Made by a program: the position numbers and the translations under genes. A stretch of DNA of 64,000 nucleotides, taken from positions 124,001-188,000 of the forward strand of contig JANQEK010000015.1 in the NCBI GenBank assembly GCA_028278405.1. Reading direction: 5' to 3'. This stretch comes from Nitrospinaceae bacterium (GTDB taxonomy: Bacteria; Nitrospinota; Nitrospinia; Nitrospinales; Nitrospinaceae). Within the stretch, counting starts at the first letter, position 1. Each line of letters starts with the position of its first letter. Below the pieces are notes generated by a model. That model was not told where the DNA came from, made no database searches, and saw only the letters and a list, made by a program, of their open reading frames with translations. Positions 1 to 64,000 of this stretch are shown here, piece after piece.

Positions 1-43
1 GGAGTCCAGCCCAACATTTTGTTAGGAGCAAAAAGTAAAAATT

Positions 44-361
44 ATGTTTAAAGGAATGGGCGACATGCTCAAGCAGGCGTCGCAGATGAAAGAGAAGATG
101 GCCGAAATGCAGGAGGAACTGGCCAAGAAGCAGGTCGAAGCGTCTACCGGCGGCGGCATGGTCAAGGTGATCGCCAACGGCAACAACGAAATTCTGCATG
201 TGCACATCGACGAAGAGCTGATCAACATGAAAGACCGCGCCATCCTGGAAGACCTCGTCGCCGGAGCCATAAACGAAGTGCACCGTAAGGTGAAAGACCT
301 GGCGCAGGAAGAGATGACCAAACTCACCGGCGGCCTCAAAATTCCAGGATTGTTTCCATAA
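44..361 (+). CDS. ybaB: YbaB/EbfC nucleoid-associated protein
   Basis: This 105-residue protein matches the YbaB/EbfC family in length and in the order of its parts: a basic, Met-rich amphipathic helix at residues 1-35, the GGGMVKV strand near residue 37, and a C-terminal helix rich in acidic and basic residues. Family members form dimers that bind DNA and compact the nucleoid. It lies just ahead of recR, and the order dnaX-ybaB-recR is common in bacteria, so the left edge of the window may follow dnaX, though too little sequence is present to tell. A GGAG-like ribosome site lies about 15 bases upstream, rather far from the ATG. The family assignment is firm; the cellular role is inferred from the family. 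Confidence 0.93.
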   Translation: MFKGMGDMLKQASQMKEKMAEMQEELAKKQVEASTGGGMVKVIANGNNEILHVHIDEELINMKDRAILEDLVAGAINEVHRKVKDLAQEEMTKLTGGLKIPGLFP

Positions 362-449
362 TTACCGCAGAACTCGACTCGACCAACCTGACTTTTCCCC
401 ATAGTGGACCAAACATTTAGAAGTTACTCGCAATGGACACATTGAAAAA

Positions 450-1052
450 ATGAAGAGACCTGCCGCGGTTAAAGACCTCATCGAAGAATTGAAACGCCTG
501 CCGGGCATCGGACAGAAGACGGCGGAACGCTTGTCGTTCTATTTAATGCGCGGGGAGAAGACGCAGGTGGAAAAACTGGCGAGCTCGATTCGCAACATCA
601 AGGAGAAAGTCATCCTCTGCTCCAACTGCCACGGCATTACCGAAGTCGATCCCTGCGACATCTGCCAGGATCCGAAACGCGATCATCATCTGATCTGCGT
701 GGTGGAGGAACCGTACGACGTATATGTGATGGAGAACATGGGCGACTACAAAGGCGAGTACCATGTGCTGATGGGCGTGATTTCGCCGCTGGACGGCATC
801 GGGCCGCAGGACCTGACGACCGAGGATTTGAAGGCGAAGATCAGTAAAAACGGCACCCGCGAAGTGATCCTGGCGACCAACCCGGACATGGAAGGAGAAT
901 CGACTGCCGTCTACATCGCCCGCATGCTCAAAGGCTCCGGGGTGAAGGTGACACGCATTGCCCGCGGCCTGCCGGTCGGCGGCGATATCGAGTACGCCGA
1001 TCCCGTGACGCTCAAGAAATCCATGGAAGGCCGCATGGAAATTGATACTTGA
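450..1052 (+). CDS. recR: Recombination protein RecR
   Basis: RecR works with RecO and RecF to load RecA on single-stranded gaps. The 200-residue length is standard. An N-terminal helix-hairpin-helix is visible around the LPGIGQKTAERL motif (residues 17-28). A four-cysteine zinc finger follows at C57, C60, C69 and C72, then a Toprim domain from about residue 80 with its acidic VVEEP stretch and the LDGIGP loop. It follows ybaB by about 90 bases on the same strand, the usual pairing. The ATG is chosen because reading frames from nearby upstream ATG or TTG codons close at once. No good ribosome site is visible. Confidence 0.96.
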   Translation: MKRPAAVKDLIEELKRLPGIGQKTAERLSFYLMRGEKTQVEKLASSIRNIKEKVILCSNCHGITEVDPCDICQDPKRDHHLICVVEEPYDVYVMENMGDYKGEYHVLMGVISPLDGIGPQDLTTEDLKAKISKNGTREVILATNPDMEGESTAVYIARMLKGSGVKVTRIARGLPVGGDIEYADPVTLKKSMEGRMEIDT

Positions 1053-1105
1053 CCGGGCAAGGCCCGGGGCTGACTTTGGATTGTCCCTGGCGATCAACAC
1101 AGGCA

Positions 1106-1141
1106 GTCAACGGTCAACAAGCTCCCCCTCCGGGGAGGAGG
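1106..1141 (+). repeat. Dispersed GC-rich repeat, copy A
   Basis: A stretch reading GTCAACGGTCAACAAGCTCC followed by a CTCCGGGGAGGAG hairpin-like end. Closely related copies lie at 1336-1384 (opposite strand) and 54657-54693, always outside genes. This copy sits just upstream of the tRNA-Asn promoter. The family is not identified. Confidence 0.55.
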
Positions 1142-1148
1142 TTTTCGC

Positions 1149-1177
1149 TTGACCGGGGGTGGAATTTTCCTTAAATT
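1149..1177 (+). promoter_or_regulatory. Sigma-70-type promoter for tRNA-Asn
   Basis: A -35 box TTGACC (1149-1154, five of six matches to consensus) and a -10 box TAAATT (1172-1177, four of six) are separated by exactly 17 bases. Transcription would start near 1184, about 35 bases before the mature tRNA. The same TAAATT form recurs in the promoter at 23697-23725. Confidence 0.6.
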
Positions 1178-1218
1178 AGGGACCCTTGGTCAGACCCACA
1201 TTTGAACACACATACCAT

Positions 1219-1293
1219 TCCGGAGTGGCGCAATGGTAGCGCAATCGGCTGTTAACCGATGGGTTACAGGTTCGAGTCCTGTCTCCGGAGCCA
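1219..1293 (+). tRNA. tRNA-Asn (anticodon GTT)
   Basis: A complete cloverleaf can be drawn. The acceptor arms are TCCGGAG and CTCCGGA (1219-1225 and 1283-1289). The anticodon stem ATCGG/CCGAT encloses the loop CTGTTAA with anticodon GTT. The T arm carries GGTTCGAGTCC. The discriminator base is G, as usual for tRNA-Asn, and the CCA end is encoded (1291-1293). It has its own promoter upstream and a strong terminator downstream, so it is a single-gene unit. Confidence 0.97.
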
Positions 1294-1304
1294 GATACGA
1301 CAAA

Positions 1305-1334
1305 CCCGCCATCCCCAAAGGGATGGCGGGTTTT
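1305..1334 (+). terminator. Rho-independent terminator of tRNA-Asn
   Basis: A perfect 11-base-pair stem, CCCGCCATCCC (1305-1315) with GGGATGGCGGG (1320-1330), closes a CAAA loop and is followed by TTTT. It begins 12 bases after the tRNA CCA end. Confidence 0.9.
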
Positions 1335-1335
1335 C

Positions 1336-1384
1336 TCCTTCCCCGGAGGGGGGTGGGGAGGGAGAACTTGTTGTCCGTTGACCG
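1336..1384 (-). repeat. Dispersed GC-rich repeat, copy B (inverted)
   Basis: Read on the minus strand this stretch begins CGGTCAACGGACAACAAG and ends with CTCCGGGGAAGG, matching copy A at 1106-1141 with a longer C-rich middle. Copies A and B flank the tRNA-Asn unit in opposite orientation. Confidence 0.5.
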
Positions 1385-1444
1385 CGGACGACGATCCTTG
1401 AGCACAATTGAAGGGTGTAAAAAATTATCAGTGGCGATTCGCCA

Positions 1445-2068
1445 CTATCGGTTGCGGCGTTGCATCCGGCGCTTGTGCATGCGTTTTTTAAATTGCTTGC
1501 GTTGTTGTGGCGTTGCGTTCCGCATTTTGTCGCGAAACTTCCGGCGCTGGTCGGGAGACATGTTGCGGAATTTCCGTTTCATCGACTGCCGGCGCTGTTG
1601 TTTATTTTTAAGGAATTGTTTTCGTTTTTCCGGCGGCAGGCTTTGCCAGCGTTTTCTAAGTTGCTGTCTTTTCTCCGGCGAAAGGTTCTTGAACCGTTCC
1701 CGGGCGCGACGCAGTTGTTTGCGTTGTTGCGGCGGCAGTTTGCTGAAGCGGTTGAATTTTTTGCGGATCTTCTGGCGTTGTTCCGGCGTCATTTTTTTCC
1801 AGGTTTTCAGCCGTTGCTTCATATTGCTGCGTTGCTGCGGGGTGAGTTGACCCCAACGCTTGGCGCCTCTTTGCAATCGCGCCCGTCGGTCTGCAGGCAA
1901 TTGATCCCATTTCCCGGCAAACGGTTTCAGCACCTTTTGTTCGCTCGGACTCAACTGATCCCAGGAGGTTCCCGCGTCCTGTGCCCAGCCGGTGACCGGC
2001 AGGCTCATCAGCAGCAAGAGGAATCCTCCAGCGATCGCTAACAATTTATTTTTGTTTTTCATCTTCAT
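1445..2068 (-). CDS. Secreted, very basic DUF3106-like repeat protein
   Basis: A 207-residue protein with an N-terminal signal peptide (MKMKNKNK, a hydrophobic stretch, cleavage near GWA-QDA). The mature part is a tandem series of roughly 15-21-residue units with the pattern L(T/S/P)PEQR followed by an aromatic or basic stretch. This is the pattern of DUF3106, found in some proteobacterial ECF sigma operons, and it recalls the LTxxQ motifs of the periplasmic Spy/CpxP proteins. The mature protein is extremely rich in Arg, Lys and Gln. It is the last gene of the sigma operon and overlaps the preceding gene by 23 bases. Its function is unknown; a periplasmic stress or chaperone role is only an inference. 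A second ATG lies two codons in. Confidence 0.8.
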   Translation of the reverse strand: MKMKNKNKLLAIAGGFLLLLMSLPVTGWAQDAGTSWDQLSPSEQKVLKPFAGKWDQLPADRRARLQRGAKRWGQLTPQQRSNMKQRLKTWKKMTPEQRQKIRKKFNRFSKLPPQQRKQLRRARERFKNLSPEKRQQLRKRWQSLPPEKRKQFLKNKQQRRQSMKRKFRNMSPDQRRKFRDKMRNATPQQRKQFKKRMHKRRMQRRNR

Positions 2069-2297
2069 ACGTTTCTTGTTCCTGATCGGTCAACGCGATT
2101 TGTTCCAGCTCTTCCGGATCGATCCACTCCCCGTCGTCCGTTTCCCAATCTCCCAGGAACTCTAAAAGCTCGAGAGAGGGTATCTCTGATTCATCAGACG
2201 TCTTCCGCGCCTGTTCCGGTTCCTGCGCCCATGCCGGAGTGCTTAACAACCCCAGCAGAAGTACGGTGCTCCACAAACCTGCTTTACCCGGCGACAT
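2046..2297 (-). CDS. Small secreted acidic protein of the ECF sigma operon
   Basis: An 83-residue reading frame starting at the ATG at 2297, chosen because it gives a clean signal peptide (MSPGKAG, the hydrophobic LWSTVLLLGLL, cleavage near AWA-QEP). A longer frame upstream would add a stretch with no signal and overlap the previous gene heavily. The mature part is short and strongly acidic, with an LLEFLGDWE segment and a Glu/Asp-rich tail. It overlaps the end of the upstream membrane protein by 14 bases and the start of the DUF3106-like gene by 23 bases, so translation is probably coupled. I do not recognise the family. Its charge is opposite to that of the basic protein encoded next to it, so the two might bind each other; that is speculative. 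Confidence 0.7.
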   Translation of the reverse strand: MSPGKAGLWSTVLLLGLLSTPAWAQEPEQARKTSDESEIPSLELLEFLGDWETDDGEWIDPEELEQIALTDQEQETYEDEKQK

Positions 2298-2643
2298 CGT
2301 TATTTTCCTCGGCCAGCCAGGCATAAAACTCCAGACCATCATAAAACTCCAGATTATCTTCCGCGACCAGCAGGTCGATATCTTCCAGCGGAGGAAGTGT
2401 TCCATTGGAGGGTTGCATATAAAATACAAGCCCCAGTACCAAAAGGCACGCCGTGGCCCATCCGGCAACCGGCACGGTAAACCATTCCCGGATGTCGAAC
2501 CCCTTGCGTTCACCGGCATCCAAGGCCCGGTGACGGATGTGCGTCAGTTTGGACTGCGTGGCCGGGTCCAGATTTTCCGTATCGAGATCCAACGCCTTTT
2601 TGACGTTATCAATAAATTGCTGCTCTCTATTCTGATCGGTCAT
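2284..2643 (-). CDS. Putative anti-sigma membrane protein (DUF3619-like)
   Basis: A 119-residue protein starting at the ATG at 2643, whose first bases form an ATGA overlap with the sigma factor stop. The first 60 residues are soluble and charged. One membrane segment follows near residues 65-82 (VAGWATACLLVLGLVFYM), then an acidic periplasmic tail. DUF3619 proteins occupy this same place after an ECF sigma gene in betaproteobacteria. A single-pass protein translated together with its sigma factor fits an anti-sigma role. The family match is by layout and general pattern, and no zinc-binding anti-sigma motif is seen. Confidence 0.7.
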   Translation of the reverse strand: MTDQNREQQFIDNVKKALDLDTENLDPATQSKLTHIRHRALDAGERKGFDIREWFTVPVAGWATACLLVLGLVFYMQPSNGTLPPLEDIDLLVAEDNLEFYDGLEFYAWLAEENNDVAG

Positions 2644-3185
2644 GGCCAATGATCTTCCAATAAATCGCGTAAGTTTTGCAGAGCTCTGGAATAATGTGTT
2701 TTCACCGAACCCTCGGAACATTTCATGGCGCGGGCGGTTTCTGCCACGCTCATTTCCTCCCAGGCCCGTAACAGAAACACCTGTTGCTGCCGCCAGGACA
2801 ATGTTTTAAGAGCGGAATCCAATGCGCTTGCGGAATCTTTGAGAGCCGCCTGCTCGCCGGGAGTTTTGCCTCGGGGGTCGGCCAGGTTCTGGATCGGGTC
2901 TTCTTCGTTATCCTCTCCCTGCCACAAATTACGAATTCCGTTCAAACGATCACGGACGGATTTTTTTCGGTGCCAGTCGCGGATACGGTTCTGCACGATC
3001 TGAAAGAACAACGGCCGCCATTCGGTATCCGGTTTGGAGGAATAATTTTTGACCAAACTTATCATGGCATCCTGCACGATGTCCAACGCCTCGTCGGTGT
3101 TACGTGTGGCCAACTCGGCCATGCGGAAGGCCGGGCGTTCCACAGATGCCAGAAAATCGTCCATGGCCGGGCGTTCCATCCGCAT
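2640..3185 (-). CDS. ECF RNA polymerase sigma factor
   Basis: A 181-residue sigma-70 family factor of the extracytoplasmic-function group. Region 2 is visible around DEALDIVQDAMISLVKNY (residues 30-50) with the downstream FFQIVQNRIRDWHRKK segment. Region 4 lies at residues 125-178, with the helix-turn-helix MSVAETARAMKCSEGSVKTHYSRAL. There is no region 1 or 3. A glycine- and acid-rich linker separates the two domains. The stop overlaps the start of the putative anti-sigma gene (ATGA). Alternative ATG starts lie 2 and 7 codons in. The signal it answers is unknown, but three of its operon partners are membrane or secreted proteins, so an envelope signal is likely. Confidence 0.9.
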   Translation of the reverse strand: MRMERPAMDDFLASVERPAFRMAELATRNTDEALDIVQDAMISLVKNYSSKPDTEWRPLFFQIVQNRIRDWHRKKSVRDRLNGIRNLWQGEDNEEDPIQNLADPRGKTPGEQAALKDSASALDSALKTLSWRQQQVFLLRAWEEMSVAETARAMKCSEGSVKTHYSRALQNLRDLLEDHWP

Positions 3186-3266
3186 GTGATCTCTGAAAGT
3201 GGTTGAACGTTAAAAAAAATCCGGCGAAGGCATCGCGCCTCCGCCGGTTTCAGTTTCCGCTGAACG

Positions 3267-3734
3267 TTAGCGGCGGTTTGCTCTTCGATTGACCCGATTG
3301 GCTTTACGGTCCAGGCGCCGGTCGATGCGGTTGCCCTTGCGGTCCAGCCGTCTCTCGATTCGATTGCCTTTACGATCCATCCGTCTCTCGATGCGATTGC
3401 CTTTACGGTCGAGGCGTCTTTCAATCCGGTTGCCTTTGCGGTCCAGATGCCTGGCCAAACCGGGACGGCCATTTTCCAACGCCCGCTGGGCTTTTGCATC
3501 CAGCCGGCTATTTATATTAGCACCTCTCTGGTCCAGCCGCTGATTGATGTTGGCGCCTCTCTGATCCAACCGCTGATTTATGTTAGCACCCCTCTGGTCC
3601 AGCCGCTGATTGATCACGTCGCCGCGGTGATCCAAGTGGGCTGCGAAGCCCCGTGAAGGACCGTCCGCCAGGGCGGTGGTAGCGGGGATAACGATCAATA
3701 GACTGAATACTCCTGAAATCATTTTCTTCAACAT
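3267..3734 (-). CDS. Secreted protein of tandem 11-residue repeats
   Basis: A 155-residue protein with a signal peptide (MLKKM, the hydrophobic stretch ISGVFSLLIVIPATTALA). The mature chain is almost wholly 11-residue repeats. Four units of the form LDxRGxxINxR occupy residues 34-77. A 19-residue linker follows. Five units of the form LDRKGNRIERR occupy residues 97-151. Hydrophobic residues at positions 1 and 8 of each unit give alternating 7- and 4-residue spacing, the hendecad pattern of long helices or coiled coils. A strong AAAGGAG ribosome site precedes the ATG. It lies 80 bases upstream of the ECF sigma gene on the same strand and may be its first operon member or its target. I recognise no named family. 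Confidence 0.75.
   Translation of the reverse strand: MLKKMISGVFSLLIVIPATTALADGPSRGFAAHLDHRGDVINQRLDQRGANINQRLDQRGANINQRLDQRGANINSRLDAKAQRALENGRPGLARHLDRKGNRIERRLDRKGNRIERRMDRKGNRIERRLDRKGNRIDRRLDRKANRVNRRANRR
3282..3446 (-). repeat. Five 33-bp in-frame tandem repeats (LDRKGNRIERR type)
   Basis: Five 33-base units encode residues 97-151 of the secreted repeat protein. They differ mostly at silent or conservative positions. The array is coding, has no spacers and is not a CRISPR. Confidence 0.85.
3504..3635 (-). repeat. Four 33-bp in-frame tandem repeats (LDQRGANINQR type)
   Basis: Four 33-base units encode residues 34-77 of the same protein. Two are identical in protein sequence. They have the same length and phase as the second array, so both probably grew from one ancestral unit. 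Confidence 0.85.
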
Positions 3735-3898
3735 GTGCCTCTCCTTTTTAATGCATTTAGCTGCTTTTAATAGTGTAACGGTTTTGTACCCACTATCCAG
3801 TAAAACGCGCCGGGGGGAGATCGGTTGACACGGAAACCAAAAATATTTTTAAAGAAGCTAAAATCAATGATTTTAAAACGATTTTCGAGAGGGCAGAG

Positions 3899-4849
3899 CT
3901 ACTTTAAAGGCTTGTTTTCCATGAACTGGATCATGCGGGTGACGAGGATGTTGGTGGGGGTGGGAACACCGTGTTTCTGGCCGAGAGCCACAACGGCGCC
4001 GTTGAGGGCGTCGATCTCCGTCCGCTTGCCGGAGCGGACATCCTGCAACATGGACGGCTCGTGGTTGTAGGTCGGCGGCAACTGGAGTTTGTAGAATATT
4101 TCAATGTAATCCTCGGCCCGTTCACAATGGGTGGAGTAGTCCGCGGCATTCATCACGGCATACACTTCGTGCGCGATGTTTTCCATGAGTTCCCGGGTGT
4201 AGGGCGACTCTCCGAGCAAACCATACGGCACATCGAACACGGTGCTGAGTCCGTTAAGCATGCAGTTGTACAGCATCTTCGCCCACAGGTCTTTGCTGAC
4301 GGTTGGAGTGACTTCGCACGGGATGCCGCCCTTATTAATCGCCGTACTCAGGGACTCGAGACCGGAGATGTCCTTATCAAATAATGAACCCAAATGAATG
4401 GCATCGGCATGGACGGTGATATCGACCTGGTGCTTTTGGGGTCGCCGGAACCCGGTAATCACCCGTCCGCTTTTGATCCGGTCCTTCGGAAAATATTCGG
4501 CGAAGATTTCTGCATTGCCCCAGCCGTTCTGGCAGAGAACGAGTGTGGCGTTTTTTAGAAAGGGGATAGCTGAAATTTCTTTCGCCGCGGTGCAGGAGTC
4601 GAACGATTTCGTGCAGACCAGAATGAAATCATATTCAGTTTCAGGGAGTTCGTCGAGCGATGCATACGCGCCGAACGATTCAGGTGGCGCGGTGAACTCA
4701 CCGAACAGTCCCGTGCGCGTGAGTCCGTTTTGTTGCAGAGCGGCAACCGTTTCCCCGCGGCCGATCAGGTCGACGTTTTCCCCGTTTTTTAAGAGGCAGG
4801 AGGCCAGGCCCAGTCCGACCGCCCCCGCCCCGTAGAGTAGAATATTCAT
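3899..4849 (-). CDS. panE: 2-dehydropantoate 2-reductase
   Basis: PanE reduces ketopantoate to pantoate with NADPH in pantothenate and coenzyme A synthesis. The 316-residue protein has an N-terminal Rossmann fold with the GAGAVG motif (residues 7-12). The C-terminal ApbA domain carries SKDLWAKMLYN, whose lysine is the catalytic residue in the family, and the KRTEIDALNG and HGVPTPTN motifs. Length and motif order are normal. It stands alone and is divergent from the nuclease gene 38 bases away. Members of the ApbA family sometimes act on other 2-keto acids, so the substrate is inferred. Confidence 0.92.
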   Translation of the reverse strand: MNILLYGAGAVGLGLASCLLKNGENVDLIGRGETVAALQQNGLTRTGLFGEFTAPPESFGAYASLDELPETEYDFILVCTKSFDSCTAAKEISAIPFLKNATLVLCQNGWGNAEIFAEYFPKDRIKSGRVITGFRRPQKHQVDITVHADAIHLGSLFDKDISGLESLSTAINKGGIPCEVTPTVSKDLWAKMLYNCMLNGLSTVFDVPYGLLGESPYTRELMENIAHEVYAVMNAADYSTHCERAEDYIEIFYKLQLPPTYNHEPSMLQDVRSGKRTEIDALNGAVVALGQKHGVPTPTNILVTRMIQFMENKPLK

Positions 4850-4875
4850 ACCGCCATTGTACTCTCGAAGTGCTT

Positions 4876-4881
4876 TATAAT
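4876..4881 (+). promoter_or_regulatory. Consensus -10 box immediately before the nuclease ATG
   Basis: A perfect TATAAT lies only six bases before the ATG at 4888, so transcription from it would begin at or very near the start codon. No good -35 box is visible 16-18 bases upstream. Confidence 0.45.
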
Positions 4882-4887
4882 GTATAG

Positions 4888-5559
4888 ATGTTTATCAATA
4901 TCACAACAGCCCTGTTTTCCGTATGGTTGGCCGCAGCGGGTTCAAGCCTGACCGGTACGGTGGTGGCGGTGCACAATGGCGACACGTTTACGGTGCAGAA
5001 TGGTTCTTCCTTATATAAGGTACGCTTGTCCGACGTCGATGCTCCGGAGATGAGTCAGGTGTTCGGAAAACAGGCGCGGCAATATACGGAGCAGAGAGTA
5101 TTGGGTCGTCAGGTTTGGGTGAATGTTTCGATGGTTGACCGGTACGGCCGCCAAATCGGTGAAGTTATTCTCGAAGACGGCTGGGTATTAAACGAAGAGT
5201 TGGTCTATGCCGGTCTCGCCTGGTATTACCGTGTGAACCCGGTTCGGAATGCACGCCTTCAGCAATTGGAGCAGTACGCCTTCAGCAAAAAACTCGGTTT
5301 ATGGGTGGAGAGGGAACCGATCCCACCGTGGGAGTTTCGCCGCGAATCCCGTATTCCCGATTTGCCGACAACCGTTAAACAGGTCGATTACGACCGCATC
5401 TTTCATTACGGATTGGTCGGCAACCGCCGCACCAAAACCATCCGCTGGCCCGCCTGCAAAAACTACCGACTCAGCCGACCGCGCAAAGCCCTCATCTTCC
5501 ACAGCCTCCAGCAGGCGCGCCAGATGGGTTTTAAACCCGCCAGAGATTGTCCGCGATGA
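4888..5559 (+). CDS. Secreted thermonuclease-family (SNase-like) nuclease
   Basis: A 223-residue protein with a hydrophobic N-terminal segment (residues 2-18) and a staphylococcal-nuclease fold at about residues 22-140. The family catalytic pattern is present: HNGDTF (calcium aspartate), VRLSDVDAPE (arginine, aspartate and glutamate) and VDRYGRQIGEV (second arginine). It should therefore be an active calcium-dependent nuclease acting outside the cytoplasm. Residues 141-223 form a basic extension not found in the minimal family. The N-terminal region has no positive charge before the hydrophobic stretch, so export by the standard route is likely but not certain. No ribosome site is seen, which fits a leaderless transcript. 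Confidence 0.87.
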   Translation: MFINITTALFSVWLAAAGSSLTGTVVAVHNGDTFTVQNGSSLYKVRLSDVDAPEMSQVFGKQARQYTEQRVLGRQVWVNVSMVDRYGRQIGEVILEDGWVLNEELVYAGLAWYYRVNPVRNARLQQLEQYAFSKKLGLWVEREPIPPWEFRRESRIPDLPTTVKQVDYDRIFHYGLVGNRRTKTIRWPACKNYRLSRPRKALIFHSLQQARQMGFKPARDCPR

Positions 5560-5564
5560 ATTGG

Positions 5565-5593
5565 TTTTACTCTTGGGAACATTTCTATATAAT
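5565..5593 (+). promoter_or_regulatory. Probable promoter of the U32 family gene
   Basis: A perfect -10 TATAAT (5588-5593) is preceded 17 bases upstream by a weak -35 TTTTAC. Transcription would start near 5600, before the ribosome site AGGAAG at 5615-5620. Confidence 0.45.
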
Positions 5594-5626
5594 TAAACAT
5601 CTAATTTAAATGACAGGAAGATTGTG

Positions 5627-6940
5627 ATGAGTTTGGCACCTGAATTATTGGCTCCGGCGGGGAGTCCGGAAAAAATGGATTACGCATTCGCCTACGGCGC
5701 GGATGCGGTATATGCAGGGATCCCCAAATTTTCCCTGCGTGCGCGGGAGAATCCGTTCAAGGACGCGACGCTGAAAGATGCGATCGACAAGGCGCATCAG
5801 CTCGGAAAGAAAATATACATCACCGCCAACATCCTGCCGCCCAACCGCAAAATCGAATCGTTCCAGAAATCGCTGGCGTATTTCGCCGAGGCGAAACCGG
5901 ATGCCTTCATTATGGCCGATCCGGGAATGATTCAATTTGCATTAAAAGAGTTTCCGGAAACTCCGGTGCACCTGTCGGTGCAGACCAACACGATCAACTG
6001 GTCGTCGGTACAGTTCTGGCACGAGCTCGGTGTGCAGCGCATCATCCTGTCGCGCGAGCTGTCGCTGGCGGAAATCGAAGACATTCACCAGCATGTGCCG
6101 GAGATGGAACTGGAGTCGTTTGTGCACGGTGCGATCTGTATCGCGTATTCGGGGCGCTGCCTGCTGTCGAATTATTTCAATCATCGCGACGCCAACCAGG
6201 GCACCTGCACCAACAGTTGCCGTTGGGAATACGATCTCTTTCATCAGGCAGACGAGACGGCACCCCTGCGCAGCACCCACAATCCGGACCTGATAAAGGG
6301 CAACTATTATATAGAAGAGAAACAGCGTCCTGGTGAGCTGATGCCGATCGATGAAGATGAGTATGGCACCTACATCATGAACTCGAAGGATCTGCGCGCT
6401 ATCGAGTTTCTCCGGCAGTTGCGCGATTCCGGGGTGTGTTCGTTCAAGATCGAAGGCCGTTCCAAGACCATATATTATCTGTCGGTGATCGTTCGTAATT
6501 ACCGGCGGGCGATCGACGACATGGCCAAGGGAATGAAGTTCGATCCACAACTGATCGAGGAAATCAACAAAACCGCCAATCGGGGTTTCACTTCGGCGTT
6601 TCTGATTCCCAACGCCGACCACGAAACCGAACGGTTCGATTCGCCGCAGGAAGACCAGTTGCCGCAGGAGTTTGCCGGACAGGTGAAGGGCGAGCGCGAC
6701 GGGTGGATGGAAGTCGAAGTCAAAAACCGTATTGAAGTCGGCGACGAGGTGGAATATATTTCACCTAGTGGTCAGCGCTATTTCAAAATTGAAGCCATCG
6801 AAAATGAAAAAGGGGAATCCGTTTCCGTGGCGCACGGCGGTAACGGGTGCGTATGGATCCCCTGTCCCGTTCCGGTGGAACCTTTCGCGTTGTTGAGCCG
6901 CGTCACCGATCCCAAGTCGGAACGCATCCTATCCGTATAA
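5627..6940 (+). CDS. trhP: U32 family protein, probable tRNA hydroxylation protein P
   Basis: A 437-residue protein of the U32 (formerly peptidase) family, closest in length and layout to YegQ/TrhP, which helps make 5-hydroxyuridine at the wobble position of tRNA. The U32 signature ESFVHGAICIAYSGRCLLSN is complete, followed by the cysteines of NQGTCTNSCRW that can hold an iron-sulfur cluster. A small beta-barrel domain lies at the C-terminus (residues 345-437). The ATG at 5627 is preferred over the GTG at 5624 because it stands six bases from the ribosome site AGGAAG. It has its own promoter and no operon partner. The exact paralogue (YegQ-like or RlhA-like) is inferred. Confidence 0.85.
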   Translation: MSLAPELLAPAGSPEKMDYAFAYGADAVYAGIPKFSLRARENPFKDATLKDAIDKAHQLGKKIYITANILPPNRKIESFQKSLAYFAEAKPDAFIMADPGMIQFALKEFPETPVHLSVQTNTINWSSVQFWHELGVQRIILSRELSLAEIEDIHQHVPEMELESFVHGAICIAYSGRCLLSNYFNHRDANQGTCTNSCRWEYDLFHQADETAPLRSTHNPDLIKGNYYIEEKQRPGELMPIDEDEYGTYIMNSKDLRAIEFLRQLRDSGVCSFKIEGRSKTIYYLSVIVRNYRRAIDDMAKGMKFDPQLIEEINKTANRGFTSAFLIPNADHETERFDSPQEDQLPQEFAGQVKGERDGWMEVEVKNRIEVGDEVEYISPSGQRYFKIEAIENEKGESVSVAHGGNGCVWIPCPVPVEPFALLSRVTDPKSERILSV

Positions 6941-7107
6941 CCATTCGCGCTTTGAATTGGGCGGAGTTAAGTAGCCGATCCTAAAGACGAAAAATACCTC
7001 TTGATCAGTTCCTGCGGGAGGGTTACCATTGGAAGGCCTATCCCGTTAAGTGGTTATTTCAGATAAGGTTACTGGAAAGCAGCGGAGAGCGGGATGGGCG
7101 GTTTGGA

Positions 7108-7305
7108 TCACTCGGAGTTGTCCCGATTGTTGTTGGTTTTTGAGTTGTCGGCGATCACAATCACCAAGCCGATAATCACGATCAGAGCGAGTACCAGCCA
7201 CATCTTGATGGTTTCCGGGCGGGAATCGAATATATCGTAACTCATTGTTCCGTCGATAATAAGGGCAAGCACAACCAGGCTTATCAGGACGGCGAATTTT
7301 TTCAA
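7108..7305 (-). CDS. Small two-helix membrane protein
   Basis: A 65-residue protein starting at TTG 7305, preceded by GAGGA eight bases away. It has two hydrophobic segments: residues 4-17, which could be a signal anchor, and residues 35-52 (MWLVLALIVIIGLVIVIA). A short polar tail is rich in Asn. I recognise no family. It stands alone, on the opposite strand to both neighbours. The sequence downstream, 6941-7107, shows no further gene. Confidence 0.5.
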   Translation of the reverse strand: MKKFAVLISLVVLALIIDGTMSYDIFDSRPETIKMWLVLALIVIIGLVIVIADNSKTNNNRDNSE

Positions 7306-7440
7306 GACGCTATTCCTCAGCTTGAGGCTTTACGGAGTTCATAACCCGTAAGGGTTGGCGGCTCTTTTGTTTCCCACAGCCTCAATCTTAATAAATATGT
7401 AAGTTATTGATGGGTTTTTGAGACTCAGTATATACTAATT

Positions 7441-7494
7441 AACCTGTTTGAATATTAACAGGTTGGAGGACTCGGTCAACAGGTTTCAGTCCTC
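7441..7494 (+). promoter_or_regulatory. Two inverted repeats upstream of hpnH
   Basis: AACCTGTT (7441-7448) and AACAGGTT (7457-7464) form a perfect eight-base inverted repeat with an eight-base spacer. GAGGACT (7466-7472) and AGTCCTC (7488-7494) form a second, seven-base one. They lie 53-106 bases before hpnH. They could be an operator or the folded 5' leader of the transcript; neither has a T tract. Confidence 0.4.
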
Positions 7495-7546
7495 GTTATT
7501 TAATCCAACAATTGAATTTCAATTGATATATCGAAAGTGATGGAGC

Positions 7547-8554
7547 ATGGCGATACCTATAGGGCAAGCGTTTAAAGTTGGGTTTTACCTTTTCAAGCAG
7601 AAGTTGATGAGACGCAAGAAGTATCCATTGGTGCTGATGCTGGAGCCGTTGTACCGGTGCAATCTGGAATGCATTGGTTGCGGGAAAATTCAAAAGCCCA
7701 ATGAAATACTTAAAAAATACCTTTCCGTTGAAGACTGTCTGAACGCCGCAGAAGAGTGCGGCGCTCCGATCGTTTCGGTGGCCGGTGGTGAACCGCTGAT
7801 TCACCCGGATATTGTGGAGATTGTAAAAGGACTGGTTGATCAGGGACGTTACGTTTATTTGTGTACGAACGCATTGCTGCTCGAGAAGTACATCGATCAG
7901 ATGCCGAAGAGCCAACGTCTGACTTTCTCCATCCATCTGGACGGATTGAAGGAACATCACGATCACATCTGCGCGGAAGAAGGCGTGTTCGACAAAGCCA
8001 TTGACGCTATCAAACTGGCCAAGCAAAAAGGATTTCGGGTTACGACCAATACTACGTTTTTTGACGGGGTGACGGTTGAAGAAGCTGAGAAGTTTCTCGA
8101 TTATGTCCAGCCTCTGGATGTAGACGGGATGACGGTAGCCTCTGCTTTTCAATATCCCGATGCGCCGACGCAGGATAACTTTTTCGGACGGCACCGGACC
8201 CAGGAATTTTTCAAGGAACTGTTGTCGAAAAACGAAAACGGCCGCTGGAATTTCAACCACTCGCCTTTTTATCTCGAATTCCTGGAGGGCAAGCGCGATT
8301 ACGATTGCACTCCCTGGGGCAATCCCAGCTACTCGGTGCTGGGATGGCAGAAACCCTGTTACCTGCTGGATGAAGGCTACGCGGAATCGTTCAACGAACT
8401 GATGGAAGAAACGGAATGGGGAAAGTACGGCCATCGCAACCATGACAAGTGTAAAGACTGCACGGCCCATTGCGGTTATGAAGCCACGGCGGTGGAGGAC
8501 TCCACCAGCGGGCTGAAGAATATGGTCTATTCTGCGAAAACGGTTTTGATGTAA
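7547..8554 (+). CDS. hpnH: Adenosyl-hopene transferase HpnH (radical SAM)
   Basis: HpnH adds the adenosyl group of S-adenosylmethionine to diploptene, the first step toward extended (C35) bacteriohopanepolyols in the membrane. The 335-residue protein starts MAIPIGQAFKVG, as the family does. The radical SAM cluster cysteines lie at C38, C42 and C45 (CNLECIGC), and SVAGGEPLIHPDI follows. Further cysteines in the C-terminal region (CKDCTAHCGYE) fit the family. GGAG precedes the ATG. No other hopanoid gene lies in the window, so hpnH is separate from squalene-hopene cyclase here, and a terminator closes it. Confidence 0.92.
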   Translation: MAIPIGQAFKVGFYLFKQKLMRRKKYPLVLMLEPLYRCNLECIGCGKIQKPNEILKKYLSVEDCLNAAEECGAPIVSVAGGEPLIHPDIVEIVKGLVDQGRYVYLCTNALLLEKYIDQMPKSQRLTFSIHLDGLKEHHDHICAEEGVFDKAIDAIKLAKQKGFRVTTNTTFFDGVTVEEAEKFLDYVQPLDVDGMTVASAFQYPDAPTQDNFFGRHRTQEFFKELLSKNENGRWNFNHSPFYLEFLEGKRDYDCTPWGNPSYSVLGWQKPCYLLDEGYAESFNELMEETEWGKYGHRNHDKCKDCTAHCGYEATAVEDSTSGLKNMVYSAKTVLM

Positions 8555-8584
8555 ACTCCCGATTCCGAACCAGAAGAATCTCAT

Positions 8585-8615
8585 GCCCTTCCCTTAAAAC
8601 GGGAAGGGCTTTTTT
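8585..8615 (+). terminator. Rho-independent terminator of hpnH
   Basis: A nine-base-pair stem, GCCCTTCCC (8585-8593) with GGGAAGGGC (8601-8609), has a seven-base loop and is followed by six T. It begins 31 bases after the hpnH stop. Confidence 0.9.
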
Positions 8616-8741
8616 GTAGTCACCTGCGATTTCCACAGAAAACCCGTCCCACGAATTTAATTTAAAATTTATTGCCCCACTTCCAGGTTTTCGGTTAATC
8701 TAATATATATTTACATTTCCACAACCTGTACCCCGAATTAA

Positions 8742-8792
8742 TTGAATATTAATAAGTATTTGATATAATTGAGGTAATTTATTTATATCAAA
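8742..8792 (+). promoter_or_regulatory. Extended -10 promoter with overlapping inverted repeat (pilus operon)
   Basis: An extended -10 element TGATATAAT (8761-8769) follows a -35-like TTGAAT (8742-8747) at 16 bases. A perfect ten-base inverted repeat, TTTGATATAA (8759-8768) and TTATATCAAA (8783-8792), overlaps the -10 box and spans the likely start site near 8776. A protein bound there would block transcription of the whole downstream operon. The ribosome site AGGA and the ATG at 8806 follow directly. Confidence 0.6.
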
Positions 8793-8805
8793 TATGAGGA
8801 ACCCT

Positions 8806-9582
8806 ATGAGCACGCATTCCACGTCATTCAGAACCTGGTCCTTGCTGGCAATTCTGTCCGGCATCCTTTTGCTGTCAGGAGCCTGCGCCACCGTCGACTC
8901 AGCTGAAAAGAAACTCATGGCTCAAAAAAAGTACGATGAAGCCAAAAGTCCCGGAAACTCGAAGAAAGAAACATACAAAAAACTTATGGAAGCGATCCGC
9001 ATGGCTCCAAAAGAACCTCTCTATCGGGTCAGCCTGGGGGATGAATATTTTAAAGACGAGAAGTTTGGCAAGGCTGAAAAAATGTATTTGAGCGCTATTA
9101 AAGTAGACCCGGACTACATGATCACCTACCGTATGCTGGGTCGGTTATATATGCAGAAAGGTCAATGGAAAGAGGCTGTTCATTATTTGAGCCGGGCTTT
9201 GAATCAACCTAATGTGATCAATCCCGTACAACTCTACAATTGGCTGGCCTACAGTGAATATCGAATGGGGAATCTGAGCGATGCGGAAAAAGCCTGGTTA
9301 AGGGCGTTGGATATCAATGACAACGACCGGATTCGCCTGAATTTGGCCTTGATATACAAAGAAGGAAACCGACTGGACCTGGCTCAGGCCTCTCTCCTGA
9401 AGGCTCTGGAGATCAATCCTAAACTGTCCAGCGCTCATTTTGCTTTAGGTGAGATTTACTATCAACGCAACAAATTCAGAAAAGCCAGGAAACATTTTGG
9501 TGAAGTCATTCAATTGGAGCCCTTAAGTGATCAGGCCAGGGTTTCGCAAGAAATTATAAAAAAGTTGTCCGTATCTAAATAA
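8806..9582 (+). CDS. TPR lipoprotein, PilF/PilW-like
   Basis: A 258-residue protein with a lipoprotein-type signal (residues 9-27, ending LLSGAC with the lipidated Cys at 27) followed by about six tetratricopeptide repeats. Repeat signatures such as YLSAIKVDPDYMITYRMLGR and ALEINPKLSSAHFALGEIYY are clear. It heads an operon of pilus genes, the position expected for PilF/PilW, the outer-membrane pilotin that assembles the PilQ secretin. The ATG at 8806 is chosen over the one at 8794 because the AGGA ribosome site lies between them. The TPR and lipoprotein calls are firm; the pilotin role is inferred from context. Confidence 0.8.
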   Translation: MSTHSTSFRTWSLLAILSGILLLSGACATVDSAEKKLMAQKKYDEAKSPGNSKKETYKKLMEAIRMAPKEPLYRVSLGDEYFKDEKFGKAEKMYLSAIKVDPDYMITYRMLGRLYMQKGQWKEAVHYLSRALNQPNVINPVQLYNWLAYSEYRMGNLSDAEKAWLRALDINDNDRIRLNLALIYKEGNRLDLAQASLLKALEINPKLSSAHFALGEIYYQRNKFRKARKHFGEVIQLEPLSDQARVSQEIIKKLSVSK

Positions 9583-9583
9583 T

Positions 9584-10567
9584 ATGTCCGAAGATTTTGG
9601 ATCCTATTTAAAACATGAGAGAGAACTGCGTGGGGTTCCTCTCGACGATATCGCTGAGTCCACAAAAATCAGCATCCGCTTTCTTCGGGCTCTTGAGGAA
9701 AGCCGATTTGAAGATCTGCCGGGAGAAGTGTTTATTAAAGGTTTTATCCGGTCCTATGGCCAGGCCATAGGTTCGAATGTGGATGAACTGCTGGCGGTCT
9801 ACCATGAATCCGGCAGCAAACAACAGGCTACGGAACCCTCCGATACAGAGATACCCACTCCCGAGAAAGAAACCACCCGGCCATTCGAATTCCCGACGAA
9901 AGCGGTATTAGGTTTTGGGGCCGCTTTATTGATTATTGTGGGCGGCGGTTACTGGATCACCTCTGAAAAAGGTGAACCGGTGGAGGAATCCGAGCAGGCC
10001 CGATCCGTTGCGCCGCCGGCCATCGACAATAGCCTGCCAGAGGCTGAAAATGAGACCGAATCCACGGCTTCAGAAGAAGCAGTCACTCCGTCCTCAGAGA
10101 TAAAAGATCCGATTACCGAACCCAAATCGCCGGATGTCGCGAAGCCTGCAAAACCCCCTGCTCCGGTGAAGCCGGAGGCAGCCACAGCCGAGGGTGAAGG
10201 GGCATCGGAGCCGGTTAAAAATACATTTACAGTTCCTGAAAAGATTGATATAATTAAAGACTTTCAGGATCAAACAGTTCCCGAGCCTGTCGATTCTTTG
10301 GCAGCTGCGGGAGAACCCTCGTTAACCTTGGAGATCAGGGTGGACGAGAATTCGTGGTTCAACCTGAGGATTGATGATCAACGCGATCAGGATTTTATTT
10401 TGCCGCCGGGAGGGTCTAAAACCATCCAGGCGAAAGTCGCGATTGTAATGACCATTGGCAACCGGCGGGCCACCCAGTTGATCTTGAACGGCCAGCAGTT
10501 GGATTTACCGGAAAGCCCGGACAACGTGATTCGTAACCTAACCGTTAACGCAGAACAGTTGAATTAA
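9584..10567 (+). CDS. RodZ-like helix-turn-helix membrane protein
   Basis: A 327-residue protein with the RodZ layout. An N-terminal HTH_25 domain covers residues 5-75 (LKHERELRGVPLDDIAESTKI, then FEDLPGEVFIKGFIRSYG). One membrane helix lies at residues 107-126. A low-complexity Pro/Glu/Ala linker runs to about residue 245, and a C-terminal beta domain of the DUF4115 type covers 246-327. RodZ links the cytoskeletal protein MreB to the cell wall machinery. Here it starts two bases after a TPR lipoprotein and lies seven bases before pilT, so it may instead be tied to pilus placement. The TPR-rodZ pairing is also seen in other bacteria. Confidence 0.85.
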   Translation: MSEDFGSYLKHERELRGVPLDDIAESTKISIRFLRALEESRFEDLPGEVFIKGFIRSYGQAIGSNVDELLAVYHESGSKQQATEPSDTEIPTPEKETTRPFEFPTKAVLGFGAALLIIVGGGYWITSEKGEPVEESEQARSVAPPAIDNSLPEAENETESTASEEAVTPSSEIKDPITEPKSPDVAKPAKPPAPVKPEAATAEGEGASEPVKNTFTVPEKIDIIKDFQDQTVPEPVDSLAAAGEPSLTLEIRVDENSWFNLRIDDQRDQDFILPPGGSKTIQAKVAIVMTIGNRRATQLILNGQQLDLPESPDNVIRNLTVNAEQLN

Positions 10568-10573
10568 CTACTT

Positions 10574-11647
10574 ATGGCTAAAATCGACGCATTTTTCAAA
10601 TTAATGAATGATCAGGGGGCATCCGACCTCCATCTGGTTTCAGGCTCCCAGCCGATATTGCGTGTTCATGGCGAAATGGAGCGGGTCAAATACAAGTCCA
10701 TGGAGAATGACGAGCTGAAATCCATTCTTTATGAGATTTGTCCGGAAAATAAAATCAAGGTGTTTGAAGAAACGGGTGACATCGATTTCGGTTACGAGGT
10801 ACCCAATCTGGCCCGCTATCGGTGCAATTTCTTTCAACAGAAGTGGGGAATCGGTGCGGTTTTCCGCGAAATTCCCAGCGAAATTTTGACTGCGGAACAA
10901 CTGGGCTTGCCTCCCGTCCTCAACAAATTGGCGATGCTGCACAAGGGCATGATTCTGGTGACGGGACCAACCGGTAGCGGTAAGTCCACCACCTTGGCCG
11001 CCATGATTGACTATGTCAACCGCAACAAAAAATCTCATATTCTTACCGTTGAAGACCCGGTCGAATTTGTTCATAAAAGCCAGTCTTGTGTCGTGAATCA
11101 TCGGGAGGTGGGACTGCACACACAAAGTTTTAAAGCCGCATTGCGCGGAGCTCTGCGTGAAGACCCCGACATCATTCTGGTCGGTGAAATGCGGGATCTG
11201 GAAACGATTGAGCTGGCACTGGAAGCGGCCTCCACCGGTCACCTGGTTTTCGGCACGTTGCATACTCAGAGCGCCGCCAAAACTGTGGATCGTGTGATTG
11301 ACGTGTTTCCTTCGAACCAGCAAGCGCAAATTCGCACCACCCTGTCCGAAAGTTTGAAAGGGGTGGTGGCTCAGAACCTGTTCAAGCGAATCGACAAGAA
11401 GGGCCGCATCGCGGTATTGGAAATACTGGTGGTTACTCCGGCAACCTCCAACCTGATTCGTGAAGGGAAAACCTTCCAGATTCCCTCAGTCATTCAAACC
11501 GGTAAAAAATACGGTATGCAGTCTTTGGACGACGCCATACTGGAAGCCATGCAAGCCAAAAAAATTAGTCCGGAAGACGCCTATGACAAGGCGATCGTCA
11601 AGGAGCGGTTTGTCCAGTTTCTGAAAGAACCGCCGGAATTTTTATAG
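10574..11647 (+). CDS. pilT: Type IV pilus retraction ATPase PilT
   Basis: PilT is the hexameric ATPase that depolymerises the pilus. The 357-residue protein has the family start (FKLMNDQGASDLHL), Walker A GPTGSGKS at residues 131-138, the Asp box (TVEDPVEF), Walker B (ILVGEMRD), the His box (STGHLVFGTLHT) and the C-terminal NLIREGK motif linked to retraction. It lies in the pilus operon, followed seven bases later by a second ATPase of the same family. All catalytic motifs are intact. Confidence 0.94.
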   Translation: MAKIDAFFKLMNDQGASDLHLVSGSQPILRVHGEMERVKYKSMENDELKSILYEICPENKIKVFEETGDIDFGYEVPNLARYRCNFFQQKWGIGAVFREIPSEILTAEQLGLPPVLNKLAMLHKGMILVTGPTGSGKSTTLAAMIDYVNRNKKSHILTVEDPVEFVHKSQSCVVNHREVGLHTQSFKAALRGALREDPDIILVGEMRDLETIELALEAASTGHLVFGTLHTQSAAKTVDRVIDVFPSNQQAQIRTTLSESLKGVVAQNLFKRIDKKGRIAVLEILVVTPATSNLIREGKTFQIPSVIQTGKKYGMQSLDDAILEAMQAKKISPEDAYDKAIVKERFVQFLKEPPEFL

Positions 11648-11654
11648 GCAGACT

Positions 11655-12857
11655 ATGAGAAAAGCGGAAATAGACTACATTTTGACGACTATGCTGGAGG
11701 CCTACGGCAACATCTCCGATCTCAACATTACTGTGGGCCAGCCCTTCCAGGTGGAATCCAACGGAACGTTAGTATCCGTCAAAGTGAAACCTCCCGTTAC
11801 CAAGATAACTCCCTTTCAAGCCGAGGTGATCGCCCTGAATCTGATCAACTCGGACCGGCGGTTGACGGAAATCATTCTCAAGAGCGGTTCCTGTGACTGT
11901 TCGTATCATATTCAGGGTAAAGCCCGATTCCGTGTCAACATTTTCTCGCAACGCGGCAACTACAGCATTGTCTTGAGAAAACTGGAAACCCGGATTCCCA
12001 CGATTGAAGAATTAAAGCTGCCGCCGCAGTTTTCCAAAGCGGCGGAAGAGAAAAACGGATTGATTCTGGTCACAGGCGCCACCGGTAGCGGTAAAACCAC
12101 CAGCCTGGCGGCTCTGCTCAACAAGATCAATCATGACAAAGCCGTGCATGTCATCACCCTGGAAGATCCGGTGGAATTTGTTCACCCCCATCACAAGGCC
12201 ACGTTCAACCAGAGGGAGTTGGGAAGTGATTTTGATGCCTTCTCTACAGGACTTCGGGCGGCCTTACGCCAGGCCCCAAAAATTATTCTGGTGGGTGAAA
12301 TGCGCGATCGGGAGACCGTTGAAATTGCCATGAGCGCCGCCGAAACCGGACACTTGGTTATGAGTACCCTGCACACTGTTGATGCCGGTCAAACCATTAA
12401 CCGTATCGTCGGTATGTTCAACCAGGAAGAAGAGCAGCAGATTCGCATCCGACTGGCGGACACCTTGCGGTGGGTAATCAGTCAACGGCTGGTGCCCAAG
12501 GAAGGCGGCGGACGCGTGGCCTTGCTCGAAATCATGAACAACAATATGCGGGTGAAGGACACGATCTTGAACGGTGAAACCGAAGACAAAACCTTTTATG
12601 ACATTGTTAAAGACGGCGATGCGTATGGTATGTGGACCTTCGATCAGCACATCATCAAGTTGTACACACAAGGTCTGATTTCCGAACAAACCGGTAAAGG
12701 TTACGCAACCCGTAAAGCGATCGTGGCCCGCGGTATCGATAGTGTCAAGGCCAGCAAGGGCGAGAAAACCACGGATATCGAAGATCTTTCCATGGACGAA
12801 GAATATTCGAGGGGTATCGCCGGGAGCGTTAAAACTAAAAAAAGGAAACGGGCCTGA
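11655..12857 (+). CDS. Second PilT/PilU-type ATPase
   Basis: A 400-residue PilT-family ATPase with Walker A GATGSGKT (residues 141-148), the Asp box TLEDPVEF, Walker B ILVGEMRD and the His box TGHLVMSTLHT. The N-terminal domain has diverged from PilT (ISDLNITVGQPFQVES), and a C-terminal extension of about 40 residues ends in the very basic KTKKRKRA. A tandem pair of PilT-like ATPases resembles pilT-pilU, where PilU assists PilT. The assignment to PilU is by position and not certain; an independent motor function is possible. Confidence 0.85.
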   Translation: MRKAEIDYILTTMLEAYGNISDLNITVGQPFQVESNGTLVSVKVKPPVTKITPFQAEVIALNLINSDRRLTEIILKSGSCDCSYHIQGKARFRVNIFSQRGNYSIVLRKLETRIPTIEELKLPPQFSKAAEEKNGLILVTGATGSGKTTSLAALLNKINHDKAVHVITLEDPVEFVHPHHKATFNQRELGSDFDAFSTGLRAALRQAPKIILVGEMRDRETVEIAMSAAETGHLVMSTLHTVDAGQTINRIVGMFNQEEEQQIRIRLADTLRWVISQRLVPKEGGGRVALLEIMNNNMRVKDTILNGETEDKTFYDIVKDGDAYGMWTFDQHIIKLYTQGLISEQTGKGYATRKAIVARGIDSVKASKGEKTTDIEDLSMDEEYSRGIAGSVKTKKRKRA

Positions 12858-12884
12858 TCAAACCCGTCTATTGGAGATATTGGC

Positions 12885-13535
12885 ATGCAGGTAGAATGTT
12901 CCGGTTGCGCCAAAGAAATCAGCATCCCTGATAATAAAATTCCACAAAACCAGGCGTTTAGTCTGACTTGTCCCGATTGCAAAACCAAGATGCGGGTGGA
13001 TCAGCATTTAAAGCCTTCGTCATCGGATGCCACGGGATCCCTGGATGCCGCTTCCCTGGTGGTCGACGAAGAATTCGATGACGATGAAGAGGTTGAAATA
13101 TACGACGAGCACGACAAGATCGCCCTTATTCTGGATCGACAGAATGATGATCTGTGGGACGCTACCCTGACTGACTTGGAATACAAACTTCAAAGAGCCA
13201 AATCACCCGAACATGCGGTCCATAAACTGAGATTCAATCAGTACCACGTGGTTGTATTTCATGAAAAATACGGTGATGTTTCTTTAAAGACCAGCCCTCT
13301 CTATGAATACATCAGAGATATGCCCATGCACAGCCGACGCAAGACATTTATTGCTTTGGTAGGAGATCACTTCAAAACATTGGATAATATGGAAGCCTTG
13401 GCCTACAGCGTCAACCTGGTCATCAATCAAAAAGATATGGGCCAATTGGAAACTATTTTGAAAAAGTCCATTGGAGATAACGATACATTTTATAAAGTTT
13501 ATAGAGAAACTATGACCGCTCTTGGCAAACTTTAA
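12885..13535 (+). CDS. Zinc-ribbon protein of the pilus operon
   Basis: A 216-residue protein. Residues 1-40 form a zinc ribbon of the MJ0042 type (C5, C8, C29, C32, with the CPDCKTKMRV end). An acidic linker follows (EEFDDDEEVEIYDEHD). The rest, about 140 residues, looks like an alpha/beta domain (IALILDRQNDDLWDATLTDLEY) reminiscent of a receiver-like or DUF domain, but I cannot name it. It lies between the two pilus ATPases and a cyclic-nucleotide-binding protein, 27 bases after the first and three bases before the second, so it is very likely co-transcribed with them. Confidence 0.7.
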   Translation: MQVECSGCAKEISIPDNKIPQNQAFSLTCPDCKTKMRVDQHLKPSSSDATGSLDAASLVVDEEFDDDEEVEIYDEHDKIALILDRQNDDLWDATLTDLEYKLQRAKSPEHAVHKLRFNQYHVVVFHEKYGDVSLKTSPLYEYIRDMPMHSRRKTFIALVGDHFKTLDNMEALAYSVNLVINQKDMGQLETILKKSIGDNDTFYKVYRETMTALGKL

Positions 13536-13538
13536 CTT

Positions 13539-13958
13539 ATGTCATTCCAAGAAACTCCGAATATTCAAAGGTACGCCGATGGTGACATCATTGTTTCAGA
13601 GGGTATCGTCAGTAATAATGCCTATATCATCTTTGAGGGAAAAGTAAACGTCACTAAGAAGGTGGACAAAAAAAGTATCCTGATCAACACCTTGAGGAAA
13701 GGCGAAGTTTTTGGAGAAATGGGAATGATTTCCCAATCGGTCAGGAGCGCCAGCGTGGTGGCAGTGGGCAACGTTACCATTGGCGTGATTGAACGCGAAC
13801 AATTTGAATCGATTATATCCGGGCTTCCGGATGATGTCGGAGCCATTGTCAAGGCCCTGGTCGACCGGTTGCGGTATACCAGCGATCAATTATCCAAAAT
13901 AGGTCTCGAGTTGGAAAAAACGCGGAGTATTATTTCTTCCTTTTCATCACAACACTAG
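13539..13958 (+). CDS. Cyclic-nucleotide-binding domain protein
   Basis: A 139-residue protein made almost entirely of one cNMP-binding domain: DGDIIVSEGIVSNNAYIIFEGKVNV, then the phosphate-binding cassette GEVFGEMGMISQSVRSASVVAV with its FGE and Arg. There is no DNA-binding domain and no enzymatic domain, so it is a stand-alone sensor subunit. The conserved Arg suggests it can still bind cAMP, cGMP or a dinucleotide. It starts three bases after the zinc-ribbon gene and is followed by pilC, so it could pass a nucleotide signal to the pilus machinery. That role is inferred. Confidence 0.82.
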   Translation: MSFQETPNIQRYADGDIIVSEGIVSNNAYIIFEGKVNVTKKVDKKSILINTLRKGEVFGEMGMISQSVRSASVVAVGNVTIGVIEREQFESIISGLPDDVGAIVKALVDRLRYTSDQLSKIGLELEKTRSIISSFSSQH

Positions 13959-13978
13959 GTTTAGGAATCGAATAAGAT

Positions 13979-15172
13979 ATGCCGACATACAAATACAAGA
14001 CAACGATAAAAGGACAAGTTCAATCCGGCGAGATTGAAGCTGAAAGCGAACAGGGCGCAATTGCGAAGTTGAAGCAGAGAAATATCTCTGTTACCAGCGT
14101 CAAGAAGAAATTCGAAAGCGATTTCCTCAGCAATAAGAAGCCGATTACCGAACGGGACATTGTAATTTTTACCCGGCAGTTTTCCACCATGGTGGACGCG
14201 GGCCTTCCCCTGGTGCAATGCCTGGAGATTCTCGGAAAGCAGGCGGACAACCCGTCCTTTGGCGAAGTCATCATGAAGATCAAGGCCGATATCGAATCCG
14301 GAAGCAACCTTTCCGATGCTATGAGAAAGCATCCGAAAGTGTTCAATTCCCTCTATTCCAACCTGGTGGAAGCCGGAGAAGCCGGTGGTATTCTGGACAC
14401 CATTCTGGGACGGCTGGCAAATTATATTGAAAAAGCCCTGGCTCTGAAAAAGAAAGTTAAATCGGCTATGGTCTACCCCTCGGCCATTATCACGGTTGCT
14501 TTTGTGGTCGTGGCGTTTCTTATGGTTTTCGTTATTCCCACTTTCGCCACCATGTTTTCAGGGGGAGGAGCGGAGTTGCCCGGACCTACCGCATTGGTAA
14601 TGGGTGTCAGTGATTTCTTCAGAAACCAATGGTACTACATCATCGGCGGGCCGATTCTGTTTTTCATTATATTCAAAAAAGTATATTCCACGGAGCGGGG
14701 AAATATTGAGATCGATCGAATTTTCCTGAAACTTCCTGTCATGGGAATACTGATACGAAAAGTGTCGACGGCCAAGTTTTCCCGAACACTGGGAACCCTG
14801 CTCGCCAGCGGCGTTCCATTGATTGAGGGGATGGACATCTGTGCACGGACGGCGGGAAATAAGATCGTTGAATTGGCTATTTTAAATGCGATTGAAGCAA
14901 TCAAAGAAGGTGAAACTGTGGCCGCCCCTCTGGCCCGCGAAAACGTTTTCCCACCTATGGTTATCCAGATGATTGATGTTGGTGAATCAGCCGGTGCCCT
15001 GGATGCCATGCTGGCTAAAATCGCTGATTTTTATGATGAAGAGGTCGATACAGCCGTTGAAGGCTTGACCGCGTTGCTCGAACCCGCACTCATGGTTTTT
15101 CTGGGCATCGTTGTTGGCTTCATCGTCGTGGCGATGTATCTTCCCATCTTCAAAATGGGCGAAACCGTTTAG
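13979..15172 (+). CDS. pilC: Type IV pilus inner-membrane platform protein PilC
   Basis: A 397-residue GspF/PilC protein with two T2SSF domains (about residues 65-190 and 270-390). Each ends in membrane helices; the last, FLGIVVGFIVVAMYLPIFKM, is the usual C-terminus. The N-terminal YKTTIKGQVQSGEIEA segment is typical. PilC is the platform on which PilB and PilT act. No pilB or pilin gene is in the window, so assembly genes lie elsewhere. A modest AGGA ribosome site precedes the ATG. Confidence 0.94.
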   Translation: MPTYKYKTTIKGQVQSGEIEAESEQGAIAKLKQRNISVTSVKKKFESDFLSNKKPITERDIVIFTRQFSTMVDAGLPLVQCLEILGKQADNPSFGEVIMKIKADIESGSNLSDAMRKHPKVFNSLYSNLVEAGEAGGILDTILGRLANYIEKALALKKKVKSAMVYPSAIITVAFVVVAFLMVFVIPTFATMFSGGGAELPGPTALVMGVSDFFRNQWYYIIGGPILFFIIFKKVYSTERGNIEIDRIFLKLPVMGILIRKVSTAKFSRTLGTLLASGVPLIEGMDICARTAGNKIVELAILNAIEAIKEGETVAAPLARENVFPPMVIQMIDVGESAGALDAMLAKIADFYDEEVDTAVEGLTALLEPALMVFLGIVVGFIVVAMYLPIFKMGETV

Positions 15173-15238
15173 CGCTTCCCTATCCGAATTGGAAAGACTA
15201 CCGACGACGCCTGGCCCGGTTTCCGCCGGGTAACGCCT

Positions 15239-17014
15239 ATGGACCCAATACGGGAAAACCCGGATAAAGAACTTCTCCTTCGGGTAAAAACGATCATGGT
15301 GTTGAGGATCGTTTTTCTGACCGGGTTTGTTTTACTCGTCATAGCTTTTGAGCGCAACTCTCTCCAGAAAACCCCCATTGTTCCACTGAGCGCAGTCCTT
15401 TGCGCCGCTTATTTTCTTGCACTGACCAGCGCGCTTTTCCTGCGCATAAGAATGAACCTGCTGTCCGTTGCCTGGTTCCAGGTGTTGGGGGATCTCTGCG
15501 TGGTCGGTGGCATTATCTTCACAACCGGCGGGGTGGAAAGCCCTCTTTCATTTTTGTTCCTGTTTGTCATCGTTGGCTCCAGCGTCATGCTCCCCAGGGC
15601 GGCGTGTTATCTCACCGCATCCGGGGCCAGTATCATTTACGGCCTGCTGGTCGACCTGGAATATTTCAGGGTGATCCAACCGATTTATTTTTTCCCGAAA
15701 TCTTCCGTGTCATTTCAGGGAGCCTATCTGTTTTATACGATTGCCATCAATATCGCCTCCTTCTTCTCCGTTGCGTATCTGGGCAGTATTCTTAACAATC
15801 GCTTGAAACTTATTAAGGATGAACTTCAGACAAAGAACATTGACTTCAAAAAACTGCAGGAGTTTCACCGCAATGTGGTCCAGAACATGGACAATGGATT
15901 GATGACTACCGATCTGGAAGGACGCGTTACTTCCGTCAATACCGCCTGCGCCAATATCACGGGATACTCCTTGAATGAATGTATCGGTAAACCCTGTCAT
16001 GAACTGTTGCCGATGGAGGAACTGGAGCGGCTCTTTACTTACAAAGGCGAGAGTATTCCCATGCCTCATCATATGGAAGGAGAATGCGTCCGGCGGGATG
16101 ACGAGATATTGATCATCTCTCTCAAGATCAGTTACCTGTTAAGCCAGGAGGCGGATCCCAAAAAGAATCTGGAACAGCAAGTGGAAGGCTATATTTGCGT
16201 GTTCGAAGACCGGACCGAGATCCACAAAATGGAAGAGAAAATGAAACAGTCGGAGCAATTGGCGGCTGTGGGAAAATTTTCCGCCGGTCTGGCTCATGAA
16301 ATCCGCAATCCTTTGGCTTCCCTCAGCGGTTCCATTCAGGTGTTGAAAGAGACCCTGGAAACCGATGAACAACAGCAACGATTGATGAATATCGTCCTCA
16401 AGGAGACCGAGCGGGTAAATGAGATCGTCTCGGATTTCCTGTCCTATTCGCAACCGAGAAAAAGCAAGACCACGGTCATTGATTTAACGCAGTTGTTGCA
16501 AGATATCGTCATCCTCATGAAAAACAGTAATGAATATGATCCGAGCATCAATATCCAGCTGGTGGCTCCCGCGGACCATGTCATTATTCAGAGTGAGGAA
16601 TCCCAGATCAAACAAATGGTTTGGAACCTGTGTATTAACGGCATCCAGGCCATGGATAAGTCGGGCAACCTGACCATGACCATTAAAAAAGTGAAGGGAT
16701 ACAAGCACAAAAATTTTGAAACGCAACGGCGGGGTGTGGTGATTATCGTGGAAGACCAGGGACGGGGTATTCCGTTTGAAGAACAGGAAACCATTTTCGA
16801 TCCTTTTTTCACCACTCGTGAAGAAGGCGTGGGACTGGGATTGCCGACCGTCAAACAGATTGTGGAACGGTTTGCCGGGTATATCGGAGTGGAAAGCGAA
16901 CCGGGCCGCGGCACCTGTTTCGATGTGTTTCTACCTCAGGAGCGTTCCCTGCTCAGCAACCGCAATCCCGATTCCGTCAACGAAGGCACCTCTTCCGCAA
17001 CTCCCGAAAAATAA
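15239..17014 (+). CDS. pilS: PilS-type sensor histidine kinase
   Basis: A 591-residue membrane kinase. About six membrane helices occupy residues 20-190. A PAS domain follows (VVQNMDNGLMTTDLEGRVTSVN, near residues 210-330). The HisKA domain has its phosphorylated histidine at residue 353 (LAHEIRNPLASLSGS). A HATPase domain with MVWNLCINGIQAM, VEDQGRGIP and GVGLGLPTVKQIV ends near residue 575. The six-helix plus PAS layout is that of PilS, which in other bacteria senses pilin and phosphorylates the sigma-54 activator PilR. It follows pilC by 66 bases. No response regulator follows, so its partner is encoded elsewhere. Confidence 0.88.
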   Translation: MDPIRENPDKELLLRVKTIMVLRIVFLTGFVLLVIAFERNSLQKTPIVPLSAVLCAAYFLALTSALFLRIRMNLLSVAWFQVLGDLCVVGGIIFTTGGVESPLSFLFLFVIVGSSVMLPRAACYLTASGASIIYGLLVDLEYFRVIQPIYFFPKSSVSFQGAYLFYTIAINIASFFSVAYLGSILNNRLKLIKDELQTKNIDFKKLQEFHRNVVQNMDNGLMTTDLEGRVTSVNTACANITGYSLNECIGKPCHELLPMEELERLFTYKGESIPMPHHMEGECVRRDDEILIISLKISYLLSQEADPKKNLEQQVEGYICVFEDRTEIHKMEEKMKQSEQLAAVGKFSAGLAHEIRNPLASLSGSIQVLKETLETDEQQQRLMNIVLKETERVNEIVSDFLSYSQPRKSKTTVIDLTQLLQDIVILMKNSNEYDPSINIQLVAPADHVIIQSEESQIKQMVWNLCINGIQAMDKSGNLTMTIKKVKGYKHKNFETQRRGVVIIVEDQGRGIPFEEQETIFDPFFTTREEGVGLGLPTVKQIVERFAGYIGVESEPGRGTCFDVFLPQERSLLSNRNPDSVNEGTSSATPEK

Positions 17015-17085
17015 TTTTTCTTCGCTTTCTTTCCTGTTACAATCTTGTCCCGATTTGATCCATCCCTTACCGGTGTTTGATACCC

Positions 17086-17916
17086 ATGAAACTGGTTGAC
17101 TCCGCAAAACTATTTATGGTCTGTGCGCTTTGCATCCTGCATTGGAGCTGTGCCGGGACCACTCGTACCGGACCACCACCGGAGGACATGGTGCGTATTC
17201 CTGCGGGCCCTTTTCTGATGGGCGCGGTGATTGAAAACGAACACGAATGGGGCGACACCGACGAAGAGCCGGTACACGAAGTCACACTCAGCGAATATTT
17301 TATTGACCGCTACGAAGTAACTGCACAGGATTTCTCGAAATTCTTAAATGCGCATCCGGATGAAGCGGAGCGTTATATCGAGATGGGAACCGCCGTAACG
17401 ATCGAGAAAGCGGATGGCCGGTACCGCCCGCGGCCGGGACTGGAGAAACACCCCGCTAACCGGGTGTCCTGGTATGGCGCCGACGCGTATTGCCGTTCGC
17501 TGGGTAAGCGCCTGCCCACCGAAGCGGAATGGGAAAAAGCCGCGCGCGGGACCGATGAACGGATCTTCCCCTGGGGCAACCGGTTTCCCCACAACGATTT
17601 CGTTACCTTTCGCCGGAAATTCGCTCAATACGGATTTGACGCCATGAAACCGGTCGACACCCTGCCCGAAGGGAAATCTCCTTACGGCGTGCACCACATG
17701 GCGGGCAATGTGTGGGAATGGGTGGCGGACTGGTATGAAGACAGTTACTACGAATACTCCCCGGACAAAGACCCGCAAGGACCGGAAACGGGAATCAGTA
17801 AAGTCCTGCGCGGAGGGAACTGGTACTACAAAGCCTACTACATGCGCACCACCTACCGCTTCAACGAACATCCCGATGTGTTCAAAGTCTGGCAGGGATT
17901 TCGTTGCGCCCAATAA
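17086..17916 (+). CDS. Formylglycine-generating-enzyme-like (SUMF1 domain) secreted protein
   Basis: A 276-residue protein with a short N-terminal hydrophobic segment ending in a cysteine (residues 8-22), suggesting export and possibly lipidation. A SUMF1/FGE-sulfatase domain fills the rest: FLMGAVIEN, HEVTLSEYFIDRYEVT, NRVSWYGADAYCRSLGKRLP, TEAEWEKAARG, MAGNVWEWVADWY, and LRGGNW to WQGFRC. The fold is shared by true sulfatase-activating enzymes and by many binding or structural proteins. No sulfatase gene is near, so catalytic activity is not claimed. The ATG at 17086 is used; the TTG nine bases earlier is less likely. The gene ends in a shared terminator. Confidence 0.85.
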   Translation: MKLVDSAKLFMVCALCILHWSCAGTTRTGPPPEDMVRIPAGPFLMGAVIENEHEWGDTDEEPVHEVTLSEYFIDRYEVTAQDFSKFLNAHPDEAERYIEMGTAVTIEKADGRYRPRPGLEKHPANRVSWYGADAYCRSLGKRLPTEAEWEKAARGTDERIFPWGNRFPHNDFVTFRRKFAQYGFDAMKPVDTLPEGKSPYGVHHMAGNVWEWVADWYEDSYYEYSPDKDPQGPETGISKVLRGGNWYYKAYYMRTTYRFNEHPDVFKVWQGFRCAQ

Positions 17917-17946
17917 AAAAACCCGGACCCTGGGGCCCGGGTTTTT
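17915..17946. terminator. Bidirectional terminator between SUMF1 gene and flgE
   Basis: A ten-base-pair stem, AAAAACCCGG (17917-17926) with CCGGGTTTTT (17937-17946), has a ten-base loop. The T tract serves the plus-strand gene and the A tract serves flgE on the minus strand. Confidence 0.88.
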
Positions 17947-17964
17947 CGTGGAGAAGGTTAACGG

Positions 17965-19224
17965 TTAACGCGTCAGGTTCACCGTTTCCGTAAGCAAATC
18001 ATCCGTCGTGCTGATGATTCGTGCGCTGGCCTGGAAGGCCTGCTGCGTTTTGATCAATTGCACGAACTCTTCCGCCAGGTCGACGTTCGATAATTCCAAC
18101 GTGTTGCCCAGAACGGAACCGAAGGCTCCGGTTTCCGGCAGGGAGATGACCGGTTGACCGGACAAACGCGATTCAGCGAACAGGTTTTGCCCGAGACGCG
18201 TCAAACCGGTCGGTGACAGAAAGTCGGCCAGACCCAGCTGGAACAACGGTTGCGATTGTCCGTTGTCGAACAATCCCGCTACCGTACCGTCGAAATCCAC
18301 ACCAACCCCGATCAATATACCGGAAGCAAATCCGTCCTGGATGACCGAATTGTTACTCGAAGCTGCGGCAAAGGCGGTCATATCGCCATTGCTCGCGGCG
18401 GCCGCATCGGCCAGATCCCAGGTAACCACTTGAGCTGCAGCAGCGGGTGGTGAAGACGCGGAATAATCGAGGGTGATCGCAACATCCGCCAGGGCGCCAC
18501 CGTTAATTCCTGTCAGTTGACCCGTTGTGTCAAAGTTCAAGGTGACGTCAAACGCTGGCGGGACCGCGGCCCCGGTCACCGTTCCGATCTGGGATGTAAA
18601 ATTGACGCCCCAGTCGTTGCCTGCAGCCGCAATCTTCGTGAATTGGACATTCAAAATATCCTGCGAACCCACCGAATTGAAAATCTGAATCGGCGAATTA
18701 AAGGTAAATCCGGTGGCTGCAGACCCGTCCAGTTGTGCGCCGAGGGTAAATATCGACGTCGCCTGCGGCTGGGATTGAACACCGGTCAGACTGACGTCCG
18801 ATAATGTGGTTCCCACCGTACCGCCGGTGATTTGGAATCCTTGCAGGATCTCACCCGTGAGGGTTTCCACCAATCCGTTTTCATTCACGCGGAATTGTCC
18901 GGCGCGGGTGTAAAAGTTACCCGTGCCATCGTTGACGATGAAGAATCCATTACCGTCGATGGCGAGGTCCAAAGCGCTGGTTGAGTTTTCGAACGCTCCC
19001 TGCTCAAACGATTGCAGAGAACCCAGCAACTGAGCACCCTTACCGACCTGAGAAGTCAGCGTGCCGCCGGCCAGCGAAGTACTGAACAAGTCTCCAAATA
19101 CCGCCTTACTGCTTTTGAAACCCGTAGTGTTCACATTGGAAATATTATCCCCAATGATATTCAGTGCCCGGGAATTGGAAAGCACTCCCGAAACGCCCGT
19201 TGTTAGTGTTCCTATAAGTGACAT
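17965..19224 (-). CDS. flgE: Flagellar hook protein FlgE
   Basis: A 419-residue hook protein. The N-terminus has the family motif GVSGVLSNSRALNIIGDNISNVNTTGFK with the SKAVFGDLFS extension. The C-terminus has SNVDLAEEFVQLIKTQQAFQASARIIST, the paired D0 helices. The middle is Thr/Ser/Ala-rich as expected for the exposed hook domains. It is the last gene of fliK-flgD-flgE. The length is in the normal range for FlgE and well above that of FlgG or FlgF, and the position after flgD supports the call. Confidence 0.93.
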   Translation of the reverse strand: MSLIGTLTTGVSGVLSNSRALNIIGDNISNVNTTGFKSSKAVFGDLFSTSLAGGTLTSQVGKGAQLLGSLQSFEQGAFENSTSALDLAIDGNGFFIVNDGTGNFYTRAGQFRVNENGLVETLTGEILQGFQITGGTVGTTLSDVSLTGVQSQPQATSIFTLGAQLDGSAATGFTFNSPIQIFNSVGSQDILNVQFTKIAAAGNDWGVNFTSQIGTVTGAAVPPAFDVTLNFDTTGQLTGINGGALADVAITLDYSASSPPAAAAQVVTWDLADAAAASNGDMTAFAAASSNNSVIQDGFASGILIGVGVDFDGTVAGLFDNGQSQPLFQLGLADFLSPTGLTRLGQNLFAESRLSGQPVISLPETGAFGSVLGNTLELSNVDLAEEFVQLIKTQQAFQASARIISTTDDLLTETVNLTR

Positions 19225-19241
19225 AACCGTTCTCCTGCTTC

Positions 19242-19901
19242 TTAGTTGATGGATACTCTCGTTATTTCTGCAGCGGGCAGTTTCTCGCCGTTGACCACGG
19301 CGAATGCCTCGTTATCTTCAAACAATACGTCCGTTACCAAACCGGTGGTGAAGGTCTCGGCGGTAACGAGTTTACCTGAGGAATCCGTCGCCTTGATTTT
19401 GAACGTGTAGATTCCGGAAGCGACGGGTTTCCCTTGATCGTCGAGTCCATTCCAAATGGCCAGATTGCTGCCCTTCGCACCCGGACCGTTGATTGTGTTC
19501 ACCAATGCTCCGGTTGCGTCAAAAATCTCAATTTTGGTTGTGGTCGCCTCGGCGCCGAGTGAATAGGCCAGGTTCGCGGTTTCCCCTTGAGTGTAGTCAA
19601 CCGAGTTTCCAGGAATGTCGACATTCTTGCCGATGAGGCTGATCATCGAGGAATTACCCATGGCCTGTTGCGCCTTAACCAGGTCTTCCAGCGTTGCGTT
19701 GACGTTGGTCATCTGTTCCAAAGCGCTGAACTGGGCCAACTGCGCGCTGAACTCACGGCTGTCCATGGGATTCAATGGATCCTGCGCACTGAGCTGCGCC
19801 ACCAGTAACTGGAGAAAATCCTCCTTGCCCAGCGGCTGTTGCGCGCTGGCCGGCGTGGTCGTTGTGGTTGATCCCGCACTGGGTATAAGTCCTTCGATCA
19901 T
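19242..19901 (-). CDS. flgD: Flagellar hook assembly protein FlgD
   Basis: A 219-residue hook-cap protein. The conserved N-terminal segment LGKEDFLQLLVAQLSAQDPL continues into NPMDSREFSAQLAQFSALEQM (residues 25-65). An immunoglobulin-like FlgD domain follows (GAKGSNLAIWNGLDDQGKPV, YTFKIKATDSSG). FlgD sits at the tip of the growing hook and lets FlgE subunits add. It is 17 bases upstream of flgE. Confidence 0.94.
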   Translation of the reverse strand: MIEGLIPSAGSTTTTTPASAQQPLGKEDFLQLLVAQLSAQDPLNPMDSREFSAQLAQFSALEQMTNVNATLEDLVKAQQAMGNSSMISLIGKNVDIPGNSVDYTQGETANLAYSLGAEATTTKIEIFDATGALVNTINGPGAKGSNLAIWNGLDDQGKPVASGIYTFKIKATDSSGKLVTAETFTTGLVTDVLFEDNEAFAVVNGEKLPAAEITRVSIN

Positions 19902-19942
19902 GGGCCTTGCCTCCTGCTAAAACTTCGTTGTCCCCAATCCCC

Positions 19943-21553
19943 TCAGGCGAAAATGCTGATGGATTGGTTTTCATTCAAAAATATGGGCCGGTGGTGAGTC
20001 ATGATTTCTTCCGCCGATTCCGGAATCATCGACTCTTCCCGTCCCAGTTGTCCCAAATAATCCAAAGCGGATTTGTGTCCCTCCGCCGAGTGGCTGGCGT
20101 TACCGCCTACCAGCACGTTGAAGCTGTCAATTTTCACGCCCTGATGCGTGATGGAATCTTTCAGCTGCGACAAATTGTTCTCAATCACCGATTTCACAAT
20201 ATTGTTTTCAGCAACGATCGTGGCCCGCACGGTTTCTCCGCTGGTCGAAACATTCATGCGGACCGTCCCAAGAGAGGGTGGATCCAGCTTGATCTGTACT
20301 TCCCTGTGATTGCCGAATCCCCGTAGAGTAAATTTTTCGATGATTTGTGCTGTGATCGGTTTGTCCATCGATGCCCGCCCGTTGTAGGTTTCCGTCACTG
20401 CCGGTTTGACAAACTCCACACCCTTGGCTGCCGCGTCAGCTACTGCCGCAGGGGTTTGTGCGCCCTCTGCCAGAATGCCCGGTTGTCCGGGTGCGGCTTG
20501 ATTCAGTAGCGGAGATACAGATGGTTTGGCGATCAACGGATTGGTCTGCACGTTGCCGGTCTTATCCGGCGCAATCAGAGACGCCAGTGTGTCCAACCGC
20601 TCTGTGCCCAGCCCCGTTGCAGTGCGCGGGCCCTCGGAAGACTGTTTGGCGGAACCGCCGGTGTCACCGGAAAAGTTTTGCGGGTTTCCGGAGCTGCCGG
20701 AGTTATCAGAATTAATTTTTGGGGCGATCGCATCTGCTGCCGTTTTCGTTAGTTGCGTTGGGTTATCTGTCGTGAGTGGCGCGCTGTTGCCTCCCCGTAT
20801 CTGTTGAATCACCTGTTGCGCTTCTTCCTGTGTCAATCCGGCCCTTACCAGGAGGTTGATCGCCTGCTGTTCCGACGGGTTCAAACGATTCGCTGTCGCT
20901 CCAGAAACAATTTCCGAAGTCGAAGCCTGAACCACCGGGTTGGATGCCTGAAGCAAACCACGCAGGGCGTTGAGAATATTTTGAATTCCTGCCGTATCTC
21001 CACTATTCAGTGCTTTGACCAATTGGTTGATGGTTTCCGAATCGAGATTCAAACCTGCCAGCAGTTCCCTGAGTGTGTCGATCGTCGGTGCTCCCTCCGC
21101 ATTCAAACCCGTATTAAGAAGGCCTTCCAGGGCATCTACCGGATTCAACTCCGATGCCAATTGTTCCAGCGGCAATGCGAAAGGGTTCACCCTTGTTTTC
21201 GAAACGGGTTCATCCGATTGGGAACGCGCATCATGTACGGGAGACGTGACCGGTTGTTTGCGATCCGGAGTTATCGGACGAGAGTCGTTGTGCCGGTTCT
21301 CCGCATGCGGCGGAGGTGTCGTTTCGTCTTTTGCAACTGGTGTTTGAGGTGCCGTGGGCTCCGGACGTTCCTTCGGTTCAAACGTCTTCGATGGAGCGGG
21401 ACGAGCCTCATCTCTATGAAATTCGGTCCGGTTTTGCAGAAGATGATCAAACCGTTCACCGGCATCCTGCTCCAGATAAGACATCTGGAATGAAGGCTCC
21501 GGTTTGACCGGATTTTCCAGAATTGAATTGAGAATGTTGGCTTCGTTAAACAC
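19943..21553 (-). CDS. fliK: Flagellar hook-length control protein FliK
   Basis: A 536-residue protein whose N-terminal two thirds are low-complexity (Pro, Gln, Asn, Thr) and whose C-terminus is the Flg_hook domain: FTLRGFGNHREVQIKLDPPS, LGTVRMNVSTSGETVRATIV, ENNLSQLKDSI. FliK measures the hook and switches the export gate. It is the first gene behind a sigma-54 promoter and is followed by flgD and flgE. The gene assignment rests on the C-terminal domain and the operon; the N-terminal part is not conserved in any bacterium. Confidence 0.9.
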   Translation of the reverse strand: MFNEANILNSILENPVKPEPSFQMSYLEQDAGERFDHLLQNRTEFHRDEARPAPSKTFEPKERPEPTAPQTPVAKDETTPPPHAENRHNDSRPITPDRKQPVTSPVHDARSQSDEPVSKTRVNPFALPLEQLASELNPVDALEGLLNTGLNAEGAPTIDTLRELLAGLNLDSETINQLVKALNSGDTAGIQNILNALRGLLQASNPVVQASTSEIVSGATANRLNPSEQQAINLLVRAGLTQEEAQQVIQQIRGGNSAPLTTDNPTQLTKTAADAIAPKINSDNSGSSGNPQNFSGDTGGSAKQSSEGPRTATGLGTERLDTLASLIAPDKTGNVQTNPLIAKPSVSPLLNQAAPGQPGILAEGAQTPAAVADAAAKGVEFVKPAVTETYNGRASMDKPITAQIIEKFTLRGFGNHREVQIKLDPPSLGTVRMNVSTSGETVRATIVAENNIVKSVIENNLSQLKDSITHQGVKIDSFNVLVGGNASHSAEGHKSALDYLGQLGREESMIPESAEEIMTHHRPIFLNENQSISIFA

Positions 21554-21613
21554 CGAGTGATTCCCTGAAATTGATAAAAAAGCACAACTCGCCTAATGAG
21601 CCTACTTATTGGG

Positions 21614-21629
21614 AGCAAGCCCTGTGCCA
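21614..21629 (-). promoter_or_regulatory. Sigma-54 promoter of fliK-flgD-flgE
   Basis: On the minus strand the site reads TGGCACAGGGCTTGCT. The -24 element TGGCAC and the -12 element TTGCT match the sigma-54 consensus, with exactly ten bases between the invariant GG and GC. It lies 60 bases upstream of the fliK start, so transcription would begin about 50 bases before the gene. Confidence 0.8.
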
Positions 21630-21756
21630 AAACCGGTGACACGGTCGAAGCATTTGATTTAGTGAGTGTTAAGTCTAAATCCGTGATTACGGGCTATGGG
21701 GATTCATCAGGCAAGAACTGCCCATCGGGAAAAAACTGCTGCGTGCTGGAAGAGGT

Positions 21757-22275
21757 TCAACTGAAAGGAGTTTCCGTTGGGAACAGGGGTTGCGGTGTCA
21801 GGAAGCGGAACAACTGGGCAATGATTTGTCTGGCTTCGTGGACGTCGGGGTGAGTGAGGACTTCAGATTTTAAATTTTCCTCGAACAGATTTTTAAAGTA
21901 GGCCTGAGCAGATTGTTGATCCGCCTCGGTGGGAGACTGCTCAGGCAATTGAGCCAGAGTTCCCACATCCAACCAGAATCCGGCGCACTTGGCGCACTGG
22001 TCGACTTCGTAATTGAATTTCCGGCTGAAACAGTGCCGATATAATAAGGTATGTATGCAATGGGGGCAGGGATGTTGAATATCCCGGAACACGTGGACCC
22101 CTTCCGCGCGTTCCACGTGGAGCAGTTCAACGCCAGCCCCCGTGTTCCGGTCCTCCAGTTTTTTGATCTCGCTCCACTCGAACCAGAGACCGCCGCAACT
22201 GCCGACACAGGCATGGGTTCTGACACCAGTGATTTGCACGGTCTGAAGTTCATTATTACATGCTGGGCAATTCAT
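21757..22275 (-). CDS. zf-TFIIB-type double zinc-finger protein
   Basis: A 172-residue protein with two zinc-binding units of the zf-TFIIB kind. The first is MNCPACNNEL ... HACVGSCGGLWFEWSEI (C3, C6, C23, C27). The second is CPHCIHTLLYRHCF ... VDQCAKCAGFWLDVGTL. Each has the CGGxW or CAGFW turn followed by an acidic helix. The C-terminal 60 residues are helical and polar. Members of this family are widespread and of unknown function. It stands alone; the 203 bases between it and fliK hold the sigma-54 promoter and nothing else I can identify. Confidence 0.8.
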   Translation of the reverse strand: MNCPACNNELQTVQITGVRTHACVGSCGGLWFEWSEIKKLEDRNTGAGVELLHVERAEGVHVFRDIQHPCPHCIHTLLYRHCFSRKFNYEVDQCAKCAGFWLDVGTLAQLPEQSPTEADQQSAQAYFKNLFEENLKSEVLTHPDVHEARQIIAQLFRFLTPQPLFPTETPFS

Positions 22276-22435
22276 AGAATAAAAACATCCAATGGCGTCC
22301 GATTGTCGCCGGCTGCCATTAACGGTTAGCCAGTGCCCTCCCCCGGCAGGGGGGACAGTTCATGGAGTTATTATATTATGGAAAAAACCCTGTGGTTTTG
22401 ATTTGATCGGTTTTCTGTTAAAAAGTAGACCTGTC

Positions 22436-23584
22436 ATGGAAACTCCAAAATCAAAACAGTTCAAGATTTATCTGCCGCTTGCCATTTTGATCCTGCTATA
22501 CCTGATCACGCGCCTGTACGGGTTGGCGGCTTTGCCCATGAGTTCCGAAGAAGCCACGTGGATTCACTGGGCACAGATCGTCGCTCAATACCCCAGCGAA
22601 TGGTTGATCGCCAGTGACAACGGCGAACAACCCCTGTTTACATGGTTGAATGCCGTTACCCTGAACATTTTTCCCGATCCCCTGGCTGCGGGGAGATGGG
22701 TTTCTGTGCTGGCCGGCCTGGCCTCGTTAACGGGCCTGTATTTTATTGGTCAGGATTTGGTCAACCGAACCGTTGGGTTATTGGCCAGCCTCATTTATAT
22801 TATTTTTCCTTACGCATTTTTTTGTGATCGGCTGGCGCTCCCGGACGGGTTGGCGTTCGCAGGAATCATCTGGGCGCTCCGCTGGTCTCTGCATATTGCA
22901 AAGGAAACGCGACCCCAGGAAAAGGCATTTAAGACTTTGGGAGTTTTGATGTGCGCGGCTTGTTTGGCAGACCTGATTGCCGGGTTAGCGTTTCCTGTTT
23001 TGCTCGCCGTGTTTTACATTTGGCGGGTTCACAAGCGGCCGGAGTTCTGGAAGCAGTTCGGGATGAGCGTTGGCATCGTGTTGGTCGTCAACCTGCCGAT
23101 ATTGATAAACGCGTCATCCTATGAAACCAATGCAGTTCGTTACGAAAAAGGAGTGAGTTCCGGAGTCGGTCTCCGGCAAGCGGCAAAGTTTCTGGAGAAG
23201 GAAGCCGAGGCGTTTCGTAAGAAAACCGGCGTTCCGCTTCCGGTATTGTTACCCATGAGCCCGGGTAATCCGGCGGAGGGCATTACCGTATTTTTGTGGA
23301 AAAATCCGGACGTTCGTTTCGTGCCGGCTTTCTGGTGGCCCCGGTCCCCGAAGCTGATACCGACCGGCCTGCGTTTCTCGCACCGCCCCTCGATTTATCA
23401 AACCTCTCCGGTGAAGCGGCGTGAAACGTCGCTATTGAATTACGCTCATTTTATATTCCCTGGGGGCGGGTACTCCCAGCAAAAGCTTCTACAGGAAAAC
23501 CCACGTTTTGAAATAGCATGGAGTTCTCAAAAGCTGGGCAAAAGAAGGTCTATTATTATTCTTAAAAATCGCCCCCACAAATGA
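22436..23584 (+). CDS. Glycosyltransferase family 39-like membrane protein (short)
   Basis: A 382-residue protein from the ATG at 22436. The N-terminal half looks like a PMT/ArnT-type GT-C glycosyltransferase: a first membrane helix (residues 12-28), a periplasmic loop with SSEEATWIHWA where family members keep acidic catalytic residues, then WLNAVTLNIF, AGRWVSVLAGLASLTGLYFIG and several more helices. The membrane part is short (about seven or eight helices rather than eleven to thirteen). A soluble C-terminal domain ends at IIILKNRPHK. A frame 48 codons longer exists, but its N-terminus covers a GC-rich hairpin and looks non-coding. Donor and acceptor are unknown. Confidence 0.65.
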   Translation: METPKSKQFKIYLPLAILILLYLITRLYGLAALPMSSEEATWIHWAQIVAQYPSEWLIASDNGEQPLFTWLNAVTLNIFPDPLAAGRWVSVLAGLASLTGLYFIGQDLVNRTVGLLASLIYIIFPYAFFCDRLALPDGLAFAGIIWALRWSLHIAKETRPQEKAFKTLGVLMCAACLADLIAGLAFPVLLAVFYIWRVHKRPEFWKQFGMSVGIVLVVNLPILINASSYETNAVRYEKGVSSGVGLRQAAKFLEKEAEAFRKKTGVPLPVLLPMSPGNPAEGITVFLWKNPDVRFVPAFWWPRSPKLIPTGLRFSHRPSIYQTSPVKRRETSLLNYAHFIFPGGGYSQQKLLQENPRFEIAWSSQKLGKRRSIIILKNRPHK

Positions 23585-23696
23585 TCTTGCTGGGGCGACT
23601 CGAAACCGTCTATTTTTTGGGATGCTCCAGTTAGCCTTTAGAATACGGGGTTTTTCAAGGGGTTGAAAAGCCGTAACAGTTTCTGGACAAACTCCT

Positions 23697-23725
23697 TTGA
23701 CAAACACCCATGCATCCCTTAAATT
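23697..23725 (+). promoter_or_regulatory. Sigma-70 promoter before 23783 gene
   Basis: A perfect -35 TTGACA (23697-23702) and a -10 TAAATT (23720-23725) are spaced by exactly 17 bases. Transcription would begin near 23732, about 50 bases before the ATG at 23783. Confidence 0.65.
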
Positions 23726-23782
23726 AAATTTATACCCTCGTTAAGTCCTTTTATTAAGAGAAGTTGGAAAAATACAGCCCCT

Positions 23783-24424
23783 ATGCCTCTTGAAACCGAT
23801 TATATAAATCCCGATGTCATTTTGACTACCCGCGTGACCTCTGAATTTAATGACCAGGTCAAATACGTCAAATGCGGAGCGTTGCTTCTCCTCACTATTG
23901 AAATTTGTTTTTTTGGAATTGGTCCCGCTTTCGGGTGGATTCTCCTGACTCTGGGAGCATGGTGGGGGGCGTTGTGGTACTTGAAGCGAAGGCCGACCAT
24001 AATCATGGAAGGCAGGACTCGAAAAATTCATCTGTCCGGAATCACCAAATTTGGCAGATCCCAGACCCTTCCTTACAACCTGGTCGAAAAAGTTACGGTA
24101 ATGGAAGATATATTGGGTCGAGCCAGAGGCCAGTATGTCCCTCAGTTGGTTTTGAAAGGTTTTAAGGGCGGTGGAAAAAAACTGATCATCAATTGTTTTC
24201 CGGTGGAAGATATTATTCAGGCACACTATACGGCCCAGTTGTTGGCCAATTTTTGCCGGGTGGATGCATTCGATTATAAAGGAAACCAGCTTCCCATATT
24301 ATCCACCCATATCCCAACCCGTTTCCGGGCGACCAAGAGTGAAACAATCAAGTCCGTTGCCCCCTCGTTAAAGAAACCAAAAACCCAGCAAAAGGGAGCA
24401 AGTTCCCCCAAGGCCGCCTCTTAG
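23783..24424 (+). CDS. Membrane protein of unknown function with PH-like domain pattern
   Basis: A 213-residue protein with two adjacent membrane helices at residues 32-67 (CGALLLLTIEICFFGIG and GWILLTLGAWWGALWYL). About 75 residues of beta-rich sequence follow (IIMEGRTRKIHLSG, LPYNLVEKVTVMED, QLVLKGFKGGGKKLIINCF), a layout seen in bacterial PH-like membrane proteins. The last 45 residues are basic and Ser/Lys-rich. It has its own promoter. I do not recognise a named family. It ends 40 bases from the convergent antiporter gene. Confidence 0.65.
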   Translation: MPLETDYINPDVILTTRVTSEFNDQVKYVKCGALLLLTIEICFFGIGPAFGWILLTLGAWWGALWYLKRRPTIIMEGRTRKIHLSGITKFGRSQTLPYNLVEKVTVMEDILGRARGQYVPQLVLKGFKGGGKKLIINCFPVEDIIQAHYTAQLLANFCRVDAFDYKGNQLPILSTHIPTRFRATKSETIKSVAPSLKKPKTQQKGASSPKAAS

Positions 24425-24464
24425 CACAACCGCGATTTATTCGATTCCAGTTTTTCCAATCGAT

Positions 24465-26465
24465 TTAAACAATTTGTGAGGATGTGTCATCGGGACCGGA
24501 GCTTAGAAGCCGCATCGCCTGATCCACCTGTGCGTGCCGGCCGAACAAAATCAGCACATCATCTGTCTCAATTTGAAAATCTCCTGAAGGATTGGGTTGT
24601 GCATGGTTGTCGCGGACAACGGCGATCAATGTGGCGCCGGTTTTCTGGGTCAGGCTGAGGCTATCCAGTTGTTTGCCGTTGGACCACGAATCTTCCAAGA
24701 CCTGAAAAGATTGGCTGAGCGACGCTGTTAGGTAAGTGGAAAAATTTTGCATGCTCTCCATGTTGAGTGACAACCCCCGAAACATTCCGTAACCTTCCAA
24801 CCTTACCAATTCCACCTGCTGTTCGATGATGTTGTTGGGCATGCGAAATTCTCTCAATACGCGTGAAAATATTTCAATAGAAGTTTCAAACTCTTCAGGG
24901 ATGACCTGATCCGCTCCCGATTTTTTCAACTCGTCCACTTGCGATGAAAAACGGGTCTTCACCATGATGAAGATATCCGGATTGAGGGATCGCGCCAACC
25001 GGACCGACTGACCGGTGGCCTGGTGATCGGGAATGGAGAACACGATGATTCTGGCCTGTGCGATTCCAGCCCGCGCCAAGGTATCCCGGTGGCTGGCGTC
25101 TCCATACAGGACGGGCACTTCTTCCGCCAACGCATGTTTGATCAACTCGCCATCCAACTCCAACACAATGAAGGGAATGTGCGTTTCCTTAAGGACTCTG
25201 GAAAGATTTCTGCCCACGACGTCATAACCTGCGATGATGACGTGCCCTTTGAGCTCTTCACTTTGTTGTTCCGGAAGTTCTTCCGGTCCTCTGCCCGTGG
25301 TCCATTTGGAAAAAAGAAAATGAGATGCTGGAGAAGAAATCTGGATTAATAAAGGAGCGACCAACATGGTCAACACGGCTACACTCAGGAATAATTGATA
25401 ATTCCCTGATGAGAGCAGTCCCTGTGTCAATGCCAGTCCTGCGAGGATAAGAGAAAATTCTCCGACCTGCGCCAACCGTACTCCGACGATGAAAGATATT
25501 CTTGCAGGATTCCCCATAACTGCGGAAGCTAAAAATCCCGAGATCGTTTTCAAAAAAATAACACTGAAAGTCAGCGAAAGGATCAAGGTGATGTGATCGA
25601 TAAAATTTCCGACGTTCAGCAACATCCCGATGGAAATAAAAAAGATGCTGCTGAAGTAATCACGCAACGGCAGGATGTCGAGAATAATCTGGTGGCTGTA
25701 CTCGGACTCGGAAATGATCAATCCGGCGATAAAGGCGCCCATGGCCAGCGACAATCCCAATGAATGCGATACCCAACCGGTTCCCAGGATGATTAGAATA
25801 ACCAAAAGCGTCAGGTGTTCTTTACTTCCCATGCGTGCAACTGTGCTGAGAAATCGTGGAACCAGAAGACGTGACAGAAAAAAGATTCCCGCCACCGCAG
25901 CGATCGCTTTGCCAAAAGCCACCGCGAAATCTATTCCGGATGCTTCCCCACTGTGAGCCAGCAAGGGGATCATCAGCATCAAAGGAACGACACACAGATC
26001 TTGAAAGAGAAGGATACCCACCGAGGTGCGTCCGTGAAGGGTATCCAGTTCGGCTTGATCGGTAATCATCTTTAGAACAATAGCGGTACTGCTGAGCGCA
26101 ATGATCATCGCCAACGCCAGACTGACTGATCCCGAATCTCCGAAGTAATACGTTTGAATAAAATACCAGGCTGTAATCGTCAGGCCCATTTGCAGGACAC
26201 CGGCCCCCGTAATCGATGCCATATTTTTAAGCAGATGGGAAATTGAAAACTCGAGTCCGATAATAAACAACAAGAGGATCACCCCTATTTCAGCAAGGTT
26301 TTCTACCGAAGCAGGGTTGCCAATGAGTCCCAGTCCATGAGGTCCGATCAGGATGCCTGCGATCAAAAATCCCATGATGGACGGCAGGCGAATTCGGTGG
26401 AAAAGCACGTTGATCGGCAAAGAAACCAACAAAAGAAGCGCTAAATCTTGTATAATTTGCGGCAT
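24465..26465 (-). CDS. CPA2 monovalent cation:proton antiporter with TrkA domains (KefB/C-like)
   Basis: A 666-residue protein. Residues 1-380 form the Na/H exchanger fold of about twelve membrane helices, with LLFIIGLEFS, GVLQMGLT, STAIVLKMI and RLAQVGEFSLILAGL. A TrkA-N domain follows at about residues 405-525 (HVIIAGYDVVGRNLSRVLKE), then a TrkA-C domain at about 570-655. In the nucleotide-binding motif the usual second Gly is Asp (GYDVVG). The layout matches KefB, KefC and related K+ or Na+ efflux systems. No KefF/KefG-type ancillary protein is next to it. The ion and the ligand of the regulatory domain are not predictable from the sequence. Confidence 0.88.
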   Translation of the reverse strand: MPQIIQDLALLLLVSLPINVLFHRIRLPSIMGFLIAGILIGPHGLGLIGNPASVENLAEIGVILLLFIIGLEFSISHLLKNMASITGAGVLQMGLTITAWYFIQTYYFGDSGSVSLALAMIIALSSTAIVLKMITDQAELDTLHGRTSVGILLFQDLCVVPLMLMIPLLAHSGEASGIDFAVAFGKAIAAVAGIFFLSRLLVPRFLSTVARMGSKEHLTLLVILIILGTGWVSHSLGLSLAMGAFIAGLIISESEYSHQIILDILPLRDYFSSIFFISIGMLLNVGNFIDHITLILSLTFSVIFLKTISGFLASAVMGNPARISFIVGVRLAQVGEFSLILAGLALTQGLLSSGNYQLFLSVAVLTMLVAPLLIQISSPASHFLFSKWTTGRGPEELPEQQSEELKGHVIIAGYDVVGRNLSRVLKETHIPFIVLELDGELIKHALAEEVPVLYGDASHRDTLARAGIAQARIIVFSIPDHQATGQSVRLARSLNPDIFIMVKTRFSSQVDELKKSGADQVIPEEFETSIEIFSRVLREFRMPNNIIEQQVELVRLEGYGMFRGLSLNMESMQNFSTYLTASLSQSFQVLEDSWSNGKQLDSLSLTQKTGATLIAVVRDNHAQPNPSGDFQIETDDVLILFGRHAQVDQAMRLLSSGPDDTSSQIV

Positions 26466-26588
26466 TTCTAACAGAACCTCGGGGGAAAGTGAATTCGGTC
26501 CATTGTCTTTTCAATGGGCGGCCGATGCTTTTGGCGCATTCATTATACTCTTGGCGGGTTTCAGGACGAGTAGAAAAAGGGGGAACTT

Positions 26589-27818
26589 ATGGAAAATGAT
26601 GTCCTTGCTCTCGAACAGAGTGGAGACGTGTTGTTTATGATGTTGGGGGCAGCCATGGTGTTTGCCATGCATGGCGGTTTTGCCTTCCTTGAGGTGGGCA
26701 CGGTACGAAAAAAAAATCAAGTCAACGCTCTGGTGAAAATCATTGTCGACTTTGCGATCAGCACTGTTATTTATTTTACCATCGGCTATGCCGTTGCTTA
26801 CGGAATTTACTTTTATCAACCCGCAGGAATTCTTGCCGGCGATAAACAGGGTTACGAGCTGGTCCATTTCTTTTTTCTCCTGACATTTGCCGCGGCAATT
26901 CCCGCGATTATCTCCGGCGGTATTGCAGAGCGCGCTAAATTCTGGACACAGGCAGTGGCGGCCGCGATTTTCGTGGCGGTAGTCTATTCCTTCTTCGAGG
27001 GAATGGTCTGGGGACAAATCACATTTCTGGGCCAGAGTGGTTCCTGGCTGGAAAAAGTTGCCGGCGCTCCCTTTCACGATTTTGCCGGATCGGTCGTCGT
27101 GCATTCCATGGGCGGATGGCTGGCATTGGTTGGCGTTGTTGTTTTAGGACCCCGCATCGGTCGTTGGGATTCTCAGGGCAGAAGCCGTCCCATTCCGGTC
27201 AGTAACATCCCTTTCCTCGCGTTGGGCGCGTGGATGTTGTGCATCGGCTGGTTCGGATTCAATGTCATGTCTGCGGCTACCATCAAGGGTATCTCCGGAC
27301 TGGTCGCGATGAATTCCCTGTTTGCCATGGCGGGTGGAATTTTGTTTGCCCTCGTTGTATCCAGGAACGATCCGGGTTTTATCCATAACGGTGCATTGGC
27401 TGGACTGGTGGCTATCTGCGCCGGTTCCGACCAGGTGCATCCCATCGGTGCTTTTTTTATCGGCGGCATTGCGGGGATTATTTTTGTTTACGGATTTACC
27501 TGGGAGCAGGAGAAACTGAAGATCGACGACGTGCTCGGTGTTTGGCCTTTGCATGGAATCTGCGGAACCTGGGGTGGCATCGCTTGCGGTATTTTCGGAC
27601 TCAAGTCCTTCGGCGGGATAGGCGACGTCACCTTTATGGCGCAATTGATCGGTTCGTTGGCCGCTGTTGTTGTGGCTCTGGTGGCCGGGTTTGTTGTCTA
27701 CAAAGCTCTGGACAGCATGTTTGGCATCCGGCTGGAAAAAGACGATGAGTTACAGGGATCCGATTTAACCGTGCATAAAATCGATTCGACTCCGGAGGAA
27801 GGTACCACCCGATTTTAG
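26589..27818 (+). CDS. amt: Ammonium transporter Amt
   Basis: A 409-residue Amt/MEP-family channel with about eleven membrane helices. It carries FAMHGGFAFLEVGTVRKKN near the start, IPAIISGGIAERAKFW, the first pore histidine in HDFAGSVVVHSMGG, and the second in WPLHGICGTWGG, so both pore histidines are kept. The C-terminal tail has the family ELQGSDL element that contacts PII proteins. No glnK (PII) gene is adjacent, unlike in many bacteria. It passes ammonium from outside into the cytoplasm. A GGGGGA ribosome site precedes the ATG. It ends 23 bases from the convergent pentapeptide gene. Confidence 0.94.
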   Translation: MENDVLALEQSGDVLFMMLGAAMVFAMHGGFAFLEVGTVRKKNQVNALVKIIVDFAISTVIYFTIGYAVAYGIYFYQPAGILAGDKQGYELVHFFFLLTFAAAIPAIISGGIAERAKFWTQAVAAAIFVAVVYSFFEGMVWGQITFLGQSGSWLEKVAGAPFHDFAGSVVVHSMGGWLALVGVVVLGPRIGRWDSQGRSRPIPVSNIPFLALGAWMLCIGWFGFNVMSAATIKGISGLVAMNSLFAMAGGILFALVVSRNDPGFIHNGALAGLVAICAGSDQVHPIGAFFIGGIAGIIFVYGFTWEQEKLKIDDVLGVWPLHGICGTWGGIACGIFGLKSFGGIGDVTFMAQLIGSLAAVVVALVAGFVVYKALDSMFGIRLEKDDELQGSDLTVHKIDSTPEEGTTRF

Positions 27819-27841
27819 TTCGATGGCAACAACCGAGCCTG

Positions 27842-28711
27842 TCATTCCCCCTTGGCAGTCTCGGTGCATTCGAATTCGGTTTCTGAAATCCATTGGACTG
27901 CGAGATTGTCCGGCAGTTTGGTTTTCCGGTCGATAACAGCGGTCTTCAAGTTGTCACTGGAAAGATTGGTGGCCAGTGAAAAATCCGCGCCGGCCAGATT
28001 GGCCTGGGCGAGGCGGGTTTCCGCCAGATCAGAACCCCGGACGTTGGCGCCGCTCAAATTCGCTTCCGTCAAGTCCGCCCCCTTGAAATACACCCGATTG
28101 AGTATCGAGTCTGAGAAATTTGCCCCTTTGAGATTCGCGTCCCGAAAATCGCACCCGCTCAGATTGCATCCGCTGACGTCTGTATTTTCCAGCTTGGCTC
28201 CCGAAAAATTGGCTTTGCTGAGATGGGATTTGGGGATACGGGCGCCGGACAGATCAGACTCCTTCAAAATCGCTCCCCGCAAATCACTCTTGTTGAGATT
28301 CACATTTCTAAGGTCGCAGCCTTTTAACTGGGCTTGGTTGAGTTCCGCACGGTTGAGATTCGAATCGTGAAAATCGGCTTTCAGGACAACCGCCTCGTTG
28401 AACCAGGAACTGCTGAGGTCCGTACCGCTCAGGTCGGAGCCGCTGAGATTGGTTTTGGTGAAGTTGGCGCGAATCAGTTGCGCTGATTTGAAATTGGCAC
28501 CCACCAGAAAACTGCCGGTAAAATCCGCCCCATTCAACCCGGCTTCTTCGAAGTTTGCTTTCTTGAGGTTGCATTTCTGGAATTGCGCTTCTTTAAGAAC
28601 CCCCTGGCTCAGGTCGATGCCTTCCAGATCCGCCTGGCTCAGTTTGGCTCGTTCCAGCCGGTTTTTTTGAGATTCGATTTTCTGTTTGTCCAGTTTTCTG
28701 ATTTTCGCCAC
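27842..28711 (-). CDS. Pentapeptide repeat protein
   Basis: A 289-residue protein made almost wholly of pentapeptide repeats, A(D/N)LXX, from about residue 20 to 260 (LEGIDLSQGVLKEAQFQ, LKKANFEEAGLNGADF, LSGSDLSGTDLSSSWF). Such chains fold into a right-handed quadrilateral beta-helix. Some members mimic DNA and protect gyrase, but most have no known role. The GTG at 28711 is chosen because GGGG lies eight bases upstream of it and because the extra N-terminus of the longer frame from 28801 looks unstructured. A short non-repeat C-terminal segment closes the chain. There is no signal peptide, so it is cytoplasmic. Confidence 0.85.
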   Translation of the reverse strand: MAKIRKLDKQKIESQKNRLERAKLSQADLEGIDLSQGVLKEAQFQKCNLKKANFEEAGLNGADFTGSFLVGANFKSAQLIRANFTKTNLSGSDLSGTDLSSSWFNEAVVLKADFHDSNLNRAELNQAQLKGCDLRNVNLNKSDLRGAILKESDLSGARIPKSHLSKANFSGAKLENTDVSGCNLSGCDFRDANLKGANFSDSILNRVYFKGADLTEANLSGANVRGSDLAETRLAQANLAGADFSLATNLSSDNLKTAVIDRKTKLPDNLAVQWISETEFECTETAKGE

Positions 28712-28866
28712 AAAAGTTTCCCCGCTAAAAGGGAAGAGGAGTTGCGGGTGGCCACAACTCCTCCGAAAATTCTTTGGAGCGCATCGACGGTGAGGGCTCA
28801 AATCTCAGACACACTCGTATCATTTGGACCGCGGAGGAAGCTTTTGCAAGCTCCCCCCACGGGTAG

Positions 28867-28953
28867 TGGTGCCGAAGGTCGGAGTCGAACCGACACGAGG
28901 TTGCCCTCACTGGATTTTGAATCCAGCGCGTCTACCAATTCCACCACTTCGGC
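28867..28953 (-). tRNA. tRNA-Leu (anticodon CAA)
   Basis: The class II cloverleaf is complete. The acceptor stem is GCCGAAG with CTTCGGC. The anticodon stem CTGGA/TCCAG holds the loop TTCAAAA, anticodon CAA. A variable arm follows (GAGGGCAACCTC), then the T arm GTCGGTTCGACTCCGAC. The discriminator is A and CCA is encoded (28867-28869). It lies between the pentapeptide gene and a TPR membrane protein gene on the same strand. Confidence 0.97.
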
Positions 28954-28965
28954 CTGGTTCGGAAA

Positions 28966-28994
28966 AAGTTATCACACCCCGATAAAAAGGACAA
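28966..28994 (-). promoter_or_regulatory. Probable promoter of tRNA-Leu
   Basis: On the minus strand a -35 TTGTCC (28989-28994) and a weak -10 TAACTT (28966-28971) are spaced by 17 bases, just upstream of the tRNA 5' end. The -10 match is poor. Confidence 0.35.
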
Positions 28995-29018
28995 CGGGGA
29001 AAGCCTCTGAACGGTTTT

Positions 29019-30968
29019 TTAGTGGAAATCCTGAATTTTTGGAGGTGGTTGCGATTTCTGTTGTTTCTGAAAGCGGCGGGCGGCCGTCAGTAATTGCCGG
29101 GCATTGTCGTTCTCCGGGTCGATTTCGAGCAGGCGGTTGATGTAGGTGATGGCTTGATCATATTGTTTAAACAACATACTGGAACTGACCAGATTGTTCA
29201 GGGCGTCCACGTATTGATTGTCCAGTTGATAGGCTTTTTGGAACGAAGCGTCTGCAAAATAAAAAGAATTCAGGCCCCAGAACACCATACCCATTTCGTT
29301 ATGTGCCACCGGTTGATCCGGATTGATCTGGAGACTGCCGCGATAATATTTCAAGGCTTTTCGCAATTGTTTCGATTTGCGATACGCCTGCGCCAGTGTT
29401 AAATGCCAAAGGGCCGACCCGGGAACTTCAGAGACCGCTTTTTCAAGATAGGGCACCGCTTTTTTGGGTCGTTCCAACTTCAAATAAGAGTATCCGGTTA
29501 AAAAATTCAGCGGCGGGACCTTGATACCCTGTTTATTCAATTCGTTGAACCGCTCAAGGGCTTTAGTATATTCATTTCTCTTGATATGAATTTCGCCAAG
29601 ATCAATATTTGCGCGGACGTGTTTCGAATCGAGTTCGAGGGTCGTTGCCAGTTCTTTCTCCGCCCGGTCGGTTAATCCATCGTCCAGGTAAGCTCTTCCC
29701 AAGTTGTAATGGACCCGTGCTTTGTGTGGAGAAGTCGTAGCGGTTTCCTCCCAAAGAGTCACCGCTGACCGGTAGTCCTGACCCCGGCTGAAGGTAAGAA
29801 TCATAAAAAGCGCCGGCACCCCTACCCGCAACCATCCAGCGATGGGGTGGCGGATCGCCAGTTCCACCAGGCCGATCGCCAAAATCAGGTGGACTCCCAA
29901 ACCCGGCAGGTAAAACCGGGGCTCGGACACCACCGGATCATCCATTCCTAATGAGTAAAAACTGATGAATATCAAGAGAGTCCAGAGGAAAGCCCATTGC
30001 ACCAATCCGGATCGGGTGATCCGCGTCAGCGCAAACAACCCTGCAATGGCAACCAGGGAAAACATCCAGGTCCAATCCCCGATTCCACTCACCAGGGAGA
30101 AATCGGGGTCCAGATTCAAATGCATGGGAAACAGGGTTTTGGGGAGGTAGTAAAAAATAAATGCTTTAACCTGAGTTAAGAAATACAAAGTCGACAAGTT
30201 GCCGGAACTTCTCGAATGTCCAGCCAACAGTTCGGCAGACGGTGTGGTGAGCTGGTAAATCAGATAAATGATCCAGGGAATCAGGGCCAGCGCAAATATT
30301 TCCATTTCCATCTTTTCAGTAGACGCCATATAGAATCGATAGAAAATCCATCCCATGAACGGCAAGGTAACCATCACCGGGTCACAAGTGGCTCCTGCCG
30401 TAAAACAGGCCATGACCATCAGAAGATCGATCGAGGCCTTGGCTTTTTTGGGGTCCTCTTTAAAAATTCTTAAGAAACGGGCCAGGAATCCAAACGTCAG
30501 CAAATAGAACAGGCTTGCGAAAAGTATGGGACGAGAAGAAACGAGTATGACGGCCTGGGAGTTCAGGGGATGGAGCAGATGGATTCCGGAAGCGACCCAG
30601 GGAATCCAGTTTAAATATCGGGAGTTCTTCTGCTCGAAAAAGATCAACCACTCTTGGGTCACCCAGAAAAAAGCCAGCCCCACCCCCAAGTGAATCAACA
30701 GATTCACCAGATGATAGCCCCAGGGCGCGGTATGCCCCACCCAATAATTGATTGCAAAGGTAAGCTTGGGAAGCGAACCGTTAAAAATCTGGTCGACACG
30801 GACAATGTCATTGATCCGCGAAATATCCTGAATGACCGGATCTTCCAGTAGGGTTTGAACCTCTGAAGCCAGAAAGGGCGATTGCAGGGTTGCCGCATAG
30901 GCCAGAAATCCTATTGTCAATAAGCCCAGGACCGCACGGGTGGTTTTCTTAAATGGGGAGTTTTTCAT
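29019..30968 (-). CDS. TPR-containing polytopic membrane protein
   Basis: A 649-residue protein. The N-terminal 390 residues hold about ten membrane helices with a GT-C-like first loop (FLASEVQTLLEDPVIQDISR) and TPR-linked layout like the eukaryotic TMTC proteins and bacterial PMT_2-TPR proteins. The C-terminal 230 residues are six or seven tetratricopeptide repeats (ARVHYNLGRAYLDDGLTDRA, HVRANIDLGEIHIKRNEY, PVAHNEMGMVFWGLNSF). The C-terminus is rich in Gln, Pro and Lys. The ATG at 30968 is preferred over a TTG 12 codons upstream; neither has a clear ribosome site. A protein glycosyltransferase role is possible but not shown. Confidence 0.8.
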   Translation of the reverse strand: MKNSPFKKTTRAVLGLLTIGFLAYAATLQSPFLASEVQTLLEDPVIQDISRINDIVRVDQIFNGSLPKLTFAINYWVGHTAPWGYHLVNLLIHLGVGLAFFWVTQEWLIFFEQKNSRYLNWIPWVASGIHLLHPLNSQAVILVSSRPILFASLFYLLTFGFLARFLRIFKEDPKKAKASIDLLMVMACFTAGATCDPVMVTLPFMGWIFYRFYMASTEKMEMEIFALALIPWIIYLIYQLTTPSAELLAGHSRSSGNLSTLYFLTQVKAFIFYYLPKTLFPMHLNLDPDFSLVSGIGDWTWMFSLVAIAGLFALTRITRSGLVQWAFLWTLLIFISFYSLGMDDPVVSEPRFYLPGLGVHLILAIGLVELAIRHPIAGWLRVGVPALFMILTFSRGQDYRSAVTLWEETATTSPHKARVHYNLGRAYLDDGLTDRAEKELATTLELDSKHVRANIDLGEIHIKRNEYTKALERFNELNKQGIKVPPLNFLTGYSYLKLERPKKAVPYLEKAVSEVPGSALWHLTLAQAYRKSKQLRKALKYYRGSLQINPDQPVAHNEMGMVFWGLNSFYFADASFQKAYQLDNQYVDALNNLVSSSMLFKQYDQAITYINRLLEIDPENDNARQLLTAARRFQKQQKSQPPPKIQDFH

Positions 30969-31262
30969 ATTTTGCGATTTATTAGCATTTCTCAAATACC
31001 CCAATTGAGGGCATATTAACGTTTAAGAATTTTTGATATTTTGCTCCAAAAATATTAAAAAATGTTTACAATGATTAATTAGGTATAAAAATTTTATAAA
31101 TAGGAAATTTATTTGCTCGAACCCTATACGCTCTTGCCAGCTAAATCACCGTTTTATAAATAAATTAGGCAATATCTACGGGTAGATATAAATTTCCAAT
31201 CTGTATTCTTTTTTAACAAAAATTTTATCTTTTAAGGGCTCCGTTCCAATCCGCATCGAATT
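30969..31262. other. AT-rich intergenic region between divergent genes
   Basis: About 290 bases, strongly AT-rich, separate the TPR membrane gene and the GAF-type activator gene. It has several TATAAA-like and TTTACA-like boxes on both strands but no pair with convincing spacing. It should hold the promoters of both genes. No open reading frame or hairpin terminator is seen. Confidence 0.5.
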
Positions 31263-32750
31263 ATGAAACAAATTAACGAGTATGCCAACATACTGACTCT
31301 GAGAAAGATTTCATCGCTGTTTAAGTCCACCTTCCGGAACGTGGATGAATTGTTGAATATTGTTCTGGAAACCGCCCAGGTTACCGTCGGGGCACAATAT
31401 GCTTCGTTGCTGATGTTGGATGAAAAAACCAACAAACTGCAGTTTTACCAAGCCTCGGGTGAAGAAACCGGACAGTTGAAACTGGTGGAAATTCCTCAGG
31501 GTGTCGGTCTCGCAGGTATCGTGGCCGAAACCGGCGAAGCCATTGTATCCAATGATGTGCAAAACGACAAACGCTGGTTGAGCGAAGTCAGTGAAATGGC
31601 AGAGATTGAAGTCAAAGCGATTGCTTGTCTTCCTCTGTCTCTGAACGGGGTGGTTATCGGTGTGGTTCAGTTCCTGGACAAGCAGGATGCCAGCATCTAT
31701 TCCGAAAGTGATATGGAAATCCTGAGCCGCTTTGCCAGGATCATGGCGATGTTTTTCGAGGTGACCCGTAGCAATGAGATCCTGGGAGAAGAGTTTGGCC
31801 GGCTCCAGGAGAAATACCGGCAACGCTATACAATCGTGGGAGAGAGTCCACAAATTCGCAAGTGCATCACCCAGGCTGAAAAGGTTTCCAACTCTAAAGC
31901 GTCCGTTCTGATCACTGGAGAAAGCGGTACGGGGAAGGAATTGTTTGCCCACCTGATTCATGACCGCAGTCTGCGCCAGACCAAACCTTTTGTGTCCATC
32001 AGTTGCGGCGCCTTACCGGCCTCGATTCTGGAACGCGAATTGTTCGGGCATGAAAAAGGAGCCTTTACCGGGGCGGACAGCCGGAAAATCGGCCTGTTTG
32101 AAGCTGCCGACGGCGGCACTTTGTTTCTCGACGAGATTGGTGAAATGCCGCTCGATATGCAAGTCAAGCTGCTTCGGGTGATCCAGGAAGAATCCTTTAT
32201 ACGTCTGGGCGGCACCGCACCCACCGAGGTGGATGTTCGAATCATTTCAGCCACCAACCAGGACTTGGAAAAAATGGTGGGAGAGGGCACGTTCCGTCAG
32301 GATTTGTTTTACCGTATCAACGTCATCAATCTCCATTTGCCTTCACTCAGGGAACGCAAGGAAGATATTCCGGATCTGGTTAACTTCTTCATCAAGAAAC
32401 ATACCCCTGAAGGACAGAAACCTAAAAAAGCTCAAAAAGGGTTGATCTCGTTTCTTGAAGGTTATGGCTGGCCGGGGAATATCCGCCAATTGGAAAATGC
32501 CCTTGAGCGTGCCATTGTTCTGGAAGAAGGAGAGGAGTTGACTCCGGATGCCTTTGCCATCGAGTCCACCCAGTCTCCCATCGAAATCAATGTGGGTTCC
32601 ACCTTGAAGGAAGCCAGCGACTCTTTCAGAAAATCTTTTATTTTCAATACCCTTCAATCGACCAAAGGGAACCGGACGCAGGCCGCAAAGATTTTAGAAG
32701 TCCAAAGATCCTATCTTTCCCGGTTGATCAAGGAACTGGGGATCAGCTGA
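31263..32750 (+). CDS. GAF-type sigma-54-dependent transcription activator
   Basis: A 495-residue activator. The N-terminal GAF sensor domain covers about residues 20-170 (ASLLMLDEKTNKLQFY, GLAGIVAETGEAIVSNDVQN). The AAA+ domain follows with Walker A GESGTGKE (about residue 219), the sigma-54-contacting loop GAFTGA (residues 266-271), DGGTLFLDEIGEMP and the arginine-finger region. A Fis-type helix-turn-helix ends the chain (TKGNRTQAAKILEVQRSYLSRLIKEL). The NifA/NorR-like layout means it senses a small molecule directly and does not need phosphorylation. It is a candidate activator of sigma-54 promoters such as that of fliK, but nothing in the sequence links the two. Confidence 0.92.
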   Translation: MKQINEYANILTLRKISSLFKSTFRNVDELLNIVLETAQVTVGAQYASLLMLDEKTNKLQFYQASGEETGQLKLVEIPQGVGLAGIVAETGEAIVSNDVQNDKRWLSEVSEMAEIEVKAIACLPLSLNGVVIGVVQFLDKQDASIYSESDMEILSRFARIMAMFFEVTRSNEILGEEFGRLQEKYRQRYTIVGESPQIRKCITQAEKVSNSKASVLITGESGTGKELFAHLIHDRSLRQTKPFVSISCGALPASILERELFGHEKGAFTGADSRKIGLFEAADGGTLFLDEIGEMPLDMQVKLLRVIQEESFIRLGGTAPTEVDVRIISATNQDLEKMVGEGTFRQDLFYRINVINLHLPSLRERKEDIPDLVNFFIKKHTPEGQKPKKAQKGLISFLEGYGWPGNIRQLENALERAIVLEEGEELTPDAFAIESTQSPIEINVGSTLKEASDSFRKSFIFNTLQSTKGNRTQAAKILEVQRSYLSRLIKELGIS

Positions 32751-32801
32751 AAAAGTGTCTCCTTAATCCAACATGGACAGTAACCAAGACAGGGTGCCGG
32801 T

Positions 32802-33659
32802 ATGAAACTGAGCCATCCACAGGACCTGATCAGCGCAAATGATGAATCCATTTTCTCATTGCCGAAAATATACTTCGAACTCCAGGAAGCTCTGAAAGAC
32901 CCCGACAAAACGTTTCAGGAGCTGGGCGAAATCATCGCATTCGATCCGGCTCTCTCCGCGCGTCTGCTGAAAATCGTCAACAGTCCGTTTTACGGGTTTC
33001 CCTCCCGGATCGAAACCATTTCCCACGCCATTTCAATCATTGGCATGCATCAGCTCACCGATCTGGCTCTGGCAACCATGGCGATTCATCAATTCCGCGG
33101 TATCCCCAACAACCTGTTCAATATGGAAAAATTCTGGCGGCACAGTATCGCCTGTGGTGTGGCGGCCCGGTCGATTGCCGACTTTCGAAACGAGAAAAAT
33201 ACTGAGCGGTTCTATCTGGCGGGCATCCTCCACGACATCGGGCGGTTGGTGATTTTCAAAAATGAACCGGCCATGGCCCGGGACACCTTTTACCGGAGCA
33301 AAGAAAGAAAAGAAAACATTTACCTGTCTGAACAGAAGTTGATGGGTTTCGATCATGCTGATGTCGGCCGGGAGCTGTTGAAGACCTGGCAACTGCCGCC
33401 GCGTTTGGTGGAGGCGGTGGGGGGTCACCATCAACCTCAAAACGTAAAAACCTTTCCTATCGATGCGGCCATTATCCACACCTCCGATTACATTGTTCAT
33501 GTTCTGGGCATGGGAAGCGACGCCGAGTTCAGCGAGCCGCAGCTTTTTCCCAAAAGCTGGGAGATCATCGGGCTCAGCCCGGACGATTTTGAATTTATGA
33601 AGAGCAAGGTGCAGCAGCAGTACGAAGGGATTGTCAGCCTGTTTTTTGACGCTTCCTGA
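32802..33659 (+). CDS. HDOD domain protein
   Basis: A 285-residue protein with an HDOD domain over about residues 15-215: LSARLLKIVNSPFYGFPSRI, SHAISIIGMHQLTDLALA, AGILHDIGRLVIF, HADVGRELLKTWQLP. HDOD domains are found in signalling proteins, and most are not active phosphohydrolases. This one keeps LHDIGR and HADVG. No other domain is attached. It follows the sigma-54 activator by about 50 bases on the same strand and may share its transcript. The function is not known. Confidence 0.85.
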   Translation: MKLSHPQDLISANDESIFSLPKIYFELQEALKDPDKTFQELGEIIAFDPALSARLLKIVNSPFYGFPSRIETISHAISIIGMHQLTDLALATMAIHQFRGIPNNLFNMEKFWRHSIACGVAARSIADFRNEKNTERFYLAGILHDIGRLVIFKNEPAMARDTFYRSKERKENIYLSEQKLMGFDHADVGRELLKTWQLPPRLVEAVGGHHQPQNVKTFPIDAAIIHTSDYIVHVLGMGSDAEFSEPQLFPKSWEIIGLSPDDFEFMKSKVQQQYEGIVSLFFDAS

Positions 33660-33856
33660 AGACCCACAGTTTTAATTCTCTCCCCTATTTCAAAAACTTG
33701 CGGATCAAATTGCATTCCCGATTCCGGGTTTTTCGAATCCCTGTTTCCGAAAAAACAATCGATTCTGACTTCCCCTCTCACATTTATTGCCGGTTCTGGT
33801 AAGATGGGGCCGCTGGAGCAAACCCAATTGACTTTTAAAAGAAGAATGGTGGAGCG

Positions 33857-34714
33857 ATGGATGTGATGACTTTGATCGACGGTAAAAAAGTTTCGGCGGA
33901 AATCAAAGAGCAGGTCGCCGAAGAAGTTGGAAAACTGAAACAGCAGACGGGTAAAGTTCCCGGACTGGCAGTCGTGCTGGTGGGGGAGGACCCCGCTTCC
34001 GCGGTATACGTCAAAAACAAAAATAAAACCTGCGAAAAAATGGGATTTCAAAATTTATCCCACACTCTTTCGGCCGATACCAAAGAAACCGAACTGCTGA
34101 AATTGATCGAACAATTGAACGCCAACCCGGAAGTGAATGGGATTCTCGTACAACTGCCGCTTCCGGATCATATCAATGAACAGAAAGTGCTGGAAGCGAT
34201 CGATCCGAAAAAAGACGTCGACGGTTTTCATCCGGTCAACGTCGGTTATCTCACCAGCGGCGGCGATGCGCTCGCGCCCTGCACGCCGGCGGGTATTATC
34301 GAGATGCTGGACTTTTACAATATCGATATCGAAGGCAAAAGTGCAGTGATTATTGGGCGCAGCAATATCGTCGGCAAACCCATGGCGTCTTTGCTGCTGA
34401 AACGCAATGCCACCGTTACCATCTGCCATTCGCGTACCCGCGATCTACCCGCCGTGGCGCGGTCAGCAGATATTCTCGTCGCGGCTATCGGGAGGGCCCG
34501 TTTCGTCACTGCCGATATGGTGGGGGAAGGCGCAACGGTTATCGACGTCGGCATCAACCGGGTCGATGGCAAATTGGTCGGGGATGTTGATTTTGACGCG
34601 GTGGCGGAGAAGGCTGCCTATATCACACCCGTGCCCGGCGGCGTCGGACCCATGACGATCGCCATGCTGATGAAAAATACTTTAAGCGCCTTCAAAAAAG
34701 CTAACAACCTTTAA
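33857..34714 (+). CDS. folD: Bifunctional methylenetetrahydrofolate dehydrogenase/cyclohydrolase FolD
   Basis: FolD interconverts methylene-, methenyl- and formyl-tetrahydrofolate. The 285-residue protein has the family signatures [20 protein letters not shown] (with the catalytic lysine), [37 protein letters not shown] and [16 protein letters not shown]. Its length is normal. The start could also be the GTG at 33863 or the ATG at 33866, since GGAG lies only two bases before 33857. It begins the operon folD-xseA-xseB-tlyA-dcd. Confidence 0.96.
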
Positions 34715-34732
34715 ACGTATGCTTCGCAATTT

Positions 34733-36109
34733 ATGACCCAGGCCCAACCCAAATCCGTAGGACACATTCCAGAAGAACAACCGCACGTCTATACCGTCAG
34801 CGAGATCACGCGTGACGTACGGGCGATCCTCGAAGCGGCGTTTGAAAATGCGTGGATCGAAGGCGAGATTTCCAATTTCCGCACTGCAGCTTCCGGTCAC
34901 GCCTATTTCGTGTTGAAAGATGATAAAGCCCAGATCAAATGTGTCCTGTTTCGTGGACATCGGGCGGGAATGAAATTCACGCCGGAGGATGGCGATCAGG
35001 TGCTGTTGTTCGGGCGGGTTACGGTATACGAGGCGCGCGGCGATTACCAGGTTATCGTCGAAGCCATGGAACCCAAGGGCCTCGGCGCATTGCAAAAGGC
35101 GTTCGAACAGCTCAAGGAAAAACTGGCGAAAGAGGGTCTGTTCGACGAGGCGCGTAAACAATCGCTCCCGGAAATCCCGTGGAAGATCGGCATCGTGACC
35201 TCCCCCACTGGCGCTGCGATCCGGGACATGCTTCATGTCATTCAACGACGGAATCCGAAGACCTCGGTACTGCTCTATCCCGCAAAAGTGCAGGGCGAGG
35301 GATCGGCAGAGGAAATTGCCCGGGGAATCAAGGAACTGAATAAGCGGAAAGATATCGACGTCCTCATCGTCGGACGCGGCGGCGGGTCTATCGAGGACCT
35401 GTGGGCCTTCAATGAAGAAGCCGTCGCCCGTGCCATCGCGCAATCCAAGATTCCCGTGGTGTCCGCTGTCGGCCATGAAATTGATTTCACCATCGCCGAT
35501 TTTGTCGCCGACCTGCGTGCGCCGACACCCTCCGCAGCGGCAGAGCTGGTGGTACCGAAGCTGAATGACATCGTGCAGGATCTGCAATATCTCACCAATC
35601 AGATGATCGAACGGATGATAGAGGATATTGAAGATTACCGGGAGCGGTTGCGGTATCTGATCGATCGACGGTTTTTCCGGGAACCGCGCCAGATTCTGGA
35701 AACGCCGGCACAACGTCTCGACGAAATAATGCAGAGGCTGTTGCGGGGTCTCGATCAGTGGGTGATGGTCAAACGCGGCAACCTGAAACAAACCGTTCAT
35801 CGCCTGTTTCGAGCCTCCCCCGGCGGTAAATTAAAAATTCTGTCGGAACGGCAAAACGATTTGATTGCACGTCTGGTGCGTCGGATGGAATCACAGATCC
35901 GGCTTCGAAAAGAGAAACTGGCAGGCACGGCAAAAAGTCTGGATGCCCTGAGTCCTCTCAACGTATTGCACCGGGGTTATAGTATTACCACTTCAAAAAA
36001 GACCGGCAAGGCGGTTACTTCCGGCAAACAGGTGAATAAAGGCGACACTGTGCGTATCCGTCTGGCTAAAGGCCAGCTGGACGCTACGGTGGATGAAACG
36101 ATAGAATAG
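34733..36109 (+). CDS. xseA: Exodeoxyribonuclease VII large subunit
   Basis: The 458-residue protein has the OB-fold at residues 18-115 (YTVSEITRDVRAILEAAF, AYFVLKDDKAQIKCVLF) and the catalytic domain with IGIVTSPTGAAIRDMLHVI, VLIVGRGGGSIEDLWAFNEE, VVSAVGHEIDFTIADFVADL and RAPTPSAAAELVV, then a long helical region and the C-terminal beta domain (VLHRGYSITT). With XseB it degrades single-stranded DNA from both ends. It starts 18 bases after folD and is followed 17 bases later by xseB. Confidence 0.96.
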   Translation: MTQAQPKSVGHIPEEQPHVYTVSEITRDVRAILEAAFENAWIEGEISNFRTAASGHAYFVLKDDKAQIKCVLFRGHRAGMKFTPEDGDQVLLFGRVTVYEARGDYQVIVEAMEPKGLGALQKAFEQLKEKLAKEGLFDEARKQSLPEIPWKIGIVTSPTGAAIRDMLHVIQRRNPKTSVLLYPAKVQGEGSAEEIARGIKELNKRKDIDVLIVGRGGGSIEDLWAFNEEAVARAIAQSKIPVVSAVGHEIDFTIADFVADLRAPTPSAAAELVVPKLNDIVQDLQYLTNQMIERMIEDIEDYRERLRYLIDRRFFREPRQILETPAQRLDEIMQRLLRGLDQWVMVKRGNLKQTVHRLFRASPGGKLKILSERQNDLIARLVRRMESQIRLRKEKLAGTAKSLDALSPLNVLHRGYSITTSKKTGKAVTSGKQVNKGDTVRIRLAKGQLDATVDETIE

Positions 36110-36126
36110 GGAGCAGGAGAATCAAT

Positions 36127-36381
36127 ATGGCTGAAATAAAATTTGAAAAGGCGATGAACCGTCTCGAACATATCGTCGAGGAATTGGAAAAGGGTGAGCT
36201 GGACATCGACAAATCCCTGGAGATTTTTGAGGAGGGGATCAAGATGTCACGCGTCTGTTCCAAAAAACTGAACGAAGCGGAACAGAAAATCGAAAAGCTC
36301 ACCAAAAATCAGAAGGGCGAGTTGGTCGCGGAACTGTTTCCCGTCGATGCGGACGAGGGTGATCCGGATGACGACGACTAA
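36127..36381 (+). CDS. xseB: Exodeoxyribonuclease VII small subunit
   Basis: An 84-residue protein with the full XseB motif: FEKAMNRLEHIVEELEKGEL, then DIDKSLEIFEEGIKMSRVCSKKL and NEAEQKIEKL. The C-terminus is acidic (DADEGDPDDDD). The ribosome site GGGAGCAGGAG precedes the ATG. Its last codons overlap the start of tlyA (ATG at 36368) by 14 bases, so the two are translationally coupled. Confidence 0.95.
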   Translation: MAEIKFEKAMNRLEHIVEELEKGELDIDKSLEIFEEGIKMSRVCSKKLNEAEQKIEKLTKNQKGELVAELFPVDADEGDPDDDD

Positions 36382-37164
36382 AAAAATTCGTCTCGACCAG
36401 TTGCTGGTAAAAAAAAACTGGTCACATCGCGGGAACGCGCTCAAAGCCTGATTTTGGCAGGCAAAGTTCGTATCGATGATGAACCGGCGGACAAACCGGG
36501 CCGCATGGTGGCGGAGAATGTCGATGTTTCGGTGTCGGAAGATCCTAATCCCTACGTCAGCCGCGGCGGCTTGAAGCTGGCGCAGGCGCTGAAGGAATTC
36601 GACATTGATCCGACAGGGAAATCAGCCGTAGATATCGGCGCATCCACCGGCGGATTCACCGATTGTTTGTTGCAGAAGGGAGCGGCCAAAGTATTCGCCG
36701 TCGATGTCGGGTACGGTCAGCTCGACTGGAAACTGCAATCGGACGATCGCGTGATGATGATCGATCGCACCAACGCCCGCCAGTTATCGTTGGACGAGGT
36801 GGGCGGTGATCCGCTGGACCTGGCCGTGATTGATGTCGCGTTTATTTCCCTCAAGCTGATCCTTCCTGCTGTGTTTAAAATATTAAAACCGGAGGGTCAG
36901 TGGATTGCGCTCGTCAAACCGCAGTTTGAAGTCGGCAAGGATGAAGTCGAGAACCAGGGCGTCATCACTGACCCCAACAAACATGTGAATGTGTTGCTGG
37001 AGTTAAAGAAATTTATCGAAGCGTCGGACTGGTGTCTGGCACAGGTCTGCCGTTCCCCCATCAAGGGACAAAAGGGCAACCAGGAGTATCTCATTCACGG
37101 TGTGCAACAGAGCACAGGAAGCGTGGTGGACGAAATCCGCATTCGGGAGACGGTGGGCGTATGA
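36368..37164 (+). CDS. tlyA: TlyA-family rRNA methyltransferase, interrupted by a -1 shift
   Basis: TlyA proteins are 2'-O-methyltransferases of 16S and 23S rRNA with an S4 domain and an FtsJ-like Rossmann fold. The S4 start (KKIRLDQLLVKK) is in the frame of the ATG at 36368, but that frame ends at a TGA at 36449-36451. From a run of nine A (36409-36417) the -1 frame continues as LVTSRERAQSLILAGKVRID and then the complete methyltransferase (SRGGLKLAQAL, SAVDIGASTGGFTDCLLQKG, LAVIDVAFISLKLILPAV, LVKPQFEVGKDEV). In the zero frame the site reads A-AAA-AAC, a recognised -1 slippery heptamer. So the gene is either expressed by frameshift or slippage, broken, or carries a one-base sequence error. 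The stop overlaps dcd. Confidence 0.8.
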
Positions 37165-37733
37165 TTTTAAGCGGTGACGACATTCACAAGGCGTTGGCGG
37201 AGGGCCGGATGATCGTCGAACCCGCCCCCGGTAAAGACCAGATCGATACCACTTCCATCGACCTTCATATGGGCGAGCCACTATGGATCTGGGATCCCGA
37301 GTTCACCCGCCCGGAGAACGAGCCGTTCAAAATCAACCTGGATGAATACGATTACCGGGAATTTTCCAAACTGCATCAGGTGGAAGTCAGCAAGGAACCG
37401 TCGGGTAAATACCTTCTGGAGCCCAACCGGGTTTATCTCGGTTCGACATTTGAGAAGGTGCAATTCCCCGCAGGGTCCAAACTCGCCGGGCGGGTCGAAG
37501 GAAAAAGCAGTCTGGCGCGATTGGGACTGGTGGTACACATGACGGCGCCGATGATCCATTGCGGCACGGGATTGGGCATTATTACGCTGGAGATGTTCAA
37601 CCACGGCCCTTTTTCGATTGAAGTGACACCCGGACAAACGCGCATCTGTCAGCTGATGCTGGAAGAGGTTTCCAGTGAACCTGAAGAGCGCACCGACCGG
37701 ACCTTTTCCCAGCAGGAAGACGCGCAGGGATAG
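37161..37733 (+). CDS. dcd: dCTP deaminase
   Basis: A 190-residue Dcd-type enzyme starting at the ATG at 37161, which forms an ATGA overlap with the tlyA stop. Family features: an N-terminal ILSGDDIHKAL, the SIDLHMG strand, GRVEGKSSLARLGLVVH (the PGRSS-like phosphate-binding segment) and GIITLEMFNHGP with the catalytic glutamate position. It deaminates dCTP to dUTP, supplying thymidylate synthesis; some family members go on to dUMP. The assignment between the mono- and bifunctional forms is not decided. It is the last gene of the folD operon. Confidence 0.9.
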   Translation: MILSGDDIHKALAEGRMIVEPAPGKDQIDTTSIDLHMGEPLWIWDPEFTRPENEPFKINLDEYDYREFSKLHQVEVSKEPSGKYLLEPNRVYLGSTFEKVQFPAGSKLAGRVEGKSSLARLGLVVHMTAPMIHCGTGLGIITLEMFNHGPFSIEVTPGQTRICQLMLEEVSSEPEERTDRTFSQQEDAQG

Positions 37734-37740
37734 GTCGATG

Positions 37741-38706
37741 TTACTGGCGGACGGCGTATAAAATAAAAGTGGTCAACAAATCCGGATCGAAATGAGCTTT
37801 CAAATCCTTGTTCATGTACATCAAGGCTTGTTTGGCGGACATGACTTCACGGTAGGATCGTCTGCAGGTCAGGGCGTTAAAGACATCGGCGATTTTGCAG
37901 ATCCGCGCAGCGTCACTGATGCTCTTTCCCGATATCTTCGCGGGGTAACCGGTTCCGTCGAAGTTTTCGTGATGTTCGGCGGCCATGCGAAGGACGGTTC
38001 CGGAATAACGCTTCAGCTCGTTCAGCTTTTTTTTACCAAAAGCCGGATGCTGCCGGATAAATTGCCGCTCCTGCTCTGACAGCTCGCCTTTTTTAAACAG
38101 CACTTCTTCGGGGATGAATTTTTTGCCGATATCCGCCAACATGCCGCCCCGGACGATTTCTTCACGGCTTTTAAGGTCCATTCCCAGTTCCCGCGCCAGG
38201 CACAGGCAGTACAATCCCACGTTGACGCAGTGGGTGTGAATCGAGTTTTCTTTCCGAGTGATTGTGAACAACTCGAAAAACGGAGGGTTTTCCTGCTCGA
38301 CCGATTCCGCCAGCACTTCCGGGATTTCATCCAGCAGCTCCAGAAACGTGTCCGAAGCGGAGATTTCCAGATAATCCTGGAGAATGCGCGTGGCCACGGG
38401 GTACACCATACGAAAGACTTCCCACGCAGAAAGATTTTCTTCCGCAAGTTCCAACAGCAGGTGCTTTAAAATATTGAATTGGTAATATTTGTAAAGATCG
38501 GATTCGTTGATATAGAAATCTACATTTTCCCTTTCAAAGAGTGAATCCAGGCGGGAATCATCCTGAGGATCGAATTCAGCAAATTTGATAAATTGTTTGT
38601 CTTCACCGGTGGGAGCTTTATAGAAAATGTCAAAGCCTTCCTTCCACTCTCTTTCGAAAAAGCTGCGAGTGATTTGTTTGAATTCCGTTGCTTCGGAATC
38701 AGTCAT
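37741..38706 (-). CDS. HD-GYP-like protein with a changed HD motif
   Basis: A 321-residue protein whose N-terminal 150 residues match nothing I recognise and whose C-terminal half is an HD-GYP domain: HTHCVNVGLYCLCLA, GGMLADIGKKFIP, IRQHPAFG, HHENFDGTGYP (residues 245-255), ARICKIADVFNAL. HD-GYP enzymes cleave cyclic di-GMP. The metal-binding HD pair reads AD here (A191-D192), confirmed by the GCG-GAT codons, while the GYP loop is intact. The catalytic metal site is therefore probably damaged, and the protein may act as a receptor or scaffold. It is convergent with dcd, seven bases away. Confidence 0.85.
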   Translation of the reverse strand: MTDSEATEFKQITRSFFEREWKEGFDIFYKAPTGEDKQFIKFAEFDPQDDSRLDSLFERENVDFYINESDLYKYYQFNILKHLLLELAEENLSAWEVFRMVYPVATRILQDYLEISASDTFLELLDEIPEVLAESVEQENPPFFELFTITRKENSIHTHCVNVGLYCLCLARELGMDLKSREEIVRGGMLADIGKKFIPEEVLFKKGELSEQERQFIRQHPAFGKKKLNELKRYSGTVLRMAAEHHENFDGTGYPAKISGKSISDAARICKIADVFNALTCRRSYREVMSAKQALMYMNKDLKAHFDPDLLTTFILYAVRQ

Positions 38707-38938
38707 GGGCTTTCCCAGCTTGACATTTCAGGAAAAATCAAATTTTAAACTTTTCTGAGCATACTGTACACCATAGACTGGATCGCAGCCCCTCAAATCT
38801 TATTATCGGAAGTTATTTCAATAAACCTTGGAAAATTGTTCACTCCCAATCGCGTTTTCGGGAGAGATGGGTTACAATTCGGATTCCTTGAGGGGCCGCC
38901 GCCCGGCCCGAACATTTAATTTTTGAAGGATCGATGGC

Positions 38939-39685
38939 ATGTATAAAGTGGTGCTGATGCGGCATGGACAAAGTATCTGGAATCTTGAAAACCGTTTCAC
39001 CGGCTGGACGGATGTGGATCTCACCGATCAGGGCCGCAACGAAGCGCAGGCAGGGGCCAAAGCGATCCTGGACGCCGGGCTGACCTTTGACGTGGCTTAC
39101 ACCTCGGTTCTGAAACGCGCTATTAGAACCTTGTGGATCACTCTCGATGCCATGGACCTCATGTGGATACCCGTTTACCGGTCATGGCGGTTGAACGAAC
39201 GGCACTACGGTAATCTGCAGGGACTCAACAAAACGGAAACCGCGGAGCAGCACGGTGCCGATCAGGTGAAAATCTGGCGGCGCAGTTACGATATTCCCCC
39301 GCCTCCCCTGCCCGACGGTGACGATCGCCTGCCGCACAACGATCCACGTTATGCAGACGTCGATCCGAAGGACCTTCCGCACACCGAATCGCTCAAGGAA
39401 ACGGTCGCGCGCTTTCTGCCCTACTGGTCCGACACCATCGTACCGGCCATCAAATCGGGCCAGAAAGTACTGATCTGCGCCCATGGCAACAGCCTGCGTG
39501 CGCTGGTCATGCACCTCGACAACATCAGCGAAAAAGATATCACCGAACTCAATATTCCCACCGGCATCCCGCTCGTTTACGAGCTGGACAAAGATTTAAA
39601 ACCCATCAAACACTACTACCTTGGCGACGAGGAAGCGGCAAAAAAAGCCGCCGAAGCCGTCGCCCAACAGGCCCAGGGTAAGTAG
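38939..39685 (+). CDS. gpmA: 2,3-bisphosphoglycerate-dependent phosphoglycerate mutase
   Basis: GpmA interconverts 3- and 2-phosphoglycerate. The 248-residue length is normal. The phosphohistidine motif [18 protein letters not shown] is at the N-terminus, followed by [50 protein letters not shown] and the second histidine in [16 protein letters not shown]. The C-terminus has an Ala/Gln/Lys-rich tail. It stands as a single gene; an AAGGA ribosome site precedes the ATG. Confidence 0.96.
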
Positions 39686-39733
39686 GCATTTAATTTTTAG
39701 CCGGGGTTGTTTTCTTAGAGAGATCTAAGTTCT

Positions 39734-40123
39734 TTATTTTAAATCCAATTTAACTGTGTTTCCCCAATAAGTGAAGGTAGCCAATCCTAGACTCATATGT
39801 TCTATATATTCGTTCGTTGCAGTGGAAATTTTAACGTATCCTGACCCTGGAGCTATAAAGAATAAGTAAATTCCACTTACCGTTGGAATGAGTTGTTTGT
39901 CTTCCCGGCTAGCCCAAAAGTAATCTTTTCCTCGTTTAGTGATAAGTACTCGGCTTTTATTTTTCTGTTGGTTTGTAAGATGCGTCTCCTTGTTTACATC
40001 AAGCCCCGATACTATCATTTTTGTTGGAATTCCCTCGAAGATGATCTCTGATTCTTGTGCATGCGATTTGCTTGGATGCATGAGAGATATATAAATAACA
40101 AAAACAATTAAAATTTTGGGCAT
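39734..40123 (-). CDS. Small secreted protein, AT-rich region, function unknown
   Basis: A 129-residue protein starting at the ATG at 40123, preceded by GGAGG seven bases away. The longer frame from 40165 adds 14 residues without a ribosome site. It has a signal peptide (MPKILIVFVIYISLMHPSKSHAQ) and a mature part that looks beta-rich (IIFEGIPTKMIVSGLDV, VSGIYLFFIAPGSGYVKI, SLGLATFTYWGNTVKLDL). I do not recognise the family. Its base composition is clearly more AT-rich than its neighbours, which suggests recent acquisition. It is divergent from the next small secreted protein. Confidence 0.6.
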   Translation of the reverse strand: MPKILIVFVIYISLMHPSKSHAQESEIIFEGIPTKMIVSGLDVNKETHLTNQQKNKSRVLITKRGKDYFWASREDKQLIPTVSGIYLFFIAPGSGYVKISTATNEYIEHMSLGLATFTYWGNTVKLDLK

Positions 40124-40261
40124 GACTGCCTCCAAGGGTGGGTTAGTATGTTGAAAACATACCAAATTATTGACATTTTCGGCAAGCTGAAATAAAGTGC
40201 GGGAGTAAAAGTACCAGTTATATTATGCATAATGAGGTCACCCCGTACTTAGGGAAAGGAT

Positions 40262-40678
40262 ATGGGTCGTATACTAATTTCAATGTTGCTCATATTGAGT
40301 TTGAGTTGGTCGGCGATGGCAAATGAACAATTTGCTTTAGAATGTGTTTATTTATACGAACAAGATTTAAAGGGCGATTCCACCTTTGCTCCAGGTGCCA
40401 CCACTTATGTTTTTGAAGAGAACAAAAATAAACTAGAACTAGTGAGTATTTCTGGTATTGATTGTAAAGAAATTACTAAAAATCAAGTTACGGAATCTGA
40501 AATTTCAATAGAATGCATAACAACGCTCAGTGATGAGAAAATAATTGCAAGTTCAATTTCGATTCATAGATTTTCTGGTAATTATAGTGAAACAATAGGA
40601 ACTTTTGAGGAGGGCGGACAAATAAAAGAGGGCGTGGCGCATTCAGGAATATGTCAAAAGAAAACAAAGATGTTTTAA
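40262..40678 (+). CDS. Small secreted cysteine-containing protein, AT-rich region
   Basis: A 138-residue protein with a signal peptide (MGRILISMLLILSLSWSAMA, cleavage before NEQF) and an AGGA ribosome site just before the ATG. The mature chain has four cysteines (in LECVY, GIDCKE, IECIT and SGICQ), consistent with disulfides outside the cytoplasm. Its composition is strongly AT-rich. I do not recognise the family. Codon use and position next to a palindromic repeat suggest it came in by transfer together with the gene at 39734-40123. Confidence 0.6.
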   Translation: MGRILISMLLILSLSWSAMANEQFALECVYLYEQDLKGDSTFAPGATTYVFEENKNKLELVSISGIDCKEITKNQVTESEISIECITTLSDEKIIASSISIHRFSGNYSETIGTFEEGGQIKEGVAHSGICQKKTKMF

Positions 40679-40743
40679 AGTGGAAAAATCATGATCTTCT
40701 CACTCCTTACAGATGCCCGAAATGCTTTGACAGTATAAAGCTC

Positions 40744-40834
40744 AAAACCCAGATTCTTCGTCACTCTGTTCCTCAGAATGACAAATCGAATATTGAAATT
40801 GTCATCCTGAACGAAGTGAAGGATCTGGGTTTTC
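40744..40834. repeat. Palindromic repeat element (about 90 bp)
   Basis: The two ends are near-perfect inverted copies: AAAACCCAGATTCTTC at the left and GAAGGATCTGGGTTTT at the right, with a second inner pair CAGAATGACAA and TTGTCATCCTGA. Transcribed, it would fold into one long hairpin. The pattern recalls the short palindromic elements scattered between genes in many bacterial genomes. No transposase is present. Confidence 0.75.
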
Positions 40835-40855
40835 TTATTGCGTGAGAGAGATCAA

Positions 40856-42547
40856 TTACTTAATCATCTCCCGGGCGTGCTTGAGTGTGGTTTCGGTGAT
40901 TTTTTCGCCGCCGGACATGCGGGCGATTTCTTCCACGCGGTGTTCGTAATCCATCTCGATGATGGTGGAACGGGTGCGCTTGCCGGAAACCGTTTTATGC
41001 ACCCGATAATGGGAATCAGCCATACCGGCGATCTGCGGCAGGTGGGTGATACAGAAGATTTGTTTATGTTGTGAGATTTTTTTTAGTTTATTGCCGACCT
41101 TTTCCGCAACGCCGCCGCTGATGCCGCTGTCCACTTCATCGAACACCATCACCGGCACCGGATCCTGATCGTTCAGAATGGATTTGAGCGCCAGCATGAC
41201 GCGGGAGATTTCGCCGCCGGACGCGATCTTGGCCAGCGGTCGCAGCTCTTCTCCCGGATTCGGTGAAAATAAAAATTCGATTTCGCCGATGCCGTTAGCA
41301 TGGGTCCTGGTTTTTTTGTTTTTGTAAGTGGTGAAGCCTTCTGGGTCGGGTTCGTACTCAAAACGCATTCCGAACTGAACGTGCTTCATACTCAGGTCCC
41401 GAAGCTCTTTTTCCACATCCTTTTTCAATTTCTCCGCCGCCTGTTCCCGTTTTTTTGCGAGATCGACGGCAAGCTTGGCTAATTCTTTCTGCCGGGTTTC
41501 GATTTCGGCCTTCAACGCATCCATGGATTCCTCACCCAGGGACAGGGCTTCCAGTTCACTGCCGATGGTCTCCCTGTATTCGAGGATGGTGGCGATGTCG
41601 TTGCCGTATTTGCGTTTCAAACCGTTGATCTCCGCCAGGCGGTCTTCGATCTCCTCCAGCCGCGCCGGGTTGAATTCGATCGTCCTCTGGTAATCGCGCA
41701 ATTCTTCGGCCAGTTCCTGCGCCTCCAGATAGGCGGTTTGCCCGCGCTGTGCCTGGGTTTCCAGAGCGGGGTCGATTTCCGGCAGGCCCTGCAGTTCGCG
41801 GTCCACCCGGCCCAGCAACTCCAGCGCCGACCCGTCGGTATCCGCCAGCAGGTCTAACGCGTTTTGCACGGACTGATGCAGTTTTTCAGCGTGGTTCAAT
41901 TTGTTTTTTTCATTTTTCAATTCATCGTCTTCCCCGACCGACAAACCAGCCTGATCGATCTCGCCGATCTGGAAATTGAGCAGGTCCTGCCGTTGCAGGC
42001 GTTCGCCCTGGTTGGTCTGCATCTGCGCGAGGGTTTGAACCGTTTTCTGGTAAGCGGTGTGCTGCTCCGCGAACGCATCACGGTCGGTCAGCAATTTCCC
42101 GTAATGATCCAGAAGATCGACATGGGTCTCCGGATGCAGCAGGGATTGATGATCGTGCTGGCCGTGGATGTCGATCAAGCGATCGCCGATTTTTGACAGC
42201 GCGGCTACGGTGAGGTTGCTGTTGTTGAGGTATGTCCGGTTTTTATCGCTGTTGGAAATGATACGTTTGATGATCACTTGGCCGGCTTCCACCTCGATAC
42301 CGAGATCCGCGATCAGTGAAAGCGTCTTGGAGTCGTCGAGTTTCAGGCAGGCTTCGACGGTGGCGGTGGATGCGCCGGAACGGATGGTATCGGTATCCGC
42401 GCGTCCCCCCAGAATCAGGTTGAGCGCATCGATGATGATGGATTTGCCTGCGCCGGTTTCACCGGTCAATACGTTGAGACCGGAATGAAACTCAATAGCC
42501 AGGTTTTCGATGATGGCGAAATTTGTGATGCGGATTTCCTGAAGCAT
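40856..42547 (-). CDS. recN: DNA repair protein RecN
   Basis: A 563-residue SMC-like ATPase of double-strand break repair. The N-terminal part has ITNFAIIENLAIEFHSGLNV and Walker A GETGAGKS (about residues 29-36), then IDIHGQHDHQSLLHPETH. A long coiled coil occupies the middle. The C-terminal part has FSPNPGEELRPLAKIASGGE, SRVMLALKSIL, Walker B VMVFDEVDSGISG and the D-loop QIFCITHLPQIAGMAD. Length is normal. A TPR gene lies six bases upstream on the same strand, so the two are probably one operon. Confidence 0.96.
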   Translation of the reverse strand: MLQEIRITNFAIIENLAIEFHSGLNVLTGETGAGKSIIIDALNLILGGRADTDTIRSGASTATVEACLKLDDSKTLSLIADLGIEVEAGQVIIKRIISNSDKNRTYLNNSNLTVAALSKIGDRLIDIHGQHDHQSLLHPETHVDLLDHYGKLLTDRDAFAEQHTAYQKTVQTLAQMQTNQGERLQRQDLLNFQIGEIDQAGLSVGEDDELKNEKNKLNHAEKLHQSVQNALDLLADTDGSALELLGRVDRELQGLPEIDPALETQAQRGQTAYLEAQELAEELRDYQRTIEFNPARLEEIEDRLAEINGLKRKYGNDIATILEYRETIGSELEALSLGEESMDALKAEIETRQKELAKLAVDLAKKREQAAEKLKKDVEKELRDLSMKHVQFGMRFEYEPDPEGFTTYKNKKTRTHANGIGEIEFLFSPNPGEELRPLAKIASGGEISRVMLALKSILNDQDPVPVMVFDEVDSGISGGVAEKVGNKLKKISQHKQIFCITHLPQIAGMADSHYRVHKTVSGKRTRSTIIEMDYEHRVEEIARMSGGEKITETTLKHAREMIK

Positions 42548-42553
42548 GCGGCC

Positions 42554-43333
42554 TCAGTGCAGGTTGCGTTCGATAGCTTTCTTCAATTTTTGAAATTCGA
42601 TCCGGTAGGTCTTGAGGTCCGGATCATCATTCACATGCGAGGCAATGTCCATCGCTTTTTGAAGCTCGGAGCGGGCCAACAGGTATTGCTGATTTTCAAA
42701 ATACGACTCGGCGAGAAAAAAATGATTCTCCCAGTATCGGGGTCCATAATCCACGGCTTTTTGCAAATGGTCAATGGATTTTTTGAGGTCGCCGCCGAGA
42801 ACCCCCGGCAACTTGAAATACAATCGCCCCAGAGCGCGGTGGGGTCCGCCGCGGTCGAGCGACGGATCGATTTTAGCTGCGGCTTCCATGTTTTCCCGGA
42901 CCGGCCCGATGATTTTCAGACTGCCCCAGATGCCATTCAATTCGCCCAGTCTTCCGAGGCACAATCCTTTGAAAAAATACCCGACACCGGAACGGGCATC
43001 GTTGAGAATCGCCATTTGTGAATGATCGATGCAGGAATTCAGGTATCGAATTTGCTGTTTGGGCAGCAGTCGCGCCAGTTTGTAGTGGATGTTCGCGATT
43101 TCACAATGATCGCCGCTGGCGGTTGATGCGGAATGAAGCAGTTCGTCTTTCAAATCGCGTTCTCTTTGTTTCAGAGATTCAAGCGAAGAGGTCCCCGTAT
43201 ACAAATGGCATGCGGGCGATTCGTTTTTCCTGGCAGCGGCCGGCGCGCCCAACGCCAACACCAGAATCACTGCTCCGGAAATCCCGGCGATCCATGACAA
43301 TCGGCATCCAAGTTTGGGAGTCGTTCTGTTCAT
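42554..43333 (-). CDS. Secreted TPR protein upstream of recN
   Basis: A 259-residue protein with an N-terminal hydrophobic segment (residues 15-33, IAGISGAVILVLALGAPAAA), probably a signal peptide. Weak tetratricopeptide repeats follow (YFFKGLCLGRLGELNG, RALGRLYFKLPGVLGG, YWENHFFLAESYFENQ). A GGDLKKSIDHLQKAVDYGP segment is like that of TRAP-transporter-associated TPR proteins. The function is unknown. It precedes recN by six bases. The recN role is cytoplasmic, so the pairing may not be functional. Confidence 0.75.
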   Translation of the reverse strand: MNRTTPKLGCRLSWIAGISGAVILVLALGAPAAARKNESPACHLYTGTSSLESLKQRERDLKDELLHSASTASGDHCEIANIHYKLARLLPKQQIRYLNSCIDHSQMAILNDARSGVGYFFKGLCLGRLGELNGIWGSLKIIGPVRENMEAAAKIDPSLDRGGPHRALGRLYFKLPGVLGGDLKKSIDHLQKAVDYGPRYWENHFFLAESYFENQQYLLARSELQKAMDIASHVNDDPDLKTYRIEFQKLKKAIERNLH

Positions 43334-43421
43334 GATTTAAGTTATACTGGAAGACCTGCAACACCCGAAGGAGCTGGAAGTCCGGCTGTCTTTTGATGGG
43401 TCAATGTATCATATCTCAGTC

Positions 43422-44039
43422 ATGAAACGTCCCAAAACCTTACATTTTCTGGCTTTTGTCACCCTGATTGGGCTGACCGGGTTTGTTCCAGATTCTTCCC
43501 GAGCGGACACCCCGAAATCCACTGTGCAGCAATTGTTGGAGTCCATCAAACAGATGAATCACAAAAAGCCTTTGACCCCGGAGCAGCAACAATCTAATGA
43601 AAATATTTCCCGTCAGGCGCTGGTTCATTTGAATGTGCTCCAGGTCAGCCGGAAAACCCTTGGCAAGTACTGGAAAAAACGGAGTAAACAGGAACAGGAA
43701 TCGTTTGTGCAACTGCTGGGAGACCTGTTCCGGTATGTGGCCTTTCCCAATTCCTCCAAGTTCTTCGGCGAGATGAACCTGGTTTATGCCCCTACGGAGA
43801 ACGAGGGCAAGAAAGCCACCGTGCCTCTCACCGTCCAGCATCCGGATGAAGGAGAAGTGGGCATCGATTTCGTGCTGGAGCAAAACTCCACCCGCTGGAA
43901 AGTGGTGGACGTGATCCTCGACGGAGTGAGCATGCGCAACAACCTGCGTCTCCAGTTTTACAAGGTCATCAAGAAAAACGACTATCCCGAACTGGTCCGG
44001 CGCATGCAAAAGAAACTCAAAAAAGCTAAAAGTAACTAA
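43422..44039 (+). CDS. MlaC/Ttg2D-family phospholipid-binding protein
   Basis: A 205-residue protein with a signal peptide (MKRPKTLHFLAFVTLIGLTG, cleavage near SRA-DTP) and the MlaC domain: VHLNVLQVSRKTLGKYWKKR, QEQESFVQLLGDLFRYVAF, VGIDFVLEQNSTRWKVVDVI, LDGVSMRNNLRLQFYKVIK. MlaC shuttles phospholipids across the periplasm between the MlaFEDB transporter and the outer membrane. No other mla gene is near. The ATG at 43422 is preferred over the one at 43404 because it gives a standard signal peptide; neither has a good ribosome site. Confidence 0.87.
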   Translation: MKRPKTLHFLAFVTLIGLTGFVPDSSRADTPKSTVQQLLESIKQMNHKKPLTPEQQQSNENISRQALVHLNVLQVSRKTLGKYWKKRSKQEQESFVQLLGDLFRYVAFPNSSKFFGEMNLVYAPTENEGKKATVPLTVQHPDEGEVGIDFVLEQNSTRWKVVDVILDGVSMRNNLRLQFYKVIKKNDYPELVRRMQKKLKKAKSN

Positions 44040-44121
44040 TGCTGGCCCCGCAGAAAATTCTTTCCTATTCCCACTGCCCTTCATGCGGTATGATGCCGAA
44101 ATAACCCTTTTTTAACTGGAA

Positions 44122-45462
44122 ATGAATAAAGCACCCAAAAAAATAGGGATGGTCAGCCTGGGCTGTCCGAAAAACCTGGTCGACTCCGAAGCCCTGCTTG
44201 GCGACCTGGGAGTGTCGGGCTATGAAATGACACCGGATGAATCGGAAGCGGATGTCATTATCGTCAACACCTGCGGATTCCTGCAATCGGCGGTCAAGGA
44301 ATCGATCGACACCATTCTGGAAATGGCCGGACACAAAACCGGCGGTCGATGCGAACAATTGATCGTCACCGGTTGCCTGGCGGAACGGCATCCCGAAGAT
44401 CTTCTGAAAGAGATTCCGGAAGTCGATCATCTGCTCGGCACCAAGCAGTATCCGATGTTGAAACACCTTTTGAATGGCAACGGGCGCTCCCAGCAACGCA
44501 ACCACACGCATGAACCGGCACAGTATTTTGATACGCCCGGCAATCGCGTATTGACCACGCCGTTTTACTCCGCGTATGTCAAAATTGCCGAAGGCTGTTC
44601 GAACCAGTGCGCGTTCTGTATCATTCCGAAACTGCGCGGCCCGATTCAGAGCCGTCCGGTGGAGTCGATTGTTGATGAAGTGAAGCAACTCGCGGTGCGT
44701 GGTGTTCGGGAATTCAATCTCGTATCGCAGGACACCACACTCTATGGTTACGATCTCGGCATGAAACACGGCCTCATTCGCTTGCTGGAATTAATGGCGG
44801 AGATTGAGGGGGTTGACTGGATACGCCTGTTCTACAATTATCCAACTGTTTTGACCACGGAACTTATGGATGCCGTACAGCGCATCGATAAAGTGTGCAA
44901 GTATATCGACGTCCCCTTACAACATTCTCACGATTTCATGTTAAAGCATATGAAACGACAAGAGACGGAACTCGGAGTGCGGCAGATGATCGACGAGTTG
45001 CATCAGCGTATCCCCGATGTTGCCCTGCGTACTACGTTCATCACCGGATTTCCCGGTGAGACGGAGAAACACTTTCAACACATGCTCGATTTTATGAACG
45101 AGGTTGAGTTCGATCACGTCGGCGTGTTTGCTTATTCCGACGAACCGGGAACAACGGCGTTTGACTATGACAACAAAGTGGAACGGGAAATTTGTGAGTC
45201 GCGGCGCGATCAGTTGATGGCCGCGCAAAGAGAAATCGTCCTCCGCAAAAATAAGGAACGCATCGGTCAAACACATCCGGTTCTGGTGGAGGGATTGGAC
45301 GATGAAGGATTGCTCATGCTGGGACGTCTGCCGTTTCAAGGCCCGGAGGTCGATGGTCAGGTGATTCTCGAGCAATGCGATTCCGAACCGGGAGCTATTG
45401 TTCCCGTGCGTATCACCGGCGCGCTGGAATACGATCTCGTTGCCACCCCTGTCGAAGCGTAA
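44122..45462 (+). CDS. rimO: Ribosomal protein S12 methylthiotransferase RimO
   Basis: RimO adds a methylthio group to an aspartate of ribosomal protein S12. The 446-residue protein has the N-terminal UPF0004 domain with cluster cysteines in LGCPKNLVDSE, NTCGFL and TGCLAERHPE. The radical SAM domain has CSNQCAFCIIPKLRGPIQSR. A C-terminal TRAM domain begins near residue 375. The shared motifs and the PKLRG sequence separate it from MiaB. It ends 17 bases before the phosphofructokinase gene. Confidence 0.95.
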   Translation: MNKAPKKIGMVSLGCPKNLVDSEALLGDLGVSGYEMTPDESEADVIIVNTCGFLQSAVKESIDTILEMAGHKTGGRCEQLIVTGCLAERHPEDLLKEIPEVDHLLGTKQYPMLKHLLNGNGRSQQRNHTHEPAQYFDTPGNRVLTTPFYSAYVKIAEGCSNQCAFCIIPKLRGPIQSRPVESIVDEVKQLAVRGVREFNLVSQDTTLYGYDLGMKHGLIRLLELMAEIEGVDWIRLFYNYPTVLTTELMDAVQRIDKVCKYIDVPLQHSHDFMLKHMKRQETELGVRQMIDELHQRIPDVALRTTFITGFPGETEKHFQHMLDFMNEVEFDHVGVFAYSDEPGTTAFDYDNKVEREICESRRDQLMAAQREIVLRKNKERIGQTHPVLVEGLDDEGLLMLGRLPFQGPEVDGQVILEQCDSEPGAIVPVRITGALEYDLVATPVEA

Positions 45463-45479
45463 TACAGAAGAAACACGTT

Positions 45480-46676
45480 ATGGCAAAAATAAAAGGCACC
45501 ATTGGAATATTAACGGGGGGCGGCGACGTTCCGGGACTCAACCCGGCGATCCGCGCCATCACCGTGCGTGCGTTGCGCGAGGGCTACCGTGTTCTGGGCA
45601 TCCGCAAGGGATGGGAGGGGATGATCCGCATCGACCGCGACCGTCCGGCGGAAGAGCAGGACTACTGCCAGGTGTTGACTGCGCAGATGGTCAACAAGGT
45701 CGGACGTTCCGGCGGCACCTTCCTGCACACCTCACGCACTCAACCCTCCAAGGTAAAAAAGAAAAGCGTTCCGTCTCCATTGCAAAACAAGTATGCGCAG
45801 GAGGTCAACGACCTGACGCCGGAAGTGATTCAGAACCTGAATCATCTGGGCATCGATCACCTGATTCCCATCGGCGGTGACGATACGTTGAGTTACGCGT
45901 TGCATCTTCATAACGAAGGATTTCCTGTAGTGGCGATTCCAAAGACGATGGACAACGATGTGGCTGGCACTGATTACTGCCTCGGGTTCAGCACCTGTGT
46001 CACGCGTACCATTGAGTTGGCCAACCAGTTGCGCACCTCGGCGGGATCACACGAACGGTTTCTGGTGATCGAAGTGTTCGGACGTTATGCCGGGTTCAGT
46101 GCACTGGTTCCCGCTATGGCCGGGGCCAGCAACCGGTGTATCATTCCCGAACATCCGTTCGACATGGAGCGATTGGCCGAAATCCTGTCGGAAGACCGCC
46201 GAAGGAATCCCAGCAAGTATTCCATCGTCATCGTTTCTGAAGGCGCCATGTTTGCCGACGGTGGGATGGTATTCGAAGGCGAGGAAGCCGATGCGTATGG
46301 ACACAAAAAACTCGGCGGTATCGGCGATCAGGTGTCTGCGCGCCTCAAAGAGTTGTCACCGCAGTACAATAACGGCGAGGAGGTCGGCATCATCAGCCAG
46401 AAACTGGGATATCTTGTTCGGTCCGGGCATCCCGACGCGATCGATTCCATCGTGCCCGTAGCCTACGGCAACATGGCGCTCAACCTGTTGCTGGAAGGCA
46501 AGAACGGCCGGCTGGTTGCTCTGCGCGACGGCAACTACAAAGATGTTGAATTAAAGGAAGTCGCTTCCCAGAAAAAGCGGGTGAATTTGAAGAAGCATTA
46601 CAATACCGACCGCCTGCGACCTGAATTCCGTAATTTCGAAAACAAACCTCTATTCATCATGTCCTGCGACGACTAG
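45480..46676 (+). CDS. pfk: 6-phosphofructokinase, probably PPi-dependent
   Basis: A 398-residue phosphofructokinase with GILTGGGDVPGLNPAIRAI, IGGDDTLSYALHLH, PKTMDNDVAGTD, GRYAGFSALV and AMAGASNRCIIPE. Two positions decide the phosphoryl donor in this superfamily. Where ATP enzymes have GGDGS and PGTIDND, this protein has GGDD (residues 132-135) and PKTMDND (K155), the pattern of pyrophosphate-using enzymes. The donor is thus predicted to be PPi, which would make the step reversible. The ATG at 45480 is used; a longer upstream frame overlaps rimO and has no family sequence. Confidence 0.92.
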   Translation: MAKIKGTIGILTGGGDVPGLNPAIRAITVRALREGYRVLGIRKGWEGMIRIDRDRPAEEQDYCQVLTAQMVNKVGRSGGTFLHTSRTQPSKVKKKSVPSPLQNKYAQEVNDLTPEVIQNLNHLGIDHLIPIGGDDTLSYALHLHNEGFPVVAIPKTMDNDVAGTDYCLGFSTCVTRTIELANQLRTSAGSHERFLVIEVFGRYAGFSALVPAMAGASNRCIIPEHPFDMERLAEILSEDRRRNPSKYSIVIVSEGAMFADGGMVFEGEEADAYGHKKLGGIGDQVSARLKELSPQYNNGEEVGIISQKLGYLVRSGHPDAIDSIVPVAYGNMALNLLLEGKNGRLVALRDGNYKDVELKEVASQKKRVNLKKHYNTDRLRPEFRNFENKPLFIMSCDD

Positions 46677-46719
46677 CCCGGACATGCCGGACCAGCCTTT
46701 GCCGCACGATTCGGAAAGA

Positions 46720-47736
46720 TTATTCTCCATTCATTGTCGCTTCGATCCAGGGAATGAAGCGCGAAACCCGGGCGTACACGCCATATAACTCCGGACGTGC
46801 GCAGCCTCTGCCCCAACTGACGACGCCGGCCTGCTTCCACTTGCCGTTTGCATCCTCGACCATCAACGGTCCTCCGCTGTCGCCCTGGCAGGAATCCTGA
46901 CCGCCTTCCGGTCTTCCAGCGCACAACATGTTTTTGCTGATCTGGCCTGGATATGAGTTTCCGCATTTCGCGTTGCTGACGATGGGCACGGAAACCTGCT
47001 GGAGCTTGTCGGATGAACTCCCTCCTTCCTGAAGGTGCCCCCAACCGATGATGGTGGAGGAATCTCCCGGTTGTGCGTTGGTGTCCTGCCGGTCAATCAA
47101 ACCTACCGATTCAGGTAACGTGAACCCTGACTGGGGCTCCAATTCCACTAGTGCAAAATCGGAATCATTGGTCTGCGGGTTATAGTTGCAGTGGTTGATC
47201 ACCTTCTTGATATTGAAGACCCGGCCTTCATTGGTGCTGAGATTGTGTCTTCCGATGATGACATGATCGCTCAAACGCACTTTGCAATGCGCGGCGGTCA
47301 ATACCCAATGGTCTCCCACCAGAGAGCCTCCGCAAAATGAAAACAAGCTGCCATCTCCCCGGGTGAAGGCAATGGACGCGGCCCAGGGCCATCTGCCTAC
47401 AGGAGCGGTATTCCCGCCAACGATTTTGGGTTGGATGGATTCGTTACGCGTCGTGTCCATGGGCGACATACCCCCGTTATCGTCGAGGCTTCGATCTTTA
47501 CAGGCGTTGATCACATCCACCTCATGATCGATTTCCGGAGCCGGAGGTTCGGGTGCAACCGGTGGCACAGGTGTTGGATCAGGTTCGGGAGTGGGTTCTG
47601 GAGTCGGGGTGTCCATGGGAGGCACGGGTGTCGGTTGCTCCACAACTTCACCGTCGCTGCTACAGGAAGCCGTGTTGAATACCCAAAAGAAAACGGCCAA
47701 GAGCATTAATTTTTGAGACCATTGTTTGGATTGCAT
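46720..47736 (-). CDS. Trypsin-like (S1) serine protease, lipoprotein
   Basis: A 338-residue secreted protease. A lipoprotein-like signal ends at C25 (NTASC), and a Pro/Thr/Glu linker covers residues 33-68. The catalytic domain starts at the activation bond K104-IVGG. It has the histidine H150 (LTAAHC), the aspartate D193 (DFALVELE), the serine S287 (GDSGGP) and D281 at the base of the S1 pocket, which gives trypsin-like cleavage after Arg or Lys. GGAGG precedes the ATG at 47736. The long zymogen-like spacer suggests anchoring in the membrane with a free catalytic domain. S1A proteases of this animal-like type are uncommon in most bacteria. Confidence 0.9.
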   Translation of the reverse strand: MQSKQWSQKLMLLAVFFWVFNTASCSSDGEVVEQPTPVPPMDTPTPEPTPEPDPTPVPPVAPEPPAPEIDHEVDVINACKDRSLDDNGGMSPMDTTRNESIQPKIVGGNTAPVGRWPWAASIAFTRGDGSLFSFCGGSLVGDHWVLTAAHCKVRLSDHVIIGRHNLSTNEGRVFNIKKVINHCNYNPQTNDSDFALVELEPQSGFTLPESVGLIDRQDTNAQPGDSSTIIGWGHLQEGGSSSDKLQQVSVPIVSNAKCGNSYPGQISKNMLCAGRPEGGQDSCQGDSGGPLMVEDANGKWKQAGVVSWGRGCARPELYGVYARVSRFIPWIEATMNGE

Positions 47737-48082
47737 TAGCCCTCCTTCATATGCATTATGGAAAAACCACATTAGATTAATTATGCCATAAAATATCGGA
47801 TATCTATAAAAAGTGCTCTCAGCGTACAGATACTCAATTAAGGGGGTTTCTGCAAGCCTGTGCTGCCAGAATTACACGATGTTGATTCCATAGCGCTTGT
47901 TTCACCCTGGGGGTTGTGGTAAGCTATCGCCACAGCTCTGTATTGTATCTAAAATAATATAAAGCTCTATTTTTCAATTATTTAACTCACACGCTTCTGG
48001 ACTGAAACAGGGGTGACCGCAAGGTTTCTGTGCCGGGACGAAGGGAGCGGTGGACTCAACCCAATTCTTTTAAGGAGAACGC
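47737..48082 (+). promoter_or_regulatory. Leader region of rpsB-tsf
   Basis: About 345 bases without a gene. The first half is AT-rich and holds several TATAAT-like boxes without a clear -35 partner. The last 80 bases, before the strong AAGGAG ribosome site, contain complementary segments GGGGTGACCGC and GCGGTGGACTCAACCC that could pair in the transcript. S2 is known to repress its own operon through the leader in other bacteria, so this may be an autoregulatory site. That is an inference. Confidence 0.4.
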
Positions 48083-49042
48083 ATGTCAGAAATTACCATG
48101 AATCAACTGTTGGAGGCCGGGGTGCACTTTGGTCATCAGACCACGCGCTGGAATCCGAAAATGAAGAAGTACATTTACGGAGCGCGCAATGGCATCCATA
48201 TCGTCAACCTCCAGAAAACGTTGACTCATTTCAAGGAAGCCGAAAAGTTTTTAATGAATATGGCGCAGCAGGGCAAAAAGATTTTGTTTGTTGCGACCAA
48301 AAAGCAGGCTCAGGACCTGATTGCCGAGCAGGCGGAACGGGCCGGGATGTACTACATCAATCAACGCTGGCTGGGTGGCACGCTCACCAACTTCGCCACC
48401 ATTCGAAAAAGTATCCAGCGTCTGCTTGAACTGGAACGGTTGGAAGAAGAGACTCAGTTCGAACAGTTGCACAAGAAAGAAGCCCAGGAGAAGCGCAAGG
48501 AAATCGCCAAACTCAACAAATTCCTCAAAGGCATCAAGAACATGAAAGAGCACCCGGACGTCATGTTTGTGGTGGACACCCGTAAGGAACGCATTGCCAT
48601 GGCGGAAGCGATCAAGCTGGGTATTAAAGTGGTAGCGATTGTAGACACCAACTGTGATCCGGACGGAATCGATTATGTGATTCCCGGGAATGATGACGCG
48701 ATTCGATCGATAGATTTGTTTGCCAGCCGTATTGCGGATATCTGTATCGAAGGCCAGGAAGTTTATAAGGCTGTCCAGAAAGAAAAACAGGAAGCGGCCG
48801 CCAAGGAAGCTGCGGCCAAAGAAAAAGAAGCGGCAGCTGCCAAGGAAGCCGCGGCTAAGAAAGCCGCCGCTGCCGCCAAAAAGTCTTCTAAGGCAGAACC
48901 GAAAAAGGCTGCCGCCAAGAAGGCTGAAAGCCCGCCCGCTGCTGAGGAAACCGAAAACCCGGCCGCCGTCAAGGAAGAAGCCAAGGCCGACTCGGATTCG
49001 GATTCCAATGAAAGCGCTGAAGAAAAACCGGTTTCCGCCTGA
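48083..49042 (+). CDS. rpsB: 30S ribosomal protein S2 with long C-terminal extension
   Basis: Residues 1-232 are a standard S2: [68 protein letters not shown] and [20 protein letters not shown]. Residues 233-319 (87 residues) are an extra tail rich in Ala, Lys and Glu, ending in an acidic Asp/Ser stretch. Most S2 proteins end near residue 240-260. The tail is low-complexity and probably not part of the folded domain. It begins the usual rpsB-tsf-pyrH-frr order. Confidence 0.96.
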
Positions 49043-49253
49043 GGGAACGATGGGGTCATTCCCGGGTTCGCGCCAGGGGGAAATCCTTATTTCACAATTA
49101 ATGTTATTGAGCGGTAGAGGGTTCCGATAATCAGATTATCGGTCACCCCGGATCACCGGATCTGAACCCACGGTCCAACGGATGAGTGCGGGGCAGAGGC
49201 CGCCGCCGATTGAATAAATCTTTTGTAAAAATAGACATAGGAGAATTTGGAGA
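49043..49253. other. rpsB-tsf spacer with perfect palindrome
   Basis: A 211-base spacer without a gene. It holds the perfect palindrome CCGATAATC-A-GATTATCGG (49124-49142), which forms a nine-base-pair stem, followed by further complementary G/C segments. There is no T tract, so it is not a standard terminator. Possible roles are RNA processing, partial attenuation of tsf or a promoter-proximal operator. Confidence 0.5.
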
Positions 49254-49847
49254 ATGGAAGTAACAGCGGATATGGTCAAAACGCTTCGTCAGCAGTCCGG
49301 AGCGGGGATTATGGAATGTAAAAACGCGCTCAAGGAAACCCAGGGCGATATTGAAGAGGCGATTACCTTTCTGCGTAAGAAAGGCATGGCGAAAGCCGAT
49401 AAAAAAGGCGACCGGACGACTGGAGACGGTTCGATCGGCGCCTATATTCATGCAGGCAACAAGATCGGTGTGCTGGTCAACCTCCAGTGTGAAACCGACT
49501 TCGTCGCCAACACGGATGATTTTAAGGATCTGTTGAAAGATATTGCCATGCACATTGCCGCCACCAAACCGCGGTTTATTTCGCGTGACGACGTGACGCA
49601 GGAAGTGTTGGATCAGGAGCGGGAAATTTTCGCCCATCAGGCACGCGAATCTGGCAAGCCGGAGAACATTATCGACAAGATCGTCGACGGCAAAATGTCG
49701 AAGTTCTATGAGGAGAATTGTCTGCTCGATCAGGCGTTCATTAAAGATGGCGATTTGACTATTCAGGAATTGATCAAACAGAGGATTGCCAAGCTGGGAG
49801 AAAATATCACGGTCGGGGATTTTACCCGTTTTGAAATCAACAAATAA
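49254..49847 (+). CDS. tsf: Elongation factor Ts
   Basis: EF-Ts recharges EF-Tu with GTP. The 197-residue protein has the N-terminal UBA-like motif [20 protein letters not shown], the [11 protein letters not shown] loop and the core [20 protein letters not shown] with the [10 protein letters not shown] motif. It is the short form of EF-Ts (about 200 residues) rather than the 280-residue form of enteric bacteria. A GGAGA ribosome site precedes the ATG. Confidence 0.95.
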
Positions 49848-49864
49848 ACCACAAGGGAGCTTCT

Positions 49865-50587
49865 TTGGACAAGCCCATTTACAAACGGGTTCTACTCAAA
49901 CTCGGTGGGGAAAGCCTGGCGGCTGAAAACGGCGGGTTCGGCATCGACCAATCGGCGCTCAACGACATTGCTGCGGAAGTGGCGGAAGCCAAGAACATGG
50001 GCGTGGAGATTGCCATCGTCATCGGCGGCGGCAACATCCTGCGCGGCGCTACCGCCAGTAGTCTGGGAATGGAACGCGTGACCGCCGATTATATGGGTAT
50101 GCTGGCTACAGTGATCAACAGCCTGGCTCTGCAAAACGCTTTGGAGAGCAACGGTGTCCCGACACGGGTGTTGACGGCTCTGGAGATTCGGCAGGTGGCC
50201 GAACCTTATGTCCGGCGGCGGGCGATCCGGCATCTGGAAAAAGGCCGCGTGGTGATTTTCGCCGCAGGTACCGGCAACCCTTACTTCACGACAGACACGG
50301 CGGCTTCCCTGCGCGCCATTGAAATTGAAGCCCAGGTTATTTTCAAGGCCACTAAAGTCGATGGTGTGTACTCCGCCGATCCGATGAAAGATGCCGAGGC
50401 GACCAAATTTACCGAGTTGTCTTACATTGAGCTACTGAACAAAGGGCTCAAAGTAATGGACTCCACTTCCGTGTCCCTGTGTATGGATAATAAGCTGCCG
50501 ATGGTTATTTTCAACGTACAACAGAAAGACAGTATCAAGCGGGTGCTTTTGGGAGAAAAAATAGGAACCACTGTTGGGTCAAATTGA
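49865..50587 (+). CDS. pyrH: UMP kinase
   Basis: PyrH phosphorylates UMP to UDP. The 240-residue protein has [12 protein letters not shown] at the start (KLSGE in most homologues), [29 protein letters not shown] and [14 protein letters not shown]. The start is TTG at 49865, supported by AGGGAG seven bases upstream and by the [13 protein letters not shown] start. It is 17 bases after tsf and one base before frr. Confidence 0.95.
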
Positions 50588-50588
50588 T

Positions 50589-51143
50589 ATGGAAATTCAA
50601 ATAAAAGATTCGGAACATAAAATGAAAGCTTCCATCGATCACCTGCACACGGAGTTGGGCAAGGTGAGAACCGGCCGCGCTTCGGTCGCCCTGGTGGAGG
50701 ACATCAAGGTTGATTATTACGGCAACCCAACTCCGCTGGCACAAGCCGCGACCTTGGGAGTACCGGACAGCAAAACCATTTCCATCGCTCCCTGGGACGC
50801 GACAATGTTGCCGGTGATCGAAAAAGCGATTCAAGGCTCGGATCTGGGATTGACTCCTTCCAACGATGGTAAGGTCATCCGCCTGACCATTCCCCCGCTG
50901 ACCACCGAACGGCGGCAACAACTCACCAAGGTGGTCAAGAAGTATGGCGAAGATTGTAAAATCGCCATCCGCAATATCCGGCGCGAATTTAACGATAAAC
51001 TCAAGGCCATGGAAAAGGAACATTCCATTTCTAAGGATGAGGAGCGCAAGGGTCACGACGAAATCCAGAAAACCACCGACAAGTATGTGGCCGAGGTGGA
51101 TAAGATCGTTCAGGGCAAGGAAAAAGATGTCCTGGAAGGTTGA
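50589..51143 (+). CDS. frr: Ribosome recycling factor
   Basis: A 184-residue protein with the RRF motifs HLHTELGKVRTGRASVALVE, YGNPTPLAQAATLGVPDSKT, NDGKVIRLTIPPLTTERRQQ and NIRREFNDKLK. It splits post-termination ribosomes with EF-G. The ATG at 50589 is used, one base after the pyrH stop; a frame from 50574 begins inside pyrH. Confidence 0.95.
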   Translation: MEIQIKDSEHKMKASIDHLHTELGKVRTGRASVALVEDIKVDYYGNPTPLAQAATLGVPDSKTISIAPWDATMLPVIEKAIQGSDLGLTPSNDGKVIRLTIPPLTTERRQQLTKVVKKYGEDCKIAIRNIRREFNDKLKAMEKEHSISKDEERKGHDEIQKTTDKYVAEVDKIVQGKEKDVLEG

Positions 51144-51240
51144 TGGATGCCTTATAATATTGATAAGCTGAAATGAAGGCCTTGCCCCGCTTGGCCGGAC
51201 TCTGTTTTGCTGAATCGATCCAAGACCATGGAGATTCCCC

Positions 51241-51996
51241 TTGCCTGACCCTGCCTTAATGAACCAAATTGATCTCAAGCGTCTGCCGCGCCATATCGCC
51301 ATTATCATGGACGGCAACGGTCGCTGGGCCAAAAAGAATATGCTTCCGCGCGTGGAAGGTCACCGCCGGGGCGTCAAAACCGTCGACAAAATCGTTACTT
51401 TGTGCGCTGAAATGCACATCGAGGCGTTGACCCTGTATTCTTTCTCCGACGAAAACTGGAACCGCCCTCGTTCCGAAGTCGACGCGCTCATGAAAATTCT
51501 GGACCGGTACCTGAACAAGGAATTGGAACGGATGAAACGGGAGAATATCCGGTTCAACACCATCGGGCGCATTTATGAACTACCACCGGCCATTCAAGAA
51601 CTGATCCATCACGCGGAAGACTACACCCGAAGCAACGATGGTTTGACACTGACCCTGGCCCTCAGTTATGGAGGGCGTCAGGAAATCGTTGATGCGGTTA
51701 AAAAAATTGCCAGGCAGGTGAAGGAAGGAAGCCTGCCTATCGAGGATATCGATTTCCCCGTTCTGGAAAGCAGTTTGTACACGCACGATCTTCCGGAGCC
51801 GGACCTGCTGATCCGCACCAGCGGCGAAAAACGAATCAGCAATTTTCTCCTGTATCAAATGGCCTACACCGAATTGCATTACACCCAGGTGTTGTGGCCG
51901 CAGTTCACGGAAGACGATCTGCTTAAAGCCATCATCGATTTCCAGGGCCGGGAACGGCGGTTCGGAATGATCGGCGACCAGATCGTTAAAGCCTGA
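51241..51996 (+). CDS. uppS: Undecaprenyl diphosphate synthase
   Basis: UppS makes the C55 lipid carrier of the cell wall. The 251-residue protein has IAIIMDGNGRWAKK, GHRRGVKTVDKIV, YSFSDENWNRP, LTLALSYGGRQEIVDAVKKI and the RTSGEKRISNFLLYQMAYTE motif. The TTG at 51241 is the likely start, with GGAG seven bases before it; an ATG six codons later has no ribosome site. Confidence 0.95.
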   Translation: MPDPALMNQIDLKRLPRHIAIIMDGNGRWAKKNMLPRVEGHRRGVKTVDKIVTLCAEMHIEALTLYSFSDENWNRPRSEVDALMKILDRYLNKELERMKRENIRFNTIGRIYELPPAIQELIHHAEDYTRSNDGLTLTLALSYGGRQEIVDAVKKIARQVKEGSLPIEDIDFPVLESSLYTHDLPEPDLLIRTSGEKRISNFLLYQMAYTELHYTQVLWPQFTEDDLLKAIIDFQGRERRFGMIGDQIVKA

Positions 51997-52057
51997 CGTT
52001 ACTCCTAGCACATACCCTTTACATTGCCATGTATGTATTGAAACCGGAGAGCACCGA

Positions 52058-52843
52058 GTGAAGCGCGTATTGAGTGGACTGGTTCTGATTCCTATTGTCC
52101 TGGGCATTGTTCAGTACGGCTCACCACTGTTGTTTGTGGCGCTCGTTACCACCGCCGTATTGGTGGGATGGTTTGAATACGTTCGGTTGATCGGCCACAT
52201 GGGAACCCGGATCAATCCCGTAATCGGCGGGATACTGTGCCTGCTGCTTGTTTATTGTTTTTATCGCAACGATTTTTATCTGATCTGGCTTGCGGCGTGC
52301 CTTATCTCGTTATTCATCACCTGGTATGCTTCCGGGTCTGCATTGGAGGATGCGGTTAATCAGGTTGCTTATTCATTTCTAGGTATCGTTTATGTTTCCG
52401 GGTTGATGAGTTACTTTATTCTTCTGCGCGGAATGGAGCATGGCAATCATATTCTCTTCTACCTCTTTATGGTGATCTGGTCGGGCGATACGGCCGCTTA
52501 CTTTATCGGGAAAACTATTGGGAAAACGCCGCTTGCACCCAGGATCAGTCCCGGCAAAACCCTTGAAGGTTCGGCAGCAGGACTGGTCGGAAGCGTGGCC
52601 GGAGGAGTCGCCGCGCAACTGCTGTTTTTTGAGACTCTTCCGCTAAACCATTGTTTGATTGTGGCCTTATTATGCGGTACCATGGGTCAAATAGGAGATC
52701 TTGCCGAGTCCCTCTTCAAGCGCCGGGCCGGAGTTAAAGATTCCGGATCATTGATCCCCGGTCATGGAGGAGTTCTGGACCGGCTGGACAGCCTGATGTT
52801 TGCCGGCCCCGCATTTTATATTTACCATGCAATGTTTTTGTGA
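52058..52843 (+). CDS. cdsA: Phosphatidate cytidylyltransferase
   Basis: CdsA makes CDP-diacylglycerol, the precursor of phospholipids. The 261-residue membrane protein has about seven helices and the complete CdsA signature SLFKRRAGVKDSGSLIPGHG followed by GVLDRLDSLMF. The start is GTG at 52058. It follows uppS by 61 bases. Confidence 0.94.
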   Translation: MKRVLSGLVLIPIVLGIVQYGSPLLFVALVTTAVLVGWFEYVRLIGHMGTRINPVIGGILCLLLVYCFYRNDFYLIWLAACLISLFITWYASGSALEDAVNQVAYSFLGIVYVSGLMSYFILLRGMEHGNHILFYLFMVIWSGDTAAYFIGKTIGKTPLAPRISPGKTLEGSAAGLVGSVAGGVAAQLLFFETLPLNHCLIVALLCGTMGQIGDLAESLFKRRAGVKDSGSLIPGHGGVLDRLDSLMFAGPAFYIYHAMFL

Positions 52844-52928
52844 GCGACTGAGGGTTTTTTAAGATTTTTGTAAGATTGTGGCTTATCCTGTTGGCGAATA
52901 GTAGCGAACCTAATGACAGCGGGCACTT

Positions 52929-54080
52929 ATGAAAAAAATTTCCATCCTCGGATCAACCGGATCCATTGGCGTCAATACACTGGATGTTGTAGACCGCAAC
53001 CCTGGAAAGTTTGAAATCTGGGGCCTCGCCGCCGGCAACAATATTGAATTACTTGCGCAGCAAACCCGAAAATTCAAACCCAAAATAATTTCTCTGCAAG
53101 ACCCATCGCGTCTGGGAGAATTGCGTGCTTTGCTCGGCGATCACAAAGTGGAAATCGTTGCCGGTGAATCAGGCGCGACTCAGGTTGCCACGCTTCCGGA
53201 AATCGATCTCGTCGTTTCAGGCATGGTCGGGTGTGCTGGCTTGGTACCTACGCACGCCGCAGTAAGTGCCGGGAAAACCCTGGCGCTGGCCAACAAGGAA
53301 ACCCTGGTGGTCGCCGGTGAACTGGTCCTGAAGGCGGCACAAGGCAAGAGCGACATCATTCCCGTCGACAGCGAGCACAGCGCGATTCTGCAGGCCTTGA
53401 ACGGTGAAAACCGGGATCGGGTCAAACGCATCATCCTGACCGCATCAGGCGGACCGTTCCGAACCTATTCACTGACGCAGATGGAACATGTGACGGTTAA
53501 GGACGCGCTCAATCATCCCAACTGGGACATGGGTAACAAGATCACCATCGACTCCGCCACCATGATGAACAAGGGACTGGAGTATATCGAAGCCAAGTGG
53601 CTGTTCGGACTGGAAACGCAGGTGGACATTATCGTGCATGCACAAAGCATCGTGCATTCGATGATCGAATTTGTGGACACCTCAATCATTGCGCAACTCG
53701 GAATTCCCGACATGCGCGTACCCATCGCCTACGCGTTGTCGTATCCGGACCGGATCGACTGTACCCTGGCCTCTCTCGATTTGTCGGCGTTGTCGAAACT
53801 CACGTTTGAACCGCCGGATTACACGCGTTTCCCCTGTCTCCAGCTGGCGAAGGATGCAATGGAAATCGGCCAGACCATGCCCGCCGTGCTCAACGGCGCC
53901 AACGAGATCGCCGTACAGGCCTTTCTGGATGAGCAGATCCCCTACAAGGATATCCCCGAGATCATCCGCATGGCCATGCACAATCACGACACCCGGCCGA
54001 TCACCTGTATCGAAGATGTCCTGGAAGCGGACCGGTGGGCCCGCGAAGAAACCCGCAAACTGATAACAGTTACCCTTTAG
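52929..54080 (+). CDS. dxr: 1-deoxy-D-xylulose 5-phosphate reductoisomerase
   Basis: Dxr makes methylerythritol phosphate, the second step of the non-mevalonate isoprenoid pathway. The 383-residue protein has the GSTGSIGVNTLDVVDRNP Rossmann motif, ANKETLVVAGELV, VDSEHSAILQAL, LTASGGPFR, MGNKITIDSATMMNKGLEYI and LFGLETQVDIIVHAQSIVHS. Length and motifs are normal. It is followed by ispF, and the usual next gene rseP is not here. Confidence 0.96.
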   Translation: MKKISILGSTGSIGVNTLDVVDRNPGKFEIWGLAAGNNIELLAQQTRKFKPKIISLQDPSRLGELRALLGDHKVEIVAGESGATQVATLPEIDLVVSGMVGCAGLVPTHAAVSAGKTLALANKETLVVAGELVLKAAQGKSDIIPVDSEHSAILQALNGENRDRVKRIILTASGGPFRTYSLTQMEHVTVKDALNHPNWDMGNKITIDSATMMNKGLEYIEAKWLFGLETQVDIIVHAQSIVHSMIEFVDTSIIAQLGIPDMRVPIAYALSYPDRIDCTLASLDLSALSKLTFEPPDYTRFPCLQLAKDAMEIGQTMPAVLNGANEIAVQAFLDEQIPYKDIPEIIRMAMHNHDTRPITCIEDVLEADRWAREETRKLITVTL

Positions 54081-54140
54081 ATTGATCGGCATCACCCTCC
54101 GGCAGCTTCTGTATGATGCTGCCGTGGAAGAACCTCACTA

Positions 54141-54623
54141 ATGACCACTTTCAGAATCGGTAATGGATACGATGTGCACCGCCTGGTTGAAGGCCGCAAG
54201 CTGATCCTCGGCGGTGTGAACATCCCGCACGATAAAGGACTCGACGGTCATAGCGATGCGGATGCGTTGTGCCATGCGATTTGTGACGCGTTGTTGGGAG
54301 CGGTCGGAGCGGGGGATATCGGTCATCACTTCCCGGATACCGATCCGCAATGGAAGGGTATCTCAAGTCTTCTGCTGCTGGAAAAGGTCGGGCAAGTGGT
54401 GAAAGAGCAGGGGTATCAGGTGAGTAATACCGATGCCACCATCGTTGCGCAGAATCCAAAACTCGCGCCTCACTTGGACAAGATGAAACAGAACATCTCT
54501 AAAGCGCTGGCCATCGGCCCCGCACAGGTGAACGTTAAAGCCACCACCACCGAAAAACTCGGCTTCCCCGGCCGCGAAGAGGGCATCGCCGTCGATGCTG
54601 TTGCGTTAGTGGAGAAGATGTAA
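54141..54623 (+). CDS. ispF: 2-C-methyl-D-erythritol 2,4-cyclodiphosphate synthase
   Basis: IspF closes the cyclodiphosphate ring in the same pathway as Dxr. The 160-residue protein has [56 protein letters not shown] and [20 protein letters not shown], with the metal ligands of the family. It follows dxr by 60 bases; a seven-base inverted repeat (54100-54106 and 54118-54124) lies between them. Confidence 0.96.
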
Positions 54624-54656
54624 TTTCAAAACTGCGCCCGGAGAATCACATTTGCC

Positions 54657-54693
54657 GTTAACCGTCAGCAAGCTCCCTCTCCGGGGAGGAGGG
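54657..54693 (+). repeat. Dispersed GC-rich repeat, copy C
   Basis: The stretch GTTAACCGTCAGCAAGCTCC continues into CTCTCCGGGGAGGAGGG, matching copies A and B near the tRNA-Asn gene. It begins 34 bases after the ispF stop and touches the stop of the small gene on the other strand. Confidence 0.55.
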
Positions 54694-54885
54694 CTAGAGG
54701 CCGCCCGGAATGTGGTCGTCGTCCTTGCGTTCGATTTTTGAAAGCCGTTCTTCCGTGGTTTTTTTAACCGAGTCGAGTGTGCGGTCCATTTCCTTCATTT
54801 TGTCCACCATCCACATCAATTCATCCATCGTGAACTTGCCTTCGGATTTAACTTTGGTCTTTAAAACATCATAAGTCAGTCCCAT
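54694..54885 (-). CDS. Small protein of unknown function with strong ribosome site
   Basis: A 63-residue protein starting at the ATG at 54885, preceded by GGAGGTG, one of the strongest ribosome sites in the window. The chain is charged and helical (LMWMVDKMKEMDRTLDSVKK, TTEERLSKIERKDDDHIPGG) with no membrane segment, so it is probably a cytoplasmic helical or coiled-coil protein. I do not recognise a family. Confidence 0.6.
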   Translation of the reverse strand: MGLTYDVLKTKVKSEGKFTMDELMWMVDKMKEMDRTLDSVKKTTEERLSKIERKDDDHIPGGL

Positions 54886-55259
54886 GGGACACCTCCATTC
54901 ATACAGCCCGCCGCACCCGAGAGGGTGTGCCGCCAGAGCCTTTCAAGCATGTCCCCCCCCAGCATTTATGTACTATATAAATATGGCTCCTGATTGCTCC
55001 AAGCGCTTGTTTCTTTTAAGGTTTTATAGGCTTGGGGCCTCCAGCAAGGCGTATTTCAATGGCTATCGGAATATACCAAAAATGCAGAAAAATAATCTCC
55101 TCCGATAATTTTGCCCGTTTCAGGCCTCTTCCCAACTCTCTCTTTTTGTGCTAAATTCTCTAATTCCGAAGTTTTGGCTTCGCCTGGTTTTTCAACACCA
55201 ACCCATCCAGGGTTTGAATCCAATACATCCCCGACACTCGTTATTGATGGATTGCATCT
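54886..55259. other. Intergenic region before the acyl-chain cluster
   Basis: A 374-base region. It holds the ribosome site of the small minus-strand gene, a short hairpin CACCC-GAGA-GGGTG, a run of eight C, and an AT-rich middle. On the plus strand an extended -10-like TGCTAAATT (55149-55157) could start the ketosynthase transcript near 55164, but no -35 partner is clear. No gene is seen. Confidence 0.45.
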
Positions 55260-56498
55260 ATGCGGCCTGAGGACCGTATTGTCATTACAGGAATCGGCCT
55301 GACAGCGCCCAACGGCAACTCGCTGAAGGAATTCCGCAAGAGTCTGCTCGAGGGACGTTCCGGCGTCACCCGCTTTGAGACCCGTTTCATGGGCGAAGTG
55401 CTGGCCGGGGTGTGCGATTTCGACGAACTCAAATATCAAAAAAAGAAAAGTCTCCGGCGCGGTACCCGCGCGGGTTCGATCGCCATCTACTGTTCGCAGG
55501 AAGCCGTGGCGGATTCCGGAATCGCCTTCGACACGGTCGACAAATCCCGTGTCGGCGTCTATCTCGGTACCACCGAGCACGGCAATGTGGAGACGGAGAA
55601 CGAAGTTCACGCCATCAGCAAATACGACTACGATACCAAGTACTGGTCGCATCACCACAACCCGCGGACCGTGGCCAACAACCCGGCGGGTGAAGTGACA
55701 CTCAACATGGGCATCACCGGACCGCACTATGCTATCGGGGCGGCCTGTGCGGCAGGCAACCTGGGCATCATCCAGGGGGCGCAGATGCTGCGGTTGGGCG
55801 AGGCGGATCTGGCTCTGGCCGGTGGCGTTTCCGAAAGCATTCACACCTTCGGCATTTTCGCCAGTTTCAAGAGCGAGGGAGCATTGGCTGAGCACTCGGA
55901 CCCCGTCAAGGCAAGCCGTCCGTTCGACAAGAACCGCAACGGTATTGTGTGTTCCGAAGGTGGATGTGTCTACACCCTCGAGCGCCTGTCGGATGCGGAG
56001 GCCCGGGGCGCAAAAATTTATGGGGAAATCATAGGGCATGCCAGCAACTCGGACGCCTTTGACTATATCCTCCCGGAGCCGGGCAGGCAGGCTGAATGCA
56101 TGCGGCTGGCGCTGGACCGCGCCGGCTTGAAACCGGAGGATATCGATATTCTCAATACCCATGCCACCGCCACCCAGCTGGGTGATATCCAGGAAAGCAA
56201 GGCGGTGCGCGACGTATTCGGCATGGAGGGCCGCACACGAATCAATAATACAAAGAGTTATCTGGGGCATACCATGGGGGCGGCAGGGGCGCTGGAGTTG
56301 ACCGGAAATCTGCCGGCTTTCGAGGACGGCTATGTTCACCCGACCATCAACCTTGACGAAATCGACCCGGAATGCCAGCTCAAAAACCTGGTGGCGAACA
56401 CGCCGGAGCTGCTGGATAACGTGAGTATTATCATGAACAATTCGTTCGGAATGTTCGGCATCAATTCCGTCTTGATTGTCCGTAAATACCAAAAATAG
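55260..56498 (+). CDS. Beta-ketoacyl-ACP synthase (FabF-like)
   Basis: A 412-residue ketosynthase of the FabF/KASII type with a full active site: the nucleophile C163 (AIGAACAAGNLGI), the histidines H301 (NTHATATQLGD) and H337 (YLGHTMGAAGAL), and the lysine in NTKSYLGH. It should condense an acyl chain with malonyl-ACP. It is diverged from a housekeeping FabF (HATAT rather than HGTST). It heads a cluster with an ACP, two FAD oxidoreductases, a ketoreductase, a dehydratase and an enoyl reductase, so it probably serves a dedicated product. The start has no strong ribosome site. Confidence 0.9.
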   Translation: MRPEDRIVITGIGLTAPNGNSLKEFRKSLLEGRSGVTRFETRFMGEVLAGVCDFDELKYQKKKSLRRGTRAGSIAIYCSQEAVADSGIAFDTVDKSRVGVYLGTTEHGNVETENEVHAISKYDYDTKYWSHHHNPRTVANNPAGEVTLNMGITGPHYAIGAACAAGNLGIIQGAQMLRLGEADLALAGGVSESIHTFGIFASFKSEGALAEHSDPVKASRPFDKNRNGIVCSEGGCVYTLERLSDAEARGAKIYGEIIGHASNSDAFDYILPEPGRQAECMRLALDRAGLKPEDIDILNTHATATQLGDIQESKAVRDVFGMEGRTRINNTKSYLGHTMGAAGALELTGNLPAFEDGYVHPTINLDEIDPECQLKNLVANTPELLDNVSIIMNNSFGMFGINSVLIVRKYQK

Positions 56499-56552
56499 TC
56501 TTGAAATTCAGGTAGTTTTGGCCTACCATCAAACTTTAGGAGAACGCGCCGA

Positions 56553-56816
56553 ATGACCAGGGAACAAGTTCGACAAGCCATCCTCAATATCATCTCCGAC
56601 ATTGCTCCGGATGAAGATTTAGGTTCCATCAAAGACGAAGAAAAACTGAGAGACCAGTTTGATCTGGACTCGATGGATTTCCTCGATATCGTGATGGAAC
56701 TGCGTAAACGCTTCAATCTGGAAGTGCCTGAAAAGGATTACCAGGAACTGGTGTCAATGGCGAGCAGTGTCGAGTATCTGTTCCCGCGCCTGAAAGACGA
56801 CGAATTGGTCAGTTGA
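56553..56816 (+). CDS. Acyl carrier protein
   Basis: An 87-residue acyl carrier protein with the phosphopantetheine site LDSMDFLDIVMELRKRF; the modified serine is S40. It is a little longer than the housekeeping AcpP, with DEDLGSIKDEEKLRDQFDLD before the site. AGGAG precedes the ATG. It sits 54 bases after the ketosynthase and probably carries the intermediates of the cluster. Confidence 0.93.
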   Translation: MTREQVRQAILNIISDIAPDEDLGSIKDEEKLRDQFDLDSMDFLDIVMELRKRFNLEVPEKDYQELVSMASSVEYLFPRLKDDELVS

Positions 56817-56912
56817 AGCCGTTTCGGGATTTTTCCCGGCCTTCCCTGCGATACCGACCCCCTACCGCTCACGCGGTTTACTTGATTCCCAGCCTCAATT
56901 ACAATCAAGACC

Positions 56913-58325
56913 ATGAACTATGACGCCATCATAATTGGCTCCGGTCTGTCCGGATTAGCCGCGGGTATTCGTTTGGCGATGTTCGAAAAAAAGGTTTTGA
57001 TCGTCGAAAAACATGTCGAAGTCGGCGGCCTCAATTCTTTTTATACCCGCAAACATCGCACATTCGACGTGGGCCTGCACGCGATGACCAATTACACGCC
57101 GAAGGGCGTGCGCACGTCTCCGCTCGGCAAACTGCTTAAGCAATTGCGTTTCAAGCACGATGAGTTTCGCCTGTGTCCTCAGGAAATGTCTGAGATACGT
57201 TTTCCCGACAAATCACTCCGGTTCACCAACGAATTCGAATTTCTGGAGCAGGAAATCGCCGAACAGTTTCCATCTCAAGCGGACGGATTTCAGAAGCTGC
57301 TCACCCATATCCGCGAGTTCAACGAGTTGGATCTGGACGACAGCAAACGCATTTCCTCCCGCGAGGTGTTGGAATCTTGCCTGACCGACCCCGTCCTGGT
57401 TGACATGCTGTATTGCCCGATCATGTACTACGGGAACGCGGCGGAAGGCGATATGGATTTCTACCAGTTCGTGATCATGTTCAAGAGTATATTCATGGAA
57501 GGGTTCGCGAAACCTGTCGGCGGCATGCCTTACATCCTGAAACTGATGGTCGACAAGTACAAGAGCCTCGGCGGTGAATTGCGTATGGGGGCGGGAGTGC
57601 AAAGCATCGCGCACAAAGACGGCGAATTGGAATCCCTTCAACTCGAGAATGGTGAAACACTGAAGGCGGACAAGGTCATTTCTTCCGCCGGGATTGTCGA
57701 AACCCTGAGATTATGCCGCCCGCAAATTGGAGGAGAAACCGAACTGGAAATCGGCCGGATGTCGTTTATCGAGTCGATCTTTGTGCTGGACCGTATGCCG
57801 AAAGAGGTGGGGTATGACAAGAGCATCGTGTTTTACAGCACTGAGCCTCACTTCAAGTATCGCGTTCCCGGGGGATTGACCGATGTCACCAGCGGCGTTT
57901 TATGCTGCCCCAACAATTTTCAGTATCCGGAAGCCCCGTCCGAAGGGGTGATCCGCCTCACCAATCAGGCCAATTTCAGCCTTTGGGACCAGATGGCCCG
58001 CTCCGACTACCGGGCGGCCAAGAAGGAATACCGGGAACGGGGGGTGAATGCGTTGTTGACTTATTTCCCCGATTTCAGCGATCATATTATATATATTGAC
58101 TCTTTTACGCCCAAGACCATATTCAAATATACCGGCCACCTCAATGGGGCTGTGTATGGTTCCCCTACCAAAATAAAAAGTGGGCGGACCCCCGTAAAAA
58201 ACTTATTTATTTGTGGGACAGATCAGGGATTTTTGGGTATCATTGGGGCGACATTGAGCGGAATTTCAATGGCTAACCTGCATATTCTACAAGCGGAAGC
58301 CAAATCGGAATATGGGAGAATTTAA
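56913..58325 (+). CDS. FAD-dependent oxidoreductase, phytoene desaturase/CrtISO type (first)
   Basis: A 470-residue protein with the N-terminal FAD-binding motif [18 protein letters not shown] followed by [14 protein letters not shown], and the C-terminal FAD segment [20 protein letters not shown]. The layout is that of phytoene desaturases and carotenoid isomerases. No phytoene synthase or other carotenoid gene is here; the neighbours are fatty-acid-type enzymes, so the substrate is probably an acyl chain on the carrier protein. Its TAA stop overlaps the ATG of the next oxidoreductase by one base. Confidence 0.82.
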
Positions 58326-59776
58326 TGGCTAAAGACTGGCTGAAGGGCATCAAGTCGGCTTACGATACGATTATTATCGGCAGTGGTTTGGCAGGCTTGA
58401 CGGCTGCCAACAAACTGGCAAAACTGGGACACAAGGTCCTGATTCTTGAGCATCACTACAATTTGGGGGGACTGGCCACCTGGTTCAAGCGCAAGGGCGG
58501 CCATATTCTGGATATTTCCCTCCACGGTTTCCCCACCGGGATGATCAAGACCTGCCGCAAATACTGGACCAAGGAAATCGCCGATTCTATCGTCCGTCTC
58601 AAAAACATCCGCTTCGACAACCCGCAATTCTCCTTCTGGACCAACTTTGATAAAAACGATTTCACCCGCTTGATGAAAGACCGGTTTGGAATCGTCAAGG
58701 AAACCATCGACGAATTCTTCAAAACCGTACGGGCCATGAATTTTTATGACGACCTGTCCATGACGACCCGCGAACTGTTCGAAAAGTTTTTTCCCGGCCG
58801 GACCGATGTCCATCGCCTGCTCATGGAGCCCATCACCTACGCCAACGGCTCCACTCTCGATGATCCGGCGATCACCTATGGCATTGTGTTTGCCAATTTC
58901 ATGGACAAGGGAGTATATACCTTTAGAGGCGGTACCAACGAGCTGATCAAAAAAATGAAGAAGGAGTTGCTGAAAAACGGCGTCGATATCCGCACCCATT
59001 GCATGGTCGACCGCGTCGTGGTGGATGAAGGCAAAACGGTGAAAGGGGTGGAGGTCCATGGACGGATGATTCCAGCCAAAACCGTTCTTGCCAACTCGAA
59101 TATTTTAAGCACGATCCACAAACTGATCGGAGACGAGCATTTCTCACCGGAATTCCTCAAGGCAGTTAAAAAAGTCCGGTTGAATGACAGTAGTTGTCAG
59201 GTTTATATCGGTATCAAAAAAGGCGAAAAGATTGATAACGTCGGGGATCTGTTGTTCACTTCCCAGGAAAAGGAATTCAGTTCGGAATCTCTCCTGGAAC
59301 CGGAGACTTCCAGCAGGACGTTCAGCTTTTATTATCCGGAAACCCGGCCGGGCTTGAACATGTATTCGATCGTAGCGTCGACCAACGCGCGGTTCAAGGA
59401 CTGGGCTCATTTGACCCGTGAAGAATATGAAAAGAAAAAGAAACGCCTGATCGACCGGACGCTGGATGCCCTGGAAAAATATGTTCCCGATGTGCGCGCA
59501 AAAATTGATCACCTGGAAGCCTCCACTCCGATGACCTTCAAACGCTATACCGCACATCCCGGCGGTGTATCTTTCGGGACCAAGTTTGAGGGGCTTGCTA
59601 TCAGTAAGGACCTTCCCAAGCAGATTGCCGGACTGTTTCATGCCGGTTCGGTGGGGATTATCATGTCCGGCTGGTTGGGTGCGGCGAATTACGGAGTGAT
59701 TGTTTCCAACGAAGTGGATAAATTTTTGCACTCCGTGTGTGAGCCCGAACCCGAACTGGAAACCGTTACGGCATAG
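58325..59776 (+). CDS. FAD-dependent oxidoreductase, phytoene desaturase/CrtISO type (second)
   Basis: A 483-residue relative of the preceding protein with [20 protein letters not shown] and [20 protein letters not shown] at the N-terminus, [20 protein letters not shown] in the middle, and [20 protein letters not shown] at the C-terminus. The two share fold and motif order but differ in most residues, so they probably act on different steps or as a heteromer. Translation is coupled to the first one by the TAATG overlap. Confidence 0.82.
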
Positions 59777-59852
59777 TTTCTTCCCGCGGAGCGTTCATCC
59801 AACACTTTAGTTGTTTGTTTTATCTTTCCTTCTTCTGACCAACCCATCTATT

Positions 59853-60596
59853 GTGAATTTTGATTTTAAAGATCAAACGGTGATTGTAACCGGTGGCACG
59901 CGCGGAATCGGTCGTGGAGTGGCCGAAGCCTTTCTCGCCGCAGGAGCGCAGGTGATTGCCACTTACCGGTCCAACACCTCTGCCGCGCAGGAATTTCAAA
60001 AGGCCAACGCCGCCTGCAAGGACCGGCTCCATCTCAAGCAATTCGACGTTTCCGAGCCCAACCAGGTCGTTGAGTTTTTCAAGGACGTGGAGGAAAATTT
60101 CAAACAGTTCGAGGTTCTGGTGAACAATTCTGGAATACGTCGCGACTCCATAGTGGGAATGATGCCGGCAGAGGATTGGGATGAAGTCATCCATACCAAC
60201 CTGTCCGGAACCTATCATATGAGCAAATTGGCGGTACAACAATTGATGCGGCGCAAGTATGGGAGAATTATCAACATCACCTCTCCTATCGGGCGGTACG
60301 GTTTTGCCGGGCAGGCCAATTACGCTGCTAGCAAGGCGGGGCAGGAGGCGTTTACCCGGTCCCTGTCCAAGGAAGTGGCCAGCCGGAATATCACAGTGAA
60401 TTGTGTCTCCCCCGGATTCATTGATACTGATTTCATCGCCGATCTACCTGAAGACCAGAAGAAAAAATACCTGGGCCAGGTTCCTGTGAAGCGCTTTGGG
60501 ACGGTGGAAGAAGTGGCGCGTGCGGTGTTGTTCCTGGCGGACCGCGACTCGGCTTATATTAACGGAACGGTTTTGGAAATCACAGGTGGTTTATGA
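59853..60596 (+). CDS. 3-oxoacyl-ACP reductase (FabG-like)
   Basis: A 247-residue short-chain dehydrogenase. The GTG at 59853 is chosen because the sequence then starts NFDFKDQTVIVTGGTRGIGR, as FabG proteins do. The catalytic Ser-Tyr-Lys set is present (ITSPIG, Y157 and K161 in YAASK), and the C-terminal EITGGL is usual. It reduces a beta-ketoacyl-ACP to the hydroxy form. Its stop overlaps the next gene (ATGA). Confidence 0.9.
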   Translation: MNFDFKDQTVIVTGGTRGIGRGVAEAFLAAGAQVIATYRSNTSAAQEFQKANAACKDRLHLKQFDVSEPNQVVEFFKDVEENFKQFEVLVNNSGIRRDSIVGMMPAEDWDEVIHTNLSGTYHMSKLAVQQLMRRKYGRIINITSPIGRYGFAGQANYAASKAGQEAFTRSLSKEVASRNITVNCVSPGFIDTDFIADLPEDQKKKYLGQVPVKRFGTVEEVARAVLFLADRDSAYINGTVLEITGGL

Positions 60597-61024
60597 CACA
60601 GGATACTATTCTGAATACCATTCCTCATCGTCCTCCGTTTCTGTTTGTCGACGAAATTGTTGAGCAAACGGAGGATCACATCGTGACCCGCAAGCGCGTC
60701 GGTCCAGAGGAACCGTTTTTCAAGGGACACTATCCCGATTACCCGATCATGCCCGGCGTGTTGATCTGTGAATGCGTGTTCCAGTCCGGCGCCTTATTGA
60801 TGTCGAAAAAATTCCCGACCCCCGATGGGAAGGTTCCTGTTATGTCGAGGATTCAAAACGTCAAGTTTAAGAATCCCGTTTATCCCGGTAGTGTGTTGGA
60901 AATCCGTGCGGACTATGTGGAGAACGTTGGACCTGCGCATTATATGAAAGGCAAAGTACAGGTAGAGGGTCAAACCGCGGTGACAGTGGAATTCACCGTC
61001 ATGCTCATGGAGGAAAAACTGTGA
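60593..61024 (+). CDS. 3-hydroxyacyl-ACP dehydratase (FabZ-like)
   Basis: A 143-residue hotdog-fold protein: [14 protein letters not shown] at the N-terminus, then [20 protein letters not shown], with the catalytic pair H46 and E60 spaced 14 residues as in FabZ. It dehydrates a hydroxyacyl-ACP to the enoyl form. It overlaps FabG at its start and the enoyl reductase at its stop (GTGA). Confidence 0.92.
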
Positions 61025-61824
61025 GCTTTCTCGGCCTTGAAAACAAGACCATTCTGGTAACGGGCGTCGCCAACAAAAAAAGTGTTGCGTACCATATCGG
61101 CAAAACCCTCGAAGCCGAAAACGCCAACGTTCTTTACAGTGTTCGATCCGAGAAGCGCAAAGCCAGCGTCGTCAAGATCATCGATCCGGCGCGAACTTTT
61201 GTCTGCGATGTGGAGAAGGACAAAGATATCGCCCGTCTGAAAAAGGAGATATCTAAGAAGACCGACGTTTTACATGGTTTGGTACATTCCATTGCGTTTG
61301 CCAATTTTTCTGAAGGATTGAAACCGTTTCACGAAACGTCGAAGAAGGATTTTCTGCAGTGCGTGGATATTTCCTGCTATTCGCTGACCAATTTGGCAAA
61401 TGCGTTTAAAGACTTGTTCGATCCCGATGCTTCGGTGGTGACGATCTCCATTTCGACGACACGCATGGCGGCGGAGAATTACGGTTTCATGGGCCCTGCC
61501 AAGGCCGCTCTCGATTCATCGCTGTGTTTTCTCGCCAAATCATTCAGCGCGTTTTCCAAAGTGCGCTTCAATTCCGTCAATGCCGGATTGTTGAAATCCT
61601 CCGCCTCGGCGGGTATCCCCGGTTACATCGATTCCTACCTGCATGCCGAACAATCGACCCTGCGTAAGCAGGCGCTGACCACTCAGGAAGTCGCCAATGC
61701 CGCTGTATTTTTGCTGAGCGAACGGTCCAGCGGCATCAACGCCCAGGGCATCGTCCTCGACGCCGGCATGTCGACCAACTACTTCGACAAAGACATCGTC
61801 AAGAAAGCTCAGAGACCCGATTAA
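61021..61824 (+). CDS. Enoyl-ACP reductase-like SDR (FabI-like)
   Basis: A 267-residue protein of the FabI group of short-chain dehydrogenases: [20 protein letters not shown] at the N-terminus, [10 protein letters not shown], and the catalytic tyrosine and lysine with six residues between them (Y154 and K161 in YGFMGPAK). E. coli FabI has a second tyrosine ten residues before this one; here that position is Ile. The enzyme would reduce the enoyl-ACP double bond, but the change suggests an altered substrate or a changed role. It starts at GTG overlapping the dehydratase stop. Confidence 0.85.
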
Positions 61825-61826
61825 GA

Positions 61827-62915
61827 TTAGTTGTCTGAATCCGGGAATAGTTTTTGCTGACGGTTATGCGGATTGCGGAAGTGCTCTGTGGTAAGAGACG
61901 GGCCGCCGCTGTCAAAACCGTTACGTTTGCGGGCTTGTTGAAACAAATCCTGGATTTGCCGTGCGTACACACCTTCTCCCCTCATGCGTGATCCAAACCG
62001 GGAATCGTTCAATTCTCCTCCACGGATTTCCCGCAGACGGTTTAACACTTTGTTCGCCTGAGTGGGAGTGTGGGTTTCCAGCCACTGAGTGAATAGAGCT
62101 TTCACACCATACGGCAGCCGCAGAATAACATTGCCCGCGAATCGGGCTCCAGCACTTGCAGCTTTCTGTAACAGATGCGGAATCTCATGATCGTTGAGCC
62201 CTGGAATGATCGGAGCGGTCATCACCCCAACCGGAATACCGGCCTGGGATAACGTGCGAATAGCCTCCAGTCGTTTCTCCGGAAGAGGAGCGCGGGGTTC
62301 CAATTTACGCGACAGGTGATTGTCCAGAGTGATGATGGACAGGTAGACGGCGGCGCAGTCCCACTGAGCCAACTCCGCTAGCACATCCACATCGCGGGTG
62401 ACCAGATGGTTTTTGGTAACGATAGCCACAGGATTGCGAAAACGCAAAGCCGTCTCCAGGCAACGCCGGGTCAGTTTCAGTTGGCGTTCAATGGGCTGAT
62501 AGCAGTCGGTCACACCCGAGAAGGCGATGACCTGGGGGTTCCATTTTTTTGAAGCCAACTCTTTCTCCAGGAGTTCTGGAGCTTTTTCTTTGACCAGTAT
62601 TTTGGTTTCGAAGTCGATTCCGGCCGACAACTCAAAATATTCGTGAGTGGGTCGGGCATAGCAATAAGCGCATCCGTGCTCGCAACCGCGATAGGGATTG
62701 AGGCTCACATTAAGCGGAATGTCAGGACTGTCATTGGTGGAAAGGATCGAGCGGGAGGTATCCTTCAGAAAAATCGTTTGCGGTGCGGGACCTTCGGGAT
62801 TGTCCAGCCAGTCTTCCTGTGTCGAGCGTTCAATGGGTTTAAAGCGGTTGGCAGGATTTAAAGAGGCTCCACGGCCGTGAACGGGTTTTAATGCATTTGA
62901 GTTCTCCGTAGACAT
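61827..62915 (-). CDS. SPL-family radical SAM protein (PA0069-like)
   Basis: A 362-residue radical SAM protein of the Rv2578c/PA0069 group. The cluster motif is NPYRGCEHGCAYCYARPTHE. The motifs GVTDCYQPIERQLKLTRRCL, IVTKNHLVTRDVDVL, PIIPGLNDHEI and RFGSRMRGEGVYARQIQDLF are typical. It is related to spore photoproduct lyase but its reaction is not known. The ATG at 62915 is preferred over a TTG four codons earlier. It converges with the enoyl reductase (two bases apart). Confidence 0.85.
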   Translation of the reverse strand: MSTENSNALKPVHGRGASLNPANRFKPIERSTQEDWLDNPEGPAPQTIFLKDTSRSILSTNDSPDIPLNVSLNPYRGCEHGCAYCYARPTHEYFELSAGIDFETKILVKEKAPELLEKELASKKWNPQVIAFSGVTDCYQPIERQLKLTRRCLETALRFRNPVAIVTKNHLVTRDVDVLAELAQWDCAAVYLSIITLDNHLSRKLEPRAPLPEKRLEAIRTLSQAGIPVGVMTAPIIPGLNDHEIPHLLQKAASAGARFAGNVILRLPYGVKALFTQWLETHTPTQANKVLNRLREIRGGELNDSRFGSRMRGEGVYARQIQDLFQQARKRNGFDSGGPSLTTEHFRNPHNRQQKLFPDSDN

Positions 62916-63002
62916 AAAACCTGGCAAGCATTTGAGTCAAACTTTATCTGAGGGCGACAGCGATCATTGAAGGCGGTTCCAGTTCCACTCCCTGCCCAGG
63001 GC

Positions 63003-64000
63003 TCAGAACTGTTGGAGGAAGCGCAGATCGTTTTCGAAGAATAAGCGGATATCGTTGATGCCGTATTTGAGCATGGCGATGCGTTCGATTCCCATCCCGA
63101 AGGCAAACCCCGTCCATTTTTCCGGATCGTATTTAACGGCTTTGAACACCGCCGGGTCCACCATGCCGGCGCCGAGAATTTCCAGCCAGCCCGTTTGCGA
63201 ACAGACCCGACATCCTTTCCCCGAGCAGATGACACACTGGATATCCACTTCCGCGCTGGGGCAGGTGAACGGGAAGAAACTGGGGCGGAATCGTACCTGG
63301 GTTTTCTCGCCGAAGATCTGGTGCACAAAGATGTTCATCACTCCCTTGAGATCGCTGAACGTTACCTTTTCGTCCACCATCAGGCCTTCGATCTGGTGAA
63401 ACATGGGAGTGTGGGATACATCCGAATCACAGCGGTACACTTTACCCGGCGCAATGATACGCAGCGGCGGTTGTTGTTTTTCCATCACATGAATCTGCAC
63501 TGGAGAAGTGTGGGTGCGCAATACTTTTTCACCGCCAATATAGAATGTATCCTGCATGTCCCGCGCCGGGTGATCTTTGGGAATGTTGAGGGCTTCAAAG
63601 TTGTAGTAATCGGATTCCACTTCCGGTCCTTCCGCCACCTGGAATCCCAGGCTGACGAAAATAGCGATGAGTTCTTCCATGACCTGGGTGATGGGGTGGA
63701 GCGAGCCGCGGGCTTCCTTGCGGCCGGGCAGGGTGGTGTCGAACGAGCGGTCGCCTCCTTCCGAGGAAGCGCCTTTCAGTTTTTCGGTTTTTTCTTTGAC
63801 CTCGTTTTCGATCCAGTTTTTGAGCTCGTTGATATGGCGGCCCACTTCCCTTTTCTGCTCGGAAGAAAGTTCGCGCATATCCTTCATCACCTGCGTCACC
63901 AGGCCTTTTTTCCCCAGGAAATCCGTACGCAGTTGACGCAGTTCTTCTCCCACTCCGACCTCGGAGATGCGGTTTTTGAAATCGTCTTTATATTGTTTGA
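63003..64000 (-). CDS. pheS: Phenylalanine-tRNA ligase alpha subunit, cut by the window edge
   Basis: The frame stays open from 63003 to the right edge, so the N-terminal part of the gene lies outside the window. Present are the end of the N-terminal helical region (LRTDFLGKKGLVTQVMKDMR) and the catalytic domain with motif 2 (FHQIEGLMVDEKVTFSDLKG, RFRPSFFPFTCPSAEVDI), a four-cysteine insert CVICSGKGCRVC, GWLEILGAGMVDPAVF and motif 3 (GFAFGMGIERIAMLKYGIND). PheS forms an alpha2-beta2 enzyme with PheT. The gene downstream on the same strand is a radical SAM protein, not pheT. Confidence 0.95.
   Translation of the reverse strand, partial: KQYKDDFKNRISEVGVGEELRQLRTDFLGKKGLVTQVMKDMRELSSEQKREVGRHINELKNWIENEVKEKTEKLKGASSEGGDRSFDTTLPGRKEARGSLHPITQVMEELIAIFVSLGFQVAEGPEVESDYYNFEALNIPKDHPARDMQDTFYIGGEKVLRTHTSPVQIHVMEKQQPPLRIIAPGKVYRCDSDVSHTPMFHQIEGLMVDEKVTFSDLKGVMNIFVHQIFGEKTQVRFRPSFFPFTCPSAEVDIQCVICSGKGCRVCSQTGWLEILGAGMVDPAVFKAVKYDPEKWTGFAFGMGIERIAMLKYGINDIRLFFENDLRFLQQF

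Follow-up and report, generated by a model that had tools for sequence, protein, structure and literature searches.

Slippage that gives access to a longer protein, and slippage on a run of nine A's as in Thermus dnaX, are already known. In bacterial transcripts the insertions due to slippage are for the most part of one nucleotide, in A/T runs, and in E. coli slippage climbs exponentially with the length of the run up to 9 nt (PMC5574713). Conserved runs of nine A's among homologs were proposed by Baranov et al. as a sign of functional transcriptional slippage (PMC1088944). The longer proteins of mxiE and spa13, type III secretion genes that are plasmid-borne in Shigella, require slippage of this kind on a homopolymer (PMC1088944, PMC5009743). 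The dnaX gene of Thermus thermophilus is a chromosomal housekeeping gene with a sense-strand run of nine A's, in which the genomic frame leads to the long product and slippage to the short one, both of them functional (PMC1088944, PMC5009743). In the transposases of IS elements, which belong to mobile elements, a conserved run of eight to ten A's connects two ORFs (PMC1088944). Two further systems rely on the ribosome. The programmed +1 frameshift of prfB, where an early in-frame stop makes the full-length product dependent on the shift, is present in many bacteria (PMC12421855); this ribosomal shift is stimulated by a Shine-Dalgarno element and is autoregulatory (PMC5009743). In yeast, the RNA methyltransferase domain of ABP140/TRM140, an enzyme that acts on tRNA, is accessed only via a +1 ribosomal shift (PMC5009743).

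We examined the tlyA gene in a 64,000-nucleotide stretch of DNA from a Nitrospinaceae bacterium (hereafter the window), where all features discussed lie on the forward strand. The upstream gene xseB (36127-36381), defined by its ORF and translation, presumably encodes the small subunit of exonuclease VII, judging by the protein and by its position after xseA. Its stop codon, TAA at 36379-36381, lies in the frame of the tlyA body, and the 3' end of xseB overlaps the start of tlyA, whose ATG at 36368 sits within the last codons of xseB. The zero frame of tlyA (36368-36451) comprises 27 codons, is closed by TGA at 36449-36451 and carries the N-terminal half of an S4 domain (IRLDQLLVKK). Its product, MTTTKKIRLDQLLVKKNWSHRGNALKA, opens with MTTTKK directly before this motif and continues with NWSH. 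The -1 frame (36418-37164) encodes, from CTG at 36418, LVTSRERAQSLILAGKVRIDDEPADKPG and continues to 37164 through the remainder of the S4 domain and an FtsJ-type 2'-O-methyltransferase domain. The S4 domain is split between the two frames at a run of nine A's at 36409-36417, followed by C at 36418 and located approximately 14 codons past the tlyA start. A sequence-only reading of the window had placed the frame split at this run and had called for a shift of -1; the run occupies exactly these positions, the frames on either side are as described, and the computed offset is -1, a value that recurs in 51 distinct sequences.

The -1 frame is readily identified as TlyA. It matches TIGR00478 (TlyA) with E=1.7e-70 and 236.9 bits against a cut-off of 185.8, carries FtsJ (PF01728) and the rest of S4 (PF01479), and matches the TlyA structure PDB 7s0s with E=5e-53. 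The score against the TlyA equivalog NF049952 was 183.8 bits against a cut-off of 250, for a query that consisted of the -1-frame part alone, lacking the N-terminus. Residues K53, D139 and K167 are conserved in 54 of 54 sequences and E223 in 53 of 54; we take these to be the catalytic K-D-K-E tetrad of the family. The gene is single, with no second tlyA match in the same genome. TlyA targets the decoding-centre bridge, at 16S h44 and 23S H69. In B. subtilis the enzyme methylates 23S and 16S rRNA, and its loss results in cold sensitivity and a defect in ribosome assembly (PMC12805891).

If full-length TlyA is made by slippage, the gene would resemble mxiE and spa13 in that the longer protein requires it, but it is a chromosomal rRNA methyltransferase gene in which the arrangement is order-wide. 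It shares with Thermus dnaX the sense-strand run of nine A's in a chromosomal housekeeping gene, whereas its genomic frame leads to a short peptide only; and it shares with the IS transposases a conserved run that connects two ORFs, although it encodes a cellular enzyme. As in prfB, an early in-frame stop makes the full-length protein dependent on a shift, but none of the ribosomal, +1, Shine-Dalgarno-stimulated or autoregulatory features of prfB are seen in tlyA. The parallel with ABP140/TRM140 is an RNA methyltransferase domain accessed only via a frameshift, differing in the direction of the shift, the eukaryotic host and the tRNA target. Among the titles and abstracts listed from the open-licence literature, none reported a slippage, frameshift or homopolymer site for tlyA or for Nitrospina/Nitrospinota, and the GeneTack survey names neither tlyA nor Nitrospina; we therefore found no report of the present case.

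Relatives for comparison were drawn from the genus, family, order and phylum (Nitrospinota), with duplicates removed. Within the order, 51 of 54 distinct sequences have the A-run at the identical codon and share the -1 offset, which answers the proposal in the sequence-only reading to compare the run in related genomes. These 51 sequences represent four families at 55-88% identity, were assembled independently, and three of the genomes are single contigs (L021, L069, L081). The run is nine A's long in 49 and ten in two (L030, L049), both of which retain the -1 offset. Among the sequences compared, such recurrence of run and offset is far beyond what chance would be expected to produce. In the other three members of the order the gene is in frame: L045 has the nine-A run in phase, a state that it may have reached via a single indel, and L084 and L086 are without the run. 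All 10 class outgroups are in frame and have no A-run. On a protein tree built from only the sequence 3' of the run, the frame state requires three changes, which we read here as one gain at the root of the order, with two subsequent losses. A point against a programmed site is that the out-of-frame state of tlyA is dispensable in some lineages, given the three order members that are back in frame. One further member of the order (G013; 96% complete, 5.3 Mb) yielded no tlyA match.

The pattern of substitution changes frame at the same place. Across 50 sequences, column variation is concentrated at zero-frame third positions up to the run and at -1-frame third positions after it, and the switch falls exactly at the A-run, indicating that selection acts on the fused protein. 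In the zero-frame codons for RLDQLLVKK the amino acids are kept among the 50 relatives and the third positions vary, so this upstream stretch is evidently translated and matters. The nine A's themselves show 0 substitutions at all positions on the tree, including 0 steps at each of the three wobble positions within the run (-9, -6 and -3). By comparison, all 245 of 245 downstream third positions have changed (median 14 steps), zero-frame wobbles just 5' of the run show 5 to 18 steps, and each of 73 comparable four- or six-fold columns shows at least 7 steps (median 16). The wobble at -9, which closes a Val or Leu codon, is A in 50 of 50 sequences, while in these tlyA genes A is the last base of only 11% of Val and 18% of Leu codons.

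We regard it as close to certain that this is a site of programmed recoding, whether by polymerase or by ribosome. Judging from the comparative sequence evidence, the site is probably one of RNA-polymerase slippage on the nine A's, conserved across the order and yielding full-length TlyA. By this mechanism, RNA polymerase would slip on the run and generate tlyA mRNAs of mixed length. Messages that had gained one A (or lost two) would direct synthesis of full-length TlyA with the junction LLV-KKK-LVTSR, and unslipped mRNA would give the short peptide only; insertion of one A is the direction needed to connect the two frames. The amount of TlyA made would then follow transcription of the xseA-xseB-tlyA gene cluster at a fixed fraction. 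The features found here are a run of nine or ten A's within the coding region, conservation of its length, conservation of the sequence in the shifted frame, and constraint that spans the entire run and extends beyond the slippery heptamer. A process that depends on run length would account for the nine invariant A's. The position, phase and conservation of the run, the selection on its two sides, the constraint on all nine A's and the lack of a second tlyA are direct results; that RNA polymerase, and not the ribosome, is the slipping agent is inferred, as are the efficiency and purpose of the slip.

The main competing explanation is programmed -1 ribosomal frameshifting, in which tandem tRNAs would step back on the heptamer A_AAA_AAC at 36412-36418 or on A_AAA_AAA at 36409-36415, which overlaps it. 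The former is correct in phase and direction, and an IS family in bacteria uses the same heptamer with no established stimulator (PMC4066793). The heptamer requires the last six A's only, yet the wobble at -9, which falls outside it, is invariant. A_AAA_AAA alone, which covers the first six or seven A's, would free positions -3 to -1, yet these are invariant as well and A_AAA_AAG is seen in none of the sequences. Either motif by itself thus leaves the nine invariant A's unexplained, although the two overlapping motifs could jointly constrain all nine positions. Stimulatory elements were also sought. A Shine-Dalgarno-like 4-mer at -27 to -10 was present in 0 of 50 sequences, synonymous change was not suppressed in the 150 bases 3' of the site, and alifold over the order returned no consensus fold downstream, the conserved stem-loop for which the sequence-only reading had proposed a search. 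Downstream folding is weak and non-conserved (mean z of -0.3 to -0.7, with control regions at approximately 0); these weak scores leave room for a possible lineage-specific stimulator. Seven sequences of the organism's own genus have a common fold (-9.9 and -22.6 kcal/mol). Nine invariant A's combined with no stimulator favour polymerase slippage over stimulated ribosomal frameshifting, and we consider the ribosomal explanation unlikely, though still a live rival given the two overlapping heptamers. The sequence-only reading, upheld in part, had put its weight on a perfect -1 slippery heptamer, and that choice is not well supported: A_AAA_AAC does occur in the zero frame, but conservation of the whole run, with no stimulator, fits better the polymerase slippage that had been mentioned second.

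Phase variation, in which replication slippage would alter the length of the DNA run and toggle tlyA on and off within a population, draws on the hypermutability of long homopolymers (PMC1088944). With such a run, the assemblies of some genomes should show the on-state, yet an in-phase length occurs in 0 of the 51 frameshifted consensus sequences and the two sites with ten A's are still at -1. TlyA is moreover an rRNA-modifying enzyme and not the product of a surface or contingency gene, and we consider this account highly improbable. A pseudogene, or a truncated TlyA made by internal initiation with no recoding, merits hardly any credence. A start codon is available in the -1 frame at TTG 36454-36456, the first ATG/GTG/TTG codon of that frame and the sole candidate near its 5' end, but its use would cost half of the S4 domain, and from the xseB stop up to the run the -1 frame holds no ATG/GTG/TTG codon. 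Internal initiation would also leave the nine A's unconserved; the RLDQLLVKK stretch is kept as protein while its third positions vary, and the catalytic residues are conserved throughout, which argues against decay.

Genome-wide, there are 46 runs of nine or ten A's, 20 of them within long uninterrupted ORFs, and the run in tlyA is the only one that breaks a frame, indicating that A-runs are not generally miscounted in the assembly. Eight other candidates for a frame break at such runs (L099, L107, L109, L115, L116, L119, L130, L135) were inspected, and we judged each to be the start of a gene, non-coding DNA or an ordinary ATGA overlap. A sequencing or assembly error has a negligible chance of being the cause, even though homopolymers are the usual place of errors and the Nitrospina gracilis genome paper explained the frameshifts seen in conserved essential genes as pyrosequencing errors (PMC3578206), since one state is shared by 51 distinct sequences from independent assemblies with three single-contig genomes, tlyA is alone in being broken, and error is unable to render nine positions invariant. 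Order-wide conservation disposes of both this possibility and a recent true mutation, each of which had been offered as an alternative on first reading. Some of the N. gracilis frameshifts ascribed to pyrosequencing may be genuine recoding sites.

Obligatory and conserved slippage in a single-copy cellular gene across a bacterial order is rare; apart from Thermus dnaX, the precedents cited are for the most part genes of secretion systems or mobile elements. Indels arise readily in a homopolymer and one of them is enough to restore the frame, yet 51 of 54 sequences are out of frame, which points to selection for slippage itself. This implies an advantage of being out of frame, the simplest reason being that slippage would set TlyA at a fraction of cluster transcription; its purpose would presumably be to keep TlyA output low or responsive. 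It is doubtful, though worth naming, that slip efficiency acts as a regulator in its own right, with TlyA synthesis sensing ribosome methylation in a feedback similar to that of prfB, or sensing nucleotide or energy state; feedback through ribosome methylation or a response of the slip to the nucleotide pool is speculation. If true, such regulation would link the modification of rRNA to the state of the cell in nitrite oxidisers, of which the host organisms are major marine representatives. The in-frame relatives, three sequences from two losses, provide the natural comparison. For annotators, the gene as it stands is likely to be recorded as a pseudogene, a truncated methyltransferase or a sequencing error, and a warning is warranted.

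Several individual sequences deserve mention. In L016 (G044), xseB has no stop and continues in frame into the tlyA body as an open frame of 318 codons, and a separate zero-frame tlyA start and the nine A's are retained. L090 (G024:C18:13959-14917) has an apparent second break in tlyA approximately 180 codons in, seen as two separate matches and due to mutation or assembly error. The tlyA sequences of three contigs labelled Alphaproteobacteria or Nitrospirota (L037, L032, L048) fall inside the Nitrospinota order, which suggests that the contigs were mis-binned or bear outdated names. Within the window itself, a run of nine A's at 26707-26717 lies in frame within an ORF of 415 codons and offers a useful control for both homopolymer accuracy and slippage.

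Follow-up and report, generated by a model that had tools for sequence, protein, structure and literature searches.

OleA, OleC and OleD are enzymes of head-to-head olefin synthesis, and Pfa, a polyunsaturated fatty acid synthase, is a megasynthase that contains dehydratase domains of the FabA type. In Shewanella, Ole makes a C31:9 hydrocarbon from a Pfa-derived 16:4 chain, a product that is lost from Shewanella oneidensis MR-1 on mutation of pfa (PMC6463001), and in the cited parts of these papers PfaABCD(E) in Shewanella and Geobacter bemidjiensis appears as a dedicated supplier, sometimes encoded beside ole, for head-to-head condensation by OleABCD (PMC6463001, PMC4882568). Rattray et al. 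(2009) proposed a novel anaerobic FASII/CrtI-type route to polyunsaturated fatty acids (PMC2649909). According to the part of that paper drawn on here, Desulfotalea psychrophila contains C31:8/C31:9 hydrocarbons and no PKS-type polyunsaturated fatty acid synthase, and its FASII clusters, like those of Kuenenia stuttgartiensis, combine type II genes with two phytoene-desaturase-like genes; the word "oleA" is absent from the paper. Aryl polyene clusters and the antiSMASH "ladderane" clusters are likewise type II sets of KS, ACP, KR and DH genes. To our knowledge, these contain KS pairs and have neither FabI nor paired CrtI enzymes.

We analysed a gene block in a 64,000-nt stretch of Nitrospinaceae DNA (the window), for which ORFs were listed between 48 and 64 kb and family searches were run on eight proteins of 55.3–62.9 kb. 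The original statement that no carotenoid gene lies here was checked in part, over these ORFs and proteins. The block resembles the aryl polyene and "ladderane" sets in its type II KS, ACP, ketoreductase and dehydratase genes, and differs from the Pfa system in that it consists of separate enzymes together with two CrtI-type flavoenzymes. The original prediction of seven genes in one direction, encoding a KS, an ACP, two CrtI-type enzymes, FabG, FabZ and FabI, was borne out (Table 1), and the Pfam matches of the seven proteins were ketoacyl-synt, PP-binding, Amino_oxidase (twice), SDR (twice) and FabA-like. The junctions along the block measure +54, +96, −1, +34, −4 and −4 nt if FabG starts at the listed TTG. 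Because the FabG ORFs of relatives align over about 244–248 residues, comparison suggests the downstream GTG as the probable start, which would put 76 nt between Crt2 and FabG. Scans for promoters (9 sites, 5.9 expected) and terminators (5, 9.6 expected) were uninformative.

Table 1. Genes of the block, in window coordinates.
Product	Position	Strand	Basis
KS, FabF-like beta-ketoacyl-ACP synthase, 412 aa	55260..56498	+	ORF, family search, residues
Acyl carrier protein (ACP), 87 aa, S40 in DSM	56553..56816	+	ORF, family search, residues
Crt1, CrtI/CrtISO-superfamily flavoenzyme, 470 aa	56913..58325	+	family search, tree
Crt2, second CrtI-superfamily flavoenzyme, 483 aa	58325..59776	+	family search, tree
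FabG-like ketoreductase	59853..60596	+	listed ORF start TTG 59811; GTG 59853 suggested by relatives
FabZ-like dehydratase, H46/E60	60593..61024	+	family search, residues
FabI-like enoyl-ACP reductase, Y154-x6-K161	61021..61824	+	family search, residues

The residue check found the active sites intact as had been predicted, in the KS (C163, H301 and H337, with K332 alongside), the ACP (S40), FabZ (H46 and E60) and the ketoreductase (Y171-x3-K175); the FabI-like protein retains its Y154-x6-K161 motif and scores far under the FabI equivalog cut-offs. Chain building, which the original prediction had held possible, is supported, in a dedicated, ACP-based unit with CrtI-type enzymes and intact elongation enzymes. 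The KS shows 66–72% identity to its counterparts in nine Opitutales blocks, and in the six genomes compared the block KS and the best other KS share 36–38% identity. A plasmid search with the KS returned only ordinary-looking FabF proteins (best match 37.6%).

Crt1 and Crt2 are about 25% identical to each other and both contain GxGxxG. They share a superfamily with CrtI, CrtD and CrtISO and differ from these by their low family scores (64–99 bits against cut-offs of 238–587) and by forming clades of their own. Crt1 scored 93.9 on the carotenoid family TIGR02730 (cut-off 586.9), Crt2 scored 99.1 on TIGR02733 (cut-off 549.7), and the scores on TIGR02734 (cut-off 238.1) were 64.3 and 78.1. In a tree to which plasmid searches contributed three proteins annotated as CrtI and five without a label, and which left out the anammox and Desulfotalea enzymes, Crt1 (21 rows) and Crt2 (24 rows) each formed one supported clade apart from the three CrtI. 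An internal branch with 93/81 support has Crt2 on the same side as CrtI, in this tree without characterised CrtISO or CrtD rows; the best solved relatives of Crt2 by profile are 4rep and 4dgk. The curated cut-offs and this tree disfavour a carotenoid reading. Plasmid searches with the Crt proteins gave distant CrtI-superfamily members only, and the predicted structures of the two flavoenzymes were poor (mean pLDDT 55.0 and 48.7).

Among 77 Nitrospinota genomes, 58 contain Crt2. The 13 other Nitrospinota loci comprise seven with all seven genes in the window's order, four that are cut by contig ends and two that deviate, L040 without KS and ACP and L042 without FabZ and FabI in the stretch examined; conservation of the block in this phylum exceeds chance. 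All 58 Crt2-bearing genomes carry at least one of OleA, OleC and OleD: a given Ole gene is missing in 9–14 of them, all three in none. Co-occurrence of Crt2 and Ole was assessed by Fisher tests, which ignore the shared ancestry of the genomes. Neither Crt2 nor OleA/C/D was found in 14 of the 77 genomes at the thresholds used, and two of these, of low completeness (G061 and G052), hold pieces of OleC below the cut-off. With these 14 genomes, and with two further KS genes (37% and 30%) in the window's genome, the block is disfavoured as the cell's sole fatty acid synthase. One Nitrospinota genome that is 97% complete (G018) has OleA, OleC and OleD without Crt1, Crt2, the cluster KS or PfaA, and in three others (G040, G053 and G060; 76–84% complete) an Ole gene is present and Crt1 and Crt2 were not found.

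In the window's genome (G000), OleA, an OleB-like protein and OleD are encoded on contig C1 and OleC on C16; cluster and Ole genes are unlinked, as they are in G010. In the deep Nitrospinota genome G001, OleC, OleD and KS are adjacent, with OleC-OleD ahead of the KS. The window's OleA scored 436 bits on NF006720 (cut-off 285), and its NACLG motif aligns with NACLA of 3row, which we take to be Xanthomonas OleA, the aligned cysteine presumably being catalytic. OleC scored 725 bits on NF006754 (cut-off 478); its next best models, olefin beta-lactone synthetases, gave 622 and 567 bits and did not reach their cut-offs of 900 and 850. The OleB-like protein gave 147–185 bits to haloalkane dehalogenase models, under their cut-offs, and OleD is 54% identical to that of G001, which scored 374 and 369 bits on OleD models against a cut-off of 580. 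Neither a PDB search with OleC at 1e-60 nor a plasmid search with OleA at 1e-30 returned a match.

The same association is found in Opitutales, where 305 of 372 genomes have Crt2, 296 have OleA, 282 have both and 53 neither; Crt2 without OleA occurs in 23 and OleA without Crt2 in 14, and both of the two OleA-only genomes checked contain Crt1. Crt2 and OleA lie at most 8 kb apart in 63 of the 96 Opitutales genomes compared among the best matches listed. The order Crt2-FabZ-FabI-OleA-OleB was present in 12 of 19 loci, preceded in nine of those 12 by KS-ACP-Crt1; in the other seven, OleA-OleB is not beside Crt2. FabG was not found in the 19 loci examined. OleA proteins of Crt2-bearing Nitrospinota and Opitutales share 46–54% identity (four against five compared). 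The link of the block to Ole is well supported by this co-occurrence in two phyla, by the Opitutales block with OleA-OleB and by OleC-OleD beside the KS in G001.

PfaA over the TIGR02813 cut-off of 1010 bits was found in one of the 77 Nitrospinota genomes (G070; 894 bits, or 1077 with in-frame neighbours) and, with up to 2–3 candidates scored per genome, neither in the window's genome nor in any of the 372 Opitutales. In G070, OleA and OleC are accompanied by an incomplete OleD where a contig ends and by an ORF judged OleB-like by eye; Crt1 and Crt2 were not found in this genome, and its OleA is 40–46% identical to those of the four Crt2-bearing genomes compared from its own phylum. The block was apparently exchanged against Pfa in this one lineage.

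We therefore favour, with a probability of roughly 0.6, a reading in which the block is a type II acyl-ACP synthase that supplies an unsaturated chain to Ole in the stead of Pfa. KS, ACP, FabG, FabZ and FabI would carry out the elongation cycles, and Crt1 and Crt2 would most likely set or shift double bonds on the growing acyl-ACP independently of oxygen, doing the work of the Pfa dehydratase/isomerase domains. The resulting chain, probably polyunsaturated and close to C16 in length, would pass to OleA, which would join two such chains head to head, and OleD, OleC and OleB would complete a long-chain polyunsaturated olefin of the C31:9 type. We infer the chemistry of Crt1 and Crt2, the chain length, the degree of unsaturation and with them a polyunsaturated, C31:9-like product; since Ole can use ordinary fatty acids (PMC6463001, cited part), the Ole link does not imply polyunsaturation.

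Alternatively, the unsaturated fatty acid made by the block could be destined for membrane phospholipids, with Ole tapping the same pool and the hydrocarbon as a by-product. The 23 of 305 Crt2-bearing Opitutales without OleA, the individual Ole genes missing from Crt2-bearing Nitrospinota (though never all three) and the separate location of cluster and Ole in the window's genome and G010 speak for this, yet OleA-OleB directly after Crt2-FabZ-FabI in 12 of 19 Opitutales loci and the apparent exchange with Pfa in G070 make it unlikely. More doubtful still is that Ole is fed a saturated, branched or mono-unsaturated chain and the olefin is not polyunsaturated, with reductase or saturase activity in the CrtI-type enzymes. 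The CrtI superfamily does include saturating enzymes and the block has a FabI-like reductase; however, what accompanies Ole in G070 is a synthase of the polyunsaturated type, and D. psychrophila, with a similar gene type, makes C31:8/C31:9 (PMC2649909, cited part).

A ladderane or otherwise cyclised lipid is very improbable. The block shares FASII and CrtI-type genes with anammox clusters, for which the cited parts of the reports also describe genes for radical SAM proteins, SAM methyltransferase and CoA-ligase and for a KS that lacks the cysteine (PMC2649909, PMC4790861). Unlike the block, the K. stuttgartiensis and D. psychrophila clusters hold the first three of these with FabI elsewhere, and that of K. 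stuttgartiensis has deviant KS genes (PMC2649909, same part). None of the seven genes of the block encodes a radical SAM (B12) protein, a SAM methyltransferase, a CoA-ligase or a cysteine-less KS; C163, H301 and H337 show that its KS has not undergone the anammox-type loss of Cys and His. The nearest solved sequences of FabZ, 7qv0, 8ayc, 8ayb and 8ayi, are presumably from a ladderane producer. The adjacent radical SAM gene (61827–62927, NF033668) was rejected as a member of the block, being convergent and without a match in the 13 other Nitrospinota loci, several of which are too short to tell. The ladderane-type product first considered is thus kept as a distant analogy, anammox hallmark genes not being among the seven. 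An aryl-polyene-like pigment or polyene pathway, suggested by the combination of single-module type II genes and CrtI-type enzymes, is scarcely credible given the one KS, the enoyl reductase and the Ole partner genes.

Our literature searches found no published record of a link between a CrtI-type block and Ole; the FASII/CrtI-type proposal was already made in 2009 (PMC2649909, cited part), and the Ole partner is new here. We suggest, tentatively and with somewhat more doubt than confidence, that polyunsaturated fatty acids are made without oxygen by a type II synthase, dedicated to OleABCD, whose CrtI-type pair takes the place of the Pfa dehydratase/isomerase domains, and that this system occurs across most Nitrospinota and Opitutales and accounts for a part of the bacterial polyunsaturated hydrocarbons that has gone unrecognised. 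How bacteria without Pfa synthesise C31:8/C31:9 has been an open question since the 2009 report on D. psychrophila, and the block, joined to OleA-OleB in Opitutales, some members of which are in culture, is a concrete candidate that can be tested in a laboratory strain. If the favoured reading is true, CrtI-type enzymes would gain a role on acyl-ACP chains, which would bear on the role of their counterparts in anammox bacteria, and Nitrospinota, major marine nitrite oxidisers, would be tied to the production of long-chain hydrocarbons.

The seven genes originally predicted here were recovered with the same coordinates and order in the ORF listing of the window, Pfam and NCBIfam profile matches upheld their identities, and the catalytic residues of the active sites were intact on checking. 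The profiles identify a FabF-like ketosynthase (KS), an acyl carrier protein (ACP), a FabZ-like dehydratase, two SDR enzymes (one FabG-like, one FabI-like) and two members of the Amino_oxidase/CrtI superfamily, Crt1 and Crt2. The genome is 3.16 Mb in size, and the gene junctions from KS to FabI measure, in order, +54, +96, −1, +34, −4 and −4 nt. The solved structures closest to the cluster FabZ are 7qv0, 8ayc, 8ayb and 8ayi (E 5e-25 to 6e-24), which we take to be FabZ of a ladderane producer; other solved FabZ structures rank behind them (E 3e-21 and weaker). Of the genes flanking the cluster, the radical SAM gene had no match among 13 loci from relatives, of which several are short. The small upstream ORF shares 84–92% identity with copies in two relatives' loci (L007 and L009); a scan of the 11 remaining loci, several of them lacking that region, found no further copy.

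Coordinates of the cluster, its neighbours and two features in relatives
Feature	Sequence	Position	Strand	Remark
63-aa ORF	window	54694-54885	−	between ispF and KS
Seven-gene cluster	window	55260-61824	+	
FabG start	window	59853	+	suggested by relatives
FabZ	window	60593-61024	+	
PA0069-family radical SAM gene	window	61827-62927	−	NF033668, 478.9 bits (cut-off 360); convergent, 2 nt past FabI
MsbA-type ABC transporter-like gene	L035	6935-8662		assigned by eye
Four tandem ketosynthase-like matches	G001, C10	28051-35960		

Crt1 and Crt2 reach 64–99 bits on the three best carotenoid models, whose cut-offs are 238–587; three annotated CrtI proteins score 542–772 bits on the CrtI model. By these curated models, neither Crt1 nor Crt2 is a carotenoid enzyme. 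A tree of 53 rows (21 Crt1, 24 Crt2, the three annotated CrtI references and five unlabelled plasmid proteins) resolves Crt1 and Crt2 into separate clades (support 100/98 and 100/99), with the CrtI references outside both. An inner branch with support 93/81 separates Crt1, together with the plasmid proteins, from Crt2, which falls with CrtI; branches in this tree are long. The two proteins are ~25% identical and are therefore old paralogues. Profile comparison of Crt2 with solved structures ranks a gamma-carotene desaturase (4rep) and a phytoene dehydrogenase (4dgk) highest. In one study, two anammox CrtI-type proteins did not produce lycopene in E. coli (PMC4790861), which is consistent with non-carotenoid roles for such enzymes.

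Crt2 was identified in 58 of 77 Nitrospinota genomes (E ≤ 1e-60), including 28 of the 31 of best quality. In Opitutales the count was 305 of 372, including some genomes of just 0.6–1.1 Mb. Among 13 other Nitrospinota loci, seven show the complete seven-gene order, four are interrupted by contig ends and two deviate; KS lies ~58 kb away in L040 (genome G010), and the stretch in L042 (genome G009) lacks FabZ and FabI. The tandem ketosynthase-like matches in the deep-branching Nitrospinota genome G001 possibly represent a second type II polyketide locus.

In the Opitutales locus L016, Crt2-FabZ-FabI is followed by genes for an OleA-type thiolase and an OleB-type hydrolase, and we therefore sought genes of the head-to-head olefin pathway (Ole). 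Within the 77 Nitrospinota, OleA was present in 48, OleC above cut-off in 51 (0 of 14 control genomes) and OleD in 53; OleA was present in 296 of the 372 Opitutales. As raw genome counts, on which p-values disregard ancestry, Nitrospinota divide into 44 with both Crt2 and OleA, 14 with Crt2 only, four with OleA only and 15 with neither; the Opitutales counts, which cover Crt2 and OleA alone, are 282, 23, 14 and 53. None of the 58 Crt2-bearing Nitrospinota lacked OleA, OleC and OleD together. Five Nitrospinota carry an Ole gene without Crt2, and 14 carry neither Crt2 nor OleA, OleC or OleD, two of these (G061 and G052, 59–61% complete) containing OleC pieces under the cut-off. Three Opitutales genomes of 0.6–0.7 Mb, perhaps incomplete (G270, G225 and G263), keep both Crt2 and OleA. 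The MsbA-like gene directly upstream of OleA-OleB in L035 is kept in three other Nitrospinota loci (L036, L037 and L041) and has no counterpart in L039.

Linkage in Opitutales was assessed from the best-scoring matches listed (126 OleA and 140 Crt2), with 96 genomes represented in both sets. In 65 of the 96 the two genes are on a single contig, at most 8 kb apart in 63 and at most 4 kb apart in 59. Crt2-FabZ-FabI-OleA-OleB was found in 12 of 19 fetched Opitutales loci, a non-random set picked for high score and long contig. Nine of the 12 carry KS-ACP-Crt1-Crt2-FabZ-FabI-OleA-OleB whole, without FabG. One more locus has OleC-OleD close to Crt2, and in the other six our queries found no Ole genes within the stretch. 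In the window's own genome, OleA adjoins an OleB-like gene, OleD shares their contig at a distance of ~50 kb, and OleC is on a different one; here and in G010, on one contig, cluster and Ole sets lie apart. In G001, OleC and OleD immediately precede the cluster KS, close to a contig end. Together with OleA-OleB beside Crt2 in Opitutales, this places the linkage in two phyla.

Evidence against the cluster as supplier for Ole comes from G018 (97% complete), which has OleA, OleC and OleD without Crt1, Crt2, the cluster KS or PfaA, the marker of polyunsaturated fatty acid (Pfa) synthase. Three further Nitrospinota (G040, G053 and G060, 76–84% complete) with an Ole gene and neither Crt1 nor Crt2 were also counted against it. 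Of the 14 Opitutales that have OleA but lack Crt2, two were examined, and both carry Crt1.

Two studies describe how Shewanella Ole makes C31:9 from a 16:4 chain of Pfa synthase, C31:9 being lost in pfa mutants (PMC6463001, PMC4882568). PfaA exceeded the cut-off of 1010 bits in one of the 77 Nitrospinota, G070 (894 bits, 1077 including its neighbours in the frame), and in none of the 372 Opitutales; weaker PKS matches occur in four further Nitrospinota (273–287 bits) and 31 Opitutales (best 872 bits). Searches of G070 found neither Crt1 nor Crt2; it carries OleA and OleC, an incomplete OleD at the end of a contig and, by eye, an OleB-like ORF. Its OleA is 40–46% identical to those of four Crt2-bearing Nitrospinota, which share 46–54% with the OleA of five Crt2-bearing Opitutales; OleC did not show this pattern. 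As one event in one genome, the exchange of the cluster for Pfa as partner of Ole is suggestive.

The cluster provides a complete elongation enzyme set with its own carrier protein, is conserved and is tied to Ole. Crt1 and Crt2 would insert, shift or turn acyl-ACP double bonds via flavin chemistry, FabI would take out unwanted ones, and OleA would accept two finished chains. Such a role is plausible for Crt1 and Crt2, since double-bond isomerisation by CRTISO enzymes uses reduced flavin. D. psychrophila produces C31:8 and C31:9 without a PKS-type PUFA synthase, and its FASII clusters include phytoene-desaturase-like genes (PMC2649909). Because of this example and the Pfa exchange, the acyl chain made by the cluster may be polyunsaturated.

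Published work reports Ole genes in Opitutae (PMC5673642) and a Nitrospina MAG (PMC10176705), Nitrospina fatty acid profiles, per a review (PMC5516240), and a co-occurrence of ole and Pfa-like clusters in 44 of 80 genomes (PMC3098273, in whose text "Opitut" does not occur). In 2009 a PUFA route of FASII/CrtI type was put forward (PMC2649909, whose text does not contain "oleA"). We found no published work connecting a FASII cluster of CrtI type with Ole in the open-licence literature, an incomplete collection. A 2010 Ole paper reportedly describes C31:9 in an Opitutaceae strain, which, if correct, would strongly support the reading proposed here. The original prediction of acyl-chain building with non-carotenoid CrtI-type enzymes is supported; a ladderane-type product is not supported. 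Most likely, the cluster is a new supplier module for Ole, within a kind of pathway proposed before.
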